A DNA stretch of 64,000 bases from the NCBI RefSeq assembly GCF_000302595.1, contig NZ_JH947125.1, forward strand, positions 322,884 to 386,883, read 5' to 3'. The notes beneath the pieces are model-generated. The model searched no databases, was not told the DNA's origin, and saw only the letters and a program-made list of their open reading frames with translations. Both the position numbers and the translations under genes were made by a program. How positions within the stretch are numbered: the first letter of the stretch is position 1; each line of letters starts with the position of its first letter. Positions 1 to 64,000 of the stretch are shown here, in pieces. The stretch is from Pedobacter arcticus A12. GTDB lineage: Bacteria; Bacteroidota; Bacteroidia; Sphingobacteriales; Sphingobacteriaceae.

Positions 1-2573
1 CTTGGGAAATGATCAAATCTGGAGACATAAATCAAAGCGGAAAAGAAATATCAAGTGCTAATTACCCAAAAGCGTCCAATTGGCAAAAAGCGATTATTCC
101 AGGTACGGTACTAAATAGCTTGGTTGCTAATGATAAGTACCCAGAACCCTACTATGGCGATAACAACAGAAAATCCAGAAAGTTAATTCCTGATATAGCA
201 GATGTAGGAAATGACTTTTATAATTACTGGTTTCGTACCGAGTTTAGCATTCCAAAATCTTTTAAAGGGAAGCGTGTTTGGATTAAATTTCACGGTATAA
301 ATTATCGATCTGAAATTTGGTTCAACGGAAAAAACCTTGATAAAATGGCTGGGATGTTTAATGCCGAAAGTTTTGATGTTACAGATTTAATAAATAGAAA
401 AGAGAAAAACACATTAGCAGCAAGAATAGCCCCGGTTGATGTACCAGGTTCTAATTTTAAACCCGGGCAAAAGCGTACCGGCGCAGTTGGCGAAAACCAT
501 AACGGAGGTAACGGAGAGATTGGACAAAACGTAACCATGTTAATGAGTGCAGGTTGGGATTTTACCGTTCCAGACGGCATAAGAGATAGAAACACAGGTA
601 TTTGGCGGGATGTTGAACTTTATGCAACAAATGATGTGGTACTTGAACATGCCTTTGTAAAGAGTAAACTTAATTTGCCCGATACCACTTCGTCTGAACA
701 AACGGTTTCTGTGGAGGTAACAAACACCAGTAATGAAATGCAAAAAGGAATTTTGTTCGGTAAGATTTTAGAAAGCGGTAGTGAGTTCAGCAAAGATGTA
801 TCACTAGCTCCAAATGAAACAAAAATAATCACTTTTACTCCTACGGAGTTTGCAAGTTTAAGATTGAAAAATCCAAAATTATGGTGGCCCATCAATAAGG
901 GAAATCAAAATTTATACACACTTGAGCTAAAATTCGGTGCTTCAAAAAAGAAAACAAAAAGTCAAACGGCTATCAAATTTGGAATCAGAGAAATCACATC
1001 TGACCAAAACACACCAGATAAATCGAGAAGATTTTTGGTAAACGGGCATCCTGTATTTATCAGAGGAACTAATTGGGTTCCTGAAGCAATGTTGCGTAAT
1101 ACTGAAGAACGCACCTATGCAGAATTGCGTTACACTAAACAAGCCGGAATCAACCTAATTAGGTTATGGGCAGGTGGAATTGCGGAGTCTGATTACTTTT
1201 ATCAACTATGTGATGAATTTGGGATTTTGGTTTGGTCCGAGTTTTGGATCACTGGCGACACCCACTTCCCTACAGATACGGCACTCTATTTTAAAAATCT
1301 AAAACAAACTGTAAAAAGAATCAGAAGTCATGCGTCTTCCGCTTATTATGTTTCTGCAAATGAATCTACCGAGATTGAAGGTGCTGGTGATATTATCAAA
1401 AGTCTCGACAATACAGTGGGTTATCAGTTCCAATCAGAGTGTTGCGGAGTGCATGACGGAAGCCCATATCGTTATGAAAACCCAATGCAATATTTTGAAA
1501 ACACAGCTTCTGTAAGGGGAAGCAGGGTAGATGGATTTAATCCCGAATATGGCACTTTAAACCTCCCAATAGTGGAGTCGCTACGGAAAATGATGCCTAA
1601 GAAAGACCTCTGGCCAATTGTCGACTCAGTTTGGACTTATCTGGATGGTAATGGTTTTCATCAAGTAAATACCAAATATCGAGAAGCTGTAAATGAGTTT
1701 GGTAAGTCATCATCAATAGAAGAATACGCAAAAAAAGCACAGTGTGTAGGGGCTATAAATTACAGGGCAATTTGGGAAGTTTGGAACTATAATAAGTTTA
1801 ATTATGGCGACCGTTTTGCATCGGGTTTTTTGTTTTGGTACCATAACAGTCCGGTGCCGCAAACGGCATCCCGTTTATACGACTGGTATTTAGAACCCAC
1901 TGCGGCGCTATATTATTCGCAAAACGGGTTGCAACCATTACATCCTCAGTTTGATTATTTAAAAAACACGGTCTCCGTTTACAATGATTTTAGAACAGCT
2001 TTTAGCAACTATACAGTAGAGGCAACGGTTTATGATTTCAACTCTAAAAAAGTTTTAGAAAAATCTGTTAAGATTAACATACCAGCAGATGGTGTGGTTA
2101 ATGATGCGATAAAGCTAAATTTCCCTGACAATTTAACTCAAGTTCACTTCATTAAACTGAGCTTAAAAGATAATCAAGGAAAAGAAGTTTCATCTTCATT
2201 TTACTGGAGATCTAAAGATAAATACAAGGGAGCTTGGACAATCACTGGACCTGCAGTTTCGGGGTTTAAAGACATCAATAACCTGCCTAATGCCAAATTA
2301 GAAGTTAAAACGTCTAAAAAAGAGAGCGATGGCAGGTCTTTTGTTACAGTTAACGTAAATAATACATCAAGTTCATTGGCGTTTTTTACTCAATTGAAAT
2401 TGCAAAATACTAATGGAGAAAATATCGCCCCCGCGTTTTACTCGGATAATTTTTTCAATTTACTACCGGGCGAGCGTAAGGAGGTTGTAATAGAAGTAAC
2501 TGTTAATAAAAATGAAAAGCTTAAATTGATAACTGATGCGTTTAATGCACCACCACAAGTAATTGATCTTTAA
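1..2573 (+). CDS. GH2 exo-glycosidase, exo-beta-glucosaminidase/beta-mannosidase-like (5' truncated)
   Basis: The reading frame is open through the left edge (W-E precede the first ATG at 9), so the start and signal peptide lie outside. Residue numbers here count from that ATG. The N-terminal third is a sugar-binding jelly roll (WFRTEF near residue 75), followed by an immunoglobulin-like domain and a TIM barrel (LIRLWAGG near 388). Candidate catalytic residues are E452 in SANES (acid/base) and E513 in FNPEYG (nucleophile). The FN-E context near 513 resembles the exo-beta-D-glucosaminidase subfamily of GH2, not LacZ. The C-terminus has further beta-sandwich domains. It sits 122 bp upstream of the sigma/anti-sigma pair of the glycan locus and shares its strand. 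The family is firm, the substrate is not. Confidence 0.85.
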   Translation, partial: WEMIKSGDINQSGKEISSANYPKASNWQKAIIPGTVLNSLVANDKYPEPYYGDNNRKSRKLIPDIADVGNDFYNYWFRTEFSIPKSFKGKRVWIKFHGINYRSEIWFNGKNLDKMAGMFNAESFDVTDLINRKEKNTLAARIAPVDVPGSNFKPGQKRTGAVGENHNGGNGEIGQNVTMLMSAGWDFTVPDGIRDRNTGIWRDVELYATNDVVLEHAFVKSKLNLPDTTSSEQTVSVEVTNTSNEMQKGILFGKILESGSEFSKDVSLAPNETKIITFTPTEFASLRLKNPKLWWPINKGNQNLYTLELKFGASKKKTKSQTAIKFGIREITSDQNTPDKSRRFLVNGHPVFIRGTNWVPEAMLRNTEERTYAELRYTKQAGINLIRLWAGGIAESDYFYQLCDEFGILVWSEFWITGDTHFPTDTALYFKNLKQTVKRIRSHASSAYYVSANESTEIEGAGDIIKSLDNTVGYQFQSECCGVHDGSPYRYENPMQYFENTASVRGSRVDGFNPEYGTLNLPIVESLRKMMPKKDLWPIVDSVWTYLDGNGFHQVNTKYREAVNEFGKSSSIEEYAKKAQCVGAINYRAIWEVWNYNKFNYGDRFASGFLFWYHNSPVPQTASRLYDWYLEPTAALYYSQNGLQPLHPQFDYLKNTVSVYNDFRTAFSNYTVEATVYDFNSKKVLEKSVKINIPADGVVNDAIKLNFPDNLTQVHFIKLSLKDNQGKEVSSSFYWRSKDKYKGAWTITGPAVSGFKDINNLPNAKLEVKTSKKESDGRSFVTVNVNNTSSSLAFFTQLKLQNTNGENIAPAFYSDNFFNLLPGERKEVVIEVTVNKNEKLKLITDAFNAPPQVIDL

Positions 2574-2695
2574 GACTAGTTTAAAGATTAAAATAGGTCT
2601 TAAAGTAAAATTTGTTAAATTTAAATTATAACCAATTATTTCAGCCTTTTTCTTTTTAAGGCTATTAGCCTATTTAGGCTCAAACATTCACAATC

Positions 2696-3283
2696 ATGGA
2701 TAACGAAAAAGCACTGCTAAAAGACGTTTCCTGCGGAAATGAAAAGGATTTTCGTGAATTGTTTAACTCTTACAGAGGGAAAGTATATGGTTATGCCTTC
2801 AAAATTCTTAAATCCGAGACGGATGCTGAAGACGTTTTACAAGATGTTTTTCTAAAGCTTTGGTTGCATGGCAGAGTTGAGGAGCTAGAGAACTTTGAGG
2901 GCTACTTAAAAACGATGACTAGAAATCATGTATTTAAAGTTTTGCGTCGACAGAATTTGAAGTTCGCTAGTGACAACCAATTAAAGATTAGGTGGACTGA
3001 AGCGCACAACGAAACTGAGGAATCGCTTCTGTTAAACGATTCTCAACTAATTATTAACCAAGCTATTGAGCAATTGCCACCTAGGCAGAAGCTTGTTTAT
3101 AAGTTATGTAAACACGAAGGGCTGAAGTACGAAGCTGCAGCCAAAGTGTTGTCTATTTCTCCGCTTACCGTTAAAACACACATGCAACAATCCCTTCGTT
3201 TTTTGAGAAATTACCTTACAAAGCATACAGATGTAGTAACTAGTTTGTTGATCTTCAGGGTTTTTATAGAAATTATCAAATAA
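2696..3283 (+). CDS. FecI-type ECF RNA polymerase sigma factor of the glycan locus
   Basis: A 195-residue extracytoplasmic-function sigma factor. Region 2 (FRELFNSYRGKVYGYA, then DAEDVLQDVFLKLW) binds the -10 element. Region 4 (LPPRQKLVYKLCKHEGL, then a helix-turn-helix around ISPLTVKTHMQQSL) binds the -35 element. The C-terminus has a hydrophobic tail (TSLLIFRVFIEI), common in Bacteroidota FecI homologues. It is followed 92 bp later by a FecR anti-sigma gene and then susC/susD, the usual arrangement in which ligand binding by the TonB receptor releases the sigma factor to transcribe the locus. The targets are inferred from position. Confidence 0.93.
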   Translation: MDNEKALLKDVSCGNEKDFRELFNSYRGKVYGYAFKILKSETDAEDVLQDVFLKLWLHGRVEELENFEGYLKTMTRNHVFKVLRRQNLKFASDNQLKIRWTEAHNETEESLLLNDSQLIINQAIEQLPPRQKLVYKLCKHEGLKYEAAAKVLSISPLTVKTHMQQSLRFLRNYLTKHTDVVTSLLIFRVFIEIIK

Positions 3284-3328
3284 ATTTTAAAATCGACTAC
3301 TCCGAAAGTAGTTTTCGCGGGTTACTAT

Positions 3329-3379
3329 ATGAAAGGTAGCTGTTCTGCAGCTCGTAAATCCTTTCAAAACCAATTATGA
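3329..3379 (+). CDS. Candidate 16-codon upstream ORF overlapping the fecR start
   Basis: A short frame, ATG at 3329 to TGA at 3377-3379, encodes MKGSCSAARKSFQNQL. Its stop overlaps the ATG of the fecR-like gene (TTATGACC), the geometry of translational coupling. The same stretch can fold: GAAAGG near 3331 pairs with CCTTTC near 3359, enclosing AGCTG/CAGCT. It may be a leader peptide or simply the result of a chance frame inside a structured leader. No homology is claimed. Confidence 0.3.
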   Translation: MKGSCSAARKSFQNQL

Positions 3380-4530
3380 CCCTACAACAAATAAAGATTT
3401 TATTTCAAAATCATGTCGATGGTATTTTGCCAGAAGCAGATTTAGCTAGGCTAAAAAAAGCTTTGCTTGAGCTTGAGCATGATGATGAAGTTATTAAAAT
3501 GCTTGATTCAGTTTGGGATGAAGAGTTTAAATCGGGCGTATCTGAAGAAAAAGCGAATGCAATTTTCCTGTCAATTACAGCTGCTAAAAATGTTAAAAAG
3601 AACAACCGTAAATGGTTTGGTATAGCGGCGAGTATAGCTGTTCTCGTATCCATCGCTATTTCATTTAAGTTTATCAGTTCACAAAAATCTAAAAAATTTG
3701 ATACTGAGAAGATAGAGTCACAGGTCACTATAATAACTCCTGGTCAAAATAAAGCAGTTTTAACCTTATCTAATGGGCAAACCATTAATTTGAACGAGCA
3801 AAACAATGGTGAGTTAGCAACAGAAGCGGGAGTTGTAGTAAGTAAGCTTAGTGATGGTGAGTTGCGCTACTCTGTAAATGAAAACCAAACAGAGCAAGCG
3901 TTACAGTTTAACACTATAAGTACGCCGAGAGGTGGCCAGTATATGGTTATCCTCCCTGATGGAACTAAAGCTTGGCTTAATGCACATTCATCATTACGCT
4001 ATCCGGTATATTTTGCCGGGAAAGAAAGAGTAGTTGAAGTACATGGTGAGGCTTACTTTGAAGTAACCAAAAACAAATTAATGCCTTTTAAGGTAATTGC
4101 TAACGATGTAGAGATAAGGGTAATTGGTACTCATTTTAATGTAACTGCGTACGCAGATGAGCCTACGGTTAGAACCACACTGTTAGAAGGTTCTGTAGAT
4201 GTAAACCATAATATACTTTTACCAGGACAACAAGCTCAGATAAGCCACAAAAGTCAAAAAATAAATATTTCACGCGTCAATACCGATGAAATTGTAGCAT
4301 GGAAAAATGGACTGTTCATTTTTAGAAATGAAGATGTTCAATCCATCATGAAAAAAATAAGTAGGTGGTACGATGTTGACGTGGAATTTAAAGATAAAAA
4401 GATACTTGATCAAAGGTTCGGGGGAACGTTTTCAAGATCTGGGGAGTTATCAGATATGCTTGAGAGTATGTCGTTAACTGGTGTGATTCACTTTAAAACG
4501 GAAGGAAGGAGGATTATCGTCATGAATTAA
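3376..4530 (+). CDS. FecR-type anti-sigma factor
   Basis: A 384-residue inner-membrane anti-sigma factor. Residues 1-75 form a cytosolic helical segment expected to hold the sigma factor. One membrane helix follows at about 77-98 (WFGIAASIAVLVSIAISFKF). The periplasmic part contains the FecR domain (STPRGGQYMVILPDGTKAWL, then EVHGEAYFEV and GTHFNV) and a C-terminal secretin-like domain of the DUF4974 type (DEIVAWKNGLFIF, near 304). It should receive the signal from the N-terminal extension of the SusC protein encoded next. It lies between the sigma gene and susC. Confidence 0.93.
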   Translation: MTLQQIKILFQNHVDGILPEADLARLKKALLELEHDDEVIKMLDSVWDEEFKSGVSEEKANAIFLSITAAKNVKKNNRKWFGIAASIAVLVSIAISFKFISSQKSKKFDTEKIESQVTIITPGQNKAVLTLSNGQTINLNEQNNGELATEAGVVVSKLSDGELRYSVNENQTEQALQFNTISTPRGGQYMVILPDGTKAWLNAHSSLRYPVYFAGKERVVEVHGEAYFEVTKNKLMPFKVIANDVEIRVIGTHFNVTAYADEPTVRTTLLEGSVDVNHNILLPGQQAQISHKSQKINISRVNTDEIVAWKNGLFIFRNEDVQSIMKKISRWYDVDVEFKDKKILDQRFGGTFSRSGELSDMLESMSLTGVIHFKTEGRRIIVMN

Positions 4531-4648
4531 TCGCTACCAACCTAAAGCTCAATTAGAAAAAAATCTGGAAGTGTTGTAACCACTCCCAGACAATACTGAT
4601 AAGCTTTTTAGTCTGTTATAAACCAATTATAAACTAATCATTCTTCAA

Positions 4649-7600
4649 ATGTATAAAATACATAACGAATTCGTGTGCAATAGCATTTATTGCATCCAAA
4701 AAAAAATATGGCTCATCATGAAACTAACCATTGTTTTATTAGTAGCAACTTCAATCCAGTTTGTTAATGCCAATACTTTTGGTCAAAAAGTTAGCCTTGT
4801 CAAAAACAGCGTAACTTTAGACAAGGCTTTGATTGAGATCCAAAAGCAAACTGGATATAGTTTTTTCTACTCACAAGAAATGTTAGAAAACACAAAAACG
4901 TTTGACATTTCAGTTTCTAACGCATCTTTAAAAACTGCTTTAGATATCTGTTTTGAAGGCCAGCCCTTAACTTATGTTTTGAATAAAAAAACTATTGTTG
5001 TTAAACCGATATCTGTAAAAGATTTCGGACAAGATATTACCGTAACTGGTAAAGTTTTGGATAACCAAGGTTTGCCTTTACCTGGTGTAACCGTTAAATT
5101 AAAAGGGACAAATAAAGGTGCAATTACCAATACAAACGGAGAATATGCAATCTCTGTTCCCGATAACAATGCAACTTTAGTGTTTTCTTTTCTGGGATTT
5201 GCGGAACAAGAAGTAGCCGTAGGTATGCAAACTGCTATCAATGTAAACTTAAAAGCAGAACTTTCTGCGTTAGACGAGATCGTAGTAATAGGTTATGGAA
5301 CTACCACCAAACGAGACTTAACGGGATCTGTATCTCAGGTTAAAGCAAAAGAAATTAATGCTATCCCTAACGCAAACGTTTTACAGGCATTGTCTGGTAG
5401 AGCTGCAGGTGTGCAAATTAGACAAGGTTCTGGTGCGCCAGGCTCAGGTGCTACAGTTAGAATCCGTGGCGGAAACTCAATCTTAGGCAGTAACGAACCA
5501 CTTTACGTAATTGATGGTTTCCCTTTAAACGGAAATCCTACGCAAATCAACAACTCAGACATCGAAAGCGTTGAGGTTTTAAAGGATGCATCAGCTACAG
5601 CGATTTACGGTTCTCGTGGTGCAAATGGTGTGGTATTAATTACAACCAAAAAAGGAAAAGCCGGAAAAACTAGCGTAAACTTTGAAACCAGTTATGGAAC
5701 ACAAAGTCTAATAAAAAAATTAGATTTGATGAATGCCAAAGAATACGCCACTTTCTATAATGAGTATAATACAAACTCGGGTAAGCCCGTCTATTTTTCT
5801 CAAGCAGACGTAGATGGTTTTGGGGAAGGCTTTGACTGGCAAGATTTTGTTTTCCAGAAAGCGCCAATTACAACCACAGCACTTAATATCAACGGTGGTA
5901 ACGAAAAAACACAGTTCTCAATTTCCGGGAGTGTTTTTGGACAAGAAGGTATTGTTAAAGGGAGTGATTATAATAGATACTCTTTAGTTTCAAGTATAGA
6001 TCATAACATTAGCGATAAATTCAATGTTAGTTTTTCCACTACGTTGTCAAAGCTAGCTACCGAACGTAAAGACAGCGGAGGCGGTAACAGGGGGAACTCA
6101 ATGATTTCCGCAGCAGTTTCTGCTCCACCAACATTAACTCCATATAATGCTGATGGATCTTACCGCGTATTATCATCGGCTTATCCTTTTATTGCTACAG
6201 ATATAAGAAACCCTATCAATTTTATTAATGAGCAACAAAGCGAGATTAAAGCAAATGTTGTACTGGCAAACGCTGCAATCAGCTACAAAATTACACCAGA
6301 CTTACAACTAAAAATAGCTGGAGGAATAGAGAATAGAGATGAGCGAACAGATACTTACACCACAACTAAGTTTTTTGGATCCGCAGGTTCTGCAAACGTA
6401 TTTGCAGGGCAGTTTACTAGTTTGTTAAACGAAAACACGTTGAGCTACAACAAGCAGTTTAATAAGCACAAAATTAGTGCAGTAGTCGGTTTTACCTATC
6501 AAGATTTTTTGAATACCGGTCTTAGCGCCGGAAGTAGTGGTTTTTTAAGTGATATTTTTGAGACCTATGATTTAAGTGCGGGCTCGGTTGCAAACGTTCC
6601 AGGATCTAGTTATATCAAATCTGTTTTGCTGTCATACCTAGGTCGTGTAAATTATAATTATGACGATAAATATCTGGCAACAGTTAGTTTAAGAAGAGAT
6701 GGTTCTTCTCGTTACAGTGAAGGCTCTAAATGGGGATATTTCCCATCAGGTGCTTTAGCTTGGAGAGCATCAAATGAGGAATTCTTAAAAGGAAACGAAA
6801 TAATTTCTGATTTAAAAGTACGTACCAGTTTTGGTGTTACAGGTAGCCAAGCTATCAATCCATACGCTACGCTCAACCAACTTTCATCTGGTAAAACCAT
6901 TTTTGACGATGCTTCTTTTACTACTTTTGCTCCAGGAACCGAATTGGCCGGAGATTTAAAATGGGAAACTACAGAACAAATAGATTTTGGTTTTGATTTA
7001 GGATTAATCAACAATAGATTTTTATTTACAGCCGATTACTATATTAAAAACACTAGAGATTTATTGAGCAGGGTATTATTACCTTCTTCCTTGGGCTATC
7101 AAAATACGATACAAAACGTCGGACAAATCAAAAACACAGGTCTTGAATTAGGTTTAACTTCAACTATTCTGAAAGGTGATTTCAATTGGGATTTAAATGC
7201 AAATATTGCCTTTAATAAAAATAAAGTAATCAAATTATCTAAAGGTGATGATTTATTAAGAGACAACATTAATTTGGTTGTTCTCAGTGGCGCTACAACT
7301 ATCTTAACGGAAGGTAAACCAGTGGGCACTTTTTGGGGTTATGTAGAAGACGGTTATGATGCAAACGGGCAAATAATCTTTAAAGATTTGGAGCCGGACG
7401 GTATCATTAACGAAAAAGATAAAACTTATATCGGTAATGCAAATCCAGATTTCATTTATGGATTAAACTCCACAATGAAGTTTAAAAATTTTGAATTAAA
7501 CTTGTTTTTCCAAGGTTTGCAGGGCAATGATGTCTTCAATGCGAGTGCAATTACCAACACGCTTGATTATGGCTTCGGATTGAACATGACTAAAGATGTT

Positions 7601-7921
7601 TACAATAACAGATGGACGCCCCAAAATGCGGCCAATGCAAAATATCCCAAACCAAGTAATGCTACGGCGCTAAGAATTTCAGATCGTTTGATTGAAGATG
7701 GATCTTACTTAAGGTTAAAGAACGTGATGCTGGCGTACAACATCCCTAAAACTATCTTGAAAGCGAATTGGATTTCAAATTTGACGATTTATGCAAGCGG
7801 GCAAAATCTTTTCACAAGTACCAACTATTCTTGGTGGGATCCAGAAACTAATTTCAGGATAGACTACAACAGTTATCCAAACGCTAAATCGATAACTTTT
7901 GGGCTTAGGGCCGGATTTTAA
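4649..7921 (+). CDS. SusC-type TonB-dependent outer-membrane transporter with N-terminal signalling domain
   Basis: A 1090-residue SusC/RagA family protein that imports oligosaccharides across the outer membrane with SusD. After an extended N-terminus and signal peptide (MKLTIVLLVATSIQ, residues 24 on) comes an STN signalling domain (about 50-120), then a carboxypeptidase-regulatory-like domain (VTGKVLDNQGLPLPGV), the TonB box and plug (DEIVVIGYGT, then LYVIDGFPL and SATAIYGSRGANGVVLITTKKG) and a barrel ending in an aromatic-rich strand (ITFGLRAGF). The STN domain is what couples such receptors to FecR, so substrate sensing runs through the preceding two genes. It is 18 bp from susD. Confidence 0.96.
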   Translation: MYKIHNEFVCNSIYCIQKKIWLIMKLTIVLLVATSIQFVNANTFGQKVSLVKNSVTLDKALIEIQKQTGYSFFYSQEMLENTKTFDISVSNASLKTALDICFEGQPLTYVLNKKTIVVKPISVKDFGQDITVTGKVLDNQGLPLPGVTVKLKGTNKGAITNTNGEYAISVPDNNATLVFSFLGFAEQEVAVGMQTAINVNLKAELSALDEIVVIGYGTTTKRDLTGSVSQVKAKEINAIPNANVLQALSGRAAGVQIRQGSGAPGSGATVRIRGGNSILGSNEPLYVIDGFPLNGNPTQINNSDIESVEVLKDASATAIYGSRGANGVVLITTKKGKAGKTSVNFETSYGTQSLIKKLDLMNAKEYATFYNEYNTNSGKPVYFSQADVDGFGEGFDWQDFVFQKAPITTTALNINGGNEKTQFSISGSVFGQEGIVKGSDYNRYSLVSSIDHNISDKFNVSFSTTLSKLATERKDSGGGNRGNSMISAAVSAPPTLTPYNADGSYRVLSSAYPFIATDIRNPINFINEQQSEIKANVVLANAAISYKITPDLQLKIAGGIENRDERTDTYTTTKFFGSAGSANVFAGQFTSLLNENTLSYNKQFNKHKISAVVGFTYQDFLNTGLSAGSSGFLSDIFETYDLSAGSVANVPGSSYIKSVLLSYLGRVNYNYDDKYLATVSLRRDGSSRYSEGSKWGYFPSGALAWRASNEEFLKGNEIISDLKVRTSFGVTGSQAINPYATLNQLSSGKTIFDDASFTTFAPGTELAGDLKWETTEQIDFGFDLGLINNRFLFTADYYIKNTRDLLSRVLLPSSLGYQNTIQNVGQIKNTGLELGLTSTILKGDFNWDLNANIAFNKNKVIKLSKGDDLLRDNINLVVLSGATTILTEGKPVGTFWGYVEDGYDANGQIIFKDLEPDGIINEKDKTYIGNANPDFIYGLNSTMKFKNFELNLFFQGLQGNDVFNASAITNTLDYGFGLNMTKDVYNNRWTPQNAANAKYPKPSNATALRISDRLIEDGSYLRLKNVMLAYNIPKTILKANWISNLTIYASGQNLFTSTNYSWWDPETNFRIDYNSYPNAKSITFGLRAGF

Positions 7922-7939
7922 TCTAAAAAAAATTAAAAA

Positions 7940-9394
7940 ATGAGAAAGCTAAGAATAAATATACATCCTAAACTAACAGCTATTTGCATGTTAGTTTTAG
8001 CAGTGTTTTGCACATCATGTAATGATCTGCTAGAAGAAAAGCCAAAATCGATAGCGGTAGAAGTATTCTACAATACGCCTCAAGAAGTTGAATCGGCGGT
8101 TAATGGCATTTACCCACCAATAAGGAAGCAAATGGCAGAATATGTGGCCACATTGGAGTGTAATTCCGATTTTCTATATGGTAGAGGTAGTTGGGAAAAC
8201 CTCAGTTTATACCAAGGATTTAACGATACAAACATCAATAGAGTTGTTCCATTTTGGAATGGCTTTTACGAAGCCATAAGAAATGCTAACCTAGTTTTAG
8301 CTAATTCTCCCGATGGACCCGAATTTGATGTTTATAAAGGAGAGGCTAGATTTTTAAGAGCTTTCGCTTATTTCCAATTGGTTAGAAACTGGGGATCTGT
8401 ACCGTTGCGTACTGAATTGAATATGGAGCAGAGAGACTTGGAAAAAAGCAGTACTGCAGATATTTACACATTTATTGTTGATGATTTGATTTTTGCTGAA
8501 GCAAATTTAAAAGACAAGGGAGCTTCAACAATTTCAGGAAGGCCCACTATTTGGTCGGCGAAATCGGTTTTAGCAGATGTTTATTTGCAAATGGCAAAAT
8601 ATCCAGAAGCGGCAGCAAAAGCTAACGAGGTAATTCTTTCCAATAAGTATTCGTTAATTAAAGTAGCAAACAAGGCAGATTTTCAGAATAACATTTACGG
8701 CCCAACCGTTAATAAAAGTTCAGAGGAAATTTTCTACTTCAAATATTCAAGGATAGCTAATGAGGGCAATTATTTCTTATTTATTGTAAACCATACCAAG
8801 TCAGGGTTATTTGGTTTCCCTGGCGCTTATGCGGTTCACGGTAACAAAACTAATCCTATTTTCATGAATTGGAATGCAAGCGATATCAGAAAATCATTGT
8901 ATGATAACATTGATTTCGGTTTAGGCGCAAATACATTGGTATGTGCTAAGTTTAGTGATAAATTGGCTACAACCAACCGGACTGCAGGTAATGATAATCC
9001 AATTTACCGTTACGCCGAGGTTTTATTGATTTATGCAGAAGCTGCGAGCAGAGCAGAAACTTTGGTAAGTCCAGCAGCTTTAGAAGCACTTAACAAAGTA
9101 AAAAGAAGAGGATATGGTTATGATCCGGCTTTACCTTCTGTTGTAGATTACACTGCTGCAGATTACGCCACCACGCCGTTTCTCGATTTGGTGATGAAAG
9201 AACGGGTATATGAATTTGCTTTTGAAGGAAAGCGCTGGTTAGAGTTGAAAAGAACTGGCAAGGTTGACCAACTTGTTTTAGCAAATAAAGGTAAAACAGT
9301 AGCTCCAAAGCACCTTTTATGGCCAATCCCAACAGGGGAAATTGACTATAACGATGCTTTAGATCCGGCTACAGACCAAAATCCCGGATATTAA
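7940..9394 (+). CDS. SusD/RagB family glycan-binding lipoprotein
   Basis: A 484-residue surface lipoprotein that caps the SusC barrel and binds glycan. The signal peptide ends in FCTSC with the lipidated Cys at 27, followed by an acidic stretch (NDLLEE) like a Bacteroidota surface-export signal. SusD hallmarks are visible: VFYNTPQEVESAVNGIY near 50, the TPR-like EARFLRAFAYFQLVRNWG segment, and the C-terminal FEGKRWLELKRTG and HLLWPIPTGE motifs. At 484 residues it is on the short side. It pairs with the upstream susC. Confidence 0.95.
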   Translation: MRKLRINIHPKLTAICMLVLAVFCTSCNDLLEEKPKSIAVEVFYNTPQEVESAVNGIYPPIRKQMAEYVATLECNSDFLYGRGSWENLSLYQGFNDTNINRVVPFWNGFYEAIRNANLVLANSPDGPEFDVYKGEARFLRAFAYFQLVRNWGSVPLRTELNMEQRDLEKSSTADIYTFIVDDLIFAEANLKDKGASTISGRPTIWSAKSVLADVYLQMAKYPEAAAKANEVILSNKYSLIKVANKADFQNNIYGPTVNKSSEEIFYFKYSRIANEGNYFLFIVNHTKSGLFGFPGAYAVHGNKTNPIFMNWNASDIRKSLYDNIDFGLGANTLVCAKFSDKLATTNRTAGNDNPIYRYAEVLLIYAEAASRAETLVSPAALEALNKVKRRGYGYDPALPSVVDYTAADYATTPFLDLVMKERVYEFAFEGKRWLELKRTGKVDQLVLANKGKTVAPKHLLWPIPTGEIDYNDALDPATDQNPGY

Positions 9395-9409
9395 TACTCA
9401 ACAAAGTTT

Positions 9410-9453
9410 CATGTTTTAAATCGCTCTTTTAATGAAGAGCGATTTAAAACATG
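9410..9453 (+). terminator. Perfect 19-bp inverted repeat after susD
   Basis: Arms at 9410-9428 and 9435-9453 are perfectly complementary, with a 6-nt loop (TTAATG). There is no long U-run after the stem, so it could be a weak terminator or a stem that protects the susC/susD message from 3' decay, lowering expression of the enzymes downstream relative to the transporter. Confidence 0.6.
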
Positions 9454-9555
9454 AGATCTTTGTTAAAACCACAAGCCTTAAAAAACGAATTCTCTAATTG
9501 AAGCATCAATGCTAAATTCTGTTAGCAAAGCCTCAAAATCATAAACGTTATACAA

Positions 9556-11166
9556 ATGAAAGTAGCAAGAAACATCCTGACTATTATCCTCCTTTTTGCG
9601 ACAACGATAATTAAAGCCGATACCAATGATTATGAAATTATAGTTTACGGTGCTACACCGTCCGGAATAGCGGCAGCTGTTGCTGCAGCTCGTGAGGGTA
9701 AAAAAGTTGTTATTATTGAGCCTTTGAACATTGTTGGCGGAATGATGAGCGGTGGACTTTCTTTTAGTGATTCTAACCAAACTGCCAGAGAATCATTGGG
9801 AGGGATTTTTGAAGAAATCCACTTACGTATTGAAAAAATATATAAAAATAAAGGAATTAAATTGCCTTACGATGTATCTGTAAAAGACAACCGAAAATGG
9901 ATGTACGAGCCTCATGTGGCAGAGCAGGTTTTTTTGGATATGCTAAGAGAAGAAGGTGTTTCATATATTCTAAATGAAACTATAAAATCTGCAAAGAAGA
10001 AAGATTCCAAAATTGAGTCTATTAAAATGTACTCAGGTAGAAAATTCACTGCCAAAGTTTTTATAGATGCAAGTTATGAGGGTGATTTGTTAGATGCGGC
10101 AGGCGTTAGCTACGTTGTTGGGAGGGAAGCAAGGAGTGAATTTAACGAATCTTTGGGTGGTGCTCGCTATCCAAAAGATAAAGTAAACCTAAAAGCAACC
10201 GATAGCAAAGGCAAGCTTTTACCTTTTATGAACAGTAAAAATTTAAGTCCAGAAGGAAGCGGAGATAAAAGAATTATGACTTATAGTTACCGTTTATGCT
10301 TGTCTTCTGATCCTGAAAATCAAGTTCCATTTACTAAACCGGTGAATTACAATCCAGAAGATTTTAAAATTTTCAAAGACTACTATAAAGCAAATCCTAC
10401 TGTAAGAACACCTATCGACTTCTACCCTCTTCCAAATAAAAAATTCGATGGCAACAACGGAATTTCTTTACAGCTTTCCTCTGGTTTAGTTGGCGAAAAT
10501 TATAAATACCCAGAAGCAAAACCAAAAGAGCGTCAGAAAATTTGGGATGCACACAGAAACTTCACCGAAGGTTTATTATACTTTTTGCAAACTGATAAAA
10601 GCTTGCCGGAAGCTATCCAAAAACAAATGGCAACTTTAGGTTATGCTAAAGATGAGTTTGCAAACTCTAACCATTTTCCACCAGTGTTATATGTTAGAGA
10701 AGGCAGAAGAATGAAAGGGGCTTACTTTTTAACCCAAAAAGATATTTTAGAAACTGTTGAAAAAAATGATCCAATAGGGATCAGTTCTTTCCCGATAGAT
10801 TCACACGATTGCCAAAGAATAGCGACAGCGGATGGCGGTTTTATCAACGAAGGAACCATATTTCCTGCTCACGTTAAAGGACGTTATATTGGGCAACCAC
10901 ACCAAATTCCTTACAGAGCAATTACACCGAAAATTGACGAATGTACCAATCTACTCGTTCCAGTTAGTTTGTCTGCAAGTCATGTCGCTTTCAGTTCAAT
11001 AAGGGTAGAACCCACTTGGATTGTGTTAGGACAGAGTGCTGGTATTGCCGCATCAATGGCCATAGAAGAGAATAAAGCGGTTCAAAGTTTAGATTATTCC
11101 AATTTGGCGAAACGATTGAAAGCACAAAAGCAGGTTTTAGAATTGCCAACATTGCCTAAGCAATAA
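9556..11166 (+). CDS. Exported FAD-dependent oxidoreductase
   Basis: A 536-residue protein with a signal peptide (residues 1-21). The dinucleotide-binding fold follows directly (YGATPSGIAAAVAAAREGKK, ending in an acidic VIIEP strand, about 31-57), as in the large FAD_oxidored family frequent in Bacteroidota glycan loci. Other blocks are DASYEGDLLDAAGVSY, DSHDCQR and, near the C-terminus, SCH-like VSLSASHVAFSSIRVEP and GQSAGIAA. Relatives have been called xanthan lyase-like, but that label is unreliable. The substrate is unknown. It lies between susD and the rhamnosidases, so it may oxidise a sugar freed from the same glycan. Confidence 0.82.
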   Translation: MKVARNILTIILLFATTIIKADTNDYEIIVYGATPSGIAAAVAAAREGKKVVIIEPLNIVGGMMSGGLSFSDSNQTARESLGGIFEEIHLRIEKIYKNKGIKLPYDVSVKDNRKWMYEPHVAEQVFLDMLREEGVSYILNETIKSAKKKDSKIESIKMYSGRKFTAKVFIDASYEGDLLDAAGVSYVVGREARSEFNESLGGARYPKDKVNLKATDSKGKLLPFMNSKNLSPEGSGDKRIMTYSYRLCLSSDPENQVPFTKPVNYNPEDFKIFKDYYKANPTVRTPIDFYPLPNKKFDGNNGISLQLSSGLVGENYKYPEAKPKERQKIWDAHRNFTEGLLYFLQTDKSLPEAIQKQMATLGYAKDEFANSNHFPPVLYVREGRRMKGAYFLTQKDILETVEKNDPIGISSFPIDSHDCQRIATADGGFINEGTIFPAHVKGRYIGQPHQIPYRAITPKIDECTNLLVPVSLSASHVAFSSIRVEPTWIVLGQSAGIAASMAIEENKAVQSLDYSNLAKRLKAQKQVLELPTLPKQ

Positions 11167-11191
11167 TCACCTCTTAGGTTAAATTTACCAA

Positions 11192-13495
11192 ATGAAAAAA
11201 CTTATTTTTCTTCTGTTTTCTGTGTGGATATTTTCCGCTGAATCTACTTTTTCGCAAAGCGAGAGAGCGCAGTGGATAAGCAGTCCCGAAGTGGCGGAAA
11301 GCGCCCATACTTGGCTTGCTTTTAGAAAAGTGGTACAGCTCAAAAAGAAACCAATTAAAGCTATTGCGAAGATTGCAGTCGACAGTAAATATTGGTTGTT
11401 CATTAACGGAGAAATGGCTGTTTTTGAAGGAGGGTTAAAAAGAGGTCCGAACCCAACCGACACCTATTATGATGAAGTTGACATTACCAAATGGCTTAAA
11501 GCAGGCGAAAATATTATCGCTTTAAAAGTTTGGTACTTCGGCAAACAAGGTTTTTCGCATAACAGTAGTGGAAAAGCGGGATTGTTTTTTGATGCTAAAA
11601 TTGATGCCTTGACTCTTTACAGTGATAGCAATTGGGATGTTGAAGTTTTAAAAGCGTATGCTACAGCTTCTAAACCTTTTCCAAATTACCGATTGCCCGA
11701 ATCGAGTATTTTATATGATGCTAGAAAGGAACTGGCTGATTGGTACTCAGATTCCTCTGTGAAAATGGAGAAAGCCATACAACTAGGAGAAGCTACCACC
11801 AAACCTTGGAACAATTTAGTTTTGCGACCTATTCCTTTGTTTAAAGACCACGGCTTTAAAAAATACATCGGTAAACGAATAATAAAATTAGGTAATTCGG
11901 TGGACACCATCATTTGTAAATTACCTTATAATGCGCAAATCACTCCTCTATTAAAAATAGATGCCCCAGAAGCAGGAATGCTTTTAACCGTTTTTACGGA
12001 TAATTACCTCACTTATAACGGTGGCGATACTTATTTAAAATCGGAGTACATCACAAAAAAAGGTGTTCAAGAATATGAAAGTTTGGGCTGGTTGAATGGA
12101 CATCAAGTTTATTACGTCGTTCCAAAAGGAGTAAAAGTACTCGACCTTTATTACCGAGAGACCAGTTACGATACCGAATTTGCAGGTGCTTTCCATAGCA
12201 GTGATGATTTTTTAAATGAGTTTTGGAAGAAAGCCCGCAGAACTTTGTACCTCAACATGAGAGACACCTATATGGATTGTCCGGACAGAGAAAGGGCGCA
12301 ATGGACAGGCGATGCGGTAAATCAATCTGCGCAAGCATTTTACTCTTTATCGCCTTCCAGCTATCAGCTATCAAAAAAATGGCTGTACGAAATGGTAGAT
12401 TGGCAAAAACCAAATGGAGCGTTATTTTCTCCTGTACCCGCAGGAAACTGGAATAAAGAACTGCCAGACCAATGTTTAGCTACCATAGGCTATTACGGAC
12501 TTTGGAATTATTACCTATATACAGGTGATATCGAAACCCTAAAACATGCTTACGAACCCGCAAAAAAATATCTCAATTTATGGGAGTCGGACGGCAAGGG
12601 CTTAGTGAAATTTAGAGCTGGCGATTGGACTTGGGGCGATTGGGGTGATGAAAAAGACATCCAGCTGATTTTCCATTCGTTCTATTACCTAGCTTTAAAA
12701 GGAATGCAAAACTCCGCAGAAGCTTTAGGGAAAATATCAGATGTAGAACAATATTCCACGCAAATGGAAACTTTTAAAAAAGCTTTTAATCAAAAATTTT
12801 GGAACGGAGTTTCTTACCGAGGCCTAGATTATAAAGGCAAAACAGACGACCGTGTGCAAGCTTTAGCGGTAGTTGCTGGCATAGCAGACAAAGATAAATT
12901 CAGTGCTATTTTAGAAGTTCTGAAAGAGGAAGAACACGCCAGTCCGTATATGGAAAAGTATGTGATGGAAGCGCTTTTTTTGATGGACGAACCTGATTTT
13001 GCTTTGGAACGACAGAAAAAGCGTTTCGGCAAAATGGTAAACAATAAATATTTTACCACACTTTGGGAAGGCTGGAATTTCAACGACCCAAAATACGGCG
13101 GAGGAACCATAAACCATTCGTGGAGTGGTGGTGGATTAGTCGTACTTTCTCAATATTTGTGTGGGGTTTCGCCATTGACGCCAGGTTATAAGCAATTTCA
13201 AATTAAACCACAATTCGGTACTGTGAAATCTGCTTCTGCAACAGTACCATCGGTAATCGGCAACATTGAAACCTCTTTTGTCAATAAAAAGAGAAAACTT
13301 AAGTTACATGCTTTAGTGCCAGCTTCTTCGTCAGCAACGATTGTTCTTCCTAACGATTATAAAAAGGTAATCATCAATGGTGAAACAGTTTTTGAGGACG
13401 GCAAATACACGACACAAAACAATCAAGAAACAGAAAGCGATTTAAAATTTAAGGTAACGGAGGGGAAATGGGATATAAAAGCAATCAAAAAATAA
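11192..13495 (+). CDS. Alpha-L-rhamnosidase, GH78 (first)
   Basis: A 767-residue exported enzyme (signal peptide MKKLIFLLFSVWIFSAESTFS) expected to release terminal alpha-L-rhamnose by inversion. The N-terminus has a lectin-like beta-sandwich (YWLFINGEMAVFEGG), followed by an (alpha/alpha)6 barrel. The GH78 signature DCPDRERAQWTGD places D362, E367 and D374 at the spacing of D567/E572/D579 in Bacillus RhaB, with E367 as general acid. E626 in TLWEGWN is the candidate general base. It starts 26 bp after the oxidoreductase gene. Confidence 0.9.
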   Translation: MKKLIFLLFSVWIFSAESTFSQSERAQWISSPEVAESAHTWLAFRKVVQLKKKPIKAIAKIAVDSKYWLFINGEMAVFEGGLKRGPNPTDTYYDEVDITKWLKAGENIIALKVWYFGKQGFSHNSSGKAGLFFDAKIDALTLYSDSNWDVEVLKAYATASKPFPNYRLPESSILYDARKELADWYSDSSVKMEKAIQLGEATTKPWNNLVLRPIPLFKDHGFKKYIGKRIIKLGNSVDTIICKLPYNAQITPLLKIDAPEAGMLLTVFTDNYLTYNGGDTYLKSEYITKKGVQEYESLGWLNGHQVYYVVPKGVKVLDLYYRETSYDTEFAGAFHSSDDFLNEFWKKARRTLYLNMRDTYMDCPDRERAQWTGDAVNQSAQAFYSLSPSSYQLSKKWLYEMVDWQKPNGALFSPVPAGNWNKELPDQCLATIGYYGLWNYYLYTGDIETLKHAYEPAKKYLNLWESDGKGLVKFRAGDWTWGDWGDEKDIQLIFHSFYYLALKGMQNSAEALGKISDVEQYSTQMETFKKAFNQKFWNGVSYRGLDYKGKTDDRVQALAVVAGIADKDKFSAILEVLKEEEHASPYMEKYVMEALFLMDEPDFALERQKKRFGKMVNNKYFTTLWEGWNFNDPKYGGGTINHSWSGGGLVVLSQYLCGVSPLTPGYKQFQIKPQFGTVKSASATVPSVIGNIETSFVNKKRKLKLHALVPASSSATIVLPNDYKKVIINGETVFEDGKYTTQNNQETESDLKFKVTEGKWDIKAIKK

Positions 13496-13500
13496 AATTA

Positions 13501-16191
13501 ATGGGTTCTATAAAAATCAAATCAATAGTTTATTTATTGGGTTTAGTTTACTTCATTTTACCTGTCGCGGTATTGGCAAAACCAAACGCGACCATTGTTA
13601 AAATGAGGTGTGAGTATTTAGTTAATCCGATAGGTGTTGATGTATCGCATCCGAGGTTAACCTGGCAAATGAGTGATGACCGAATTGGCGCTAAACAAAC
13701 CGCCTATCAAATTTTTGTTGGCACCGATTCTACCGAAGTTGCAAACGGAAAAGGCACACATTGGAACAGCTCTAAAATTAACTCGGATCATCAATTGATA
13801 AAATATAACGGCAAAGAGCTCGCTCCATTTACAGTTTATTTTTGGAGAGTTGATATTTGGGATAAAGATGGAAATAAACTAGAAGACGTCGCCATCAGCA
13901 AGTTTGAAACTGGAATGAAAAGCATGTCTAACTGGCAAGGCACTTGGATTTCTGATGTTCACGATGTTAACCTAAAACCTGCTCCTTATTTCAGAAAAGC
14001 ATTTAAATCAGCGGAAGCGAAAAAAATAAAATCGGCCAGAGCTTATATTGCTGTCGCTGGTTTGTACGAATTAACCATTAACGGCGAGAAAGTTAGTGAC
14101 CATAGCTTAGACCCAATTTATACCCGATTCGATAGAAGAAATCTTTATGTTTCTTACGATGTTACCAAGCATCTTAAAAACGGAGAAAATGTTTTAGGCG
14201 TCCTTTTAGGAAATGGCTGGTACAACCACCAATCTACAGCGGTCTGGTTTTTTGAAAAAGCGCCATGGAGGAATCGCCCGACGTTTTGTATGGATACCAG
14301 AATCACTTATGAAGATGGTTCGGTTGAAGTAATTTCTACCGATAGAAATTGGAAAACAGCATTAAGTCCGGTTATTTTCAACAGCATTTACACTGCAGAA
14401 CATTACGATGCAAGGTTAGAACAAGCCAATTGGGATAAACCTGGTTTTGATGATAAAAAATGGAAAAGCGCCATATTTCGCTCGGCTCCGTCACAAAATA
14501 TTGTTTCGCAAATGCTCCATCCTATTCGCCAGGTAGAAGAGCTTAAAGCCAAGGTTCGAAAATTTAACGATAGCACTTATGTTTTCAGTCTGGCTAAAAA
14601 TATTTCAGGAGTTTCTAAACTAAAAGTTAAAGGCGAAAGAGGGACCGTTATTCGTTTGAAACATGGCGAACGGTTACTAAAAAATGGGAAGGTAGATTTA
14701 TCCAATATCGATTATCACTTCCGCCCAACGGATGATAAAGACCCATTTCAAACGGATATTTTTATATTAAGTGGCAATGGCGAAGAAACTTTTATGCCCC
14801 GTTTCAACTACAAAGGATTTCAGTATGTGGAAGTTACTAGTAGCCAGCCAATTACCTTGACCGAACAAAGCTTAACCGCTTATTTTATGCATAGTGATGT
14901 GCCCGCTAGTGGAAAAGTGAGTTCGTCAAACCAAACCCTTGATAAAATTTGGGAAGCCACCAATAGTTCTTACTTGGCAAACTTATTTGGCTATCCAACA
15001 GATTGCCCTCAGCGTGAAAAAAACGGTTGGACAGGAGATGCACATATTGCGATAGAAACTGGCCTTTACAATTTTGACGGAATTACCATTTACGAAAAAT
15101 GGTTGGCCGACCATCGCGATGAGCAACAGCCAAATGGAGTTTTGCCAGCTATCATTCCTACGGGCGGTTGGGGTTATGAGTGGGCAAACGGACCAGATTG
15201 GACAAGCACCATCGCCATTATTCCGTGGAATATTTATTTGTTTTACGGCGATACCACCATACTTTCAGACAACTACAAAAACATTAAACTTTACGTAGAT
15301 CATCTCGATGAAATTAGTCCGAACGGTTTAACGACTTGGGGTTTGGGCGATTGGGTTCCTGTTAAAACAAAATCTTCGGTAGAACTTACTTCGTCTATTT
15401 ACTTTTTTGTTGATGCCACCATTTTGGCCAAAACTGCAAAACTGCTGAATAAAGATGCGGATTATCAAAAATATACGGCGCTAGCTTCTAAAATCAAGGA
15501 TGCTATTAACAAAAGATATCTGAATAAAACTACTGGAATGTACGCCAGTGGAACACAAACAGAATTGAGCGCTCCTTTATTTTGGGGTTTAGTGCCAACC
15601 GAGTATCAAACTAAGGTTGCCGAAAATCTATTTAAAAAAGTAGAAGCAGATGGTTTCAAATTAGACGTGGGTTTATTAGGAACCAAAACTATTTTAAATG
15701 CGTTAAGCGAAAACGGCTATGCGGATGCCGCTTACAAAATCGCTTCTCAGGAAACTTACCCTTCTTGGGGATGGTGGATTGTAAATGGCGCAACTACTTT
15801 ATACGAAAACTGGAACATTGATGCACCTAGAGATATTTCCTTGAACCATATCATGTTTGGCGAAATTGGTGCATGGGTTTATAAAGCACTAGGCGGAATA
15901 AAGGTAGATCCGCAATCTCCAGGTTTTAAAAATGTATTGATAAATCCGCATTTCGTGGAAGGATTGAATAAATTTTCAGCAAGTCATGAATCGCCTTACG
16001 GAACGATCATTTCTTCGTGGGAAAAATCAAAAAAGGCAATTAGTTACAACTTAACTATTCCGCCAAACAGCACTGCTACCGTAAGTTTTGATGCCGTTAA
16101 AAACCAAAAAATATATTTAAATGGCAAGTCGCAAAAAGCCAATGAAATCAATTTGGAGGCTGGCGTTTATAAGTTCAAAATCACGAGATAA
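13501..16191 (+). CDS. Alpha-L-rhamnosidase, GH78 (second)
   Basis: The ATG at 13501 is preferred to one at 13468, which would overlap the previous gene. It gives a clean signal peptide (residues 1-26) and an 896-residue protein. The order is a fibronectin-like start (VNPIGVDVSHPRLTWQ), a Bac_rhamnosid_N-type domain (VSDHSLDPIYTRFDRR and NVLGVLLGNGWY), a concanavalin-like domain (FNYKGFQYVEV), and the (alpha/alpha)6 barrel with DCPQREKNGWTGD (D501, E506, D513). E769 in TLYENWN is the candidate general base. It differs in architecture from the first GH78, so the two probably act on different rhamnosyl linkages. Confidence 0.93.
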   Translation: MGSIKIKSIVYLLGLVYFILPVAVLAKPNATIVKMRCEYLVNPIGVDVSHPRLTWQMSDDRIGAKQTAYQIFVGTDSTEVANGKGTHWNSSKINSDHQLIKYNGKELAPFTVYFWRVDIWDKDGNKLEDVAISKFETGMKSMSNWQGTWISDVHDVNLKPAPYFRKAFKSAEAKKIKSARAYIAVAGLYELTINGEKVSDHSLDPIYTRFDRRNLYVSYDVTKHLKNGENVLGVLLGNGWYNHQSTAVWFFEKAPWRNRPTFCMDTRITYEDGSVEVISTDRNWKTALSPVIFNSIYTAEHYDARLEQANWDKPGFDDKKWKSAIFRSAPSQNIVSQMLHPIRQVEELKAKVRKFNDSTYVFSLAKNISGVSKLKVKGERGTVIRLKHGERLLKNGKVDLSNIDYHFRPTDDKDPFQTDIFILSGNGEETFMPRFNYKGFQYVEVTSSQPITLTEQSLTAYFMHSDVPASGKVSSSNQTLDKIWEATNSSYLANLFGYPTDCPQREKNGWTGDAHIAIETGLYNFDGITIYEKWLADHRDEQQPNGVLPAIIPTGGWGYEWANGPDWTSTIAIIPWNIYLFYGDTTILSDNYKNIKLYVDHLDEISPNGLTTWGLGDWVPVKTKSSVELTSSIYFFVDATILAKTAKLLNKDADYQKYTALASKIKDAINKRYLNKTTGMYASGTQTELSAPLFWGLVPTEYQTKVAENLFKKVEADGFKLDVGLLGTKTILNALSENGYADAAYKIASQETYPSWGWWIVNGATTLYENWNIDAPRDISLNHIMFGEIGAWVYKALGGIKVDPQSPGFKNVLINPHFVEGLNKFSASHESPYGTIISSWEKSKKAISYNLTIPPNSTATVSFDAVKNQKIYLNGKSQKANEINLEAGVYKFKITR

Positions 16192-16215
16192 ATTTCACAA
16201 ACTAAACATGTTTTA

Positions 16216-17991
16216 ATGAAGTTCAGTAAGAGTTTAAGTTTAATAATAGCAGTCATTTTCTTTTTCTGCGATGCTACGTTTTCGCAAAATCGGGCAGATT
16301 TTATTTTGGACATGGTTCACAATAATCCCGGAGAACCTTTAACCAAAACCGTTTATAATGACCCAACCTACTTGGAAAAACAAGGCTTTGACGGCATGGT
16401 AGTTAACGATTTTACGTTTGTACACGCAGCTATTACTTATGATAGTTTTGATAAAAGAATTTTTCCTGGAGGTTCAGTGGAAAGAAAGTGGGTATTAGAT
16501 GCGGCAAAAAATATCCATCAACGTATTAAAGAAGGTCACGATGCTGGAATTAAGGTCTATTATTTCACGGATATTATTGTTTTACCAAAAAAGCTGGTGG
16601 AGCTATACCGCGATGAGATTTGTGACGAAAAGGGACGGATATCTTTTGAACGTCCAAAAACGATAGAAATCCATCGAGCAATGCTGAATGCAATTTTCGA
16701 AGAATTTCCGGATTTGGATGGCTTGGTTATCCGTACAGGCGAAACTTATTTGAATAATGTTCCTTATCACACGGGCAATAACCCGATAACAAACGCAGCG
16801 CAAAGTCACATTAAACTCTTGAATTTATTAAAAGAGGTAGTGTGCGAAAAGTACAACAAAAAAGTTTTTTACAGAACGTGGTCTTTCGGCGGATTGCATG
16901 ATAACCCAGATTATTATGAGGAAGTTGCCAAAAATATTGAAAAGCATCCAAACTTAATTTTCAGCATCAAACATACGCTTGGCGATTATTTTAGAACGTT
17001 TGATTTTAATCCTACCATCGGTTTAGGGCAACATCCTCAAATTATAGAAGTGCAGTGCCAACGAGAATATGAAGGCAAAGGAGCTTTCCCAAATTACGTT
17101 GCAGAAAGTGTAATCAACGGTTTTGAAGAATACAAAACTATTAAACCGCAGAAAGGCTATCAATCACTTAACGATATTAAAAACTTACCTCAGTTTAAAG
17201 GTGTTTGGACTTGGAGCAGAGGCGGTGGCTGGGTTGGTCCGTATATTAGCAATGAATTTTGGATTAAACTAAATACTTATGTGGTTAGTCATTGGGCACA
17301 AAATACTGACTTAAGCGAAGAGGAAATCTTTAATGCTTTTATGGATGAACAAAAAATAAAAAAGTCTTCGCGTAAAGCTTTCCGGGAACTTTGTCTGTTA
17401 AGTCCGAAAGCGGTTTTACGTGGCTATTACAGCGCAAAACTTCCTTTTGAAAAAGCTTGGGTAGGCTGGAAAAGAGATGAGTTTTTAGATGGAATTTATC
17501 CTTCAGAAAAAAAAGAAGATGGAAAGTTTGAACAAGAAGGAATGTTAAAGAGCGCCTTCAAAAAATGGTACGATGAAGGGAATTTGATGAGTGCCGTGGA
17601 AGAAAAATATCAGGCTTTAGACTTGAGTAAGCGGATGCTAAAGCTGAGCAAAAAGGTTAAGATGGAAAACAAAGACGACCAGAACTACATCAGGGTTTCT
17701 TCAAAATATGGTTTCCTTTTGCAAGAAATTGTAGCTGAAGGCTGGAAAGTGATGGCTTTAGGTTACATCGGCGACCAAACCGGAAAATACGACACACAAA
17801 AAATCAAAAAATCAATTGCAAAGTATGATCAAGCATGGAAAAACTATCGATTGTTAAAAGATGAAAATCCATCAAGTGCAACATTGTACAAACCTTATGC
17901 TTGGCGTTACAACCCGCCAACGTATCATGATGAAAAAGGAATGGATTCTTCCGTAAATAAATATCGGGCAATTGTTAATTCAGGGAACTAG
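16216..17991 (+). CDS. Exported TIM-barrel protein resembling GH67 alpha-glucuronidases
   Basis: A 591-residue protein with a signal peptide (residues 1-23). No close family is recognised, but the motif order matches the catalytic barrel of GH67: FPDLDGLVIR corresponds to the PDFxGYLVKA strand, LIFSIKHTLGDYF (D257) to the IKNGPIDFQ strand that carries the catalytic Asp, and IIEVQCQREYEG (E278) to the EFQITQEY strand that carries the catalytic Glu. The GH67 N-terminal and C-terminal domains are not evident. It may be a glucuronidase-like hydrolase removing uronic acid after rhamnose removal. The homology call is mine from motif reading. Confidence 0.55.
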   Translation: MKFSKSLSLIIAVIFFFCDATFSQNRADFILDMVHNNPGEPLTKTVYNDPTYLEKQGFDGMVVNDFTFVHAAITYDSFDKRIFPGGSVERKWVLDAAKNIHQRIKEGHDAGIKVYYFTDIIVLPKKLVELYRDEICDEKGRISFERPKTIEIHRAMLNAIFEEFPDLDGLVIRTGETYLNNVPYHTGNNPITNAAQSHIKLLNLLKEVVCEKYNKKVFYRTWSFGGLHDNPDYYEEVAKNIEKHPNLIFSIKHTLGDYFRTFDFNPTIGLGQHPQIIEVQCQREYEGKGAFPNYVAESVINGFEEYKTIKPQKGYQSLNDIKNLPQFKGVWTWSRGGGWVGPYISNEFWIKLNTYVVSHWAQNTDLSEEEIFNAFMDEQKIKKSSRKAFRELCLLSPKAVLRGYYSAKLPFEKAWVGWKRDEFLDGIYPSEKKEDGKFEQEGMLKSAFKKWYDEGNLMSAVEEKYQALDLSKRMLKLSKKVKMENKDDQNYIRVSSKYGFLLQEIVAEGWKVMALGYIGDQTGKYDTQKIKKSIAKYDQAWKNYRLLKDENPSSATLYKPYAWRYNPPTYHDEKGMDSSVNKYRAIVNSGN

Positions 17992-18036
17992 CATATTCTC
18001 GAGAAACACAATTAATATTCTAATAAAATTTTTTAA

Positions 18037-21147
<3,111 letters not shown>

Positions 21148-21346
21148 TAAAGACGTGAGTGATTTTGAACAGTTATTTTGCGGATGCAGTTAGTTTGCGT
21201 TTTAAGAGCATTTATATACGTCTTTGCCTGGTTAAGATCTAGGGGCGGGAAGTTATTATCTACATCCCAAATTCCCATCAATATAGTGAGAACAGTATAG
21301 TGACCAATCTTATCAAAAATTTGAATTTCCAATAATTTCCACTTAC

Positions 21347-21392
21347 ATTGAAAATCGATTAATAATTTAATTGAAAATCGAATTATTTATGC
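21347..21392 (+). repeat. Imperfect 23-bp tandem duplication at the amidohydrolase start
   Basis: ATTGAAAATCGA occurs at 21347 and again at 21370, and the AT-rich sequence after each copy is partly alike. The start codon at 21389 lies in the second copy. It may be slippage-derived. Confidence 0.5.
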
Positions 21393-22552
21393 GAAAGTTT
21401 AGTGCGGATTTAATATATACCCTAGAAGGCAAAGCCATTCCACGTGGCATTTTAATTACAGATGACAATGGGAGAATACTTAATGTTACGGAAGAAAAAG
21501 TAGCTTTTGATCCAAATATCGAGCGGTATAAAGGCGTAATCGTTCCTGGTTTTATAAATGCACATTGCCATTTAGAGCTTTCGCATCTACATCAAAAAAT
21601 CAAACAGAAAACCGGTTTAATTAATTTCATTAAAGAAGTAATTTTTACAAGAAATTCATCTGAAAAAGAAATTATAGCAGCTATGGAAAAGCAAGACCAA
21701 GCCATGTGGGATGCTGGTATTGTAGCTGTGGGCGATATTTCAAACCAAACTATTTCTGCTGATCTCAAATCAAAAAGTGAAATCCGCTACCATACATTTA
21801 TAGAAATGCTAGGTTTTGATGCCAACAAAGCCAAAGAGATTTTAGCGGATGCCATCATTAAAAAAGACGCTTTTCAAACACCTGTTTCTATAACCGTTCA
21901 TGCTCCGTATTCCATCTCTAAGGAATTGGTGAAGCAGCTGAAAGACTATTGCAAAGGTTTCGATAATAAAATTACGATACATAACCAAGAATGTGATGAG
22001 GAAGATGAGCTTTACAAAACCCGATCGGGTCCGTTTTTGCAGTTCTATAAAGATTTAAATATCAATACAGAGACTTTTACCTCACAGTCAAAAAGTTCTT
22101 TGCAGGCCATTTTGCCGTTTATGCCCAAGAATCAGAATATTCTGCTGGTGCATAATACCTACACTTGCTTAAAAGATGTGTATTTCACTAAAAGGTTTGA
22201 GAAAAATATTTATTGGTGTTTTTGTCCCAATGCGAACCTTTACATTGAAGATAAGTTGCCAGCGTATGAGTTTTTTAAGCATTCCGAATTGCCAATTACC
22301 ATTGGTACAGATAGTTTGGCATCCAACCACACTTTGTCGATTTTGGATGAGATGAAAATATTGCAGAAAAACATCCTAAACTTGCCACTCAACGAACTTT
22401 TGAAATGGGCCTGTATAAATGGTGCAAAATTTTTGGGTTTTGATGCTGATTTGGGAAGCATTGCTGTGGGCAAAAAACCGGGTTTAAATTTATTGACTGA
22501 TTTGGACCACGGTTTGATTGGAGAGAACACAAAAATTACAAAACTGATATGA
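21389..22552 (+). CDS. Metal-dependent amidohydrolase, candidate aminodeoxyfutalosine deaminase
   Basis: Start chosen at the ATG at 21389. A frame to TTG at 21371 exists but falls in the tandem duplication. The 387-residue protein has the cytosine-deaminase/TRZ-ATZ amidohydrolase metal site: [13 protein letters not shown], a central HAPYSIS histidine, and [11 protein letters not shown] with the metal-binding Asp. The INAH-HLE context resembles MqnX aminodeoxyfutalosine deaminases. Since mqnB and mqnD lie 20 kb away, the organism needs a route to futalosine, which makes this function plausible. It overlaps the next gene by 4 bp. An alternative is another deaminase or chlorohydrolase of the same fold. 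Confidence 0.75.
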
Positions 22553-23493
22553 ACCGAATTTGCTCACTTTTTGGAATAAGATATCCGATTATCCAGGCCG
22601 GGATGGTTTGGTGTAGCGGTTGGGAGCTGGCAAGTGCAGTTTCAAACGCGGGCGGGTTAGGAATTATAGGTGCGGGTTCTATGTATCCTGATGTTCTTCG
22701 TCAGCATATTCAAAAACTGAAAAAAGCCACACAACAGCCATTCGCGGTAAACTTACCCTTAATGTACCCAGCAATCGAAGATCATATCCAAATTATTCTG
22801 GAAGAAAAGGTGCCGATTGTTTTTACCTCTGCTGGGAATCCAGCACTTTGGACCAGCAAATTAAAAGCTGCAGGAATTAAAGTGGTGCATGTAATTGCAA
22901 ACACCAAATTTGCTTTAAAAGCGGTAGGAGCAGGCGTAGATGCTATTGTTGCAGAAGGTTTTGAAGCAGGAGGGCACAACGGAAAAGAAGAGACCACCAC
23001 GCTATGTTTAATTCCTAAAATTGTAGACTCGGTTAAAATTCCTGTAATTGCGGCAGGTGGAATATCATCAGGCAAAAGCATGTTGGCGGCTTTTGCCTTG
23101 GGGGCAGATGCGGTGCAAATTGGGAGTAGGTTTGCTGCTTCTTTAGAATCATCGGCGCATCAAACCTTTAAAAATGCAATTATAAATGCGCAAGAAGGCG
23201 ATACCAAGCTTAGTATGAAAAAATTAATGCCGGTTAGGTTGCTGAAAAACGAATTTGCCGAGGGTATTCATCAGGCCGATTTAAACGGCGCTACCAAAGA
23301 AGAACTTTTGAAATTATTGGGAAAGGGTAGGGCGAAAGCTGGAATGTTTGAAGGTGATTTACAGAACGGCGAACTAGAAATTGGGCAGGTGGCAGCGAAT
23401 TTTAATAAAATTTTACCTGCTTCAGAAATTTTAACGGAAATTTGGAACGAATTCTTAGTGGAACAACAAAGAATAGCTTCTTTAAATTTTTAG
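22549..23493 (+). CDS. Nitronate monooxygenase / 2-nitropropane dioxygenase family flavoprotein
   Basis: A 314-residue FMN TIM-barrel protein. Visible blocks are [20 protein letters not shown] at the N-terminus, AVNLPL, and [11 protein letters not shown] with the family His, followed by [11 protein letters not shown] and [13 protein letters not shown], which bind the FMN phosphate. The same fold includes FabK enoyl-ACP reductases, so the substrate is uncertain. Its start overlaps the amidohydrolase stop (ATGA), implying co-translation. Confidence 0.85.
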
Positions 23494-23556
23494 GGCTAAA
23501 AGGATTCTGTTTTTAAAACTTAATGTTTTTTTAAACTTTGGTTCTTCCACTTTTAA

Positions 23557-23841
23557 ATGAATAACAAAATGAAAGCAATACAGATAACCGTTTCGGGAAG
23601 AGTGCAAGGTGTTTTTTTTAGAGCTTCAACCAAAGCCGTGGCCGATCAGCTGGGAATGAAAGGCTTTGTGAAAAATCAGGCAGACGGAACTGTTTTAATC
23701 CATGCAGAAGGAAATCAGCTTTTTATGGATGATTTTATTGACTGGTGCAAGTTTGGACCCGATGATGCCAACGTTACCGACGCCAAGATTGAAGATATAG
23801 AAGTAAAAAACTATCGTAATTTTGAAGTCTTAAAAAAATAA
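23557..23841 (+). CDS. acyP: Acylphosphatase
   Basis: A 94-residue acylphosphatase that hydrolyses acyl phosphates. The signature GRVQGVFFRAST carries the phosphate-binding loop and catalytic Arg, and GFVKNQADGTV carries the catalytic Asn. The size is normal for the family (about 90). A second Met at codon 5 (23569) is an equally good start. The flippase gene begins at its stop codon. Confidence 0.93.
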   Translation: MNNKMKAIQITVSGRVQGVFFRASTKAVADQLGMKGFVKNQADGTVLIHAEGNQLFMDDFIDWCKFGPDDANVTDAKIEDIEVKNYRNFEVLKK

Positions 23842-23842
23842 T

Positions 23843-25330
23843 TTGTCAACGATAAAAAAATTTGCCGGACAAACAGCTATCTACGGAATTAGCACCATTG
23901 CGTCCCGCATTTTAAACTTCTTTTTAACACCCATTTACACCAAAGTTTATCCCGTTAAGGTTTACGGTATTTTTACGGAGATGTACAGCTATGCATCTAT
24001 TTTGAATGCGCTGTTATCATTCGGGATGGAGACTACTTTTTTTAGGTACCTGAATAAAAGAGAAGGCCAAAAAGAATTGATCTACAGCAACACATTTATG
24101 ATGATTGCTTTTATCAGTTCACTTTTTCTTTTTACCGCGTTGTTGTTTGTTCAGCCCATTGCGGTTTGGTTAAAAGACGCTACTACCACGCCACTGGCAG
24201 ATTACGTTTTATACGTTAAGCTTTTTAGTTTGATTTTAGTAACCGATGCCTTAAGTGTGGTGCCTTTTGCAAGGTTACGAGCCGATGGTAAACCTGGCAG
24301 ATATTCCTTATTAAAACTCGTTAACATCCTCACTTTTATTTCCTTAAACCTCATCTTCATTTTTGTTATCCCTTACATTATCAGCAACCAACTTTTTGGT
24401 GCTGATTTTTTTGCAAGTTGGTACAAAGAAAAATGGGTGGGCTATGTTTTTATATCCAATTTGGTGGCCAGTATAATCACATTGGTTATGCTTATCCCCG
24501 AATTGGCAAAACTTCAGTTTAAACTAGATAAAAAACTTTTAGCAGAAATGATGCTGTATAGTTTGCCCATTTTTGTGGCCAATTTATCATTCATCGTCAA
24601 CGAAAACTTGGATAAGATTTTTTTAGGGCGGTTGCTTCCTGCCTCTATTAGTCAAGCGCAGGTAGGTATTTATGGTGCTTGTTGTAAGCTGGCTATATTT
24701 CTAAGTATTTTTATCAATGCGTTTAGGCTAGGTGCCGAACCTTTCTTTTTCTCTCACGCAAAAAATGCAAATGCCAAGCAAACCTATGCTACCATCATGA
24801 ATTATTTTGTGCTGGTAATTACCTTAATTTTTGTGGGTTTGGTTGCCAATATTGAGATTTTAAAGTATTTTATCAGGAATGAAGCTTATTGGGTTGGGTT
24901 AGATGTGGTGCCTGTATTGTTGTTCGGCTACGTGAGTTTAGGAATTTATATGAACCTTTCCATCTGGTATAAACTATCAGACCAAACAAGGTATGGTTTG
25001 TATATTTCTGGCGTAGGTGCGGCTTTAACCATTGTTTTAAACCTCATTTTTATTCCTCATTACGGTTACATGGCATCTGCTTGGGTTTCGCTAACTGCTT
25101 ATACCAGTATGATGATTTTATCGTACATTCTCGGTCAAAAAAATTATGCAATTCCCTATCATTTAAAACAAAATGTATTTTACTTACTGTTATCCGTTGT
25201 GGTAGTTTGGTTATCTTTTGTTTATTTTAAACGCGATTTAATCATAGGTAACTTACTATTTATAAGCTACGGATTGTTAATTTTATACCGTGAACGTTTG
25301 CAACTCAGAAAAATGCTTTCTAGTTTTTGA
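23843..25330 (+). CDS. Wzx-like polysaccharide flippase (MOP superfamily)
   Basis: A 495-residue membrane protein with about 14 helices, typical of lipid-linked oligosaccharide exporters. The N-terminus is characteristic (AGQTAIYGISTIASRILNFF, then TPIYTKVYPVKVYGIFTEMYSYA). No ATG or GTG fits before the first helix, so TTG at 23843 is the likely start, touching the acylphosphatase stop. It stands apart from any glycan biosynthesis cluster, so its cargo cannot be inferred. Confidence 0.87.
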   Translation: MSTIKKFAGQTAIYGISTIASRILNFFLTPIYTKVYPVKVYGIFTEMYSYASILNALLSFGMETTFFRYLNKREGQKELIYSNTFMMIAFISSLFLFTALLFVQPIAVWLKDATTTPLADYVLYVKLFSLILVTDALSVVPFARLRADGKPGRYSLLKLVNILTFISLNLIFIFVIPYIISNQLFGADFFASWYKEKWVGYVFISNLVASIITLVMLIPELAKLQFKLDKKLLAEMMLYSLPIFVANLSFIVNENLDKIFLGRLLPASISQAQVGIYGACCKLAIFLSIFINAFRLGAEPFFFSHAKNANAKQTYATIMNYFVLVITLIFVGLVANIEILKYFIRNEAYWVGLDVVPVLLFGYVSLGIYMNLSIWYKLSDQTRYGLYISGVGAALTIVLNLIFIPHYGYMASAWVSLTAYTSMMILSYILGQKNYAIPYHLKQNVFYLLLSVVVVWLSFVYFKRDLIIGNLLFISYGLLILYRERLQLRKMLSSF

Positions 25331-25393
25331 TAATTTATCAATGTAATACAAAGGGAGTAAAGCTTAACGGTTACATCAAATCGAAAAAAATCA

Positions 25394-25828
25394 ATGAAAA
25401 TAAATATCATCAATAAATCAAAACATCAGTTACCTGGATACGAGACTGAGGCTTCTGCCGGAATGGATTTAAGAGCAGATCTTACAGCAGAAATTACCTT
25501 GAAACCTTTGGAGCGCAAGTTGATTGCCACAGGAATTTTTATTGAGTTACCTATTGGTTACGAAGCGCAGATACGACCAAGAAGTGGTTTGGCCTATAAA
25601 TTTGGGATTAGCATTGTAAATTCTCCAGGTACAATTGATGCAGATTACCGTGGAGAAATAAAGGTTTTGCTGGTTAATTTGTCTAACGATATTTTTGCGA
25701 TTAACGATGGCGACCGCATTGCACAAATGGTAATTGCCAAACATGAGAAAGCCGAGTGGCAACAAGTTGAAGTACTTTCTGATACGCAGCGAGGCGCAGG
25801 TGGCTACGGACATACAGGTGTAAAATAA
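25394..25828 (+). CDS. dut: Deoxyuridine 5'-triphosphate nucleotidohydrolase
   Basis: A 144-residue trimeric dUTPase that converts dUTP to dUMP and diphosphate, keeping uracil out of DNA. All five motifs are present: [28 protein letters not shown] (catalytic Asp and uracil-discriminating loop), RIAQMVI and [10 protein letters not shown], the last closing over the active site. The length is typical. It is followed 6 bp later by the TPR gene. Confidence 0.97.
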
Positions 25829-25834
25829 AAATCT

Positions 25835-27571
25835 ATGAACTTGCGAAGCATTTTTACTGCGTTATTGGCTCTGTTTTGCATTGGTGTTTCCGCTCAACCT
25901 AAAAAAAATAAAAATCAACCGCTAATTATTTTATCGGGGAGCAATTTAAGTTTGGCCGATAGCAACAAAGTAATAGACCTTTATTACTCCGGTCTGCGAG
26001 AAAAAGTGGTAGAGAACCAAGTTTTAGCAATCGAGAGCTTTAACCAAGCTGTAAAAATAGATCCACTACACCACCCATCATACTATGAATTAGGGCAGAT
26101 TTATTTTAAAAAAGGCGATTTATCCAACGCCCGTATTTATGCCGAAAAAGCGGTTACCATAGAAACCCACAATGAATGGTACTGGCTTTTGATCGCCAAT
26201 ATCTATCAGCAACAGCAAAATTATAACCTTTTAGATTATGCTTTGAACGAGCTGATCAAGATTGCGCCAGATAAAGTAGAATACGGTTTTGATAAGGCAA
26301 ACGCACTTTTTATGATGGGCAGTTTGGATGAATCTTTGGCGCTGTACAATAATTTGGAGCTTAAGGTAGGTTTAACTGATGCGGTGTTGCAGGGTAGGCA
26401 AAGAATTTACCTAAAAAAAGGAGATGTTAAAAAGGCTGTTGCCGATTTAGAACAGCTGATCAAAAATAATCCTTCTGATGTAAGGTATTACCTGTTTTTA
26501 GGTGATTTATTTTATGCAAATAAGATGCTTGTAGAGGCCCTGAAAGTATATCAACAAGCAAAGCAACTGGATGATAGTAATCCGTTTACGAGGATGGCCA
26601 TTGCGCAGATTTTAGACTCACAAAAAAGACCAGCAGAAGCTTACGAAGAGGTTAAAGTAGCCTTTGCGCAACCAAGTTTTAATATTGATCAAAAGGTTAA
26701 AATTATCATCAAGTATTTTGATGCTTTTCCAGATGTAACCGCAGTTGCAAAGGCCGAAGAACTTTCGCAGATCATTACCATTGCGCACCCAACAGATCCA
26801 AAACCTTTTTCCCTTTACGGAGATGTGCTTTACCAGAAACAGGATTTTAAAGGAGCTAAATTAGCTTATCAGAAAGCATTATCGCTCAATAAAAATGTAT
26901 TTGTAATTTGGGACCAACTGTTGCGGATTGAGCTTTTTGATAACGATACAAAAGCGCTGATTAAAGATGGTGAAGAAGCTTTAACACTTTTCCCTAACCA
27001 GTTTAGCCTTTATTTTTATGTGGGAATGGGTTACCTGATAGAGAAAAACTACGCAAAAGCCATTACTTATTTAAACAATACTTTAGCTTATGATATTGAT
27101 AATAAAGAGCTGAAGACACAGATTTATAGTAGCCTTGGTGATGCCTATCAAGGGGAGAAAAAGTATAAAGAATCTGTAGTGGCGTATGAGCAGGCATTGG
27201 CTTTAGATCCAAATAATAGCTATACGTTAAACAATTATGCGTATTACCTGTCGTTAAGAGATGAGGATTTACAGAAAGCAGAAAAAATGTCTGTTAAATC
27301 TAATCAGCTAGAAAAGGAAAACGCCTCATTTCAGGATACGTATGCTTGGATATTGTTTAAGCTTGAAAAGTACAAAGAAGCTAGAGATTGGATGCAAAAA
27401 GCGATTTTAAACAACCCAAACAGTGCAGTTCAGTTTGAGCATCTGGGCGATATTTTTTATAAGTTGGGCGATACTGGCCAAGCGTTAGAAAACTGGAATA
27501 AATCGTTAAAGATAGATACCGACAATCCGTTGTTAAAGAAAAAAATAAATGAGAAAAAGTATTTTGACTAA
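25835..27571 (+). CDS. Exported tetratricopeptide-repeat protein
   Basis: A 578-residue protein with a signal peptide (cleavage near VSAQPKK) and about ten TPR units, for example HPSYYELGQIYFKKGDLSNA and SYTLNNYAYYLSLRDEDLQKA. It is a periplasmic scaffold of unknown partner. The order TPR protein, DUF4292-like lipoprotein, EnvC-like activator recurs in Bacteroidota from memory and suggests a cell-envelope role. The next gene starts inside its 3' end (23-bp overlap). Confidence 0.85.
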   Translation: MNLRSIFTALLALFCIGVSAQPKKNKNQPLIILSGSNLSLADSNKVIDLYYSGLREKVVENQVLAIESFNQAVKIDPLHHPSYYELGQIYFKKGDLSNARIYAEKAVTIETHNEWYWLLIANIYQQQQNYNLLDYALNELIKIAPDKVEYGFDKANALFMMGSLDESLALYNNLELKVGLTDAVLQGRQRIYLKKGDVKKAVADLEQLIKNNPSDVRYYLFLGDLFYANKMLVEALKVYQQAKQLDDSNPFTRMAIAQILDSQKRPAEAYEEVKVAFAQPSFNIDQKVKIIIKYFDAFPDVTAVAKAEELSQIITIAHPTDPKPFSLYGDVLYQKQDFKGAKLAYQKALSLNKNVFVIWDQLLRIELFDNDTKALIKDGEEALTLFPNQFSLYFYVGMGYLIEKNYAKAITYLNNTLAYDIDNKELKTQIYSSLGDAYQGEKKYKESVVAYEQALALDPNNSYTLNNYAYYLSLRDEDLQKAEKMSVKSNQLEKENASFQDTYAWILFKLEKYKEARDWMQKAILNNPNSAVQFEHLGDIFYKLGDTGQALENWNKSLKIDTDNPLLKKKINEKKYFD

Positions 27572-28337
27572 ATTATACGTGTTGATGTTTTGCTTGGGGA
27601 TGATATCCTGCAAAAGCAAACAAAAACTAACAGCATCGAGCCCAAAAGATACTGGGATTGAGCTGGAAGAAAAAGCCAGCGCTAATCTTAAAAAAGTTAT
27701 TGCGCAACAAGCAGATTTTAAAACCTTAAGTACAAGGGCGGCAACCGCTTTAAGCATCAAAGGGAAATCTTATGATGTTACCATGAATATCAGAATTAAA
27801 AAAGGCGAGGGCATTTGGGTTTCAGTAACTTACTTTGCCGGAATAGAAGTTGCCAGAGCTTTAATTACGCCTGATAGCGTTAAAGTAATGGATAAAATCA
27901 ACAACGAATACCTAAAGAAACCTTTTAGTTTTGTTCAGAAGTATAGTAACGAAAAGATTGATTACGCTACGTTGGAGGCAATTTTAGTTGGTAACTGTAT
28001 TCCTTTTACGTTAAATAATAAAAGAGAGCTATCAGTTGAGAAAACAGGCTTGGTAATTAATGGTAACAGTGATGAAATTGTTTACCACGTTGATTTTAAT
28101 AGTGATTTGAAACCGGCTTATACAACTTTAAAAACTACCGATGAATTAAAAAACCTGATGGTTAATGTGGATTTATTTGAAAGCATTGGTTCAGTTTTAA
28201 TTCCTAAAAAGCTCAATATCCAGTCTGTTGCGGGTGCTCAGTCCATCAAACTAAATATGGATTATAATAAAACGGTATTGAACGAACCTGTGGATTTTCC
28301 GTTTAATGTTTCTAAAAGATTTTCTGTGATTGACTAA
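27549..28337 (+). CDS. LolA/LolB-like lipoprotein (DUF4292-type)
   Basis: A 262-residue lipoprotein. The lipobox MISC gives a lipidated Cys at 21. The rest looks like a half-open beta-barrel of the LolA/LolB kind: SIKGKSYDVTMNIRIKKGEGIWVSV resembles the first strands, and IEVARALITPDSVKVMDKINNEY matches the DUF4292 pattern. It may handle a lipid or lipoprotein at the outer membrane. It overlaps both neighbours, so it is translated as part of the TPR-EnvC operon. Confidence 0.78.
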   Translation: MRKSILTKLYVLMFCLGMISCKSKQKLTASSPKDTGIELEEKASANLKKVIAQQADFKTLSTRAATALSIKGKSYDVTMNIRIKKGEGIWVSVTYFAGIEVARALITPDSVKVMDKINNEYLKKPFSFVQKYSNEKIDYATLEAILVGNCIPFTLNNKRELSVEKTGLVINGNSDEIVYHVDFNSDLKPAYTTLKTTDELKNLMVNVDLFESIGSVLIPKKLNIQSVAGAQSIKLNMDYNKTVLNEPVDFPFNVSKRFSVID

Positions 28338-28356
28338 ATTAAATACCTTTGCCGCA

Positions 28357-29601
28357 ATGAAGTATCTTAAATTTGTCTTATTTATTCTGTTTTTGTTTTC
28401 TGGTGTTCAGCTGTTTGCTCAAACACGGTCTGAGCTGGAAAGAAGAAAAGCCCAGCTGAACAAGGATATTGAGATGATCAATGTTACTTTATCCAAAACT
28501 GCATCAGAGAAAAAAGGTACGCTGAAACAGTTGAACGCACTGCGTACTCAGATTAGGTTACGAGAAGAGAAAATAAACACCATCAATTCAGAAATAAGGT
28601 TGCTAGACGGACAAATCAACGAGAATGTTGGACAGGTTAGGTCGCTACAATCGCAGTTAAAGCAATTAAAATCAGATTATGCTGCTATGATTCGCTTCGC
28701 ACAAAAGAACCAAGGTTCATACAGTAAGCTGATGTATATTTTTGCCGCTAAAGATTTTAACCAAGCCTATAAGCGGTTAAAGTATCTACAGCAATTTGGA
28801 GAATATCGCCAGAAACAAGCGAAATATATCGAGGACACCCAGTCATCGCTACAAAATAAAATTGCTGTACTTAATAAAAATAAAAGGGAAAAAGATAACC
28901 TTTTGGGCGATCAACAAAAAGAGAAAAGCACTTTAGGCACTGCACAGGATAAACAAGCTAAGGTTGTAAGCTCACTTACATCACAAGAAAAGCAACTGAA
29001 AAAGGATTTAGCTAAGAAAAAAAGAGATGCCCAGCAATTAGAAAGAGCCATTAAGCAAGCTATTGATCGAGAAATTGCTTTAGCTAAGAAAAAAGCTGAA
29101 GAAGAGGCAAGAGCAGCGGCCGCTAGAGCCAAAGCCGCAGGTACCGAAGCGCCAACAGCAAAAGCAAATACGGGTTCTATTTTAAACTCCACGCCAGAAG
29201 CTGCGAAATTATCTGCAGATTTTGTAAGTAATCGTGGCAGATTGCCTTGGCCAGTCGCAAATGGTGTTGTTACAGAGTACATGGGTACAAAGAAAATTGG
29301 AAACGTTACAGTGGATGTTTCTGGTTGGACTATTAAAACCAATCCCGGTTCTAGTGTAAGATCTATTTTTGAAGGAAAAGTAACGACGGTTATCGAGATT
29401 GTTGGTTCAACAGTAGTAATTATACAGCATGGTGAGTACTTTACAGCGTATAAAAATTTAAATTCTGTAAGTGTGTCGAAAGGACAAAAAGTAAGCACAA
29501 AACAGTCGATTGGTACTGCAGATGGGCAAGCAGAAATAGAATTCCATATTTATAAATCTAAGGACGAGCAAGATCCGAAATATTGGTTGGCACCTAATTA
29601 A
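28357..29601 (+). CDS. envC: EnvC-like murein hydrolase activator (degenerate M23 domain)
   Basis: The ATG at 28357 gives a good signal peptide (MKYLKFVLFILFLFSGVQLFA). The 414-residue protein has a long coiled coil (about 25-250), a linker rich in Ala and Lys, and a C-terminal LytM/M23 domain starting at LPWPVANGVVTEYMG. The zinc ligands of active M23 peptidases are not all there: the first His/Asp motif reads VDVSGWTI and the HxH motif is reduced to EFHIY. This matches EnvC, which activates amidases at the septum and does not cut itself. It ends before a heptad repeat and a terminator. Confidence 0.85.
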   Translation: MKYLKFVLFILFLFSGVQLFAQTRSELERRKAQLNKDIEMINVTLSKTASEKKGTLKQLNALRTQIRLREEKINTINSEIRLLDGQINENVGQVRSLQSQLKQLKSDYAAMIRFAQKNQGSYSKLMYIFAAKDFNQAYKRLKYLQQFGEYRQKQAKYIEDTQSSLQNKIAVLNKNKREKDNLLGDQQKEKSTLGTAQDKQAKVVSSLTSQEKQLKKDLAKKKRDAQQLERAIKQAIDREIALAKKKAEEEARAAAARAKAAGTEAPTAKANTGSILNSTPEAAKLSADFVSNRGRLPWPVANGVVTEYMGTKKIGNVTVDVSGWTIKTNPGSSVRSIFEGKVTTVIEIVGSTVVIIQHGEYFTAYKNLNSVSVSKGQKVSTKQSIGTADGQAEIEFHIYKSKDEQDPKYWLAPN

Positions 29602-29603
29602 CG

Positions 29604-29638
29604 CTAAAAGCAGAAGGCGTAAAGCTGAATGCTGATTT
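29604..29638 (+). repeat. Heptad tandem repeat after envC
   Basis: Five consecutive 7-bp units with consensus CTNAANG (first unit CTAAAAG, fourth CTGAATG) begin 3 bp after the envC stop codon. This is one of a set of locus-specific period-7 repeats in this window. Confidence 0.6.
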
Positions 29639-29665
29639 ACAAAGAATCTCTTAAATGAGTTTCGT

Positions 29666-29695
29666 AAAAAGGATGTGTTTCGCATCCTTTTTTTT
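29666..29695 (+). terminator. Terminator of the TPR-EnvC operon
   Basis: AAAAGGATG pairs with CATCCTTTT around a short loop and runs into eight or more T. It lies 65 bp after envC, past the heptad repeat. Confidence 0.85.
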
Positions 29696-29733
29696 GTTTA
29701 AACTATTTCCTTATCGTCGCTACTGTTAATCTC

Positions 29734-29962
29734 TACTTTTGGAATTCTGATACTATTAAAGTTGAGGAGGTCGTAGAAAGTTGCCAAAAGCTTTACGGAT
29801 GCTTTCGAGCGTGTTAAAGAGTAAACAGGATGAGAAGATAGAATTGCTTTTCAATTATTTGAGTAAATTTATTGAAAAAGAAGATGCGCTAGAGTCCCCA
29901 TTGGTTTTAGAACTAAAAGCAGTGAAAAATAAAAGAGGATGCCAAAAGCATCCTCTTTTATT
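29734..29962 (+). other. Orphan promoter-to-terminator unit, possible small RNA or decayed gene
   Basis: TACTTTTG at 29734-29741 fits the Bacteroidota -7 box, although no -33 box is evident. The strong stem at 29928-29962 closes the unit, giving a predicted RNA of about 210 nt. A frame from ATG 29799 to 29993 reads through the stem and terminates beyond it, so it is a poor protein gene. I do not recognise its product. Confidence 0.35.
29928..29962 (-). terminator. Bidirectional terminator, 15-bp perfect stem
   Basis: Arms 29928-29942 and 29948-29962 are perfectly complementary with loop CAAAA. T-rich and A-rich flanks let it act on both strands. On the minus strand it ends the outer-membrane barrel gene. 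Confidence 0.88.
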
Positions 29963-29967
29963 GAGTT

Positions 29968-29996
29968 ATAAGTCCTTAAGTCATAAACTATAAGTG
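29968..29996 (+). repeat. Heptad tandem repeat abutting the barrel gene stop
   Basis: About four units of 7-8 bp built on ATAAGTC (units at 29968, 29975, 29983 and 29990) end 1 bp before the stop codon of the minus-strand gene. Confidence 0.5.
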
Positions 29997-29997
29997 T

Positions 29998-30579
29998 TTA
30001 AAACAGTTTAAAACCAACGCTTAAGTGCAGTAAGTTTTGTTTTTGTCCGTTGTTTTTATTGATGTCCTGTAAGCTGGTTTCATAACGCAAGTCAACAGAT
30101 AAATCGCCCAAATCTACACCAGCGCCAATTTGCGCATTGGTTATATAATCTCTGTATTTATAAAAATCAGGGTCAACAGCTTGGCTAAAGGCATTATTGC
30201 TTTCATCTAAATTAAACTGAAAAGATGGACCTGCCATAATTCTGAAGTTTAGTTTATCTGTGCCAAATTTTGTTCCTAATAAAAGTGGAACATCCAAAGT
30301 GGTGAACTTTTGTTTTACATCTACGGTATTACCACCACTTGTGAATTCAAGTTTAGAACCTTTAGTACCGATATAGATTTCTGGTTGTAGGTAAAAGCTT
30401 TTTCCAATTCTTGCCCATACACCAGCTTGATAGCCCAAAACGCCGTTCTCGTCAAATTCGTGATTTTGCGCTTTAATGGTGGTGTAATTTAAACCTGCTT
30501 TTAATCCTAGATTAAACTGTGCAAATGCTCCAACAGAACTTAGAAGCACTAAACAGGTAATGATCAATAGTTTTTTCAT
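29998..30579 (-). CDS. Small outer-membrane beta-barrel protein (PorT-like)
   Basis: A 193-residue protein with a signal peptide (residues 1-20) and alternating strands typical of eight-stranded barrels: FNLGLKAGLNYTTI, GVLGYQAGVWARIGKSFYLQPEIYIG, LDVPLLLGTK, RIMAGPSFQFNL, and a final strand LLHLSVGFKLF ending in Phe. It matches the broad PorT/OMP_b-brl_2 family. The function is unknown, and it is a monocistronic gene with its own terminator. Confidence 0.85.
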   Translation of the reverse strand: MKKLLIITCLVLLSSVGAFAQFNLGLKAGLNYTTIKAQNHEFDENGVLGYQAGVWARIGKSFYLQPEIYIGTKGSKLEFTSGGNTVDVKQKFTTLDVPLLLGTKFGTDKLNFRIMAGPSFQFNLDESNNAFSQAVDPDFYKYRDYITNAQIGAGVDLGDLSVDLRYETSLQDINKNNGQKQNLLHLSVGFKLF

Positions 30580-30706
30580 AATTGTTTGATTTTTAGATTT
30601 AACGTAAAAAAGGTAAACTAATTTCCTGATTTTTTAATTTCCAGCCGATATGCTAAATATTGGCTTAAAACTAAGCAGTTAAATTTTCTAATTCCCAATC
30701 AATTGC

Positions 30707-30714
30707 TATTTTTG
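30707..30714 (+). promoter_or_regulatory. -7 box TATTTTTG before the CsbD-like gene
   Basis: An exact match to the Bacteroidota -7 consensus TAnnTTTG, 16 bp before the ATG at 30730. It would place the transcription start near 30720, which rules out translation from the in-frame TTG at 30703. Confidence 0.6.
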
Positions 30715-30729
30715 TGTCAAACACATATC

Positions 30730-30945
30730 ATGGCAGAACTTAGCATCAGCAATACAGACTGGGACAGATTAAAGATCAAGCTTAAGCGTAAGTACAACCA
30801 CTTAAGCGATGAGGATTTAGCTTTTGAAGCAGGGCAAGAGGAACAGTTGATTAATCATCTGCAATTGCGCTTAAGACGCAAAAGGGAGTATGTTGTTTTT
30901 ACACTTAAAAAAGGCTTGCTAAATATCGAGAACAACAGGCTTTAA
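30730..30945 (+). CDS. CsbD-like small protein
   Basis: A 71-residue protein. The N-terminal half follows the CsbD pattern: TDWDRLKIKLKRKYNHLSDE, then DLAFEAGQEEQLINHLQLRL, corresponding to the W-x-x-LKGKLKQK and DDL-EGK-EELLGRLQ motifs. The C-terminus is more basic than in standard CsbD. Such proteins accumulate under general stress, and their biochemical role is unknown. The start at 30730 is fixed by the promoter just upstream. Confidence 0.65.
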   Translation: MAELSISNTDWDRLKIKLKRKYNHLSDEDLAFEAGQEEQLINHLQLRLRRKREYVVFTLKKGLLNIENNRL

Positions 30946-30988
30946 GGATTATTTTTTTTGATAAGAAACGCTTACACTATTATACAGA

Positions 30989-33900
30989 TTAGAAGTAAGC
31001 CCTTACTTGTACGCCACCAGTGTGTATCGCTTTAACTTCATTTGATTTTCTTCCCTCGTAGGTGAAATTTAGCTGAATACCATTTGAAATGGTGCGTTGA
31101 AAACCTAAAGACCAGGTTAGGTTTTTGCCAGGTTGCAGGCCTTCTAACAGCTCATAAGCAACAGATGTATTGTTTGCTCCTTCAAATTTATTGTTGATTA
31201 AATTGAACTGGCTGCTTAATGTGCCGCGTTTTAAAAGGTTATACCTCAGCTCGGCACCCAAACTACTGTTAAACGTTTTTTCGCCACCAAAAACTGGTAA
31301 ATTCTTTTGTTGTTTTAGGTTTGCTTTTAGCGTGGTTTTTAAATCGGTTGTAAACTGATAACCAAATTCCGGTGCAAACTCATAATAAGTGATGCTGTAA
31401 TTTCTTTCTATAAACAGTTGTGAAGCGAAGTTTTTATTCCCCTGGTTAATGCTCAGGATGAAATTGCTTTTCCTAATAAAGTTCCACCTCACCCTTAAAC
31501 CTTGTTCTTCGTTAGCTCTGCTATCAAAACCATTGGTTAATAATAGTTTGCTCGCTAGTTTTTGCGCACTTAAATCAATACCAAAAATGGGGTTGGTACG
31601 GTTGTAAAATAAGGTGTTACGTATAAAAGAGTTCTGAGAAATTAGGTTGCTTTCGCTGATGCTAGTTTGGTAAGGATTAAATAGAATCCCATTGCCACTT
31701 AACAGCTTTTTATTGATACGTAAAGAAGTAATATTAGAAAATCTGGCTAAGAACTGCGCATATTTGGATTTAGAATCTCGTAAAAGCCGGACCGGATTTA
31801 AACTCAAAGTTTGATTGATATTGGTGAAGTTTGATTTCACAAACTCGTTATTTGGTCTAAAAACCTTAATATATTTGGCTTGGTCTGGATATTTGGAAAC
31901 CTCAAATTCGTTGAGTTCCTTAATGCCGTTATTGTTATAATCATTCCAGGCATAAATCCCTTGCGATGCGGTTACTTCTAAATAAACAAACTCCCGTTTA
32001 GGCTCTTGCCCGGTACCTAACTCATAAAAAGATTGCAGGCTTACAAAACCTTTCAATCCTGTAAAATTATAATCAACCCTTGCCAATAACGTTTCTTCAT
32101 TTTGGTTAACGGTATCTGTACTTAAATAATTGATAGAGCGATAAGTGGCATTTAAAGCCAGATTAGAATTCGCGTTTTTACTTAAAACCAACTTCCCTGT
32201 AAAGGTGTTTGCCTTCGAAAAAGACTTTAGGTTTTTCCCGTCTGGTAATTCGTCAAACCTTTGGTTGTAAAGTAACAGAAACTCTCTTTTTGCACTATCT
32301 GCAGATTTTATAAAATACTCAAACGCCCTAAAACTGAACGATTGCAGACTTAAAGTATCTGTTAATAAATTGAGGGTTTGGTTATTTTCCTGATTAAAGT
32401 TAAAACCTGTTTCAATGTATTTAAAAGCTTTGCTTAACGCGATGTTTTGGCGAAAGAATGTGCCTTTATCAATCTCGGTTCGGCTATTTAGTAAGCTTCC
32501 AGCGTACCTTGCGGTGTAATTTTTTAGTTGATAAACCCCGCTTACATTTTGCTGTAGCCCATTATAATAATCGCCCCTATTGAAATTGGATATCCCGTAA
32601 GCGATATTTTTCTGTGGCGATTTGATGAGCTGTAAATTCAAAGTGCTCCAATGCTCATCTGCTGGTAAAAGCGGGTTTGCCCTAAAATTGAAATCGCGAT
32701 CAAACTCTACAGGTCGGTAACGTTCTAAAGGTTTAAATTGTTCGTTCACATATTCGTAGCTCAGGCTGGTTTTTAAACGTAAACCCGTGGTGTCGTTTCC
32801 GTTAAGCAAGCGGGTGTCTTTTCCGATAATTTTGTAAGCCAGCCCTTTATTTTGTTTGTTCTGTAAATCAGAAAAAAGATTTACATCATTATCACTGAAA
32901 CCAATTTCTGTAAAAACCTGTGTTCGCTTTGCAATTTTATAATCGGCGTTAAGCGTAATTAACTGTTGTTTTTTAGGTGTAACCAGCAAGGTAACTGGCG
33001 AATACTCGCCTTGCGGAACGCCACTTTTTGGTGCTACAAATACATAAACCCGCCCGTTTGCTACCGAATTAACATCAATTTGGTAATTACCTGCATTCGG
33101 ACCAACGTACGAAAAACCAACCCGGTATTTAGCTTCCAGCGGATTAGCACTGTAAATATAAACATCAGCAATACCTAAAGAATCTAATTTTTTGTATAAT
33201 ATTTCATTTTCATTAAAGGCAACGCTATCAACATTTGGATAAACAGCTTGGTTGATGTTATTCCCGATGCCTTCTAAGAATTGTTTCTGATCATCGTTCA
33301 AATCCTGCAGAATCGGTTTCGACGGATTGTCTTGCTCGCTGTAATAATTAAAATTTAGCTTTAGTTTCTCTGATTGGTAACCTTGGTTAAGCTGGTAAAG
33401 ACTACGGGCATAAGTTTTATCAGAATATTCAAATTCCACTACAATTCGAGAGTTTCTGGTAATTAAGCGTTTGGTGGTAAAAGTTAATTCGGCGGTATTG
33501 TAATCAACCACATAATCGTTGTCCTGTCCTCGTAAAAGTAAAATTCCATCAATAAAAACCCGTTCAGTACCCGATAAAACAATCACAAACTGTTCTCCAT
33601 TATTTCCCTGCAACCTGTACGGGCCTTGGTTTCCCTCAATCCCTTCAAAGCTATTACGGGCCGATCTTCCTTTAGCAACCGCCAAGGAAAAACCTGTTTC
33701 ATACGATCGGTTTTTTTTGTCTTTAAAAATATTGGTTGCTGTAATTCCCTGCGTCCGCTTAAAATAATTTGCAAAATAGCTGTCGGGTCGGCGAAGTTCA
33801 TAATCTCCCGCAATAAGCGTGGCGTCTTTTCTTTTCAGCTGTATAAATACCTTATCAAAGTCGTTGATCTGTTGTGTGTTACCTTCTGGTTGTATCGGAA

Positions 33901-34441
33901 TATTATCGTCTGATATGGCTGCTAAAATTTCGATCTCGTTATTTATTTTTCCGGAAAGCTGGAGTACCAAGTTGGAGTTAACCGCTAAATCCTGGTTATT
34001 GCCAAAACCAATCCCTCTAGATATGCTCCCACTTTTATTAAAACCCTCAAAATTAAAGATTGCATTATCTTCTTTTTTTACCTGATAAATGTAAGGTTGC
34101 TTGCTAACAATTTCCTCCTCAATTAATTTAGGGTCTTTATAAAAAACTTTTTTGGCAAGTAACAGCGGTAAGGTTTTATAACTCACCAATACAGAGTCTA
34201 CGGCTGGTTTCTGTAGCCATTTTAACTCGGCCGAAGCATAATTAATTTGATACTGATTGGCATTTATAATAGTTGTGCCTGATAAAACCTTAAAGCTATT
34301 GGGTAAAATACTTAGCGTATCAAGAGCAAGAGAATCTTTTACCGCAATTTTTTTTAAAGTTAAAGATGGGGTAATTTGTGCATAAGCGGTTAGCGAAGCA
34401 AAAAACAACACAAATCCGATTATACATTTTCTTATCATCAA
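30989..34441 (-). CDS. Large outer-membrane beta-barrel surface protein, family not recognised
   Basis: An 1150-residue exported protein (signal peptide about 1-21). Residues 130-220 hold a strand-rich domain (GSISRGIGFGNN, then GKINNEIEILAAISDDNIP). A VDY-containing sandwich near 300 (GILLLRGQDNDYVVDYN) recalls repeats in SprA-like proteins. Then come some 700 residues of alternating amphipathic strands with an aspartate-asparagine loop (YAWNDYNNNGIKELNEFEVS), ending in VRAYF, a typical barrel terminus. Its start overlaps the upstream histidine kinase stop by 4 bp, so the two are co-translated and may work together. Confidence 0.75.
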   Translation of the reverse strand: MMIRKCIIGFVLFFASLTAYAQITPSLTLKKIAVKDSLALDTLSILPNSFKVLSGTTIINANQYQINYASAELKWLQKPAVDSVLVSYKTLPLLLAKKVFYKDPKLIEEEIVSKQPYIYQVKKEDNAIFNFEGFNKSGSISRGIGFGNNQDLAVNSNLVLQLSGKINNEIEILAAISDDNIPIQPEGNTQQINDFDKVFIQLKRKDATLIAGDYELRRPDSYFANYFKRTQGITATNIFKDKKNRSYETGFSLAVAKGRSARNSFEGIEGNQGPYRLQGNNGEQFVIVLSGTERVFIDGILLLRGQDNDYVVDYNTAELTFTTKRLITRNSRIVVEFEYSDKTYARSLYQLNQGYQSEKLKLNFNYYSEQDNPSKPILQDLNDDQKQFLEGIGNNINQAVYPNVDSVAFNENEILYKKLDSLGIADVYIYSANPLEAKYRVGFSYVGPNAGNYQIDVNSVANGRVYVFVAPKSGVPQGEYSPVTLLVTPKKQQLITLNADYKIAKRTQVFTEIGFSDNDVNLFSDLQNKQNKGLAYKIIGKDTRLLNGNDTTGLRLKTSLSYEYVNEQFKPLERYRPVEFDRDFNFRANPLLPADEHWSTLNLQLIKSPQKNIAYGISNFNRGDYYNGLQQNVSGVYQLKNYTARYAGSLLNSRTEIDKGTFFRQNIALSKAFKYIETGFNFNQENNQTLNLLTDTLSLQSFSFRAFEYFIKSADSAKREFLLLYNQRFDELPDGKNLKSFSKANTFTGKLVLSKNANSNLALNATYRSINYLSTDTVNQNEETLLARVDYNFTGLKGFVSLQSFYELGTGQEPKREFVYLEVTASQGIYAWNDYNNNGIKELNEFEVSKYPDQAKYIKVFRPNNEFVKSNFTNINQTLSLNPVRLLRDSKSKYAQFLARFSNITSLRINKKLLSGNGILFNPYQTSISESNLISQNSFIRNTLFYNRTNPIFGIDLSAQKLASKLLLTNGFDSRANEEQGLRVRWNFIRKSNFILSINQGNKNFASQLFIERNYSITYYEFAPEFGYQFTTDLKTTLKANLKQQKNLPVFGGEKTFNSSLGAELRYNLLKRGTLSSQFNLINNKFEGANNTSVAYELLEGLQPGKNLTWSLGFQRTISNGIQLNFTYEGRKSNEVKAIHTGGVQVRAYF

Positions 34442-37400
34442 CTAACCACTGGTAAAGTGATGTGGAAAGTTGTGCCCACATCCGTTTCTGTGGTAAAATA
34501 AATATTTCCGTTTACATTTTGTATAGCTTGTTTAACAAAAGCCAAACCTAAGCCTGTTCCAGAGCTTTTGGTGGTGAAATTAGGTGTAAAAATACTGCTC
34601 CTTGAGTTAAGCGAAATGCCACTTCCATTATCCGAAATCTTAATTTCAACCTTGTTGTTCGCTTGGGTAGCAGAAATATTAATAATCCCCTCTTTGCCAT
34701 CAGGGATTGCTTCAATTGCATTTTTAAGCAAATTATTGAAAGATCTTAAAAGTTGGTCTTTATCTGCTTTTACAAAACAGTTTTTAAGTACTTCCTCGTT
34801 ACAATTGATTTTAATATGTGCCATCTGACTAAAAATTTCAGTCGCTTTATGTATCGTCTCCAGTAAGTTTATCCTTTCAAGCTTTAGCTCTGGCATTTTT
34901 GCAAAGTTGGAAAACTCAGATGCAATATGACTTAGGCTATCAATTTGTTCTAAAAATGATTTGCTGAATTTTTGGAATTTTTCATCAAACCGCTCATCTT
35001 TTTCTCGCCAAGCCCTATCCAGCATCTGGATGCCGAGGCGCAAAGGCGTGAGTGGATTTTTAATTTCATGAGCTACCTGTTTTGCCATTTCTCGCCAAGC
35101 CGTTTCTCTTTCAGACTGGGCTAATTTATTGGCGTTTTCTTCCAAGGCTTCAACCATATCGTTGTACTCAGTAATCAAACTGCCTATCTCATCGCTCCGT
35201 TTCCACGATATGGTGTGGTTTTTAGTCCCAATTCTGGTTTTAGAAAAACCTTCCTGTATTAAACTTAATGGACTGGTAATTTGATTAGCTACTACAAAGG
35301 CGAAGAAGCCAATTACAACGAAAACTAATACGTAGATATTAATAAGCAGGTTTAAAAATGTTCCTATTTTTTGGTTATAATCATCTTGGTTGGCAAAATA
35401 CGGGAGCTGTAAGTAAGCAATAACATTATTTTTTTTGTTTTTTATTGGCATATATGCCGATGTAAATTGCAAAAGATTAATAGACTCGTCTTGGATGAAT
35501 TCCGATTTTTTCTTGATTTTAAGATTTAAAAAAGCTTCTGCATTCATCCGATCGGCTATTAGACCTATCGCGTACATTTTGTATTGGGTAGAAAAAATTA
35601 ATCTTCCGTTTACATCAAATAAATTTAAATCTGAGTTATAGAGTTTAGAGAATTCATCAAAAGTGATGCTCCCCGAGTTTTCACTAAAAAGGCGTGAATC
35701 GTCAAACAAGCTTTGTTCAAAAGATTCTGTTATGGTTCGTATTTTACTCTTAATAAGATCTTGTTGCTGCTCTTTATATTGTATAGAAATATAAGAAAAC
35801 GTAATGATACCGATAATTAAAGATGAACTCACAACGGCCAATACCAACGCAATTTGGATACGGGTTTTGTAAAGCAGGCGGTTGTTTATTTCTAAAAACC
35901 GTTGCTTAAAGTATTGGTAACTAAAGCTATATTTTCCAAACCCCGTAATTATCCATTTATAAGAAGTTACAACTAAAGCAAATAATAAAAATAGGATAAA
36001 GAAGAATGATAATGAGGCTAGCTCTCTCCAAAAAGTATTTGTTTCGCTGGTAACTACAACGGTAGTATTTGCAGATGGTTTATAAATTAAATGTTCAAAA
36101 CCATTTCTGTTAAGTAGCGAAAACTCCTTAACGTTCCCATTTAAAAAGGTGTTTACTAAATCGTAAACAAAAACGCCATATTGGTTTACTAATTTTTTGT
36201 TCTGATAAAAAGCATAGGAATAATTAATAAGCTCGGAGTTTTGGCTAATATTGCCATTTTGCAAAAGTTGCGGAAAGGTACCGTTAATATTTACCTGTTT
36301 AGAGTCTAATTCTAGAACCAGTGTCCCTACGGTGGTATCGGCTTCTTTAATAGGTATTATCGCAAAATAGCTTTGATAGCCAAAAGTGTTATTTAACCGG
36401 TAAAAGTAATTGCTGATTTTTAAAGAAGAATTTTCTACCTGATTTTTGAATCGATCAATCTTTATATTTCTGCCATAGCTTACTAATGAGTCTGATTTGT
36501 TAAATAAATAAGCTTTATAATCAAATTTGTTGAGGTAATTTGTTAAATAATTATTACTTACCCTGGCATTAAGCTTAATATTATTAGGTTCGGTAGTTTT
36601 TAAAAGTGTAGCAAAATAAGGGTCGTTAACAATGTCTTTTTCAATCTCGTTGAAAGCAATAATTGCGTTGGGGTCTTCTACAGTAGAGAGTTTGATTAGT
36701 AGCGTTTTCTTTATTTCTTGTTGTTTAAAACTTTCGTAGGCGTTTAGCTTTAACGATACGATGGTAGCAAATACAAACGAAATGAGTAGTAGCGAGGGAA
36801 AAACAGCTCTATCATTTGGTTGGTAGTTGAGTTTAATGGTTATAAAAAGAATAGAGAAAGTTAGTATAAAAAATACTGGGTTTTGCCGAAGAAAGAGCGC
36901 TGTTATAAAAGCAATTACAAAAATAACTATTAGCGTTATCTGTTTGCTTTTGATGCTTATCTGTATATAAGTGGTGAGGTAAACTATAATATCTATGATT
37001 AAATAATACGCCAATAAGGCTAGCATAATCATAAAAATGCTTAAAAAGCTAAGGAAGCTTAAGTTTACAATATTTGAAACTTTTAGGTTAATGTTAGAAT
37101 TAAATATTAAACCAAAAAAAATATCTGTATAAATATAAGATAGCGTTGCAATGAATAACACACCATAAATAATAATACTAAAACCTACAAACCTATTTTT
37201 TATAGGTTTAAATAGCTGTTTTTTGTACGAGAATGCGAAAACCGTAACCCATAGAAAGCTAATGGTGTTCAAAATAAAATCGGCAAAAGAAGGGAAGTAG
37301 AAGTTAGAGGCAAACAGCGTTGGATCAAATAGTTTTAGGCTGTACACGGCTTCTGGAAAGTGGTATTTAAGACCTAAGTAGCGAAGCAAGTATAGCGTAA

Positions 37401-38142
37401 CGGCCAAGCTAATTAAAGCTAAAACTTGGTAACCCGAGTCAGCATAGTATTTACAGGTACTGTTTATTAGCAACAGGAGCGTAAATAAACCAAAACACCA
37501 TAGAAATATCTCAATATTGCTATAGGGAATGTCGATTTTTTTTGCCGATTTTTTTATCGAGAAAAGATATTTTCCGGTAATGTTTTTAATGTCAATTACA
37601 TTGATGTCTGTTATATCAGCTAGTTTGATATTCCTGTCTCTGATGATGTAATCTTTAGAGCCGTCGTTATTTAGATATTGATTTTTAAACGGCAGATGCG
37701 ATTGTACGGGTATAAAAAACAACACAGTAAAATCGCCATCCGTTTTTTTGATAAGCTCGTAGCTTCCGTTACTGTAAGTTATAAAACTGGTTCCTTCTTT
37801 TGCGCTTGTTGCGTTATTGGAGGCAATTACAGCATCAGACCAAAAAACGAGTTGGTTTTTTTGATAAACCTGAAAAAAAATGTTCTTTTCTGTAAAGTAT
37901 TCGAGAACGTTTGTGGCAATCTTGGCGTTGTTGGGTAAGGTTTTAAGGTCGTTAACGTTAGCGCTAACAGCTAAAAATCCATAAATATCTTTCTCCTTTT
38001 TACCTAAACGTTCATTAATATCATCGGCAACATCATATAGTTTAACCAGCTGAGTAGATGCCCATCTTGCTGTTAAAGATGTAGCGAACAAGCCAATCGT
38101 TACTAAAAATAAAAGCCAACGTATTTTTGTAGAAGTTCTCAA
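34438..38142 (-). CDS. NtrY-like multi-pass sensor histidine kinase
   Basis: A 1234-residue membrane kinase. A first helix (9-25) and a periplasmic loop are followed by about eight helices between 205 and 460, a second extracytoplasmic region, another helix pair near 780-800 and a HAMP-type linker (ITSPLSLIQEGFSKTRIG). The phosphoacceptor is H1025 in QVAHEIKNPLTPL, and the ATPase has SFNNLLKNAIEAIP (N box), DNGSGI (G1) and GTGLGLAFVKQ (G2). The H-box and LGIQMLDRAW resemble NtrY. No response regulator is adjacent. It is the first gene of a pair with the outer-membrane barrel gene. Confidence 0.88.
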   Translation of the reverse strand: MRTSTKIRWLLFLVTIGLFATSLTARWASTQLVKLYDVADDINERLGKKEKDIYGFLAVSANVNDLKTLPNNAKIATNVLEYFTEKNIFFQVYQKNQLVFWSDAVIASNNATSAKEGTSFITYSNGSYELIKKTDGDFTVLFFIPVQSHLPFKNQYLNNDGSKDYIIRDRNIKLADITDINVIDIKNITGKYLFSIKKSAKKIDIPYSNIEIFLWCFGLFTLLLLINSTCKYYADSGYQVLALISLAVTLYLLRYLGLKYHFPEAVYSLKLFDPTLFASNFYFPSFADFILNTISFLWVTVFAFSYKKQLFKPIKNRFVGFSIIIYGVLFIATLSYIYTDIFFGLIFNSNINLKVSNIVNLSFLSFLSIFMIMLALLAYYLIIDIIVYLTTYIQISIKSKQITLIVIFVIAFITALFLRQNPVFFILTFSILFITIKLNYQPNDRAVFPSLLLISFVFATIVSLKLNAYESFKQQEIKKTLLIKLSTVEDPNAIIAFNEIEKDIVNDPYFATLLKTTEPNNIKLNARVSNNYLTNYLNKFDYKAYLFNKSDSLVSYGRNIKIDRFKNQVENSSLKISNYFYRLNNTFGYQSYFAIIPIKEADTTVGTLVLELDSKQVNINGTFPQLLQNGNISQNSELINYSYAFYQNKKLVNQYGVFVYDLVNTFLNGNVKEFSLLNRNGFEHLIYKPSANTTVVVTSETNTFWRELASLSFFFILFLLFALVVTSYKWIITGFGKYSFSYQYFKQRFLEINNRLLYKTRIQIALVLAVVSSSLIIGIITFSYISIQYKEQQQDLIKSKIRTITESFEQSLFDDSRLFSENSGSITFDEFSKLYNSDLNLFDVNGRLIFSTQYKMYAIGLIADRMNAEAFLNLKIKKKSEFIQDESINLLQFTSAYMPIKNKKNNVIAYLQLPYFANQDDYNQKIGTFLNLLINIYVLVFVVIGFFAFVVANQITSPLSLIQEGFSKTRIGTKNHTISWKRSDEIGSLITEYNDMVEALEENANKLAQSERETAWREMAKQVAHEIKNPLTPLRLGIQMLDRAWREKDERFDEKFQKFSKSFLEQIDSLSHIASEFSNFAKMPELKLERINLLETIHKATEIFSQMAHIKINCNEEVLKNCFVKADKDQLLRSFNNLLKNAIEAIPDGKEGIINISATQANNKVEIKISDNGSGISLNSRSSIFTPNFTTKSSGTGLGLAFVKQAIQNVNGNIYFTTETDVGTTFHITLPVVS

Positions 38143-38167
38143 AGATTATGGGTTCTGCATTTTTAAA

Positions 38168-38187
38168 AACACTATAAATATAGTGTT
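38168..38187 (-). promoter_or_regulatory. 9-bp-arm palindrome before the kinase gene
   Basis: Arms at 38168-38176 and 38179-38187 (AACACTATA and its complement, spacer AA) are perfect. The centre is about 35 bp before the kinase ATG. This is a plausible operator for a dimeric regulator. Confidence 0.45.
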
Positions 38188-38216
38188 CTAAACTGTAGCC
38201 TAAAACCAAGCCAAAA

Positions 38217-38244
38217 AAAAGCAGGAACGTAGGTTCCTGCTTTT
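38217..38244 (-). terminator. Terminator of fabD operon
   Basis: GCAGGAAC at 38221-38228 pairs with GTTCCTGC at 38233-38240 over a 4-nt loop. A run of A on the plus strand at the left gives the U-tract on the minus strand, 13 bp after the fabD stop. Confidence 0.88.
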
Positions 38245-38257
38245 AATTCAAAATAAT

Positions 38258-39139
38258 TTAAATACCTGCGCTTTCTGTTGGGATAGAGCGGTCAACCTTT
38301 TTAACAAGTCCTTGTAAAACATTACCCGGACCAACCTCCGTAAAGGAAGTTGCACCGTCTTCTAGCATACGTTGCATCGTTTGTGTCCATTTTACAGAAC
38401 CAGTTAGCTGTGCAATTAAATTATGCTTAATGCTGTCAACATCTTTATAAGGTTTTGCATCAATATTTTGGTAAACAGGGCAACTAGGCTCTTTAATTTC
38501 TGTGGCAACAATAGCGGTTTCTAATTCCATTTTAGCAACTTCCATCAAAGGCGAATGGAAAGCACCACCAACATTTAACTTTAATGCTCTTTTAGCGCCA
38601 GCCGCCAATAATAACTCGCAAGCTTTATCAATACCAGCAATACTTCCAGAAATTACCAATTGACCGGGGCAGTTATAATTTGCAGGCACAACTACATCGC
38701 TAACACGTTTGCAGATGTCTTCAACTGTAAAATCATCTAAACCTAAAACAGCAGCCATTGTTGAAGGCTGAATCTCACAAGCTTTTTGCATGGCGTTTGC
38801 TCTTTTGGAAACCAAGGTTAGCCCGTCTTCAAAAGAAAGCGCACCTGTTGCCGTTAAAGCCGAAAACTCGCCTAAAGAATGACCAGCGACCATGTCTGGT
38901 TTAAAATCGCTTCCTAGTACTTTGGCTAAAATCACCGAATGTAAAAATATAGCAGGTTGGGTAACGTTGGTCTGTTTTAAATCCTCATCAGTACCGTTAA
39001 ACATAATGTCGGTAATTCTGAAGCCTAAAATATCGTTTGCTTTTTCAAAAAGTTCTTTTGCCAAGTCAGAGTTGTCGTATAAATCTTTACCCATACCCAC
39101 AAATTGAGCGCCTTGTCCTGGAAATACGTATGCTTTCAT
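38258..39139 (-). CDS. fabD: Malonyl-CoA:ACP transacylase
   Basis: A 293-residue cytosolic enzyme that loads malonate onto acyl carrier protein for fatty acid synthesis. It begins with YVFPGQGAQFVGMG. The nucleophile is S88 in AGHSLGEFSAL, and later GGAFHSPLM carries the catalytic His. QTNVTQPAIF is also typical. Length is normal (about 300). It lies downstream of folE and the PTPS gene on the same strand, separated by 60 bp containing a heptad repeat. Confidence 0.97.
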   Translation of the reverse strand: MKAYVFPGQGAQFVGMGKDLYDNSDLAKELFEKANDILGFRITDIMFNGTDEDLKQTNVTQPAIFLHSVILAKVLGSDFKPDMVAGHSLGEFSALTATGALSFEDGLTLVSKRANAMQKACEIQPSTMAAVLGLDDFTVEDICKRVSDVVVPANYNCPGQLVISGSIAGIDKACELLLAAGAKRALKLNVGGAFHSPLMEVAKMELETAIVATEIKEPSCPVYQNIDAKPYKDVDSIKHNLIAQLTGSVKWTQTMQRMLEDGATSFTEVGPGNVLQGLVKKVDRSIPTESAGI

Positions 39140-39170
39140 ATTTTTATATTTGGTTCAAAAATTATTCAAT

Positions 39171-39205
39171 CTTGTGCTTTAAGCTTTTGGTCTTTTGCCT
39201 TATGA
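39171..39205 (+). repeat. Heptad tandem repeat at the folE stop
   Basis: Five consecutive 7-bp units starting at 39171 (CTTGTGC, fourth unit CTTTTGC; consensus YTTNNGY). The last unit overlaps the folE stop codon at 39200-39202. Confidence 0.55.
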
Positions 39206-39817
39206 AAGGTCAGCAGTAATTAGTTTCAAAAATTCAGATCGGGTTTTGTCATTGCTAAAAGCACCTGTAAAAGCCGAAGTAGTAGTTACCGAATTTTGTT
39301 TTTGAATACCACGCATGCTCATGCACATGTGTTTACATTCAATAACAACAGCAACTCCCGCAGGGTTTAATGTATCCTGTATACAGTCTCTAATTTCGTT
39401 GGTCAAACGTTCTTGCACTTGCAGTCTCCGAGCAAAAACATCAACTACACGCGGAATTTTGCTTAAGCCTACAATATGCCCGTTGGGTATGTAAGCAATA
39501 TGTGCCTTGCCAAAAAACGGCAACAGATGGTGCTCGCATAACGAGTAAACCTCAATATCCTTTACAATCACCATTTGGCTATAATCTTCTTTAAACATCG
39601 CCGATCTTAAAATCTCGGCAGCATCCAAATCATAGCCATGTGTAAGGTATTGTAAAGCTTTAGCCGCTCTTTCCGGAGTTTTTAAAATGCCTTCTCTTTT
39701 GGGGTCTTCGCCAATGGCGCCTAAAATTTCTTTATAATGACTGGCAATATTTCCAATTACCTCATCATTATATCGCTCAATCTTTTGGTAACCCGTATCT
39801 TCGTTGTCGTTCATCAT
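39200..39817 (-). CDS. folE: GTP cyclohydrolase I
   Basis: A 205-residue enzyme converting GTP to 7,8-dihydroneopterin triphosphate, the entry to folate and 7-deazaguanine pathways. Zinc ligands are visible in [13 protein letters not shown] and in [12 protein letters not shown], and [15 protein letters not shown] is the family core. The PTPS-type gene ends directly at its start codon with no gap, so the two form one unit, and dihydroneopterin triphosphate is the substrate of that second enzyme. Confidence 0.97.
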
Positions 39818-40231
39818 CTATTCTCCAAAATACTCTACGTAATTGTTTGCAGTTTCGTAAAGTTTAATACAATGTAAAGTGGCACCTCGTTCGGTTATTT
39901 TACCCGCAAGCTGCTTCCAGATCTCCATTGCTAAAACCTCTGTTGATGCCATTTTACCTCGCATAAAATCAACATCTAAGTTTAAATTTTTATGGTCAAG
40001 CTTATCTACAACGCTCTCTAAAATAATATCTTTAAGCTCTTTTAAATCTATAACAAAGCCAGTTTCTTCGTTTACTTCACCTTTTATAGTAACAAATAAA
40101 TCGTAGTTGTGGCCATGCCAATTTGTATTAGCACATCTCCCAAAAACCGCTTCGTTTTTCTCGTTGCTCCAATCTTCTCGGTAAAGTTTATGCGCAGCAT
40201 TAAAATGCTCTTTCCTTGTAATATAAATCAT
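39818..40231 (-). CDS. 6-pyruvoyl-tetrahydropterin synthase / QueD family enzyme
   Basis: A 137-residue enzyme acting on dihydroneopterin triphosphate. Zinc ligands are H14 (FNAAHKL), H39 and H41 (NWHGHNYDL). C33 is the catalytic thiol. The spacing C-x5-HGH is that of tetrahydropterin synthases rather than the shorter C-x3-HGH of E. coli QueD. It could supply either a biopterin-type pterin or queuosine precursor. It is the first gene of the unit, upstream of folE, with a promoter box at 40248-40255. Confidence 0.88.
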   Translation of the reverse strand: MIYITRKEHFNAAHKLYREDWSNEKNEAVFGRCANTNWHGHNYDLFVTIKGEVNEETGFVIDLKELKDIILESVVDKLDHKNLNLDVDFMRGKMASTEVLAMEIWKQLAGKITERGATLHCIKLYETANNYVEYFGE

Positions 40232-40247
40232 TTTTAAAAAATAATTG

Positions 40248-40255
40248 CAAATATA
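40248..40255 (-). promoter_or_regulatory. -7 box TATATTTG for the PTPS-folE unit
   Basis: CAAATATA on the plus strand is an exact TAnnTTTG on the minus strand, 16 bp before the PTPS start. A clear -33 box is not seen. Confidence 0.6.
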
Positions 40256-40299
40256 CGTAAAGGATTTACAACGAAAACCCGCTAGTGAACGGATTTATG

Positions 40300-40307
40300 T
40301 ATTTTTG
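40300..40307 (+). promoter_or_regulatory. -7 box TATTTTTG upstream of mqnB
   Basis: An exact match to TAnnTTTG. It lies 223 bp before mqnB, and a dispersed repeat at 40354-40445 sits between it and the gene. Confidence 0.45.
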
Positions 40308-40353
40308 TGGATAGATGACGGTTTGGGTTAAAACAGGATTATTTTTAGGGTAT

Positions 40354-40445
40354 TATTTGGGCGCTTATACACGCTATCCGTTCATACTGCTTCAGGCATT
40401 AGCCACAAGGCCGGTATCCACTGCTATCGTTAGCGCAAAACTTAC
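40354..40445 (+). repeat. Dispersed intergenic repeat, copy A
   Basis: Begins TATTTGGGCG with an 8-bp stem region (GCGCTTATACACGC) and GCTATCCGTT, and ends GCTATCGTTAGCGCAAA. Copies at 59477 and 62959 share this head and tail, and the copy at 47451 shares an internal part (CGCTTATACAC and GGCCGGTATCC). Confidence 0.65.
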
Positions 40446-40529
40446 ATGTCATGCTAATCCGTCTTTAAAGTACTAACGTTGTCTCCGCTGTGCAAAGTTT
40501 GTGAACCCCATAGTTAAATAAAAAATAAA

Positions 40530-41171
40530 ATGAAAATACTATTAGTTGCCGCTACCTATCAAGAAATTGAACCTTTTATTAAACACTATGCGCCAAAATT
40601 TAATGCAGATGAATTTTTGAAAATCGGTACAAACGAAGTTAAAATTCTGATAACCGGCGTGGGCATGGTTGCCACAGCTTATGCTTTAGGGAAAGCTTTT
40701 GCTCATGAAAAGTTCGACTTAGCGTTAAATGTGGGTATTGCAGGCAGTTTTTATCGCAACATAAAGATGGGGCAACTGGTTGAAGTCCGGGAAGATATTT
40801 TATCAGAACTTGGTGCCCAAGACGATGAAGAATTTATTTCTTTAGAACAAATGGAAATGGGCGAAGTAGAGTTCACCGCTTCCGATAAAATACTTATCCG
40901 CGAGGGCTTTAGAAAAGTAACTGCAATAACTGTAAACACGGTACACGGCAACGAGGAAAGCATCGCCGATATCCGCGAACGCGTAAACCCAACCATAGAA
41001 TCTATGGAAGGTGCAGCATTTTTTTATGCCTGTGAGGAAGCAGAAACCGAAGCTTTACAGGTGCGCTCCATTTCAAATTATGTAGAAAAACGTAACCGCC
41101 ACAATTGGAATTTGCCTTTAGCCGTTAGTAACCTAAATGACTGGCTAATTGCAGGGATTAAAGAGTTTTGA
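40530..41171 (+). CDS. mqnB: Futalosine hydrolase
   Basis: A 213-residue nucleosidase of the MTA/SAH phosphorylase fold. It cleaves futalosine to dehypoxanthine futalosine and hypoxanthine in menaquinone synthesis. The N-terminus MKILLVAATYQEI, the central LNVGIAGSF, the VNTVHG strand and ESMEGAAFFYACEE, which contains the ribose-binding E-M-E, are characteristic. RSISNYVEKRNRHNWN closes the active site. It is followed 82 bp later by mqnD, separated by a heptad repeat. Confidence 0.93.
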   Translation: MKILLVAATYQEIEPFIKHYAPKFNADEFLKIGTNEVKILITGVGMVATAYALGKAFAHEKFDLALNVGIAGSFYRNIKMGQLVEVREDILSELGAQDDEEFISLEQMEMGEVEFTASDKILIREGFRKVTAITVNTVHGNEESIADIRERVNPTIESMEGAAFFYACEEAETEALQVRSISNYVEKRNRHNWNLPLAVSNLNDWLIAGIKEF

Positions 41172-41203
41172 TATTTATAGGCTATATACCAGCTGTAACT
41201 ATT

Positions 41204-41245
41204 TTGAACTTCTACTTTTAACTTTCCACTCTTAACTTTTTACTT
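41204..41245 (+). repeat. Heptad tandem repeat before mqnD
   Basis: Six consecutive 7-bp units with consensus TYNACTT (first TTGAACT, last TTTACTT), ending 8 bp before the mqnD ATG. It is the cleanest of the period-7 repeats in this window. Confidence 0.75.
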
Positions 41246-41253
41246 GAAACAAC

Positions 41254-42078
41254 ATGAAATTAACTTTAGGCTTTTCGCCCTGCCCAAATGATACTTTTAT
41301 TTTTGATGCACTCATCCACCATAAAATAGATACCGAAGGTTTAGATTTTGAAGTATTTTTTGATGATGTAGAAACGCTGAATCAAAAAGCTTTCAATCAG
41401 GATTTAGACATCACAAAGCTTAGCTACCACGCTTACGCTTATGCGGTAAAAGATTATGTTATGTTAGATGCTGGCAGTGCTTTAGGTTTTGGCGTGGGAC
41501 CGATGTTGATCTGCAGAAGTGAGCAAGATTTAAGCAATCCAAATTTAAAAGTCGGCATTCCGGGTAAATACACTACCGCTAATTTCTTGTTGAGCCTGGC
41601 TTATCCGCATTTGCAAAATAAGGTGGAAATGGTTTTCTATGATATTGAGCAGAAACTATTGAACGGTGAAATTGATTTAGGCTTAATTATCCACGAAAAT
41701 AGGTTTACCTACCAAGATAAAGGCTTGCAAAAAGTAAAAGACTTAGGCGAATATTGGGAAGAAACCACCAATTGTGCAATTCCTTTAGGCGGAATTGTGA
41801 TTAAAAGGAGTTTGCCTAATGATATTAAACAAAAGGTAAACCGACTGATCAGAAAATCTGTAGAATATGCTTTTGCTAATCCTAAATCAGCGTTAACCTT
41901 TATCAAATCACATGCGCAAGAAATGGATGAAGCTGTAATGTACAAACACATCGACTTGTACGTAAACCAGTATTCTGTTGATTTAGGTGCAGATGGTAAA
42001 AAAGCTATTGAGACATTGTTTTCGGAAGCCGTTAAAAAGAAAATTATCCCAAAAATCACGGAAGATTTGTTTTTATAG
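41254..42078 (+). CDS. mqnD: 1,4-dihydroxy-6-naphthoate synthase
   Basis: A 274-residue enzyme that turns cyclic dehypoxanthine futalosine into 1,4-dihydroxy-6-naphthoate. It has a periplasmic-binding-protein-like fold without a signal peptide: LGFSPCPNDTFIFDAL near the start, then DVETLNQKAFNQDLDITKLS and IPGKYTTANFLLSL. IHENRFTYQDKGL carries the catalytic His. It forms a menaquinone pair with mqnB; mqnA, mqnC and mqnE are not in the window. Confidence 0.95.
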   Translation: MKLTLGFSPCPNDTFIFDALIHHKIDTEGLDFEVFFDDVETLNQKAFNQDLDITKLSYHAYAYAVKDYVMLDAGSALGFGVGPMLICRSEQDLSNPNLKVGIPGKYTTANFLLSLAYPHLQNKVEMVFYDIEQKLLNGEIDLGLIIHENRFTYQDKGLQKVKDLGEYWEETTNCAIPLGGIVIKRSLPNDIKQKVNRLIRKSVEYAFANPKSALTFIKSHAQEMDEAVMYKHIDLYVNQYSVDLGADGKKAIETLFSEAVKKKIIPKITEDLFL

Positions 42079-42199
42079 GATACTTTTGAGAGCATTACAT
42101 GTAATTGGTGAATGACGATTTGTTTATTCGTTCGTCGAGGAAACTAGATATCACACAAGTAGGTGGCAATGCAATTAACAACTGCCTGAACTGTTGCGT

Positions 42200-43003
42200 T
42201 TATAACCTTTCCCATCCGTCATCCCCAAAATCCAAGCCCATAAACTGAGTTTTTGGTTCTAAATCTAAATAAGGATAAGTAACTTTTGAAAGATATAGCC
42301 CTTGTGGTGGAGCTGCACTTAATACTTTCGGCGTTTCTTTATTAATCAAATGATTTTCAAAGTCAGCTACACTTAATTTTCCAGTTCCTACTTTTATTAG
42401 CTGACCTATAATAATCCGAATCATTTTTCTCAAAAACCGATTGGAAGAGATCTGAAAACGCATTTGCTTCCCATTAGTTTTTATCAGCCATCTGGCTTCA
42501 GCGACATCACAAATGGTATGCGTATTTTTATCGGGCGAGGTACAAAAAGAGCGATAATCACTATATTTTGTAAGTAATAAAGTCGCCTGTCGTAATTTAT
42601 CAAAATCTAAATCCAAATCTAAAAATTGCGAACTGCAAATGCTTAAAAATGGGTCTTTGTAGGTATGGATAAAATAGTCGTAGCGTCTTTGGATCGCATC
42701 AAACCTTGCATGTGGCAAAGCATCCATGGGTATAATATCGAAAACTGCGATGTCATCAGGCAAATTCTGGTTTAATAGGAAAAAGAAATTTTCATTGAGT
42801 TTGGTTTTAAAATCTGCATGAAAAAAATACTGACTGGCATTTACGTGTGCATCGGTACGTCCACAACCGTTAATCGTAACCGCAATTTTTAAAACCTGAC
42901 TAATTTTTTCTTCAATAACCTGTTGCAGGCTAATTACTGCTGCGTTTCTCTGCCAACCGTGGTAATTGGCGCCTCTGTAACCGATATGGAAAAAATACCT
43001 CAT
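42200..43003 (-). CDS. truA: tRNA pseudouridine(38-40) synthase
   Basis: The ATG at 43003 gives MRYFFHIGYRGANYHGWQRN, the standard TruA start; the frame also opens at a TTG at 43030 but that adds an atypical leader. The 267-residue enzyme isomerises uridines 38-40 in tRNA anticodon arms. The catalytic Asp is in GCGRTDAHVNA, and FLRKMIRIIIGQLIKVG is the second signature. It is monocistronic. A terminator-like stem lies 46 bp upstream of the start. Confidence 0.95.
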   Translation of the reverse strand: MRYFFHIGYRGANYHGWQRNAAVISLQQVIEEKISQVLKIAVTINGCGRTDAHVNASQYFFHADFKTKLNENFFFLLNQNLPDDIAVFDIIPMDALPHARFDAIQRRYDYFIHTYKDPFLSICSSQFLDLDLDFDKLRQATLLLTKYSDYRSFCTSPDKNTHTICDVAEARWLIKTNGKQMRFQISSNRFLRKMIRIIIGQLIKVGTGKLSVADFENHLINKETPKVLSAAPPQGLYLSKVTYPYLDLEPKTQFMGLDFGDDGWERL

Positions 43004-43048
43004 GTTTTTGTAGCCAGTAAAGATAGGCAAAGCTTACAAACCAGAAGC

Positions 43049-43084
43049 AAAAAAAAGGTGTCGATTGCTCAACACCTTTTTTTA
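43049..43084 (-). terminator. GNRA-loop intrinsic terminator
   Basis: Minus-strand GGTGTTGA pairs with TCGACACC (one G-U pair) around GCAA, flanked by A7-8 and U8. The stem could also work on the plus strand. Confidence 0.85.
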
Positions 43085-43145
43085 ACCAAACTAAACTAAT
43101 CACAAAATATCTACTTAAACCGCGATGTTATACGTATCTTTTTGT
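43049..43145 (-). ncRNA. Candidate ~100-nt small RNA between truA and the two-component system
   Basis: On the minus strand a -7 box (TAAATTTG, 43159-43152) is followed by about 60 nt without an ORF and then a terminator: an 8-bp stem closed by a GCAA tetraloop and a U8 tail (43049-43084). This stem lies upstream of truA, not after any gene, so it defines an independent short transcript or a truA attenuator. No known RNA family is recognised. Confidence 0.45.
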
Positions 43146-43151
43146 CTGTAT

Positions 43152-43159
43152 CAAATTTA
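43152..43159 (-). promoter_or_regulatory. -7 box TAAATTTG of the candidate small RNA
   Basis: An exact TAnnTTTG on the minus strand, with a predicted start near 43145. The -33 element is weak. Confidence 0.45.
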
Positions 43160-43190
43160 CACAATAAGCAATCAGAAAGTCTTAACGTTT

Positions 43191-43216
43191 TGTTAAGGAA
43201 TGTTAAATAGTGTTAA
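43191..43216 (+). promoter_or_regulatory. Three TGTTAA direct repeats, probable response-regulator operator
   Basis: TGTTAA occurs at 43191, 43201 and 43211, exactly 10 bp apart (one helical turn). OmpR/PhoB-type regulators bind such in-phase direct repeats as dimers. The array ends 27 bp before a -7 box for the kinase/regulator operon, the position for activation at -35. Autoregulation by the regulator at 45173 is the simplest reading. Confidence 0.6.
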
Positions 43217-43243
43217 ACAACAATACCTTAAAAACAACAACAT

Positions 43244-43251
43244 TACCTTTG
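43244..43251 (+). promoter_or_regulatory. -7 box TACCTTTG of the two-component operon
   Basis: An exact TAnnTTTG, 7 bp before the kinase ATG at 43259. The message would be leaderless or nearly so. No -33 TTTG is present at the expected place, which fits dependence on the TGTTAA-bound activator. Confidence 0.5.
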
Positions 43252-43258
43252 TTAAGAG

Positions 43259-45130
43259 ATGAATAGGAAGAGTATTATATTGATTATGACCTTTATGAGC
43301 TTTGCTTTGGTAGGGGTTATGGCTATGCAGTTTTATTTTATCAGAGAATCTTACGAGCTTAAAACCCAGCTTTTTGACCAATCGGTTAATGAGGCTTTAA
43401 AAAATGTATCGGCAAAATTAGAGAAAAAAGAGGCCTTGGTCTTTTTAGCGCAAAAAGCAGATCTGGCGCATAAAAGAAATGTGGAGATTGCTTTGGAGCA
43501 CCAGCGTAGAAGAGAGCGTAGAAGAGATAAACGTACAGAAACAAAGGAAGATAAAATTGAAAAATCTACCATTGCTTTTGTGCAGCAGATGAAAGCTAAC
43601 CAAGCAAAATCGGATAGTATCTTTAGGATTCGCGATAGCTTAATTAGAAGTAGATATCCGTATAAATTGGTTTATAATGGTCCGGTACAGCCCGAAAATC
43701 AATCATTGAGTTTTAATTTACGGGTGGATGTTGATGAATTTGTGGACGAATACGGAAATGTGCAAACCGTACAAAGGCAGTCTTTGGTAGAGGCAACACC
43801 TACAAAACCTAGTTTACGGATAGTGAAAAGGGGAGTTGCAGTAGTTGATACGGTAAGGCGTTACATGGTGCAAGATCCCGTTTTAGGAACAGTTTTAAAA
43901 ACAATCCCTAAACCTAATTTCCTGACCGGAATTTCAGAAAAAGAACTCCGTTTGGCATCGCAAAAACGGCTGACGGAAAAGCAGGCTAAAAAGGTTACAA
44001 GCTATTTGGACTCTGTAGAACGGGTAAAAGATAAAAGCAGTCTTTTTGAAGATATCGCATCGGAGATGCAACAAGTTAATGTGCCCTTAAAAGAACGAGT
44101 GCAGGCACAGAATATTGATTCACTACTTGCGGTAGAGCTTCTTAATAGTGGCATACACTTAAATTACACCTATAGAATTGGTTCGGTACAGGCAGATTCT
44201 ATTATTTTTTCTACAGCGTCTCAACAATCCACACAATTTTTGCCTCAGAACACTTATAAAACACCGCTTTTTAGTAAAGATATGGTTCGGGACGGTGGCT
44301 ATTTAATGGTTAACTTCCCACAGAAAAACAGTGTAATCTTGAGCAATATGGGCTCTATTTTGTTTTCTTCTGCCGGTTTGCTGTTGATTTTAGCCGCGAG
44401 TTTTATTTATACAATTTCGTCTATTTTAAAGCAAAAGAAAATATCGGAGATGAAAACAGATTTCATCAACAACATGACGCATGAGTTTAAAACGCCAGTT
44501 GCTACCATCATGATTGCGAGTGAGGCACTTAAAGACCCAGAAATCAATGATAATATTGCTCGGGTAAATAAGTTAGCAGGTATTATTTACGATGAAAATG
44601 TGCGGTTAGGTAACCACATTGAAAGGGTGCTTAACATTGCCAAAATTGATAAAGAAGATTTAAAGCTAGAACGTTTTCCGCAACAAGCCAATGATTTAAT
44701 AAGTGCAGTTGTTGATAGTATGGAACTACAGTTGCAAAAAAAACATACGGAAGTAACTTTAAATCTAGAGGCTAAAGATTCAACAGTAATTGGTGATGAA
44801 CTGCATTTATCTAATGTGATTTATAATTTGGTTGATAATGCAAATAAATACAGTCAAGATTCTTCAAAAATCTCTATCAGTACAGCAAATGAAAACCGTA
44901 GCCTTGTTATTACTATAAAAGATAACGGTATAGGGATGAACAAAGAACAGTTGAAGAAAATTTTTGAACAGTTTTACCGTATCCCAACCGGAAACCTACA
45001 CGATGTAAAAGGATTTGGCTTAGGTTTAAGCTACGTAAATACGATTGTAAAAAAGATGAAGGGAACCATCCATGTAAAAAGTGAAAAAGATAAAGGTTCC
45101 GAATTTGAAGTTAGGCTTCCTTTAGCCTAA
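43259..45130 (+). CDS. Sensor histidine kinase of a two-component system
   Basis: A 623-residue inner-membrane kinase. Helices lie at about 6-25 and 366-388 and enclose a 340-residue periplasmic sensor rich in charged helices (RRRERRRDKRTETKEDK near 85) with no recognised sensor fold. The phosphoacceptor is H408 in MTHEFKTPVATIM, followed by the ATPase motifs VIYNLVDNANKYS, IKDNGIGM and GFGLGLSYV. It is encoded 42 bp upstream of its regulator. The pair resembles RprX/RprY of Bacteroides. Confidence 0.93.
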   Translation: MNRKSIILIMTFMSFALVGVMAMQFYFIRESYELKTQLFDQSVNEALKNVSAKLEKKEALVFLAQKADLAHKRNVEIALEHQRRRERRRDKRTETKEDKIEKSTIAFVQQMKANQAKSDSIFRIRDSLIRSRYPYKLVYNGPVQPENQSLSFNLRVDVDEFVDEYGNVQTVQRQSLVEATPTKPSLRIVKRGVAVVDTVRRYMVQDPVLGTVLKTIPKPNFLTGISEKELRLASQKRLTEKQAKKVTSYLDSVERVKDKSSLFEDIASEMQQVNVPLKERVQAQNIDSLLAVELLNSGIHLNYTYRIGSVQADSIIFSTASQQSTQFLPQNTYKTPLFSKDMVRDGGYLMVNFPQKNSVILSNMGSILFSSAGLLLILAASFIYTISSILKQKKISEMKTDFINNMTHEFKTPVATIMIASEALKDPEINDNIARVNKLAGIIYDENVRLGNHIERVLNIAKIDKEDLKLERFPQQANDLISAVVDSMELQLQKKHTEVTLNLEAKDSTVIGDELHLSNVIYNLVDNANKYSQDSSKISISTANENRSLVITIKDNGIGMNKEQLKKIFEQFYRIPTGNLHDVKGFGLGLSYVNTIVKKMKGTIHVKSEKDKGSEFEVRLPLA

Positions 45131-45172
45131 GTTTACGTTAAAAAAACAGCCAACAAAATAAACGCTACAGAA

Positions 45173-45871
45173 ATGGATAAGCAAAGAGTACTTTTAGTAG
45201 AAGATGATCCGAATTTGGGGATGTTGTTAGAAGATTACCTGACTTTAAAGGGCAAGTTTGAGGTGGTTTTGCGTACAGATGGTGAAGAAGGACTTAAAGC
45301 TTTTGTAGACGGCAGTTTTGATATCTGTATTTTAGATGTGATGATGCCAAAGAAGGATGGCTTTAGCTTGGCTAAGGATATCCGTAAAATAAACGCCAAC
45401 ATTCCAATTATTTTTGCCACTGCAAAAGGAATGATGGAAGATAAAACAGAGGCTTTTAATTTAGGTGGCGATGATTACATTACCAAACCTTTTAGAATTG
45501 AGGAACTGCTGTTGCGTATCAACGCATTACTAAAAAGAAGTAGCCAACATACCCAAAATGAAGAGCCAAAACCTACAGTTTTTGAAATAAGCACCTACAC
45601 TTTTGATTTCCAGTCGCAAATAATTTCTAGAGATGGGCAACAACAAAAAGTAAGTACCAAAGAAGCAGAACTGTTGCGCCTTCTATGCTTAAAAATGAAC
45701 AATGTGCTCACCAGAGAAGAAGCACTTTTGCAAATCTGGCATGATGACAACTACTTTAACGGCAGAAGCATGGATGTGTTTCTGAGCAAGTTGCGGAAGT
45801 ATTTAAAAGAAGACCCCCGTGTAGAAATTATTAACGTTCATGGTAGGGGTTATAAGTTGTTGGTAACCTAA
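45173..45871 (+). CDS. OmpR-family response regulator
   Basis: A 232-residue regulator. The receiver has the acidic pair in LLVEDDPNLG, phosphoacceptor D55 in ILDVMMPKKDG, and the conserved Lys in DYITKPF. A winged-helix DNA-binding domain begins near 140 (STKEAELLRLLCLKMNNVLT, then NGRSMDVFLSKLRKYLKEDP and GRGYKLLV). It should bind in-phase direct repeats, and such a set lies upstream of the kinase gene. Confidence 0.96.
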   Translation: MDKQRVLLVEDDPNLGMLLEDYLTLKGKFEVVLRTDGEEGLKAFVDGSFDICILDVMMPKKDGFSLAKDIRKINANIPIIFATAKGMMEDKTEAFNLGGDDYITKPFRIEELLLRINALLKRSSQHTQNEEPKPTVFEISTYTFDFQSQIISRDGQQQKVSTKEAELLRLLCLKMNNVLTREEALLQIWHDDNYFNGRSMDVFLSKLRKYLKEDPRVEIINVHGRGYKLLVT

Positions 45872-46097
45872 GTATTTAGGAAGTACAGGGTGTTTTTACG
45901 ACCTCTTTTTCTACATGAAAGATTTTCTTCAGAAGGATAGTTAGGTCGGTTTGGTCAAACTATTTGTATAGCCCAATTTTTTTTCTTTTTAGACTACCAA
46001 AAGCTACGGCCCCAATAATTTCGTTTGCTGCGATAAAAATGATTTGAAAATAGCTGGCTCAGTGCTTCCACCTAAACTATTAAAATAGATGTTAACC

Positions 46098-46130
46098 AAA
46101 AAATCCCCAGATAATTAAATCTGAGGATTT
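46098..46130 (-). terminator. Terminator downstream of tRNA-Asp
   Basis: A 12-bp stem (46101-46112 with 46119-46130, one mismatch) with a 6-nt loop. A run of A before it gives U6 on the minus strand, right after the tRNA 3' end. Confidence 0.85.
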
Positions 46131-46133
46131 CTG

Positions 46134-46207
46134 CGGAATGGACGGGACTCGAACCCGCGACCTCCTGCGTGACAGGCAGGCATTCTAACCAGCTGAACTA
46201 CCACTCC
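46134..46207 (-). tRNA. tRNA-Asp (anticodon GTC)
   Basis: The 74-nt cloverleaf reads on the minus strand from GGAGTGG, which pairs with CCATTCC at the other end (one G-U). The D-arm is GTTCAGCTGGTTAGAAT, the anticodon stem-loop is CCTGCCTGTCACGCAGG with GTC centred, and the T-arm is GCGGGTTCGAGTCCCGT. The discriminator is G and CCA is not encoded. Confidence 0.97.
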
Positions 46208-46269
46208 GTTTGGTTAAAAACTTGTATTAAATTTTCAATTTTATTCCCCTTACATTGCGTTAGGGAGTG

Positions 46270-46299
46270 CAAATATAGACAAAATAGATTAACTCCAAA
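46270..46299 (-). promoter_or_regulatory. Complete -33/-7 promoter of tRNA-Asp
   Basis: On the minus strand TTTG (46299-46296) and TATATTTG (46277-46270) are separated by 18 bp, the Bacteroidota spacing. The predicted start is near 46263, leaving a 5' leader of about 56 nt before the tRNA. It is the best-formed promoter in the window. Confidence 0.7.
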
Positions 46300-46316
46300 A
46301 TTTATTTTAAAATAAA

Positions 46317-47390
46317 TTATTCTCCATTACCTTCTTTCATTTTTTCGGCATTTTCAGCAAACTGTAAAGCTTCCAAAATCTCAGTTAAATCGCCATTCAT
46401 AACTGCTGGTAAGTTGTAGGTAGTCAGTCCAATGCGGTGTTCGGTTACCCTTCCCTGCGGATAATTATAGGTTCTGATCTTTGCCGAACGGTCGCCAGTA
46501 GAAACCATTGTTTTTCTTTTGCTGGCAATTGCTTCGTTGTGTTTTGCAAGCTCACGTTCGTATAAACGGCTACGCAACATCTCCATTGCCCGCTCACGGT
46601 TTCCTAATTGTGAGCGCTCAATTTGACAAACCACCACAATTCCAGATGGCCTGTGCGTTAATTGAACTTTAGTTTCTACCTTATTTACGTTTTGCCCACC
46701 AGCACCACCAGAACGCGAAGTCTGTAAGTCAACATCAGCCGGGTTAATGTAAACATCCACCTCTTCCGCCTCAGGTAAAACCGCTACCGAAGCTGCCGAA
46801 GTATGCACACGTCCCTGCGTTTCAGTTTCTGGTACACGCTGCACTCGGTGAACGCCCGATTCGTATTTTAATACACCGTAAACGTCCTCTCCCGAAACTT
46901 TAAAAATAACTTCCTTGTAGCCTCCATTGGTGCCTTCTGTGACTTCTAAAGTTTCGCAACGCCAGCCTCTGTTCTCACAATAGCGCACATACATGCGGTA
47001 TAAGTCGCCAGCAAAAATTGCAGCTTCATCACCGCCTGTACCACCTCTAATTTCTACAATCGAATCTTTTTCGTCACCTTCCTCTTTCGGAATCAGCATT
47101 AAACGGATTTTTGCCTCTAGTTCTTCTTTCTGCGGTAACAAAGCATCCAATTCCTCTTTCGCCATCTCTCTAAACTCCTGATCCTTCTCAATCGCTAAAA
47201 TATCCTTGTTCGAATCAATATTGCTCACCACATCCCTGTAAATAAAATATTGGTCCACAATCAATCCCAAGTCCTTATATTCTTTACTTAACTGGGCAAA
47301 ACGCTTCATATCCTGCGTTACTTCCGGGCTACTCAGCTGAATCTCTACATCGTCTCTACGTTGCTTTATAGCTTCTAATTTCTCTAACAT
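46317..47390 (-). CDS. prfA: Peptide chain release factor 1
   Basis: A 357-residue class I release factor that reads UAA and UAG. The GGQ loop ([15 protein letters not shown]) that triggers peptide release and the PET stop-codon recognition tripeptide ([16 protein letters not shown]) are intact. It starts [16 protein letters not shown]. Length is typical (about 360), and there is no sign of the frameshift site of prfB. A short hairpin at 47409-47426 lies in the leader. Confidence 0.97.
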
Positions 47391-47408
47391 ATTATTTTCT
47401 GAAAATGA

Positions 47409-47426
47409 GCCGGTAAAAAAACCGGC
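47409..47426 (-). other. Short hairpin in the prfA leader
   Basis: GCCGGT (47409-47414) and ACCGGC (47421-47426) are complementary across a run of six A, 19 bp before the prfA start. On the minus strand the loop is U-rich. A leader structure is possible. Confidence 0.4.
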
Positions 47427-47450
47427 AGGTTCTGTGTTGTTGGGTTAATG

Positions 47451-47520
47451 CAGTCCCGCTGTACGCTTATACACCTCAAAGGCCTTAACCGCGGTGGCCG
47501 GTATCCGCTTCCATCAGGTT
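47451..47520 (+). repeat. Dispersed intergenic repeat, copy B (partial)
   Basis: Shares CGCTTATACAC and GGCCGGTATCC with copy A at 40354, in the same order and orientation, but lacks the TTTGGGCG head and the CGTTAGCGCAAA tail. Confidence 0.5.
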
Positions 47521-47546
47521 TAGATACGCAGGTCACTACAAAAAAC

Positions 47547-48368
47547 TCAGTTTTTTTTAACCGACCACAAAGTTAAATCTTTTTCCCTTAAAATGATAAG
47601 CCGGTTAAATCTTAACGTTGCTTTTTTAAACGCCAAAGAATCTGGTAGTGGGATTTGCTTTAAATCAAAAGTTTGGTAGTTATAACTCAATAGCTCGTTG
47701 TTTTGGGTGAAATAGATGTCGTTGTCATCCACATCAAAATCAGCTTTGGGGTAAATCACTGCGGTTTTAACAAAATTTCCATACTTATCAAAAATGCGTA
47801 TACCCGCCGTAGTATCATTAATATAAACCTGTTGGTCATCTGTAAGCATAAAATTCGCTTGCATATCAAAACCGTTGCGTTGGTAAATATTTCCACTTTT
47901 TAAATCATCCACAAAGTAATTAGTGAGTTTGCGCAACTCGCGGTTAATTTCATCGTAAGCCCAAAAACCATTATTATTGGCAGACGCCATTAAGGAGATT
48001 TGGAGATTTGGGTTTTGGTTGAAAGTGTATTTGCTAATTTCGCCAAGATTATTGTTAAGCACCACAACCTGTTGATAAGCGGGATAATATAAAACAACCC
48101 TTAAGGGATCAGTTACGTCAAGCTGTGTGATTTCTCCGTATGACTTATTGGTGTAATTCCATAAAAACTTACCATTAGGGTTAAACTTTAACAATTCATT
48201 TTGAGGTGTAACCACAAATAAATTCCCCAAATTATCTACGGTGGCTATTTTTGCCACGGTATCTATCTTGGCAATCAAAGTGTATTCTTGGGCGTAAATA
48301 TTTACGTTCCAAAAAAATAGAAGTAAACCAATAAATACTTTTAAAATCGTGGAATTCAACTTTTGCAT
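47547..48368 (-). CDS. Exported beta-propeller-like protein of unknown function
   Basis: A 273-residue protein with a signal peptide (about 1-26). Repeating beta units such as IATVDNLGNLFVVTPQNELLKFNPNGKFLWNYTN and QVYINDTTAGIRIFDKYGNF resemble NHL or PQQ-like blades. No catalytic residues are recognised. It overlaps the lpxH stop by 13 bp and is thus probably co-translated with it, hinting at an envelope role. Confidence 0.65.
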   Translation of the reverse strand: MQKLNSTILKVFIGLLLFFWNVNIYAQEYTLIAKIDTVAKIATVDNLGNLFVVTPQNELLKFNPNGKFLWNYTNKSYGEITQLDVTDPLRVVLYYPAYQQVVVLNNNLGEISKYTFNQNPNLQISLMASANNNGFWAYDEINRELRKLTNYFVDDLKSGNIYQRNGFDMQANFMLTDDQQVYINDTTAGIRIFDKYGNFVKTAVIYPKADFDVDDNDIYFTQNNELLSYNYQTFDLKQIPLPDSLAFKKATLRFNRLIILREKDLTLWSVKKN

Positions 48369-49129
48369 TGGGTTGGGTTAGGTTCAAAGTTTTTCAACTG
48401 CACTTCTTTTCCATTAAAAACAGCGTAACTTGTAAAGTTTACCCATTCGCCTAAATTAAAATATTTAGCCTTTTCAATTTCCAACTCAATTGGGAAATGC
48501 CGATGTCCCATGATCAAATAATCAACCGCTCCAAATTTTTGCTTCAATTCTTTATAATATGACGTTAGCCATTTTTGTTCAAAGTCTTTTTGTAAGTATT
48601 CTTGCTTTTTATTGCCAGCAATTCTGCTTTTCTGGCTCCAATAATTTGCTATCCCCACCCCAAAATTTGGATGCAACCTAGCAAAAAGCCATTGGCAAAA
48701 TTTGCTTCTAAAAAAGTTTTTCAAAAGTTTATAAGCATTATCACCTTTTCCTAAGCCATCGCCATGGTGTAAAAAGAAACGTTTACCATTTAAATCTACA
48801 ATTAATTCATCGCTGACAATAGTTGCGTTTAGCTCTTTTTCAAAATAATCGAAAACCCACATATCGTGGTTGCCTTTAAAAAAGTATAATTTAATTCCAG
48901 CATCACTCAGTTCTGCCAGTTTTCCTAAAAGGCGGATATAGCCCTTTGGTACAACGGTGGCGTACTCAAACCAAAAATCAAATATATCGCCCATTAAAAA
49001 AACAGCAGTTGCATCTTCTTTAATAAAATCTAACCATGCAACTAACTTAGCCTCTCTAACTCTGCTACTTTCGTAGTTTGGAGCGCCTAAGTGAAAATCC
49101 GATGCGAAATAATAATGCGTTTTCTTCAT
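48356..49129 (-). CDS. lpxH: UDP-2,3-diacylglucosamine diphosphatase
   Basis: A 257-residue metallophosphoesterase making lipid X for lipid A. The calcineurin-like metal sites are ASDFHLG, MGDIFDFW, KGNHDMW, FLHHGDGL and MGHRHFP. Insertions rich in aromatic residues near KLLKNFFRSKF form the lipid-binding cap, and the length fits LpxH. The next gene on the strand starts within its 3' end. Confidence 0.85.
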   Translation of the reverse strand: MKKTHYYFASDFHLGAPNYESSRVREAKLVAWLDFIKEDATAVFLMGDIFDFWFEYATVVPKGYIRLLGKLAELSDAGIKLYFFKGNHDMWVFDYFEKELNATIVSDELIVDLNGKRFFLHHGDGLGKGDNAYKLLKNFFRSKFCQWLFARLHPNFGVGIANYWSQKSRIAGNKKQEYLQKDFEQKWLTSYYKELKQKFGAVDYLIMGHRHFPIELEIEKAKYFNLGEWVNFTSYAVFNGKEVQLKNFEPNPTQCKS

Positions 49130-49140
49130 TCGCGATAAAT

Positions 49141-49191
49141 ATGATTTAAAATTATGTAAAATATGCTTTTAAATCATATAAATATGATTTT
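49141..49191 (-). promoter_or_regulatory. Inverted repeat before lpxH, candidate operator
   Basis: ATGATTTAAAA (49141-49151) and its complement TTTTAAATCAT (49167-49177) form a perfect 11-bp inverted repeat starting 12 bp upstream of lpxH. ATATGATTTT recurs at 49183. The set could be a regulator site or an AT-rich cruciform. Confidence 0.4.
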
Positions 49192-49510
49192 GGATGAGCC
49201 TGCTATCGAGTTAGCTCGTAAGAATCTAGGATTTATGCACCTGTTAAACCCTCAGAAAAGAAAATAGGATGATAGAAAAAGTTAGCATCTATTTAGGACT
49301 GGAGACCTAAACATTATAAAACATCCTCACCAAATAATTGATCTGGTAAACAACTCCCATTACCCAGGGAGTTAGTTTTGTAAGGATAGTTTCTAAAATT
49401 GCTGGTATCATCAATTATTTTAAAAGGTGGTGTCTGTTCTTTTAAAATAAAAATTGTGCCGAAATATAAATGGGTTGAAAATAATTTATAAATACCTGGT
49501 TTTTAGGTAT

Positions 49511-49541
49511 AAAAAAGCCAGCCTTTAAAAAGACTGGCTTT
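49511..49541 (-). terminator. Terminator of the IscA-type gene
   Basis: AAAGCCAG (49514-49521) pairs with CTGGCTTT (49534-49541). A run of A at 49511 gives the U-tract on the minus strand. Confidence 0.85.
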
Positions 49542-49566
49542 ATATAATCAATCAAAAAAATAAAAA

Positions 49567-49917
49567 CTAAACAGAAAAGCTTGTTCCGCAACCACAAGTA
49601 CTGTTTGCGTTTGGGTTATTAAAAACAAAACCACGGGCATTTAAGCCTTGTTGAAAATCAACTTGCATGCCTGCAAGATAAAGTCCGTGTGCTTTGTGCA
49701 TAAATACTTTTATTCCATCAATGCTATATTCGCTATCGCCCTCTTTTGTTTGGTCAAAGCCTAAAACGTAGCTCATTCCAGAACAACCACCACCTTCAAC
49801 GCCTAAACGTAAACCAAATGATTCATCGAGTTCTTGTTGCGACATCAATTTTTTGATTTCCTTTTTAGCACCTTCTGTTAAGGTTACTGGTGCCACAGCT
49901 TCTATTGTGTTGCTCAT
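49567..49917 (-). CDS. A-type iron-sulfur cluster carrier (IscA/HesB family)
   Basis: A 116-residue protein with the three cluster-ligand cysteines: C45 in EGGGCSGMSY, and C108 and C110 in NSTCGCGTSF. VGGGCSG and the C-terminal CGCG-type tail are the family signature. It delivers Fe-S clusters to apo-enzymes. It is monocistronic with its own promoter and terminator. Confidence 0.95.
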   Translation of the reverse strand: MSNTIEAVAPVTLTEGAKKEIKKLMSQQELDESFGLRLGVEGGGCSGMSYVLGFDQTKEGDSEYSIDGIKVFMHKAHGLYLAGMQVDFQQGLNARGFVFNNPNANSTCGCGTSFSV

Positions 49918-49934
49918 AAAAATTATTTAATATC

Positions 49935-49942
49935 CAAATATA
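49935..49942 (-). promoter_or_regulatory. -7 box TATATTTG of the IscA-type gene
   Basis: CAAATATA on the plus strand is an exact minus-strand TAnnTTTG, 17 bp before the ATG. Confidence 0.6.
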
Positions 49943-50003
49943 CAGGAAAATGTAGATTTTTGTTTTTTAATAAGCTTATTTTACCGCCAATTTACATTAC
50001 AAC

Positions 50004-50531
50004 ATGGATATTTCTGTTTTCTTTTTTGATCTTTTAAAATATACCCTTGCTGGTCTTTTTGTGTTTTTTACCGCCTACTTTGTGCTCAAAAGCCATTTCG
50101 ATACCTACTATAATCTTAAAGCTTTGGATTATAAGATTTTGGTTGCAAAAGATATGTTGCCACTAAAATTGCAGGCTTATGAAAGAATGACGCTTTTTGT
50201 AGAACGCATTAATCCGTCTAATCTGATGTTGCGTTTACATCAGCCCGGAATGACGGCTAAAGAGATGCAGAGCTTGGTACTTACCGAAGTAAAAGCTGAG
50301 TTTCAACATAATATCTCGCAACAGCTATACATTAGCGCTGACGCGTGGAATATTATTAAGCGAGTAAAAGATGATACCATTGGATTGTTGAATCAGGCTG
50401 TAGGGAATCTAAATCCTGATGCTAGCGCTGTAGAGTTGAGTAAGCTCATTTTTGTTAAATTGGATGAGCTAGAAGAGAACCCTTATGATTTAGCGCTTTT
50501 AGTGATGAGAAATGATCTGCAGGATTTATAA
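50004..50531 (+). CDS. Membrane-anchored protein of unknown function, Bacteroidota-type
   Basis: A 175-residue protein with one N-terminal helix (about 7-28, LLKYTLAGLFVFFTAYFVL) and a cytosolic helical domain. LPLKLQAYERMTLFVERINP and EFQHNISQQLYISADAWNIIKRVKDD look like conserved blocks that I have seen in uncharacterised Bacteroidota proteins. No active site is visible. It is a single-gene unit. Confidence 0.7.
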   Translation: MDISVFFFDLLKYTLAGLFVFFTAYFVLKSHFDTYYNLKALDYKILVAKDMLPLKLQAYERMTLFVERINPSNLMLRLHQPGMTAKEMQSLVLTEVKAEFQHNISQQLYISADAWNIIKRVKDDTIGLLNQAVGNLNPDASAVELSKLIFVKLDELEENPYDLALLVMRNDLQDL

Positions 50532-50567
50532 CAGTAGATTTTAAACCCTTTCGCAATCCTCAAAGTG

Positions 50568-50575
50568 TATTTTTG
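50568..50575 (+). promoter_or_regulatory. -7 box TATTTTTG upstream of the split nucleotidase genes
   Basis: An exact TAnnTTTG. The start would be near 50582, leaving a leader of about 157 nt before the ATG at 50739. Confidence 0.45.
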
Positions 50576-50738
50576 TTTTTAATTAAAGCGTAACAGAAAT
50601 TTGATATTGATTATGCGAGTGTGCGTAAAAGAATCTGCAATTTTGAATATAAATTATCTCTTATTAAATTCTAACTGCTGAAATTGTTTTTTGGCTGTTC
50701 GTTATTTTAATAAAAGACAATATCACAAAGTAAATAAA

Positions 50739-51479
50739 ATGCAAAAATCGGTCCTGAATCTTTGCTTAATCGCATCCTTGTTTTTAGGTGCATGTAGTCA
50801 GCAATTACATGTAAACAAAACAGAAAAACAGCTTTATCCAATTACAGTCGAGCTAAAATCTGATTCCAGCATGGAAGCTTTTGTATCTCCATATCGGCAA
50901 AAGCTAGATTCAATCATGAATGATGTAGTAGCTGTTTCAGCAAAAGAGATTCCGAAAGGTAGACCAGAAGGCTTGCTGAATAATTTCTTTGCAGATGCCA
51001 TGTACCAAAGTGGAAAAGATTGGAACCTAAAATTTGATTTTGCTTATACCAATTATGGTGGGCTGAGGATTCCATTGCCTAAAGGCAATATTTATAGATA
51101 TAAGATTTTTGAATTAATGCCTTTTGAAAACGCCGTTACATTAGTGACTTTTAAAGGTGATGACGTACAGGCATTTTTTGACTTTATAGCTGCTGGCGGA
51201 GGCGACCCTATCTCGGGTGCAAGTTTTGTGATTGATGGAAAAAAAGCGGTAGAGATTAAAATCAATGGTGAACCTTTCGACCGAAGTAAAAACTATACCG
51301 TTTTAACTTCAGATTATATGGCGAATGGTGGAGACGGTGGTGTAATTTTTAACAAAGGTATTGGCCGTATAGACTCAACCCACAAATTAAGAGATGCCTT
51401 GTTGTTGTACCTCGATAAGAAACAAAAAGCTGGCGAAAAACTAAATCCTATTAACGATGGAAGAATCAAAATTAAATAG
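50739..51479 (+). CDS. 5'-nucleotidase C-terminal domain lipoprotein
   Basis: The ATG at 50739 places a lipobox (LGAC, Cys19) at the end of a standard signal peptide, so the longer in-frame version is not used. The 246-residue protein is only the substrate-binding half of UshA-type 5'-nucleotidases: LLNNFFADAMYQ, FAYTNYGGLRIPLPKG, FELMPFENAVTLVTFKG and YTVLTSDYMANGGDG. The catalytic half is encoded next, overlapping by 23 bp. Confidence 0.88.
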   Translation: MQKSVLNLCLIASLFLGACSQQLHVNKTEKQLYPITVELKSDSSMEAFVSPYRQKLDSIMNDVVAVSAKEIPKGRPEGLLNNFFADAMYQSGKDWNLKFDFAYTNYGGLRIPLPKGNIYRYKIFELMPFENAVTLVTFKGDDVQAFFDFIAAGGGDPISGASFVIDGKKAVEIKINGEPFDRSKNYTVLTSDYMANGGDGGVIFNKGIGRIDSTHKLRDALLLYLDKKQKAGEKLNPINDGRIKIK

Positions 51480-52404
51480 AAGAAAGTTTTTAAAAACTGG
51501 CTTTTCTGGTGCGGCTCTTTTAGCTTTAGGTTTAAATTGTGAGAGCGTTTTTGCAAAAGATGATTTTAAGAAACTGACCATCTTGCACACCAATGATGTG
51601 CATAGCCGCATTGATCCTTTCCCACAAGACGGAAGCAGGAATGCTGGTAGGGGAGGTGTAGCGCCTAGAGCTACGCTGATCAATAAAATAAGGGCAGAAG
51701 AGCCCAATGTTTTGTTATTAGATGCCGGTGATATTTTCCAAGGGACACCTTATTTTAATTTATGGGGTGGTGAGCTGGAAATAAAGATGATGAGCATGAT
51801 GGGCTACGATGCTGCAATTATGGGTAACCATGATTTTGATAACGGCGTAGAAGGCTTTGTGAAACAATTGCCCAATGCAAACTTTCCAATTATTAATTCA
51901 AATTACGATTTCAGAGATACCTTAATGGAAGGGCAATCAATCCCCTATAAAATCTTTAACAAGCAAGGAATAAAAATAGGTGTTTACGGATTAGGGATCG
52001 CATTAGACGGTTTGGTAAACCCAGTTCAGTATGGCAATACAAAATACCTTGATCCGCTTGAAAAAGCATTAAAATATGAACAGGAGCTAAAAAGGGAATA
52101 CAAATGTGATTTGGTAATCTGTCTTTCTCATTTAGGCTATAAATATAAAGAGCAAAAAATTTCTGATGTTGTTTTAGCTTCAAACCTTTACCATACAGAT
52201 TTAATTATTGGCGGGCATACGCATACATTTTTAAGCGTTCCAACAAGCATCAGAAACAAAAGTGGAAATGAAACTTTGGTTAACCAAGTTGGCTTTGCCG
52301 GAATAAATTTGGGAAGGATAGATTATGTGTTTTCAAGTAAAAATTCAAAGAAAGTGACTTATACTTCTGCATTAGAGGTGATTGAAAATAATTTCAAAAT
52401 ATAG
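51457..52404 (+). CDS. 5'-nucleotidase-type metallophosphatase with Tat signal
   Basis: A 315-residue catalytic half of a 5'-nucleotidase. The N-terminus has a twin-arginine signal (LNRRKFLKTGFSGAALLALG) followed by the two-metal site: LHTNDVHSRI, DAGDIFQG, MGNHDFD, CLSHLGYK and GGHTHTF. There is no C-terminal substrate-binding domain. That domain is the product of the overlapping upstream gene, so the pair probably forms one nucleotidase in the periplasm or at the outer membrane, reached by different export routes. Confidence 0.9.
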   Translation: MEESKLNRRKFLKTGFSGAALLALGLNCESVFAKDDFKKLTILHTNDVHSRIDPFPQDGSRNAGRGGVAPRATLINKIRAEEPNVLLLDAGDIFQGTPYFNLWGGELEIKMMSMMGYDAAIMGNHDFDNGVEGFVKQLPNANFPIINSNYDFRDTLMEGQSIPYKIFNKQGIKIGVYGLGIALDGLVNPVQYGNTKYLDPLEKALKYEQELKREYKCDLVICLSHLGYKYKEQKISDVVLASNLYHTDLIIGGHTHTFLSVPTSIRNKSGNETLVNQVGFAGINLGRIDYVFSSKNSKKVTYTSALEVIENNFKI

Positions 52405-52502
52405 TTTTTTTAACCGATTTTTTTTTGAATCTTCGATGCTCGGAAGTAAGCATCCCCGCCAAACTTCCATCGCATTTTAAATCAACATATTAGAAAATTC
52501 AA

Positions 52503-53930
52503 ATGGAAAAAACTTGTACAAGTGTATGGGAAAACTGTCTGCAAATCATAAAAGATAACATTCCGACTCAAAGTTTCAAAACCTGGTTTGAGCCAATCAT
52601 TCCACTACGGTTAGAGGCTAGCGTGTTAACCATACAAGTGCCTAGTTTATTCTTTTACGAATGGTTAGAAGAGCATTACGTAGGGCTTTTACGCAAAACT
52701 GTAAAGAAGCATCTTGGAGATTCCGGTCGTTTAGAATATAACATCGTAGTCGAAAAATCATCGTCACAAAAGCCATATACAACCAACTTACCATCAAGTG
52801 GAAACGGAGCAGAAGGGAAGAACCAATCTATCCCAATGCCGGTAGCTTTGAACAAGGATATTAAGAATCCATTTGTAATTCCAGGGCTTAAAAAATTACA
52901 GGTAGATCCACAGCTAAATCCTAACTATACTTTCGAAAATTTTATTGAAGGAGACTGCAACCGTTTAGCCCGTTCAGCAGGTTATGCGGTAAGTGCAAAA
53001 CCAGGCGGAACTTCTTTTAATCCCTTAATGATTTATGGCGGAGTGGGCTTAGGTAAAACGCATTTGGCGCAAGCAATTGGTAACGAAGTAAAACGTACCA
53101 TGCCAGACAAATTGGTGATTTACGTTTCTTGCGAAAAATTTTGTCAGCAGTTTGTTGATTCCCTAAAGAATAATACCATTAACGACTTTGTTAATTTTTA
53201 CCAAGCAATGGATATCATCATTATGGATGATGTGCATAATTTTGCAGGTAAAGAAAAAACACAGGACATTTTCTTCCATATTTTTAATCACCTGCACCAA
53301 TCTGGAAAGCAGTTGATCATCACTTCTGATAAACCACCAAAAGATTTGGCAGGTTTAGAAGAAAGATTACTTTCAAGATTTAAATGGGGTTTATCAGCAG
53401 ATTTATCTGTTCCTGATATTGAAACCCGCATGGCAATTCTTAAAAAGAAAATGTACCAAGACGGTATAGAGTTACCTAACGATGTAATTGAATACGTAGC
53501 CAATAATATTGACAATAACGTTAGAGAGCTTGAAGGCGCAATGGTTTCTTTATTGGCGCAATCAACACTTAATAAGAAAGAGATCGATTTAGCGTTAGCT
53601 AAGCAGATGTTAAAGAACTTTATCAAAAACACAAGCAAAGAGATTTCTATGGAGTATATCCAGAAGTTGGTTTGCGAATATTTTGAAGTTCCGGTAGAAA
53701 TGGTGAAGTCTAAAACGCGTAAACGCGAAATTGTACAGGCCCGTCAGATTTCTATGTATTTAGCAAAAAGCCATACAAAAACTTCATTGAAATCGATAGG
53801 CGCATTTTTTGGTGGCAGAGATCACTCAACCGTAATTTACGCTTGCCAAACCGTAGAAGATTTAATAGATACTGATAAGAAATTTAAAGCTTACGTACAG
53901 GATATCCAGAAAAAACTTAAAATGAGTTAA
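52503..53930 (+). CDS. dnaA: Chromosomal replication initiator protein DnaA
   Basis: A 475-residue AAA+ initiator. Domain I is at residues 1-85 (CTSVWENCLQIIKDNIPTQS), followed by a linker. The ATPase has the Walker A GGVGLGKTH (179-187), MDDVHNFAGK as Walker B, and LLSRFKWGLSAD with the sensor region. Domain IV has a helix-turn-helix for DnaA boxes ending in GGRDHSTVIYACQ. No DnaA-box cluster is seen in the flanks, so it is not evidence of an origin here. It is followed by a terminator. Confidence 0.98.
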   Translation: MEKTCTSVWENCLQIIKDNIPTQSFKTWFEPIIPLRLEASVLTIQVPSLFFYEWLEEHYVGLLRKTVKKHLGDSGRLEYNIVVEKSSSQKPYTTNLPSSGNGAEGKNQSIPMPVALNKDIKNPFVIPGLKKLQVDPQLNPNYTFENFIEGDCNRLARSAGYAVSAKPGGTSFNPLMIYGGVGLGKTHLAQAIGNEVKRTMPDKLVIYVSCEKFCQQFVDSLKNNTINDFVNFYQAMDIIIMDDVHNFAGKEKTQDIFFHIFNHLHQSGKQLIITSDKPPKDLAGLEERLLSRFKWGLSADLSVPDIETRMAILKKKMYQDGIELPNDVIEYVANNIDNNVRELEGAMVSLLAQSTLNKKEIDLALAKQMLKNFIKNTSKEISMEYIQKLVCEYFEVPVEMVKSKTRKREIVQARQISMYLAKSHTKTSLKSIGAFFGGRDHSTVIYACQTVEDLIDTDKKFKAYVQDIQKKLKMS

Positions 53931-53947
53931 TAAAACTCGTTGAAAAT

Positions 53948-53983
53948 AAAAATCCCTTAGCTGAAGAAGTTAAGGGATTTTTT
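53948..53983 (+). terminator. Terminator of dnaA
   Basis: AAAATCCCTTA pairs with TAAGGGATTTT around a 10-nt loop and ends in T6, 18 bp after the stop. Confidence 0.9.
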
Positions 53984-54043
53984 GAGATATTATTTTGTGC
54001 AGGCAATCTTTGAGCTAGAGAAATCTATGTTTTTTAAACAGCG

Positions 54044-54487
54044 CTAAATCTTAAACTTATCGCCAAGTACCTGTTCTTTAATAATTAAATCTGCTATGCT
54101 AGTTTCTGATAGGATTTTCAAAGTTGCATCTCTTACGCTCTGAAAAGCATCTCTAATACCACAGGTTTCTTCGTCTCTACACTCATCACAGCGCTGGTAA
54201 AAGTTTAAGCTTACGCAAGACAGCATCGCAATAGGTCCGCCAGTTAAGCGCATCACATGCACCAGATTGATTTCTGCTGGATTCTTTAATAAAGAATAAC
54301 CACCACCAGCACCTTTTTTACTGTACAAAAAGCCAGCGTTGCGCATCTCCAAAAGAATCTGTTCTAAAAACTTTTTCGGAATTTTTTCTCGTTGGGAAAT
54401 AGAAAGGATGTTCAAAGGCTCGCCCCCAAATTCCTTTGCTAGCACCATGAGCGCCCTAATGGCATATTTCGTTTTTTTAGATAACAA
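54044..54487 (-). CDS. Rrf2-family transcriptional regulator
   Basis: A 147-residue winged-helix regulator (MLSKKTKYAIRALMVLAKE, then SISQREKIPKKFLEQILLEM). Cysteines in the C-terminal region (LSCVSL, CDECRDEETC) could ligate an iron-sulfur cluster as in IscR/NsrR. A stop codon sits directly before the TTG at 54487, so this TTG is the forced start. It lies apart from the IscA-type gene, and its targets are unknown. Confidence 0.88.
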   Translation of the reverse strand: MLSKKTKYAIRALMVLAKEFGGEPLNILSISQREKIPKKFLEQILLEMRNAGFLYSKKGAGGGYSLLKNPAEINLVHVMRLTGGPIAMLSCVSLNFYQRCDECRDEETCGIRDAFQSVRDATLKILSETSIADLIIKEQVLGDKFKI

Positions 54488-54495
54488 TTATTTAA

Positions 54496-54565
54496 TTTTG
54501 AATGACTGAGTTTTGAATGATAGAATAATGCTTGGCAAATTGTTTAATAATTTTGAAGGATTGAG
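54496..54565 (+). repeat. Degenerate tandem repeat upstream of the Rrf2 gene
   Basis: A 15-bp unit (TTTTGAA then TGACTGAG) occurs at 54496 and 54511, and again with two or three changes at 54551. Each is readable as a 7-bp plus an 8-bp half-unit. It starts 9 bp from the Rrf2 start codon. Confidence 0.5.
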
Positions 54566-54572
54566 TGTTTTC

Positions 54573-54615
54573 TAAGTCCTTAAACCTCATACCCTAAGCC
54601 TTACGCCTTAGTTTA
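54573..54615 (+). repeat. Heptad tandem repeat abutting the osmC stop
   Basis: Six units of 7-8 bp, consensus TAANCCT (units TAAACCT at 54581 and TAAGCCT at 54595). The array runs to the osmC stop at 54608-54610. Confidence 0.6.
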
Positions 54616-55021
54616 TTTCAAAAGAATAAGTCACTTCCACACCGCCAGCTACCAGCATATCATGTACTGAGCAATATTTTTTTACGGCTAATTCCGCTGC
54701 TTTTTCGGCTTTAGCTTGATCAAGCTTTCCTTTTAATTTGAATAAGATATGAATTTTTGTGAATATAGTTGGAATCTCTTCGCGTCGGTCGCCGGTTACA
54801 TCCACAGAAAAATCAGTAATTTCTTGTCTTTGTTTTTTGAGGATGCTGATTAAATCCAAAGAACTGCATGACCCCAGTGCCATTAAAACCAGCTCCATCG
54901 GACGGACACCTAAACCTTGTCCACCAATTGCTTCCGAACCATCAATATGTACTTTTACTTCGCCACTACCTTTTGCTTCAAAATGTACAGCGTCGTTTAA
55001 TCTATTTAATTCTATTTTCAT
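54608..55021 (-). CDS. OsmC/Ohr-family peroxiredoxin-like protein
   Basis: A 137-residue OsmC-fold protein. Its two conserved thiols are in LMALGSCSSLDLISIL and KYCSVHDML, the pair that reduces organic hydroperoxides in this family. GGQGLGVRPMELVL is the lead-in to the first. The length is typical. Heptad repeats lie on both sides. It is a likely oxidative-stress function, with the electron donor unknown. Confidence 0.88.
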   Translation of the reverse strand: MKIELNRLNDAVHFEAKGSGEVKVHIDGSEAIGGQGLGVRPMELVLMALGSCSSLDLISILKKQRQEITDFSVDVTGDRREEIPTIFTKIHILFKLKGKLDQAKAEKAAELAVKKYCSVHDMLVAGGVEVTYSFEIN

Positions 55022-55028
55022 GTTTTTA

Positions 55029-55070
55029 AAGTAATAAGTTTTAAGTGATAGGTATTAAGTAACTAGTATC
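55029..55070 (+). repeat. Heptad tandem repeat before osmC
   Basis: Six 7-bp units, consensus AAGTNNT (units AAGTAAT, AAGTTTT and AAGTGAT lead the array), starting 8 bp from the osmC start codon. Confidence 0.6.
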
Positions 55071-55108
55071 GAGAACTGTGCAAATTGCTTTGTAATTTTA
55101 GCTCAACA

Positions 55109-55149
55109 AGCCTAAAAAACTAACCACCGAAAAACCTAACCACTACTTA
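55109..55149 (+). repeat. Octad tandem repeat at the trans-sulfuration gene stop
   Basis: About five 8-bp units of the kind AACTAACC and ACCTAACC, running over the stop codon at 55143-55145. On the minus strand they read GGTTAGTT, like the repeat on the other side of the gene. Confidence 0.5.
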
Positions 55150-56312
55150 GATTTCTCCAAAGCGCTAATCACATCCTCTACAATATCGTCAATATTTTCT
55201 AAACCAATAGAAAGACGGATTGAACCTGGGTAAATCCCTATTTTCTCTCTTTCTTGTTCAGTTAATTTAGAATGCGTTGTAGATGATGGATGTGTAGCGA
55301 TGCTTCTGCTGTCTCCCAAATTGGAAGTAATTAAAAGCATTTCTAAACAATCTAAAAAGCGTTTTGCTCGTTCAAAGCCACCTTTAATTATAAAAGTAAC
55401 AATTCCGCCACCCTGCTTCATTTGTTTTTTAGCAAGCTCATATTGCGGATGCGATTTCAAATGCGGATAACGCACTTCTTCCACCTCGATACTTCTTTCC
55501 AGAACTTCCGCAATCTTTAATGCACTGCTACAATGCCTGTCCAAACGGATTGGCATTGTTTCTAAACTTTTGGAGATTAACCAAGCGTTAAATGCCGACA
55601 TTGCTGGTCCAGTGTGGCGAATAAAGAACATCATTTCTTTAATTAAATCTGCTCTGCCACAAACTGCACCACCCAAAACACGGCCTTGTCCGTCCATGTA
55701 TTTTGTTGCGGAGTGACTTACCAAATCCACACCGTACGCAATTGGTTTTTGTAGGTAAGGAGTTGCAAAACAATTATCAACATTGATGATAATTTGCGGA
55801 TGTTTTTCTTTGATTTTGCACAACCACTCTAAATCCACCAACTCCAAACCTGGGTTTGATGGTGTTTCTAAAAAAATCATTTTGGTGTTCGGCTGAATCG
55901 CTTTTTCTAAATCTTCTGGTTTAGAAGCATCCACATAAGTTGAAGTAATGCCCCATCGTGGAAAAAGTTCTGTCAACAACTGATGCGTAGAGCCAAATAT
56001 AGAGCGGAAAGAAACAATATGATCTCCAGATTTCAACAATGCAGCAAAAGAAGCAAACACAGCTGCCATCCCTGATGAAAACACCAAACCAGCTTCTGCA
56101 CCTTCCATCATACAAATTTTGTCAATCAGCTCCGTGGTATTTGGGTTTGAATAACGAGAATAAATATTCCCTTCTTCTTCGCCTGCAAAAACTGCTCTGC
56201 CTTGCTCAGCATCATCAAAAATAAAACTTGATGTTAAGTACAAAGGCACAGAATGTTCTCTGTTTTCAGTTCTTTTTGCTTGTGTGCGTATTAATTTGGA
56301 TTCTTCTTTCAT
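55143..56312 (-). CDS. metZ: Trans-sulfuration PLP enzyme, probable O-succinylhomoserine sulfhydrylase
   Basis: A 389-residue Cys/Met-metabolism enzyme. PLP binds K204 in SATKYMDGQGRVLGG. PLYLTSSFIFDDAEQ, RYSNPNTTELIDKICMMEGAE and LETPSNPGLELVD are family blocks. The length and TSSF start favour O-succinylhomoserine sulfhydrylase (homocysteine from O-succinylhomoserine and sulfide), but cystathionine gamma-synthase or beta-lyase cannot be excluded by reading. No SAM riboswitch is seen upstream. Confidence 0.82.
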   Translation of the reverse strand: MKEESKLIRTQAKRTENREHSVPLYLTSSFIFDDAEQGRAVFAGEEEGNIYSRYSNPNTTELIDKICMMEGAEAGLVFSSGMAAVFASFAALLKSGDHIVSFRSIFGSTHQLLTELFPRWGITSTYVDASKPEDLEKAIQPNTKMIFLETPSNPGLELVDLEWLCKIKEKHPQIIINVDNCFATPYLQKPIAYGVDLVSHSATKYMDGQGRVLGGAVCGRADLIKEMMFFIRHTGPAMSAFNAWLISKSLETMPIRLDRHCSSALKIAEVLERSIEVEEVRYPHLKSHPQYELAKKQMKQGGGIVTFIIKGGFERAKRFLDCLEMLLITSNLGDSRSIATHPSSTTHSKLTEQEREKIGIYPGSIRLSIGLENIDDIVEDVISALEKSK

Positions 56313-56318
56313 TGTTTT

Positions 56319-56358
56319 TTAGTTGGTTAGTGATTAGTTGGTTAGGTTGTTAGGCTTG
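56319..56358 (+). repeat. TTAG-type tandem repeat before metZ
   Basis: Five units of 7-8 bp starting TTAG (TTAGTTGG at 56319 and 56334, TTAGTGA at 56327, TTAGGTTG at 56342), 7 bp from the metZ start codon. Confidence 0.6.
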
Positions 56359-56384
56359 TCCAATAAATCACTTGTTTTTTACTC

Positions 56385-56463
56385 CGTCATGTTGAACGAT
56401 TTGAAACATCCCATATGCAGAGTATTTTGACAGCTCGTCATGTCAAACGATATGGAGACATTA
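56385..56463 (+). repeat. Two copies of a CGTCATGT...ACAT repeat
   Basis: CGTCATGTTGAACGATTTG at 56385 and the related CGTCATGTCAAACGATATG at 56436 each end in an ACAT box, 51 bp apart. A third relative lies at 62892. This is a separate dispersed short repeat. Confidence 0.6.
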
Positions 56464-56487
56464 GCCACCTTATAAGTTATACTCACA

Positions 56488-56522
56488 GACTATGGACTAC
56501 CGACCGTGGACCATGGACTTTT
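56488..56522 (+). repeat. Heptad tandem repeat abutting the uvrA stop
   Basis: Five units of 7 bp, consensus GACYRYG (first GACTATG, fourth GACCATG), ending at the base before the uvrA stop codon. Among the most regular arrays. Confidence 0.7.
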
Positions 56523-59318
56523 TTATTTCAATCTCTCCTTTAAATAGTGCCCAGTAAACGAGCTTTTGTCCTTCGCCAGTTCCTCCGGCGTTCCTTCAAA
56601 AACCAACTTTCCGCCGTCATTTCCCCCTTCCGGACCGATGTCAATTACCCAATCGGCACATTTCACAACGTCCATATTATGCTCAATTACAATGATTGTA
56701 TTTCCTTGATTGATAAGAGCTTCAAAAGATTTTAAAAGCTTTTTAATATCATGGAAGTGCAGACCAGTTGTTGGCTCGTCAAAAATAAATAATGTTTTAG
56801 AGCTATTGTTTCCTTTTATTAAAAAAGACGCAAGTTTTATTCGTTGCGCTTCCCCTCCTGATAGCGTATTTGAAGACTGCCCTAAATGGACATATCCTAA
56901 ACCAACATCAACCAAAGGCTGTAGTTTAGCCGTGATTTTGTGCTCATCCTTAAAGAAATCCAAAGCTTCGTCAATGGTCATTTCCAAAACTTCTGATACG
57001 TTTTTGTCTTTATACGTTACGTCTAACACATGTTGTTTAAAGCGTTTTCCGTTACAAGCTTCGCAAGGCAAGTAAATATCCGCCATAAACTGCATTTCAA
57101 TTTTTACTTCGCCCTCGCCTTGGCAAACATCGCATCTGCCACCTTCTACGTTAAAAGAAAACGCTGCAGGTTTCAAACCGCCAGCTTTCGCCGATGCTTG
57201 TGAAGAATATAAAGAACGGATTTCATCCCAGGCTTTTACATAAGTTACCGGGTTTGAACGTGAAGATCTTCCGATAGGATTTTGATCGACCATTTCTACA
57301 CCGGTGATTTCGTTTATTGCACCTTCAATGCCATCGTAAGAACCTGTTTGCTCACCCGAATAATTACCTAAAGTTTTCTGTAAAGCGGGCAATAAAATCC
57401 TTTTTACCAAAGATGTTTTTCCAGAACCGGAAACACCTGTTACAGCACAAAGCACATTTAAAGGAAACTTTACATCAATATTTTGGAGGTTGTTTTCTCT
57501 AGCACCTTTAACCTCAATAAACTCAATGGGTTTTCTTCTGTTTTTAGGGACAGCTATACTTTCTCTGCCACTTAAATATTTACCGGTTAAGCTATTTTTA
57601 TCTGTTAAAATCTCATTATAAGTTCCTGCAAAAATAAGTTCGCCACCTAAGGTTCCCGCCTCTGGGCCAATATCAATCAAATGATCGGCCGCCTGCATCA
57701 TTTCTTCTTCGTGTTCAACTACCAGAACCGTGTTGCCTACATCGCGTAAAGATTTTAAAACTCCAATTAAACGGTTGGTATCTTTCGGGTGTAAGCCAAT
57801 ACTTGGTTCATCCAAAACATACACAGAACCCACTAAAGAACTTCCTAAAGAAGTCGCCAAGTTGATACGCTGCGATTCCCCACCTGATAAAGTATTTGAC
57901 AATCTGTTCAGCGTTAAATAACCTAAACCAACCTCGTTCAAAAACAAAATACGGTTAGTGATTTCTAACAATAAACGTTTCGCAATTTTTGTATCACGCT
58001 CATCCAGTTTCAGCGTTTCAAAAAATGGAAGCAACTCCTTCAAAGGCATCAAAACCAAATCTGTAATGGAATGGTCCACTACTTTCACATAAGTAGCGTC
58101 TGAACGTAAACGACTGCCCATACAATCCGGGCAATTGGTTTTTCCGCGATACCTTGACAGCATTACGCGATATTGAATCTTATAGGTTTGCTCTTCTAAA
58201 AAAACAAAAAAAGCATCTAAACCTTTAAAATATTTGTTTCCTTTCCAAAGTAATTTACGTTCTGCATTGGTCAATTGACTAACCGAACGGTGAATTGGAA
58301 AATCGAATTTTGCAGAATGTTTTACCAGCTCATCCAGCCATTCCTTCATTTTTTCTCCACGCCAAGGCGCAATTGCCCCATCGTAAACAGATTTTGACTT
58401 ATCCGGAATGACCAAATCTTCATCAATCCCTAAAACACGACCAAAACCTTCACATTTTGGGCAAGCCCCGTAAGGATTATTGAAACTAAAAAAGTTAGGT
58501 GTGGGCTCTTCAAACTTGATTCCGTCAAGCTCAAACCGATCAGAAAAGTGTTTTCTTTCCCCGTCAAAATCTACATAACAGTCACCTTTTCCTTCAAAAA
58601 AAGCAGTTTGTACAGAATCCGCCATTCTACTGATGGTTTCATCTTCCTGGTTGGTCACAATCCTATCAATTAAAATCAGCAGTTTATGCTCATCTTTAAT
58701 CTCTTCGTTTGCAACACTCGCATCCTCCAAAACATCCTCAACTTTGCGTATCTCCTCGTTCAACACAATTCTTGAAAAACCTTTTTGTAGCAAAACCGCC
58801 AATTCTTCTTTCAACGTACGGTTGTTGTGCGGGTACAGCGGACATAAAATAGTGGTCACACTTTCTTCGGGTAATTCCGATAGGTAATTCACCACATCCG
58901 TCACCGAATCTTTTTTAACCATTTTGCCCGAAATCGGAGAAATAGTTTTCCCAATTCGGCTGAAAAGCAGTTTTAGGTAATCGTAAATTTCCGTAGAAGT
59001 TCCAACTGTAGAACGCGGGTTAGAGGTAATTACCTTTTGCTCAATCGCAATGGCAGGCGCAATCCCTTTAATATAATCAACATCAGGCTTGTTCATCCGC
59101 CCCATAAACTGGCGGGCGTATGATGATAAACTCTCCACATAACGTCTTTGTCCTTCCGCGTAAAGCGTATCAAAAGCAATGGAAGACTTTCCAGATCCCG
59201 ACATTCCGGTAATTACAACCAGTTTGTTTTTTGGGATGGCGACATCAATATTTTTGAGGTTATGGACTCTGGCGCCTTTAATAAGTATATTATGTTGTGG
59301 ATCTAATTCTTCTTTCAT
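56523..59318 (-). CDS. uvrA: UvrABC nucleotide excision repair subunit A
   Basis: The ATG at 59318 is preferred over a TTG at 59336. The 931-residue damage sensor has two ABC modules: Walker [10 protein letters not shown] near residue 37 and GVSGSGKTS in the second half, with LSGGESQR and LSGGEAQR signatures. Zinc-binding pairs are at CPKCEGFG and CPDCMGSR in the first module and at [10 protein letters not shown] and CEACNGKR in the second. It scans DNA for bulky lesions with UvrB. The length is typical. Confidence 0.98.
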
Positions 59319-59373
59319 TATCAATTCTCTCTGCAAATCTCCTGCTAAACCAACAGCTTCTAAATTTTGTTTG

Positions 59374-59381
59374 CAAAAATA
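59374..59381 (-). promoter_or_regulatory. -7 box TATTTTTG of uvrA
   Basis: CAAAAATA on the plus strand is an exact minus-strand TAnnTTTG, about 55 bp before the uvrA ATG at 59318. Confidence 0.5.
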
Positions 59382-59476
59382 AAGCTATTAATCCACAATA
59401 AATAAGCGTTTGCCAAAATGAAAGCAATTGTTGGCAACAGGGAACAAAAAATGATATTCATATTAATTTGAGAGCA

Positions 59477-59626
59477 CATTTGGGCGTTCCCCAAGCTTCG
59501 CAAGGGTCGGGCTATTCGTTACAATCTTTTTTGTTGTTCTTCGACTCCCTCTTCGACTCCGCTCAGAGTGACAGTTCTTAGGATGGCAAAAAAGGATTTT
59601 CACTGCTATCCCTAACGCGGAAAAAA
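59477..59626 (+). repeat. Dispersed intergenic repeat, copy C, with nested cassette in minus orientation
   Basis: The head is CATTTGGGCG followed by a stem (CCC...GGG) and GGGCTATTCGTT. The tail is CACTGCTATCCCTAACGCG. Inside, at 59536-59573, lies a cassette reading TGTCACTCTGAGCG...GTCGAAGAAC on the minus strand. Its chance translation (CHSERS) is a well-known artefact of this cassette. Confidence 0.7.
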
Positions 59627-59753
59627 TCGTGTGCCAAATCTGTTTCATAAAATTTCGCGTTCTACAAAAAAATATATCTTTTATTTAATCGATGGGACTT
59701 TTTGGCTTTTCAGGCTCTTACTATAAACCGTATAAAATATAAAGACGATAAGT

Positions 59754-60956
59754 ATGAAAGTGCAGAAGCCGAATTTTTTAAAGTATCCCTCTCTAGTTGT
59801 GTTAACGCTTTTACTGAGCGTTTCTTGGATTAATAAAGACGATGATTTTGTAAAGAAAGCCTTTAACACCGCAACCCCTTTGTATAAAAACATGCTAGAA
59901 ACTACCGGTGATGATTTCAAAAATTATCCACATTCGCTGTTAAGCAATGGCAAACTTAGATATTATCAGATAGATGAATGGACTGGAGGTTTTTGGCCTG
60001 GCAGTTTGTGGAATATGTATGCTTATACAAAAGACCCTCAATGGAAAGATGCTGCTTTAAAATGGACAAATTCATTAGAAGCTAACCAATATAATACCAA
60101 GCATCATGATATTGGTTTTATGATGTATTGCAGTTACGGCAATGCGTTAAAGTTTGATAATAATCCAAAATACCAGCAGATTCTTGTACAATCGGCAAAA
60201 TCACTAACACAGCGTTATTCGCCAATCGTTGGCAGTATACAATCGTGGAATACCAGAAAATCAAAAGGCGATATTAATCTGTGGGAATACGCCGTGATTA
60301 TGGATAATATGATGAACTTGGAACTGCTTTTTTACGCTTCAAAAGTTACTGGAGATCCACTTTATAAAGGTATTGCCATTAAGCATGCTGAAAAAACCAT
60401 GCAAAACCATTTGAGAAAAGATTACAGCTCGTACCATGTCGTTAACTACGATCCAAAAACAGGAAAAGTTCTTCATCAACAAACCCTTCAGGGTTTTTCA
60501 GACCAGTCAACTTGGGCTCGCGGACAGGCTTGGGGAATTTATGGATTTACCACTGTTTTTAGAGAAACCAAGCAAAAACGCTTTTTAAACACCGCTATAA
60601 AAATGGCCGATTTTTATTTAGATCATCCAAATCTGCCAACAGATAAAATACCTTATTGGGATTTTAATGTGGGGCAAAAAGGCTTTAATCCGGATTGGAA
60701 TTTTGAACCCGCCCAATTTAAAGATACGCCAAGAGATGCTTCTGCTGCTGCAATCACCCGTTCTGCTTTGTTAGAGTTGAGTACTTTTGTAAAAGGATCT
60801 AAAAAGCAGAAATATTACAATGCAGCAGTTGCCATGCTCAAGTCTTTAAGTAGCGATGCTTATTTAAATACGGATGGAGAAAATCCATATTTTCTTTTAA
60901 AACACAGTACAGGCAACTTACCAAGCAACAGAGAAATTGATGGATATTTATTATAG
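59754..60956 (+). pseudogene. GH88 unsaturated glucuronyl hydrolase, 3' end lost in a deletion
   Basis: A 400-residue exported GH88 protein (signal anchor about 12-26). Catalytic blocks are intact: KHHDIGFMMYCSYG and EYAVIMDNMMNLELLF hold the two acidic residues, and YQIDEWTGGFWPGSLW and ARGQAWGIYGF are conserved. The expected ending, SNREIDVP followed by about 20 residues of the last barrel helix, breaks at SNREID, after which the frame runs GYLL and stops. The gene is thus cut at about 60940 and fused to a GH29 tail. It may retain partial activity. Confidence 0.75.
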
Positions 60957-61461
60957 TTCTGTGGGACGCAACGGAGTTTTGCTGTTAAATATACCTCCAG
61001 ACAAAGAAGGTTTAATCAACCAAAAGGATGTCGAAGCACTAGAAGGCTGGACAAAAATCAGACAAGCAACGTTTGGCGTGAACCTCGCTAAAGGCGCTGT
61101 TATCACATCTTCTAACGGAAAAAACATCAAGGCACTGCTGGATGATAATTACAGCACAAGCTGGACAACAAAAGGAAAAGACAGCACTGCCCTTATCGAG
61201 TTAAATTTAAAAGAACTGAAAACATTTGATGTTCTGTTATTACAGGAGAATATTACTGTTGGACAAAGGATTGAGAAATTTGTATTGGAATACTGGAGTG
61301 GAAAAACTTGGGAGCAAGCTGCTCAAGGTACAACGGTTGGATATAAGCGATTAATCACTTTTAAACCAATTTCTACTACAAAAGTCAGATTGAAAATTGA
61401 ACAATCACGTTTAAACCCTACTATCTCAGAATTTGGTTTATTCAGGTCGCCGCTAAAATAG
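60937..61461 (+). pseudogene. C-terminal fragment of a GH29 alpha-L-fucosidase with discoidin-like domain
   Basis: The 174-codon frame starts LMDIYYSSVGRNGVLLLN, the end of a GH29 catalytic barrel (the DIYYSSVGRN-LLLNIPPD block), then a hinge and a discoidin/F5-8-type beta domain (LAKGAVITSSNG, then STSWTTKG and a final FGLFRSP). The N-terminal 300-400 residues and catalytic Asp/Glu are missing, and no signal peptide or plausible start exists. Together with the truncated GH88 upstream it marks one deletion. Confidence 0.8.
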
Positions 61462-61973
61462 CTGCCCGTTCAGAAGTTAAAGAAACAAATTCACTACGTT
61501 TTTACGGTCGCGAGTTTTGAAGAAAAGCTGGGTGTTTCATCTAGCTTTTTCTTTGTAACAGTTTTCCGCGTTTAAGGAAATTGTTCTTATCCTTGTTTTA
61601 AAACGCTAATTTCCAATTTTTAAAAATCAGAATGGGTTTAGATAAAATAACTGCAAGCCTGCTTCTTTTGCGGTCTATAACCTTTGCTGTTTTATTACAG
61701 GGATAATAAAATCGTTGCTAATGTATCATGTTGAGATTTATTTTCGTATATTGTAGTATATGGTCAGTGATTATAAACAAAGAAAAACATAGTGAATTAA
61801 CCTTGTTTTGTTTGGACCAAAAAATCCAGACTACGTTAAAACGCGTTAATTATTTTGATTTTAATAAAATTATCATTTCATTTGATAAAGTTCATCAGTA
61901 AAAAAGGAGAAAACATATAGAAAAAACACTACTTAAATAATTAATAAACTCACAATTTAAAGTAGGATCTATT
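61462..61973. other. 512-bp spacer before the sigma factor
   Basis: Contains the terminator at 61523-61553. The rest is AT-rich with no convincing gene, promoter box or RNA. Confidence 0.6.
61523..61553 (+). terminator. Terminator after the GH29 remnant
   Basis: AAAGCTGGGTG pairs with CATCTAGCTTT over a TTT loop (two G-U pairs), followed by T5. It is probably the original terminator of the lost fucosidase gene. Confidence 0.75.
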
Positions 61974-62561
61974 ATGAGCTTTCACGAAAAAACAGACCAA
62001 GAACTGGTGCACCTTTATATTAAGGGGAATGAATCTGCTCTTTCTGAGTTGGTTACCAGACACAAATCACGCATATATACTTCCATTTACCTTTTGGTTA
62101 AAGATGAATTTTTGGCCGAAGATATTTTTCAGGATACTTTTATTAAGGTGATTAAAACCCTTAAAGCCGGAAAGTATAACGAAGAAGGTAAGTTTTTACC
62201 TTGGGTGCTCCGGATTGGGCATAACTTGGTTATTGACCATTTTAGAAAAGAGAAACGTAACCCAACCATCACCAACTCAGATGGCTTCGACATTTTTGAT
62301 GTTTTAGGCATACACGATGAAAGTATGGAGGAAAAAATGATTAAGCAGCAAACGCATGATGATTTAAAAAAACTGATTCATTATTTACCATCAGAACAAA
62401 AAGAAGTTTTGATTATGCGACACTACGGCGATTTAAGTTTTAAAGAAATTGCCGATCTCACCAGTGTAAGTATCAATACAGCTTTGGGCCGTATGCGTTA
62501 CGCTTTAAACAACCTTCGTAAAATGATGACGAACAAAGAATTGATTTTAAAGGCGAGCTAG
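61974..62561 (+). CDS. ECF RNA polymerase sigma factor
   Basis: A 195-residue sigma-70 family member. Region 2 is LSELVTRHKSRIYTSIYLLV and EDIFQDTFIKVIKTL, with VLRIGHNLVIDHFRKEKR. Region 4 is LPSEQKEVLIMRHYGDLSFKEIADLTSVSINTALGRMRYALNNLRK. It differs from the FecI-type factor at 2696 and is not next to a FecR gene, so it is not a SusC/D-type switch. A 63-codon gene follows and could be its regulator. Confidence 0.95.
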   Translation: MSFHEKTDQELVHLYIKGNESALSELVTRHKSRIYTSIYLLVKDEFLAEDIFQDTFIKVIKTLKAGKYNEEGKFLPWVLRIGHNLVIDHFRKEKRNPTITNSDGFDIFDVLGIHDESMEEKMIKQQTHDDLKKLIHYLPSEQKEVLIMRHYGDLSFKEIADLTSVSINTALGRMRYALNNLRKMMTNKELILKAS

Positions 62562-62634
62562 TGTTTTAATTACACAATTGAATACTATTACAAAAGAGTT
62601 TGCGTTTCTATTTTAATTAAACTTTAAACAGCTT

Positions 62635-62826
62635 ATGATGGAAACCCTTACTCCTACTTTAAATTCGATTGTTAACGACGAAGAAATGTCACAAAGAGCT
62701 ATTAACATGCTTAGTACTGAAGATGTTGAATTTTACGAAAACTTAAAGCCCGCTTTAAATAATTTGGTAAAAAGCCCATCCGAAGATATTGTTAACCGCA
62801 TCTTAGCATTTTCTAAAACGTTTTAA
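62635..62826 (+). CDS. Small acidic protein downstream of the sigma factor
   Basis: A 63-residue protein (two Met codons at 62635 and 62638). It is predicted helical with conserved-looking acidic stretches (NSIVNDEEMSQRAINMLSTEDVEFYENL). No zinc or membrane motif is present. It lies 73 bp after the sigma gene and before a terminator, so it is a real co-transcribed gene. A role as an anti-sigma factor or a target is only a guess from position. Confidence 0.6.
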   Translation: MMETLTPTLNSIVNDEEMSQRAINMLSTEDVEFYENLKPALNNLVKSPSEDIVNRILAFSKTF

Positions 62827-62843
62827 CAAAAGCGTTGAAAGCT

Positions 62844-62880
62844 AAATAGGCTGCTCTTGTAAAAAGAGTGGCCTATTTTT
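62844..62880 (+). terminator. Terminator of the sigma factor unit
   Basis: AAATAGGCTGCTCTT pairs with AAGAGTGGCCTATTT (two mismatches or G-U pairs) around GTAAA, followed by T5. It lies 18 bp after the small gene. Confidence 0.85.
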
Positions 62881-62891
62881 GTTTTAAACCC

Positions 62892-62920
62892 CGTCATGTC
62901 GACGCTAGCAGACATCTCAC
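62892..62920 (+). repeat. CGTCATGT repeat, third copy
   Basis: CGTCATGTCGACGCTAGCAG then ACATCTCAC matches the head and ACAT box of the two repeats at 56385 and 56436. Confidence 0.5.
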
Positions 62921-62958
62921 GTATATTTTTAGATACACTAAGCTAAATTTCTGGTGGT

Positions 62959-63113
62959 TATTTGGGCGCTTTAAAGCGCTTTCCACTTTATTTTTTTTTG
63001 TCCTCCTGAATTGTCACTCTGAGCGAAGCAGAAGAGGGGGGGGTCGAAGAACAAAAAAAGGATGCCGTTTCTCCGAAGGAGTCCTTTGGACAATCGTTAG
63101 CGCAAACTTTACT
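62959..63113 (+). repeat. Dispersed intergenic repeat, copy D, with nested cassette in plus orientation
   Basis: The head is TATTTGGGCG with GCGCTTTCCACT, and the tail is CAATCGTTAGCGCAAA, as in copies A and C. The cassette TGTCACTCTGAGCG...GTCGAAGAAC lies at 63012-63052 on the plus strand, opposite to copy C. It includes a run of eight G. Confidence 0.7.
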
Positions 63114-63134
63114 CGTACGAGGGCCTTACTATAG

Positions 63135-63170
63135 AAACCCCCTCAGTATATTTTCAGTACTGAGGGGTTT
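63135..63170 (-). terminator. Terminator of the T9SS protein gene
   Basis: AAACCCC and GGGGTTT arms plus TCAGTA/TACTGA, one bulged base, close the minus-strand gene 4 bp after its stop. Confidence 0.85.
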
Positions 63171-63173
63171 GAG

Positions 63174-64000
63174 TTAATGTTCAATAATAATTTGTTTTTT
63201 GATGATTGTTTTTCCTTCCTGTATGTGCAAATAGTAAGTGCCATTAGGAATGTTATGGGTATCAAAACTAATGTCATCTCCTTTTGTGCTTTTTTGTTGA
63301 TACATTGATGTTGCTTTATCATTATACAAGCTAACAGAAAAACTTTTATTTGCGTTTCCGTTGTTCGGGGGAGTTGAAGTGGTTTTGTTTTCTTTTCCCT
63401 GTTTATCTCTGGAAACAGTAAGCGTCTGGTTTGTAGGGTTAGGATAAATGGTATAAGTATAATACGAACTATAGGGAATATAAATGTATTTCCAATCGCT
63501 AGTTCCGCATTCGTTTGTATAACGAGCTACTAAATAGACAGACTGATTGAAATTTTCAATAACAATTCCACCACCGAGAATCTGAGTGGAGCTAATTTGC
63601 TCGTCGAAAGGTCTATAAGGTTGTAACGGGGTGCCGTCTGTGCTTTCAATTTCAAAATATCTAGTACGACTGTCAATTTCGTAACTTTTTGGAGTATAAC
63701 CATCATGACTAAATAGTTCTGCATGGATACCACCAGAAGTAGTATTTCCACTATTAGTGATTTGGTATGGCTCAGGCTGAGAAACCTTGATGGGTTTATT
63801 TATGGCAACGGTGCCACAAGCAGTAATTAAAGATGCCGTTAAAGTAACATAACCCCCGTGTATCGGCGTTAGTGTTATGCTACTTCCATTAACCGTTGAT
63901 GTAACAATGTTAGTTGGACTAGTTGACCATGAAATGGAGGTGCCTGTGGGTAGATTAGTTACAGAATAGGTTTCTGGAGTGGTACAGAGACTGGAAGCGC
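63174..64000 (-). CDS. T9SS-exported cell-surface protein, C-terminal part (5' end off window)
   Basis: A frame open to the right edge gives the last 275 residues. They contain an Ig/PKD-like domain (SVTNLPTGTSISWSTSP, then GGYVTLTAS and TACGT) and a final type IX sorting domain: YTIYPNPTNQTLTVS, then SVSLYNDK and a terminal block IPNGTYYLHIQEGKTIIKKQ followed by IIIEH. Such proteins are moved across the outer membrane by the Por system and their sorting domain is removed. The function depends on the missing N-terminus. Confidence 0.85.
   Translation of the reverse strand, partial: ASSLCTTPETYSVTNLPTGTSISWSTSPTNIVTSTVNGSSITLTPIHGGYVTLTASLITACGTVAINKPIKVSQPEPYQITNSGNTTSGGIHAELFSHDGYTPKSYEIDSRTRYFEIESTDGTPLQPYRPFDEQISSTQILGGGIVIENFNQSVYLVARYTNECGTSDWKYIYIPYSSYYTYTIYPNPTNQTLTVSRDKQGKENKTTSTPPNNGNANKSFSVSLYNDKATSMYQQKSTKGDDISFDTHNIPNGTYYLHIQEGKTIIKKQIIIEH

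Follow-up and report, generated by a model that had tools for sequence, protein, structure and literature searches.

The locus studied here raises the question of how parts of two glycoside hydrolase genes came to be joined out of frame, and whether either part still works. In the window, i.e. the whole stretch of 64,000 nucleotides from Pedobacter arcticus A12 that was analysed, two open reading frames on the forward strand, 59754-60956 (400 aa) and 60937-61461 (174 aa), lie in different frames and overlap by 20 bases. The initial annotation had read the first as a GH88 gene that breaks off and the second as the tail of a GH29 fucosidase, and had proposed that a microhomology deletion joined them in a decaying glycan locus. 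The genome (4.23 Mb) is assembled in 16 contigs and rated 100% complete, and the window, which lies within contig C1 (1.24 Mb), has a GC content (36.9%) close to that of the GH88 piece (36.9%) and the GH29 piece (37.7%). No literature specific to this locus was found in titles and the opening parts of abstracts.

The two gene pieces and the joint between them

The truncated GH88 gene (59754-60956, forward strand) matches PF07470 with 36.8 bits against a cut-off of 26.6 and is 80% identical over 400 residues to the intact gene of P. cryophilus (L082), and its best solved relative is 3wiw. As had been claimed, it follows its family and then breaks: family sequence runs through 60942 and is followed by four foreign codons, G-Y-L-L, and a stop. 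Thus the window gene shares the family core of the GH88 unsaturated glucuronyl hydrolases (L082, 3wiw), but the C-terminal ~20 residues of these proteins are replaced. Among the GH88 loci that were read past the joint, the best 80 of 103 confirmed, this segment is kept in 79, the exception being L144, in which the end of a contig cuts the gene. The lost segment is of the type D-V-P-L-I-Y-A-D-Y-Y-F-L-E-A-L-x-R, varied in distant relatives and absent from the window gene; eight of its residues (P398, Y401, D403, Y404, Y405, L407, E408, and R412) do not vary among the 33 of the 80 relatives that were aligned, and it is present in the sequences of solved GH88 chains, including 3wiw.

The second frame (60937-61461, forward strand, 174 codons) is the 3' remnant of a GH29 alpha-L-fucosidase gene, as the initial reading had it. 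It consists of the last ~37 residues of the catalytic domain, matching profile positions 305-335 of 345 in PF01120 at 19.6 bits, below the cut-off of 25.2, and an F5/8 type C domain (61111-61404, forward strand, residues 59-156; PF00754, 42.3 bits versus 28.2). It is 70% identical to the end of the intact 500-aa GH29 protein L186 and 61% identical to the intact paralogue of the same type in its own genome (G000:C3:504084), in each case over the last 170-174 residues. The same C-terminal build is found in other GH29 proteins with a C-terminal F5/8 type C domain, namely L186, the paralogue and the solved 4zrx and 8ayr. In contrast, the first ~330 residues of intact proteins of the L186 type, including the active site, are missing from the remnant. 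Measured in three intact genes (L186, L049, and L048), 328-331 residues precede the joint, in agreement with the 300-400 missing codons estimated at first.

A stand-alone short GH29-like gene, conserved in relatives, was considered and rejected. A search with the GH29 tail gave a match in 327 of 399 genomes of the family, and among the matches listed all frames were longer than 450 aa except for two, the copy in the window (a 186 aa frame) and a broken copy of 122 aa (G314:C6). The latter (L204, G314:C6:265879-266235), from a different genus, is a GH29 tail of the same type with an internal stop in its 122 aa frame.

The position of the joint was delimited from both sides. At the DNA level, the window resembles the congeneric GH88 genes of G002, G003, and G004 as far as 60942 and those of G001 and G007 as far as 60928. 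When 18 GH88 relatives were compared with the window in 6-base bins, similarity was 0.57-0.90 over 60883-60942 and 0.06-0.56 from there to 61008, while 21 GH29 relatives gave 0.05-0.48 before 60931 and 0.48-0.87 from 60931 on. Twelve forward-strand bases (60931-60942) therefore fit both parent genes in these alignments, and possibly 14 (from 60929). The second frame reads T-E-K-L-M-D-I-Y-Y at the joint, and E-K-L-[ML]-D-I-Y is found in 15 of the 21 GH29 homologues that were read across it, out of 22 loci (L204, which aligns only from residue 55, was dropped). The remaining six each differ at one place: D for E in L187 and L196, I for K in L048, and F or T as the fourth residue in L195, L201, and L203. 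A proline precedes the motif in 20 of the 21, and the shared stretch would be 14 bases long if the codon for this proline in the GH29 gene was CCA. Over all 14 bases, no difference separates the window from the intact GH88 gene of P. cryophilus.

The microhomology, which is deduced from relatives of the parent genes, was compared with chance by random in-phase placement. Over the 12 bases, the P. cryophilus GH88 gene and the 21 GH29 genes had a mean identity of 8.4 out of 12, compared with 3.2 for random placements, and only 1 of 20,000 placements equalled this similarity, whereas the six bases TTGATG alone were equalled by 0.87%. The best single GH29 relative matches 11 of the 12 junction bases and none matches all 12. 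TTGATG (60937-60942) had been singled out at the outset as fitting both frames, and indeed it does; the extent of six bases did not hold, since the shared stretch comprises 12 bases and perhaps 14. These comparisons support a true chimeric junction between two genes that were once longer.

The interval between uvrA and the sigma factor gene

To the left of the two pieces lies a gene on the reverse strand (56523-59336) that we take to be uvrA from our reading of the protein rather than from a profile search. Its DNA is matched in 16 of 17 other congeneric genomes, weakly in G010-G012. To the right lies a gene for an ECF sigma factor (61974-62561, forward strand; PF04542 and PF08281), which is 81-92% identical in 15 of the 17. 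The two are divergent neighbours in 12 of these 17 genomes, and in the other 5 one gene is missing, weakly matched, or located on another contig. Detailed comparison of 11 congeners gave 314-723 bases from the start of the sigma gene to the first aligned uvrA codon, as against about 2.64 kb between uvrA and the sigma gene in the window. Similarity to the nearest congener stops at about 59387, reappears in weak form at 61719 and becomes firm at about 61834; the 3' end of the insert (61462-61718, forward strand) contains no open reading frame of at least 60 aa. The GH88 and GH29 pieces thus sit in an insert of about 2 kb, which none of the 11 congeners compared has in this gap. That the block is an insert in a conserved uvrA-sigma interval, and that the spacer beside it is a known RNA element, had both escaped the initial annotation.

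This spacer (59477-59626) had been described as repeat-rich. A dispersed repeat core is in fact present, with 78 places in the genome at no more than one mismatch, but the element as a whole is a Flavo-1 RNA (RF01705; 59501-59626, reverse strand; covariance model score of 55.3 bits versus a gathering score of 42), and the repeat core is contained in a 53-base loop stretch of this RNA. Flavo-1 was also found in the uvrA-sigma gap of 2 of the 11 congeners searched (G006 and G009), and therefore it is either old in this interval or the interval is a repeated target; the match in G005 falls beyond the sigma gene. Beyond the sigma gene, the window has a partial second copy of the spacer element at 62994-63063 on the opposite strand, 81% identical over 70 bases. 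PMC2864571 and PMC9723704 are listed as containing the word Flavo-1.

One deletion or separate insertions

Bacterial deletions between short direct repeats, which arise by illegitimate recombination, can leave fused gene remnants. As in such deletions, the window has one copy of the shared stretch at the joint, and the intervening genes were not found; the difference is that the undeleted arrangement has not been observed, and thus we infer the deletion in the window itself. A microhomology deletion, the mechanism proposed at the start, is the best reading of a shared stretch that so few random placements equalled. We consider it probable that a single illegitimate recombination at the 12-14 base microhomology fused GH88 and GH29 remnants in the uvrA-sigma insert, with loss of function. 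On this reading, DNA inserted into the gap between uvrA and the ECF sigma gene would have come to carry two genes pointing the same way, one for a GH88 protein of the Pedobacter group and one for a GH29 fucosidase. Recombination would then have occurred at 12-14 bases shared by chance, near the end of the GH88 gene and in the E-K-L-M codons of the GH29 gene, and the deletion would have taken the last ~20 GH88 codons and the first ~330 GH29 codons. The loss of intervening DNA was judged in the 16-contig assembly rated as complete, and the content of that DNA is itself deduced.

The initial annotation had taken both genes to come from one locus for unsaturated uronic acid and fucose, a claim that outruns the evidence. 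None of the GH88 loci (the best 80 of 103, each covered for up to 10 kb on either side) contained a GH29 tail of the window type, and none of 22 GH29 loci chosen from the best matches contained a GH88 gene. Neither in these 80 and 22 loci nor in two family searches of 399 genomes was an undeleted GH88-GH29 arrangement of the window type found, and the nearest GH88 and GH29-tail pair seen by eye among the matches listed is about 33 kb apart (G223). However, searching the 80 GH88 loci with a more distant GH29 query gave matches in 7, of which three were read (L121, L123, L129, and L161 being left out). In two of them, from Olivibacter jilunii (L120) and Pararcticibacter amylolyticus (L110), a same-strand GH29 gene comes next after GH88, at a distance of 20 and 16 bases, respectively, with PF01120 scores of 277.7 and 283.6 bits. 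Unlike the window type, these proteins end in Fucosidase_C (PF16757) and have no F5/8 domain, and they are 28% and 25% identical to the intact paralogue in the window genome. In Desertivirga arenae, a GH29 gene, confirmed with PF01120 and also without an F5/8 domain, lies one gene beyond GH88. Pairs of GH88 and GH29 therefore exist, with another build of GH29, and the specific ancestor was unseen.

The alternative is that the two fragments were each already truncated and were brought together in the uvrA-sigma gap by separate illegitimate insertions or translocation, having never formed one locus. We regard this as unlikely, if still credible. It would agree with the fact that no examined relative has both genes of these types together, with the absence of the block from the gap in the 11 congeners compared, and with the different nearest relatives of the two halves, which are P. 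cryophilus, from the same genus, for GH88 and other genera for GH29. On the other hand, two independent truncations meeting at 12 shared bases are less likely than one event, and a search of the rest of the genome found neither missing half. When the N-terminal half of L186 was used as the query, no separate N-terminal half of a window-type GH29 was found in the genome; the intact C3 paralogue matched at 73%, and six other matches, one of them a 50-residue piece with a stop at C6, were 38-48% identical. On the GH88 side, a gene of the endonuclease/exonuclease/phosphatase family (261-267 residues, PF03372 in all five) lies 1-4 bases downstream in the five congeners that have this GH88. A relative of this gene is present in 7 of the 80 GH88 loci; beyond the five congeners, the following gene was checked in the closest next-of-kin GH88 genes of 2 of 5 genomes. 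Our guess is that the ancestor of the window locus had this gene as well, in which case it was probably removed too by the single deletion. The window genome has no orthologue of it, the best match having 29% identity and 20 bits. Because the missing pieces from the GH88 side and from the GH29 side were not found elsewhere in the genome, loss fits better than exchange.

Three further observations concern related sequences. Two short frames in the window genome, each with an internal TAG, are possible remnants, one GH29-like (G000:C6:81390-81539) and one GH88-like (G000:C2:893807-894055). In P. cryophilus, an open reading frame upstream of GH88 (L043:6016-6570) presumably resembles REP-associated transposases.

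Decay and function of the remnants

The picture of a locus that is decaying was not borne out beyond the truncations themselves. There were no further stops or frameshifts in either frame, and the substitution counts are within the range of intact relatives: of the 121 sites without variation among the 30 other GH88 proteins, the GH88 piece differs at 2 (range for the others, 0 to 5), and the GH29 tail differs at 1 of 41 sites invariant in 21 others (0 to 3 for the others). The end branches of the trees are longer for the window than for its comparison gene, both for GH88 (0.21 versus 0.081 for P. cryophilus) and for the tail (0.39 versus 0.12 for L186), and relative-rate counts of GH88 against P. 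cryophilus gave p < 0.05 with 6 of 8 outgroups. Accelerated evolution of GH88 as a sign of decay was nevertheless rejected, because the intact genes of P. cryotolerans and P. insulae show the same imbalance relative to P. cryophilus (a ratio near 2 to 1 in most of the 8 comparisons); the P. cryophilus gene is simply slow, and thus the unevenness is no evidence of decay. For the tail, the counts reached p < 0.05 with 1 of 6 outgroups and all six lean the same way, and the GH29 tail may be under a faint relaxation. With uvrA as the control, no significant difference was seen with 6 of 7 outgroups; the remaining one, L176, gave 18 versus 73, probably because this genome is closer to the window's.

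The truncations themselves bear on function. In the GH88 core, D119 and D184, two aspartates with a catalytic role, are invariant in 34 aligned sequences, the window included. Going by residue conservation and the solved-chain sequences, the protein lacking the conserved C-terminal segment is most likely inactive or unstable. The tail frame has no fucosidase active site and, by eye, no signal peptide, and it is most likely non-functional. It could be argued instead that the two frames function as a coupled pair: the shortened GH88 would still be useful, and a free-standing sugar-binding protein of the F5/8 type C kind would be translated from the overlapping ATG. Both frames are open, the changes at conserved sites (2 of 121 and 1 of 41) stay within the range of intact relatives, and a 20-base overlap would suit coupled translation. 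We find this very improbable, however, since the lost GH88 segment has eight invariant residues, the tail begins inside the catalytic domain with a start that by eye is unlike a signal peptide, and the only other short frame among the matches listed from the 399 family genomes is a broken copy. An assembly artefact that joined two distant loci is hardly believable even in a draft assembly of 16 contigs, because the site is deep inside a 1.24 Mb contig, neither missing half was found elsewhere in the assembly, 12-14 bases are far below the usual assembly overlap, and a block bracketed by uvrA and the sigma gene, neighbours in congeners, would need a second false join back.

What is seen here is ordinary genome erosion: genes were lost within an insert specific to this lineage, and nothing so far points to a new function. 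The locus illustrates cleanly how a block of sugar-degradation genes, once inserted, can erode, with both genes cut at a single joint where 12-14 coding bases happened to be shared, in an interval whose empty form is known from congeners; general understanding is not changed by this. For annotators, it means that the 174-codon "fucosidase" at this locus is a remnant.
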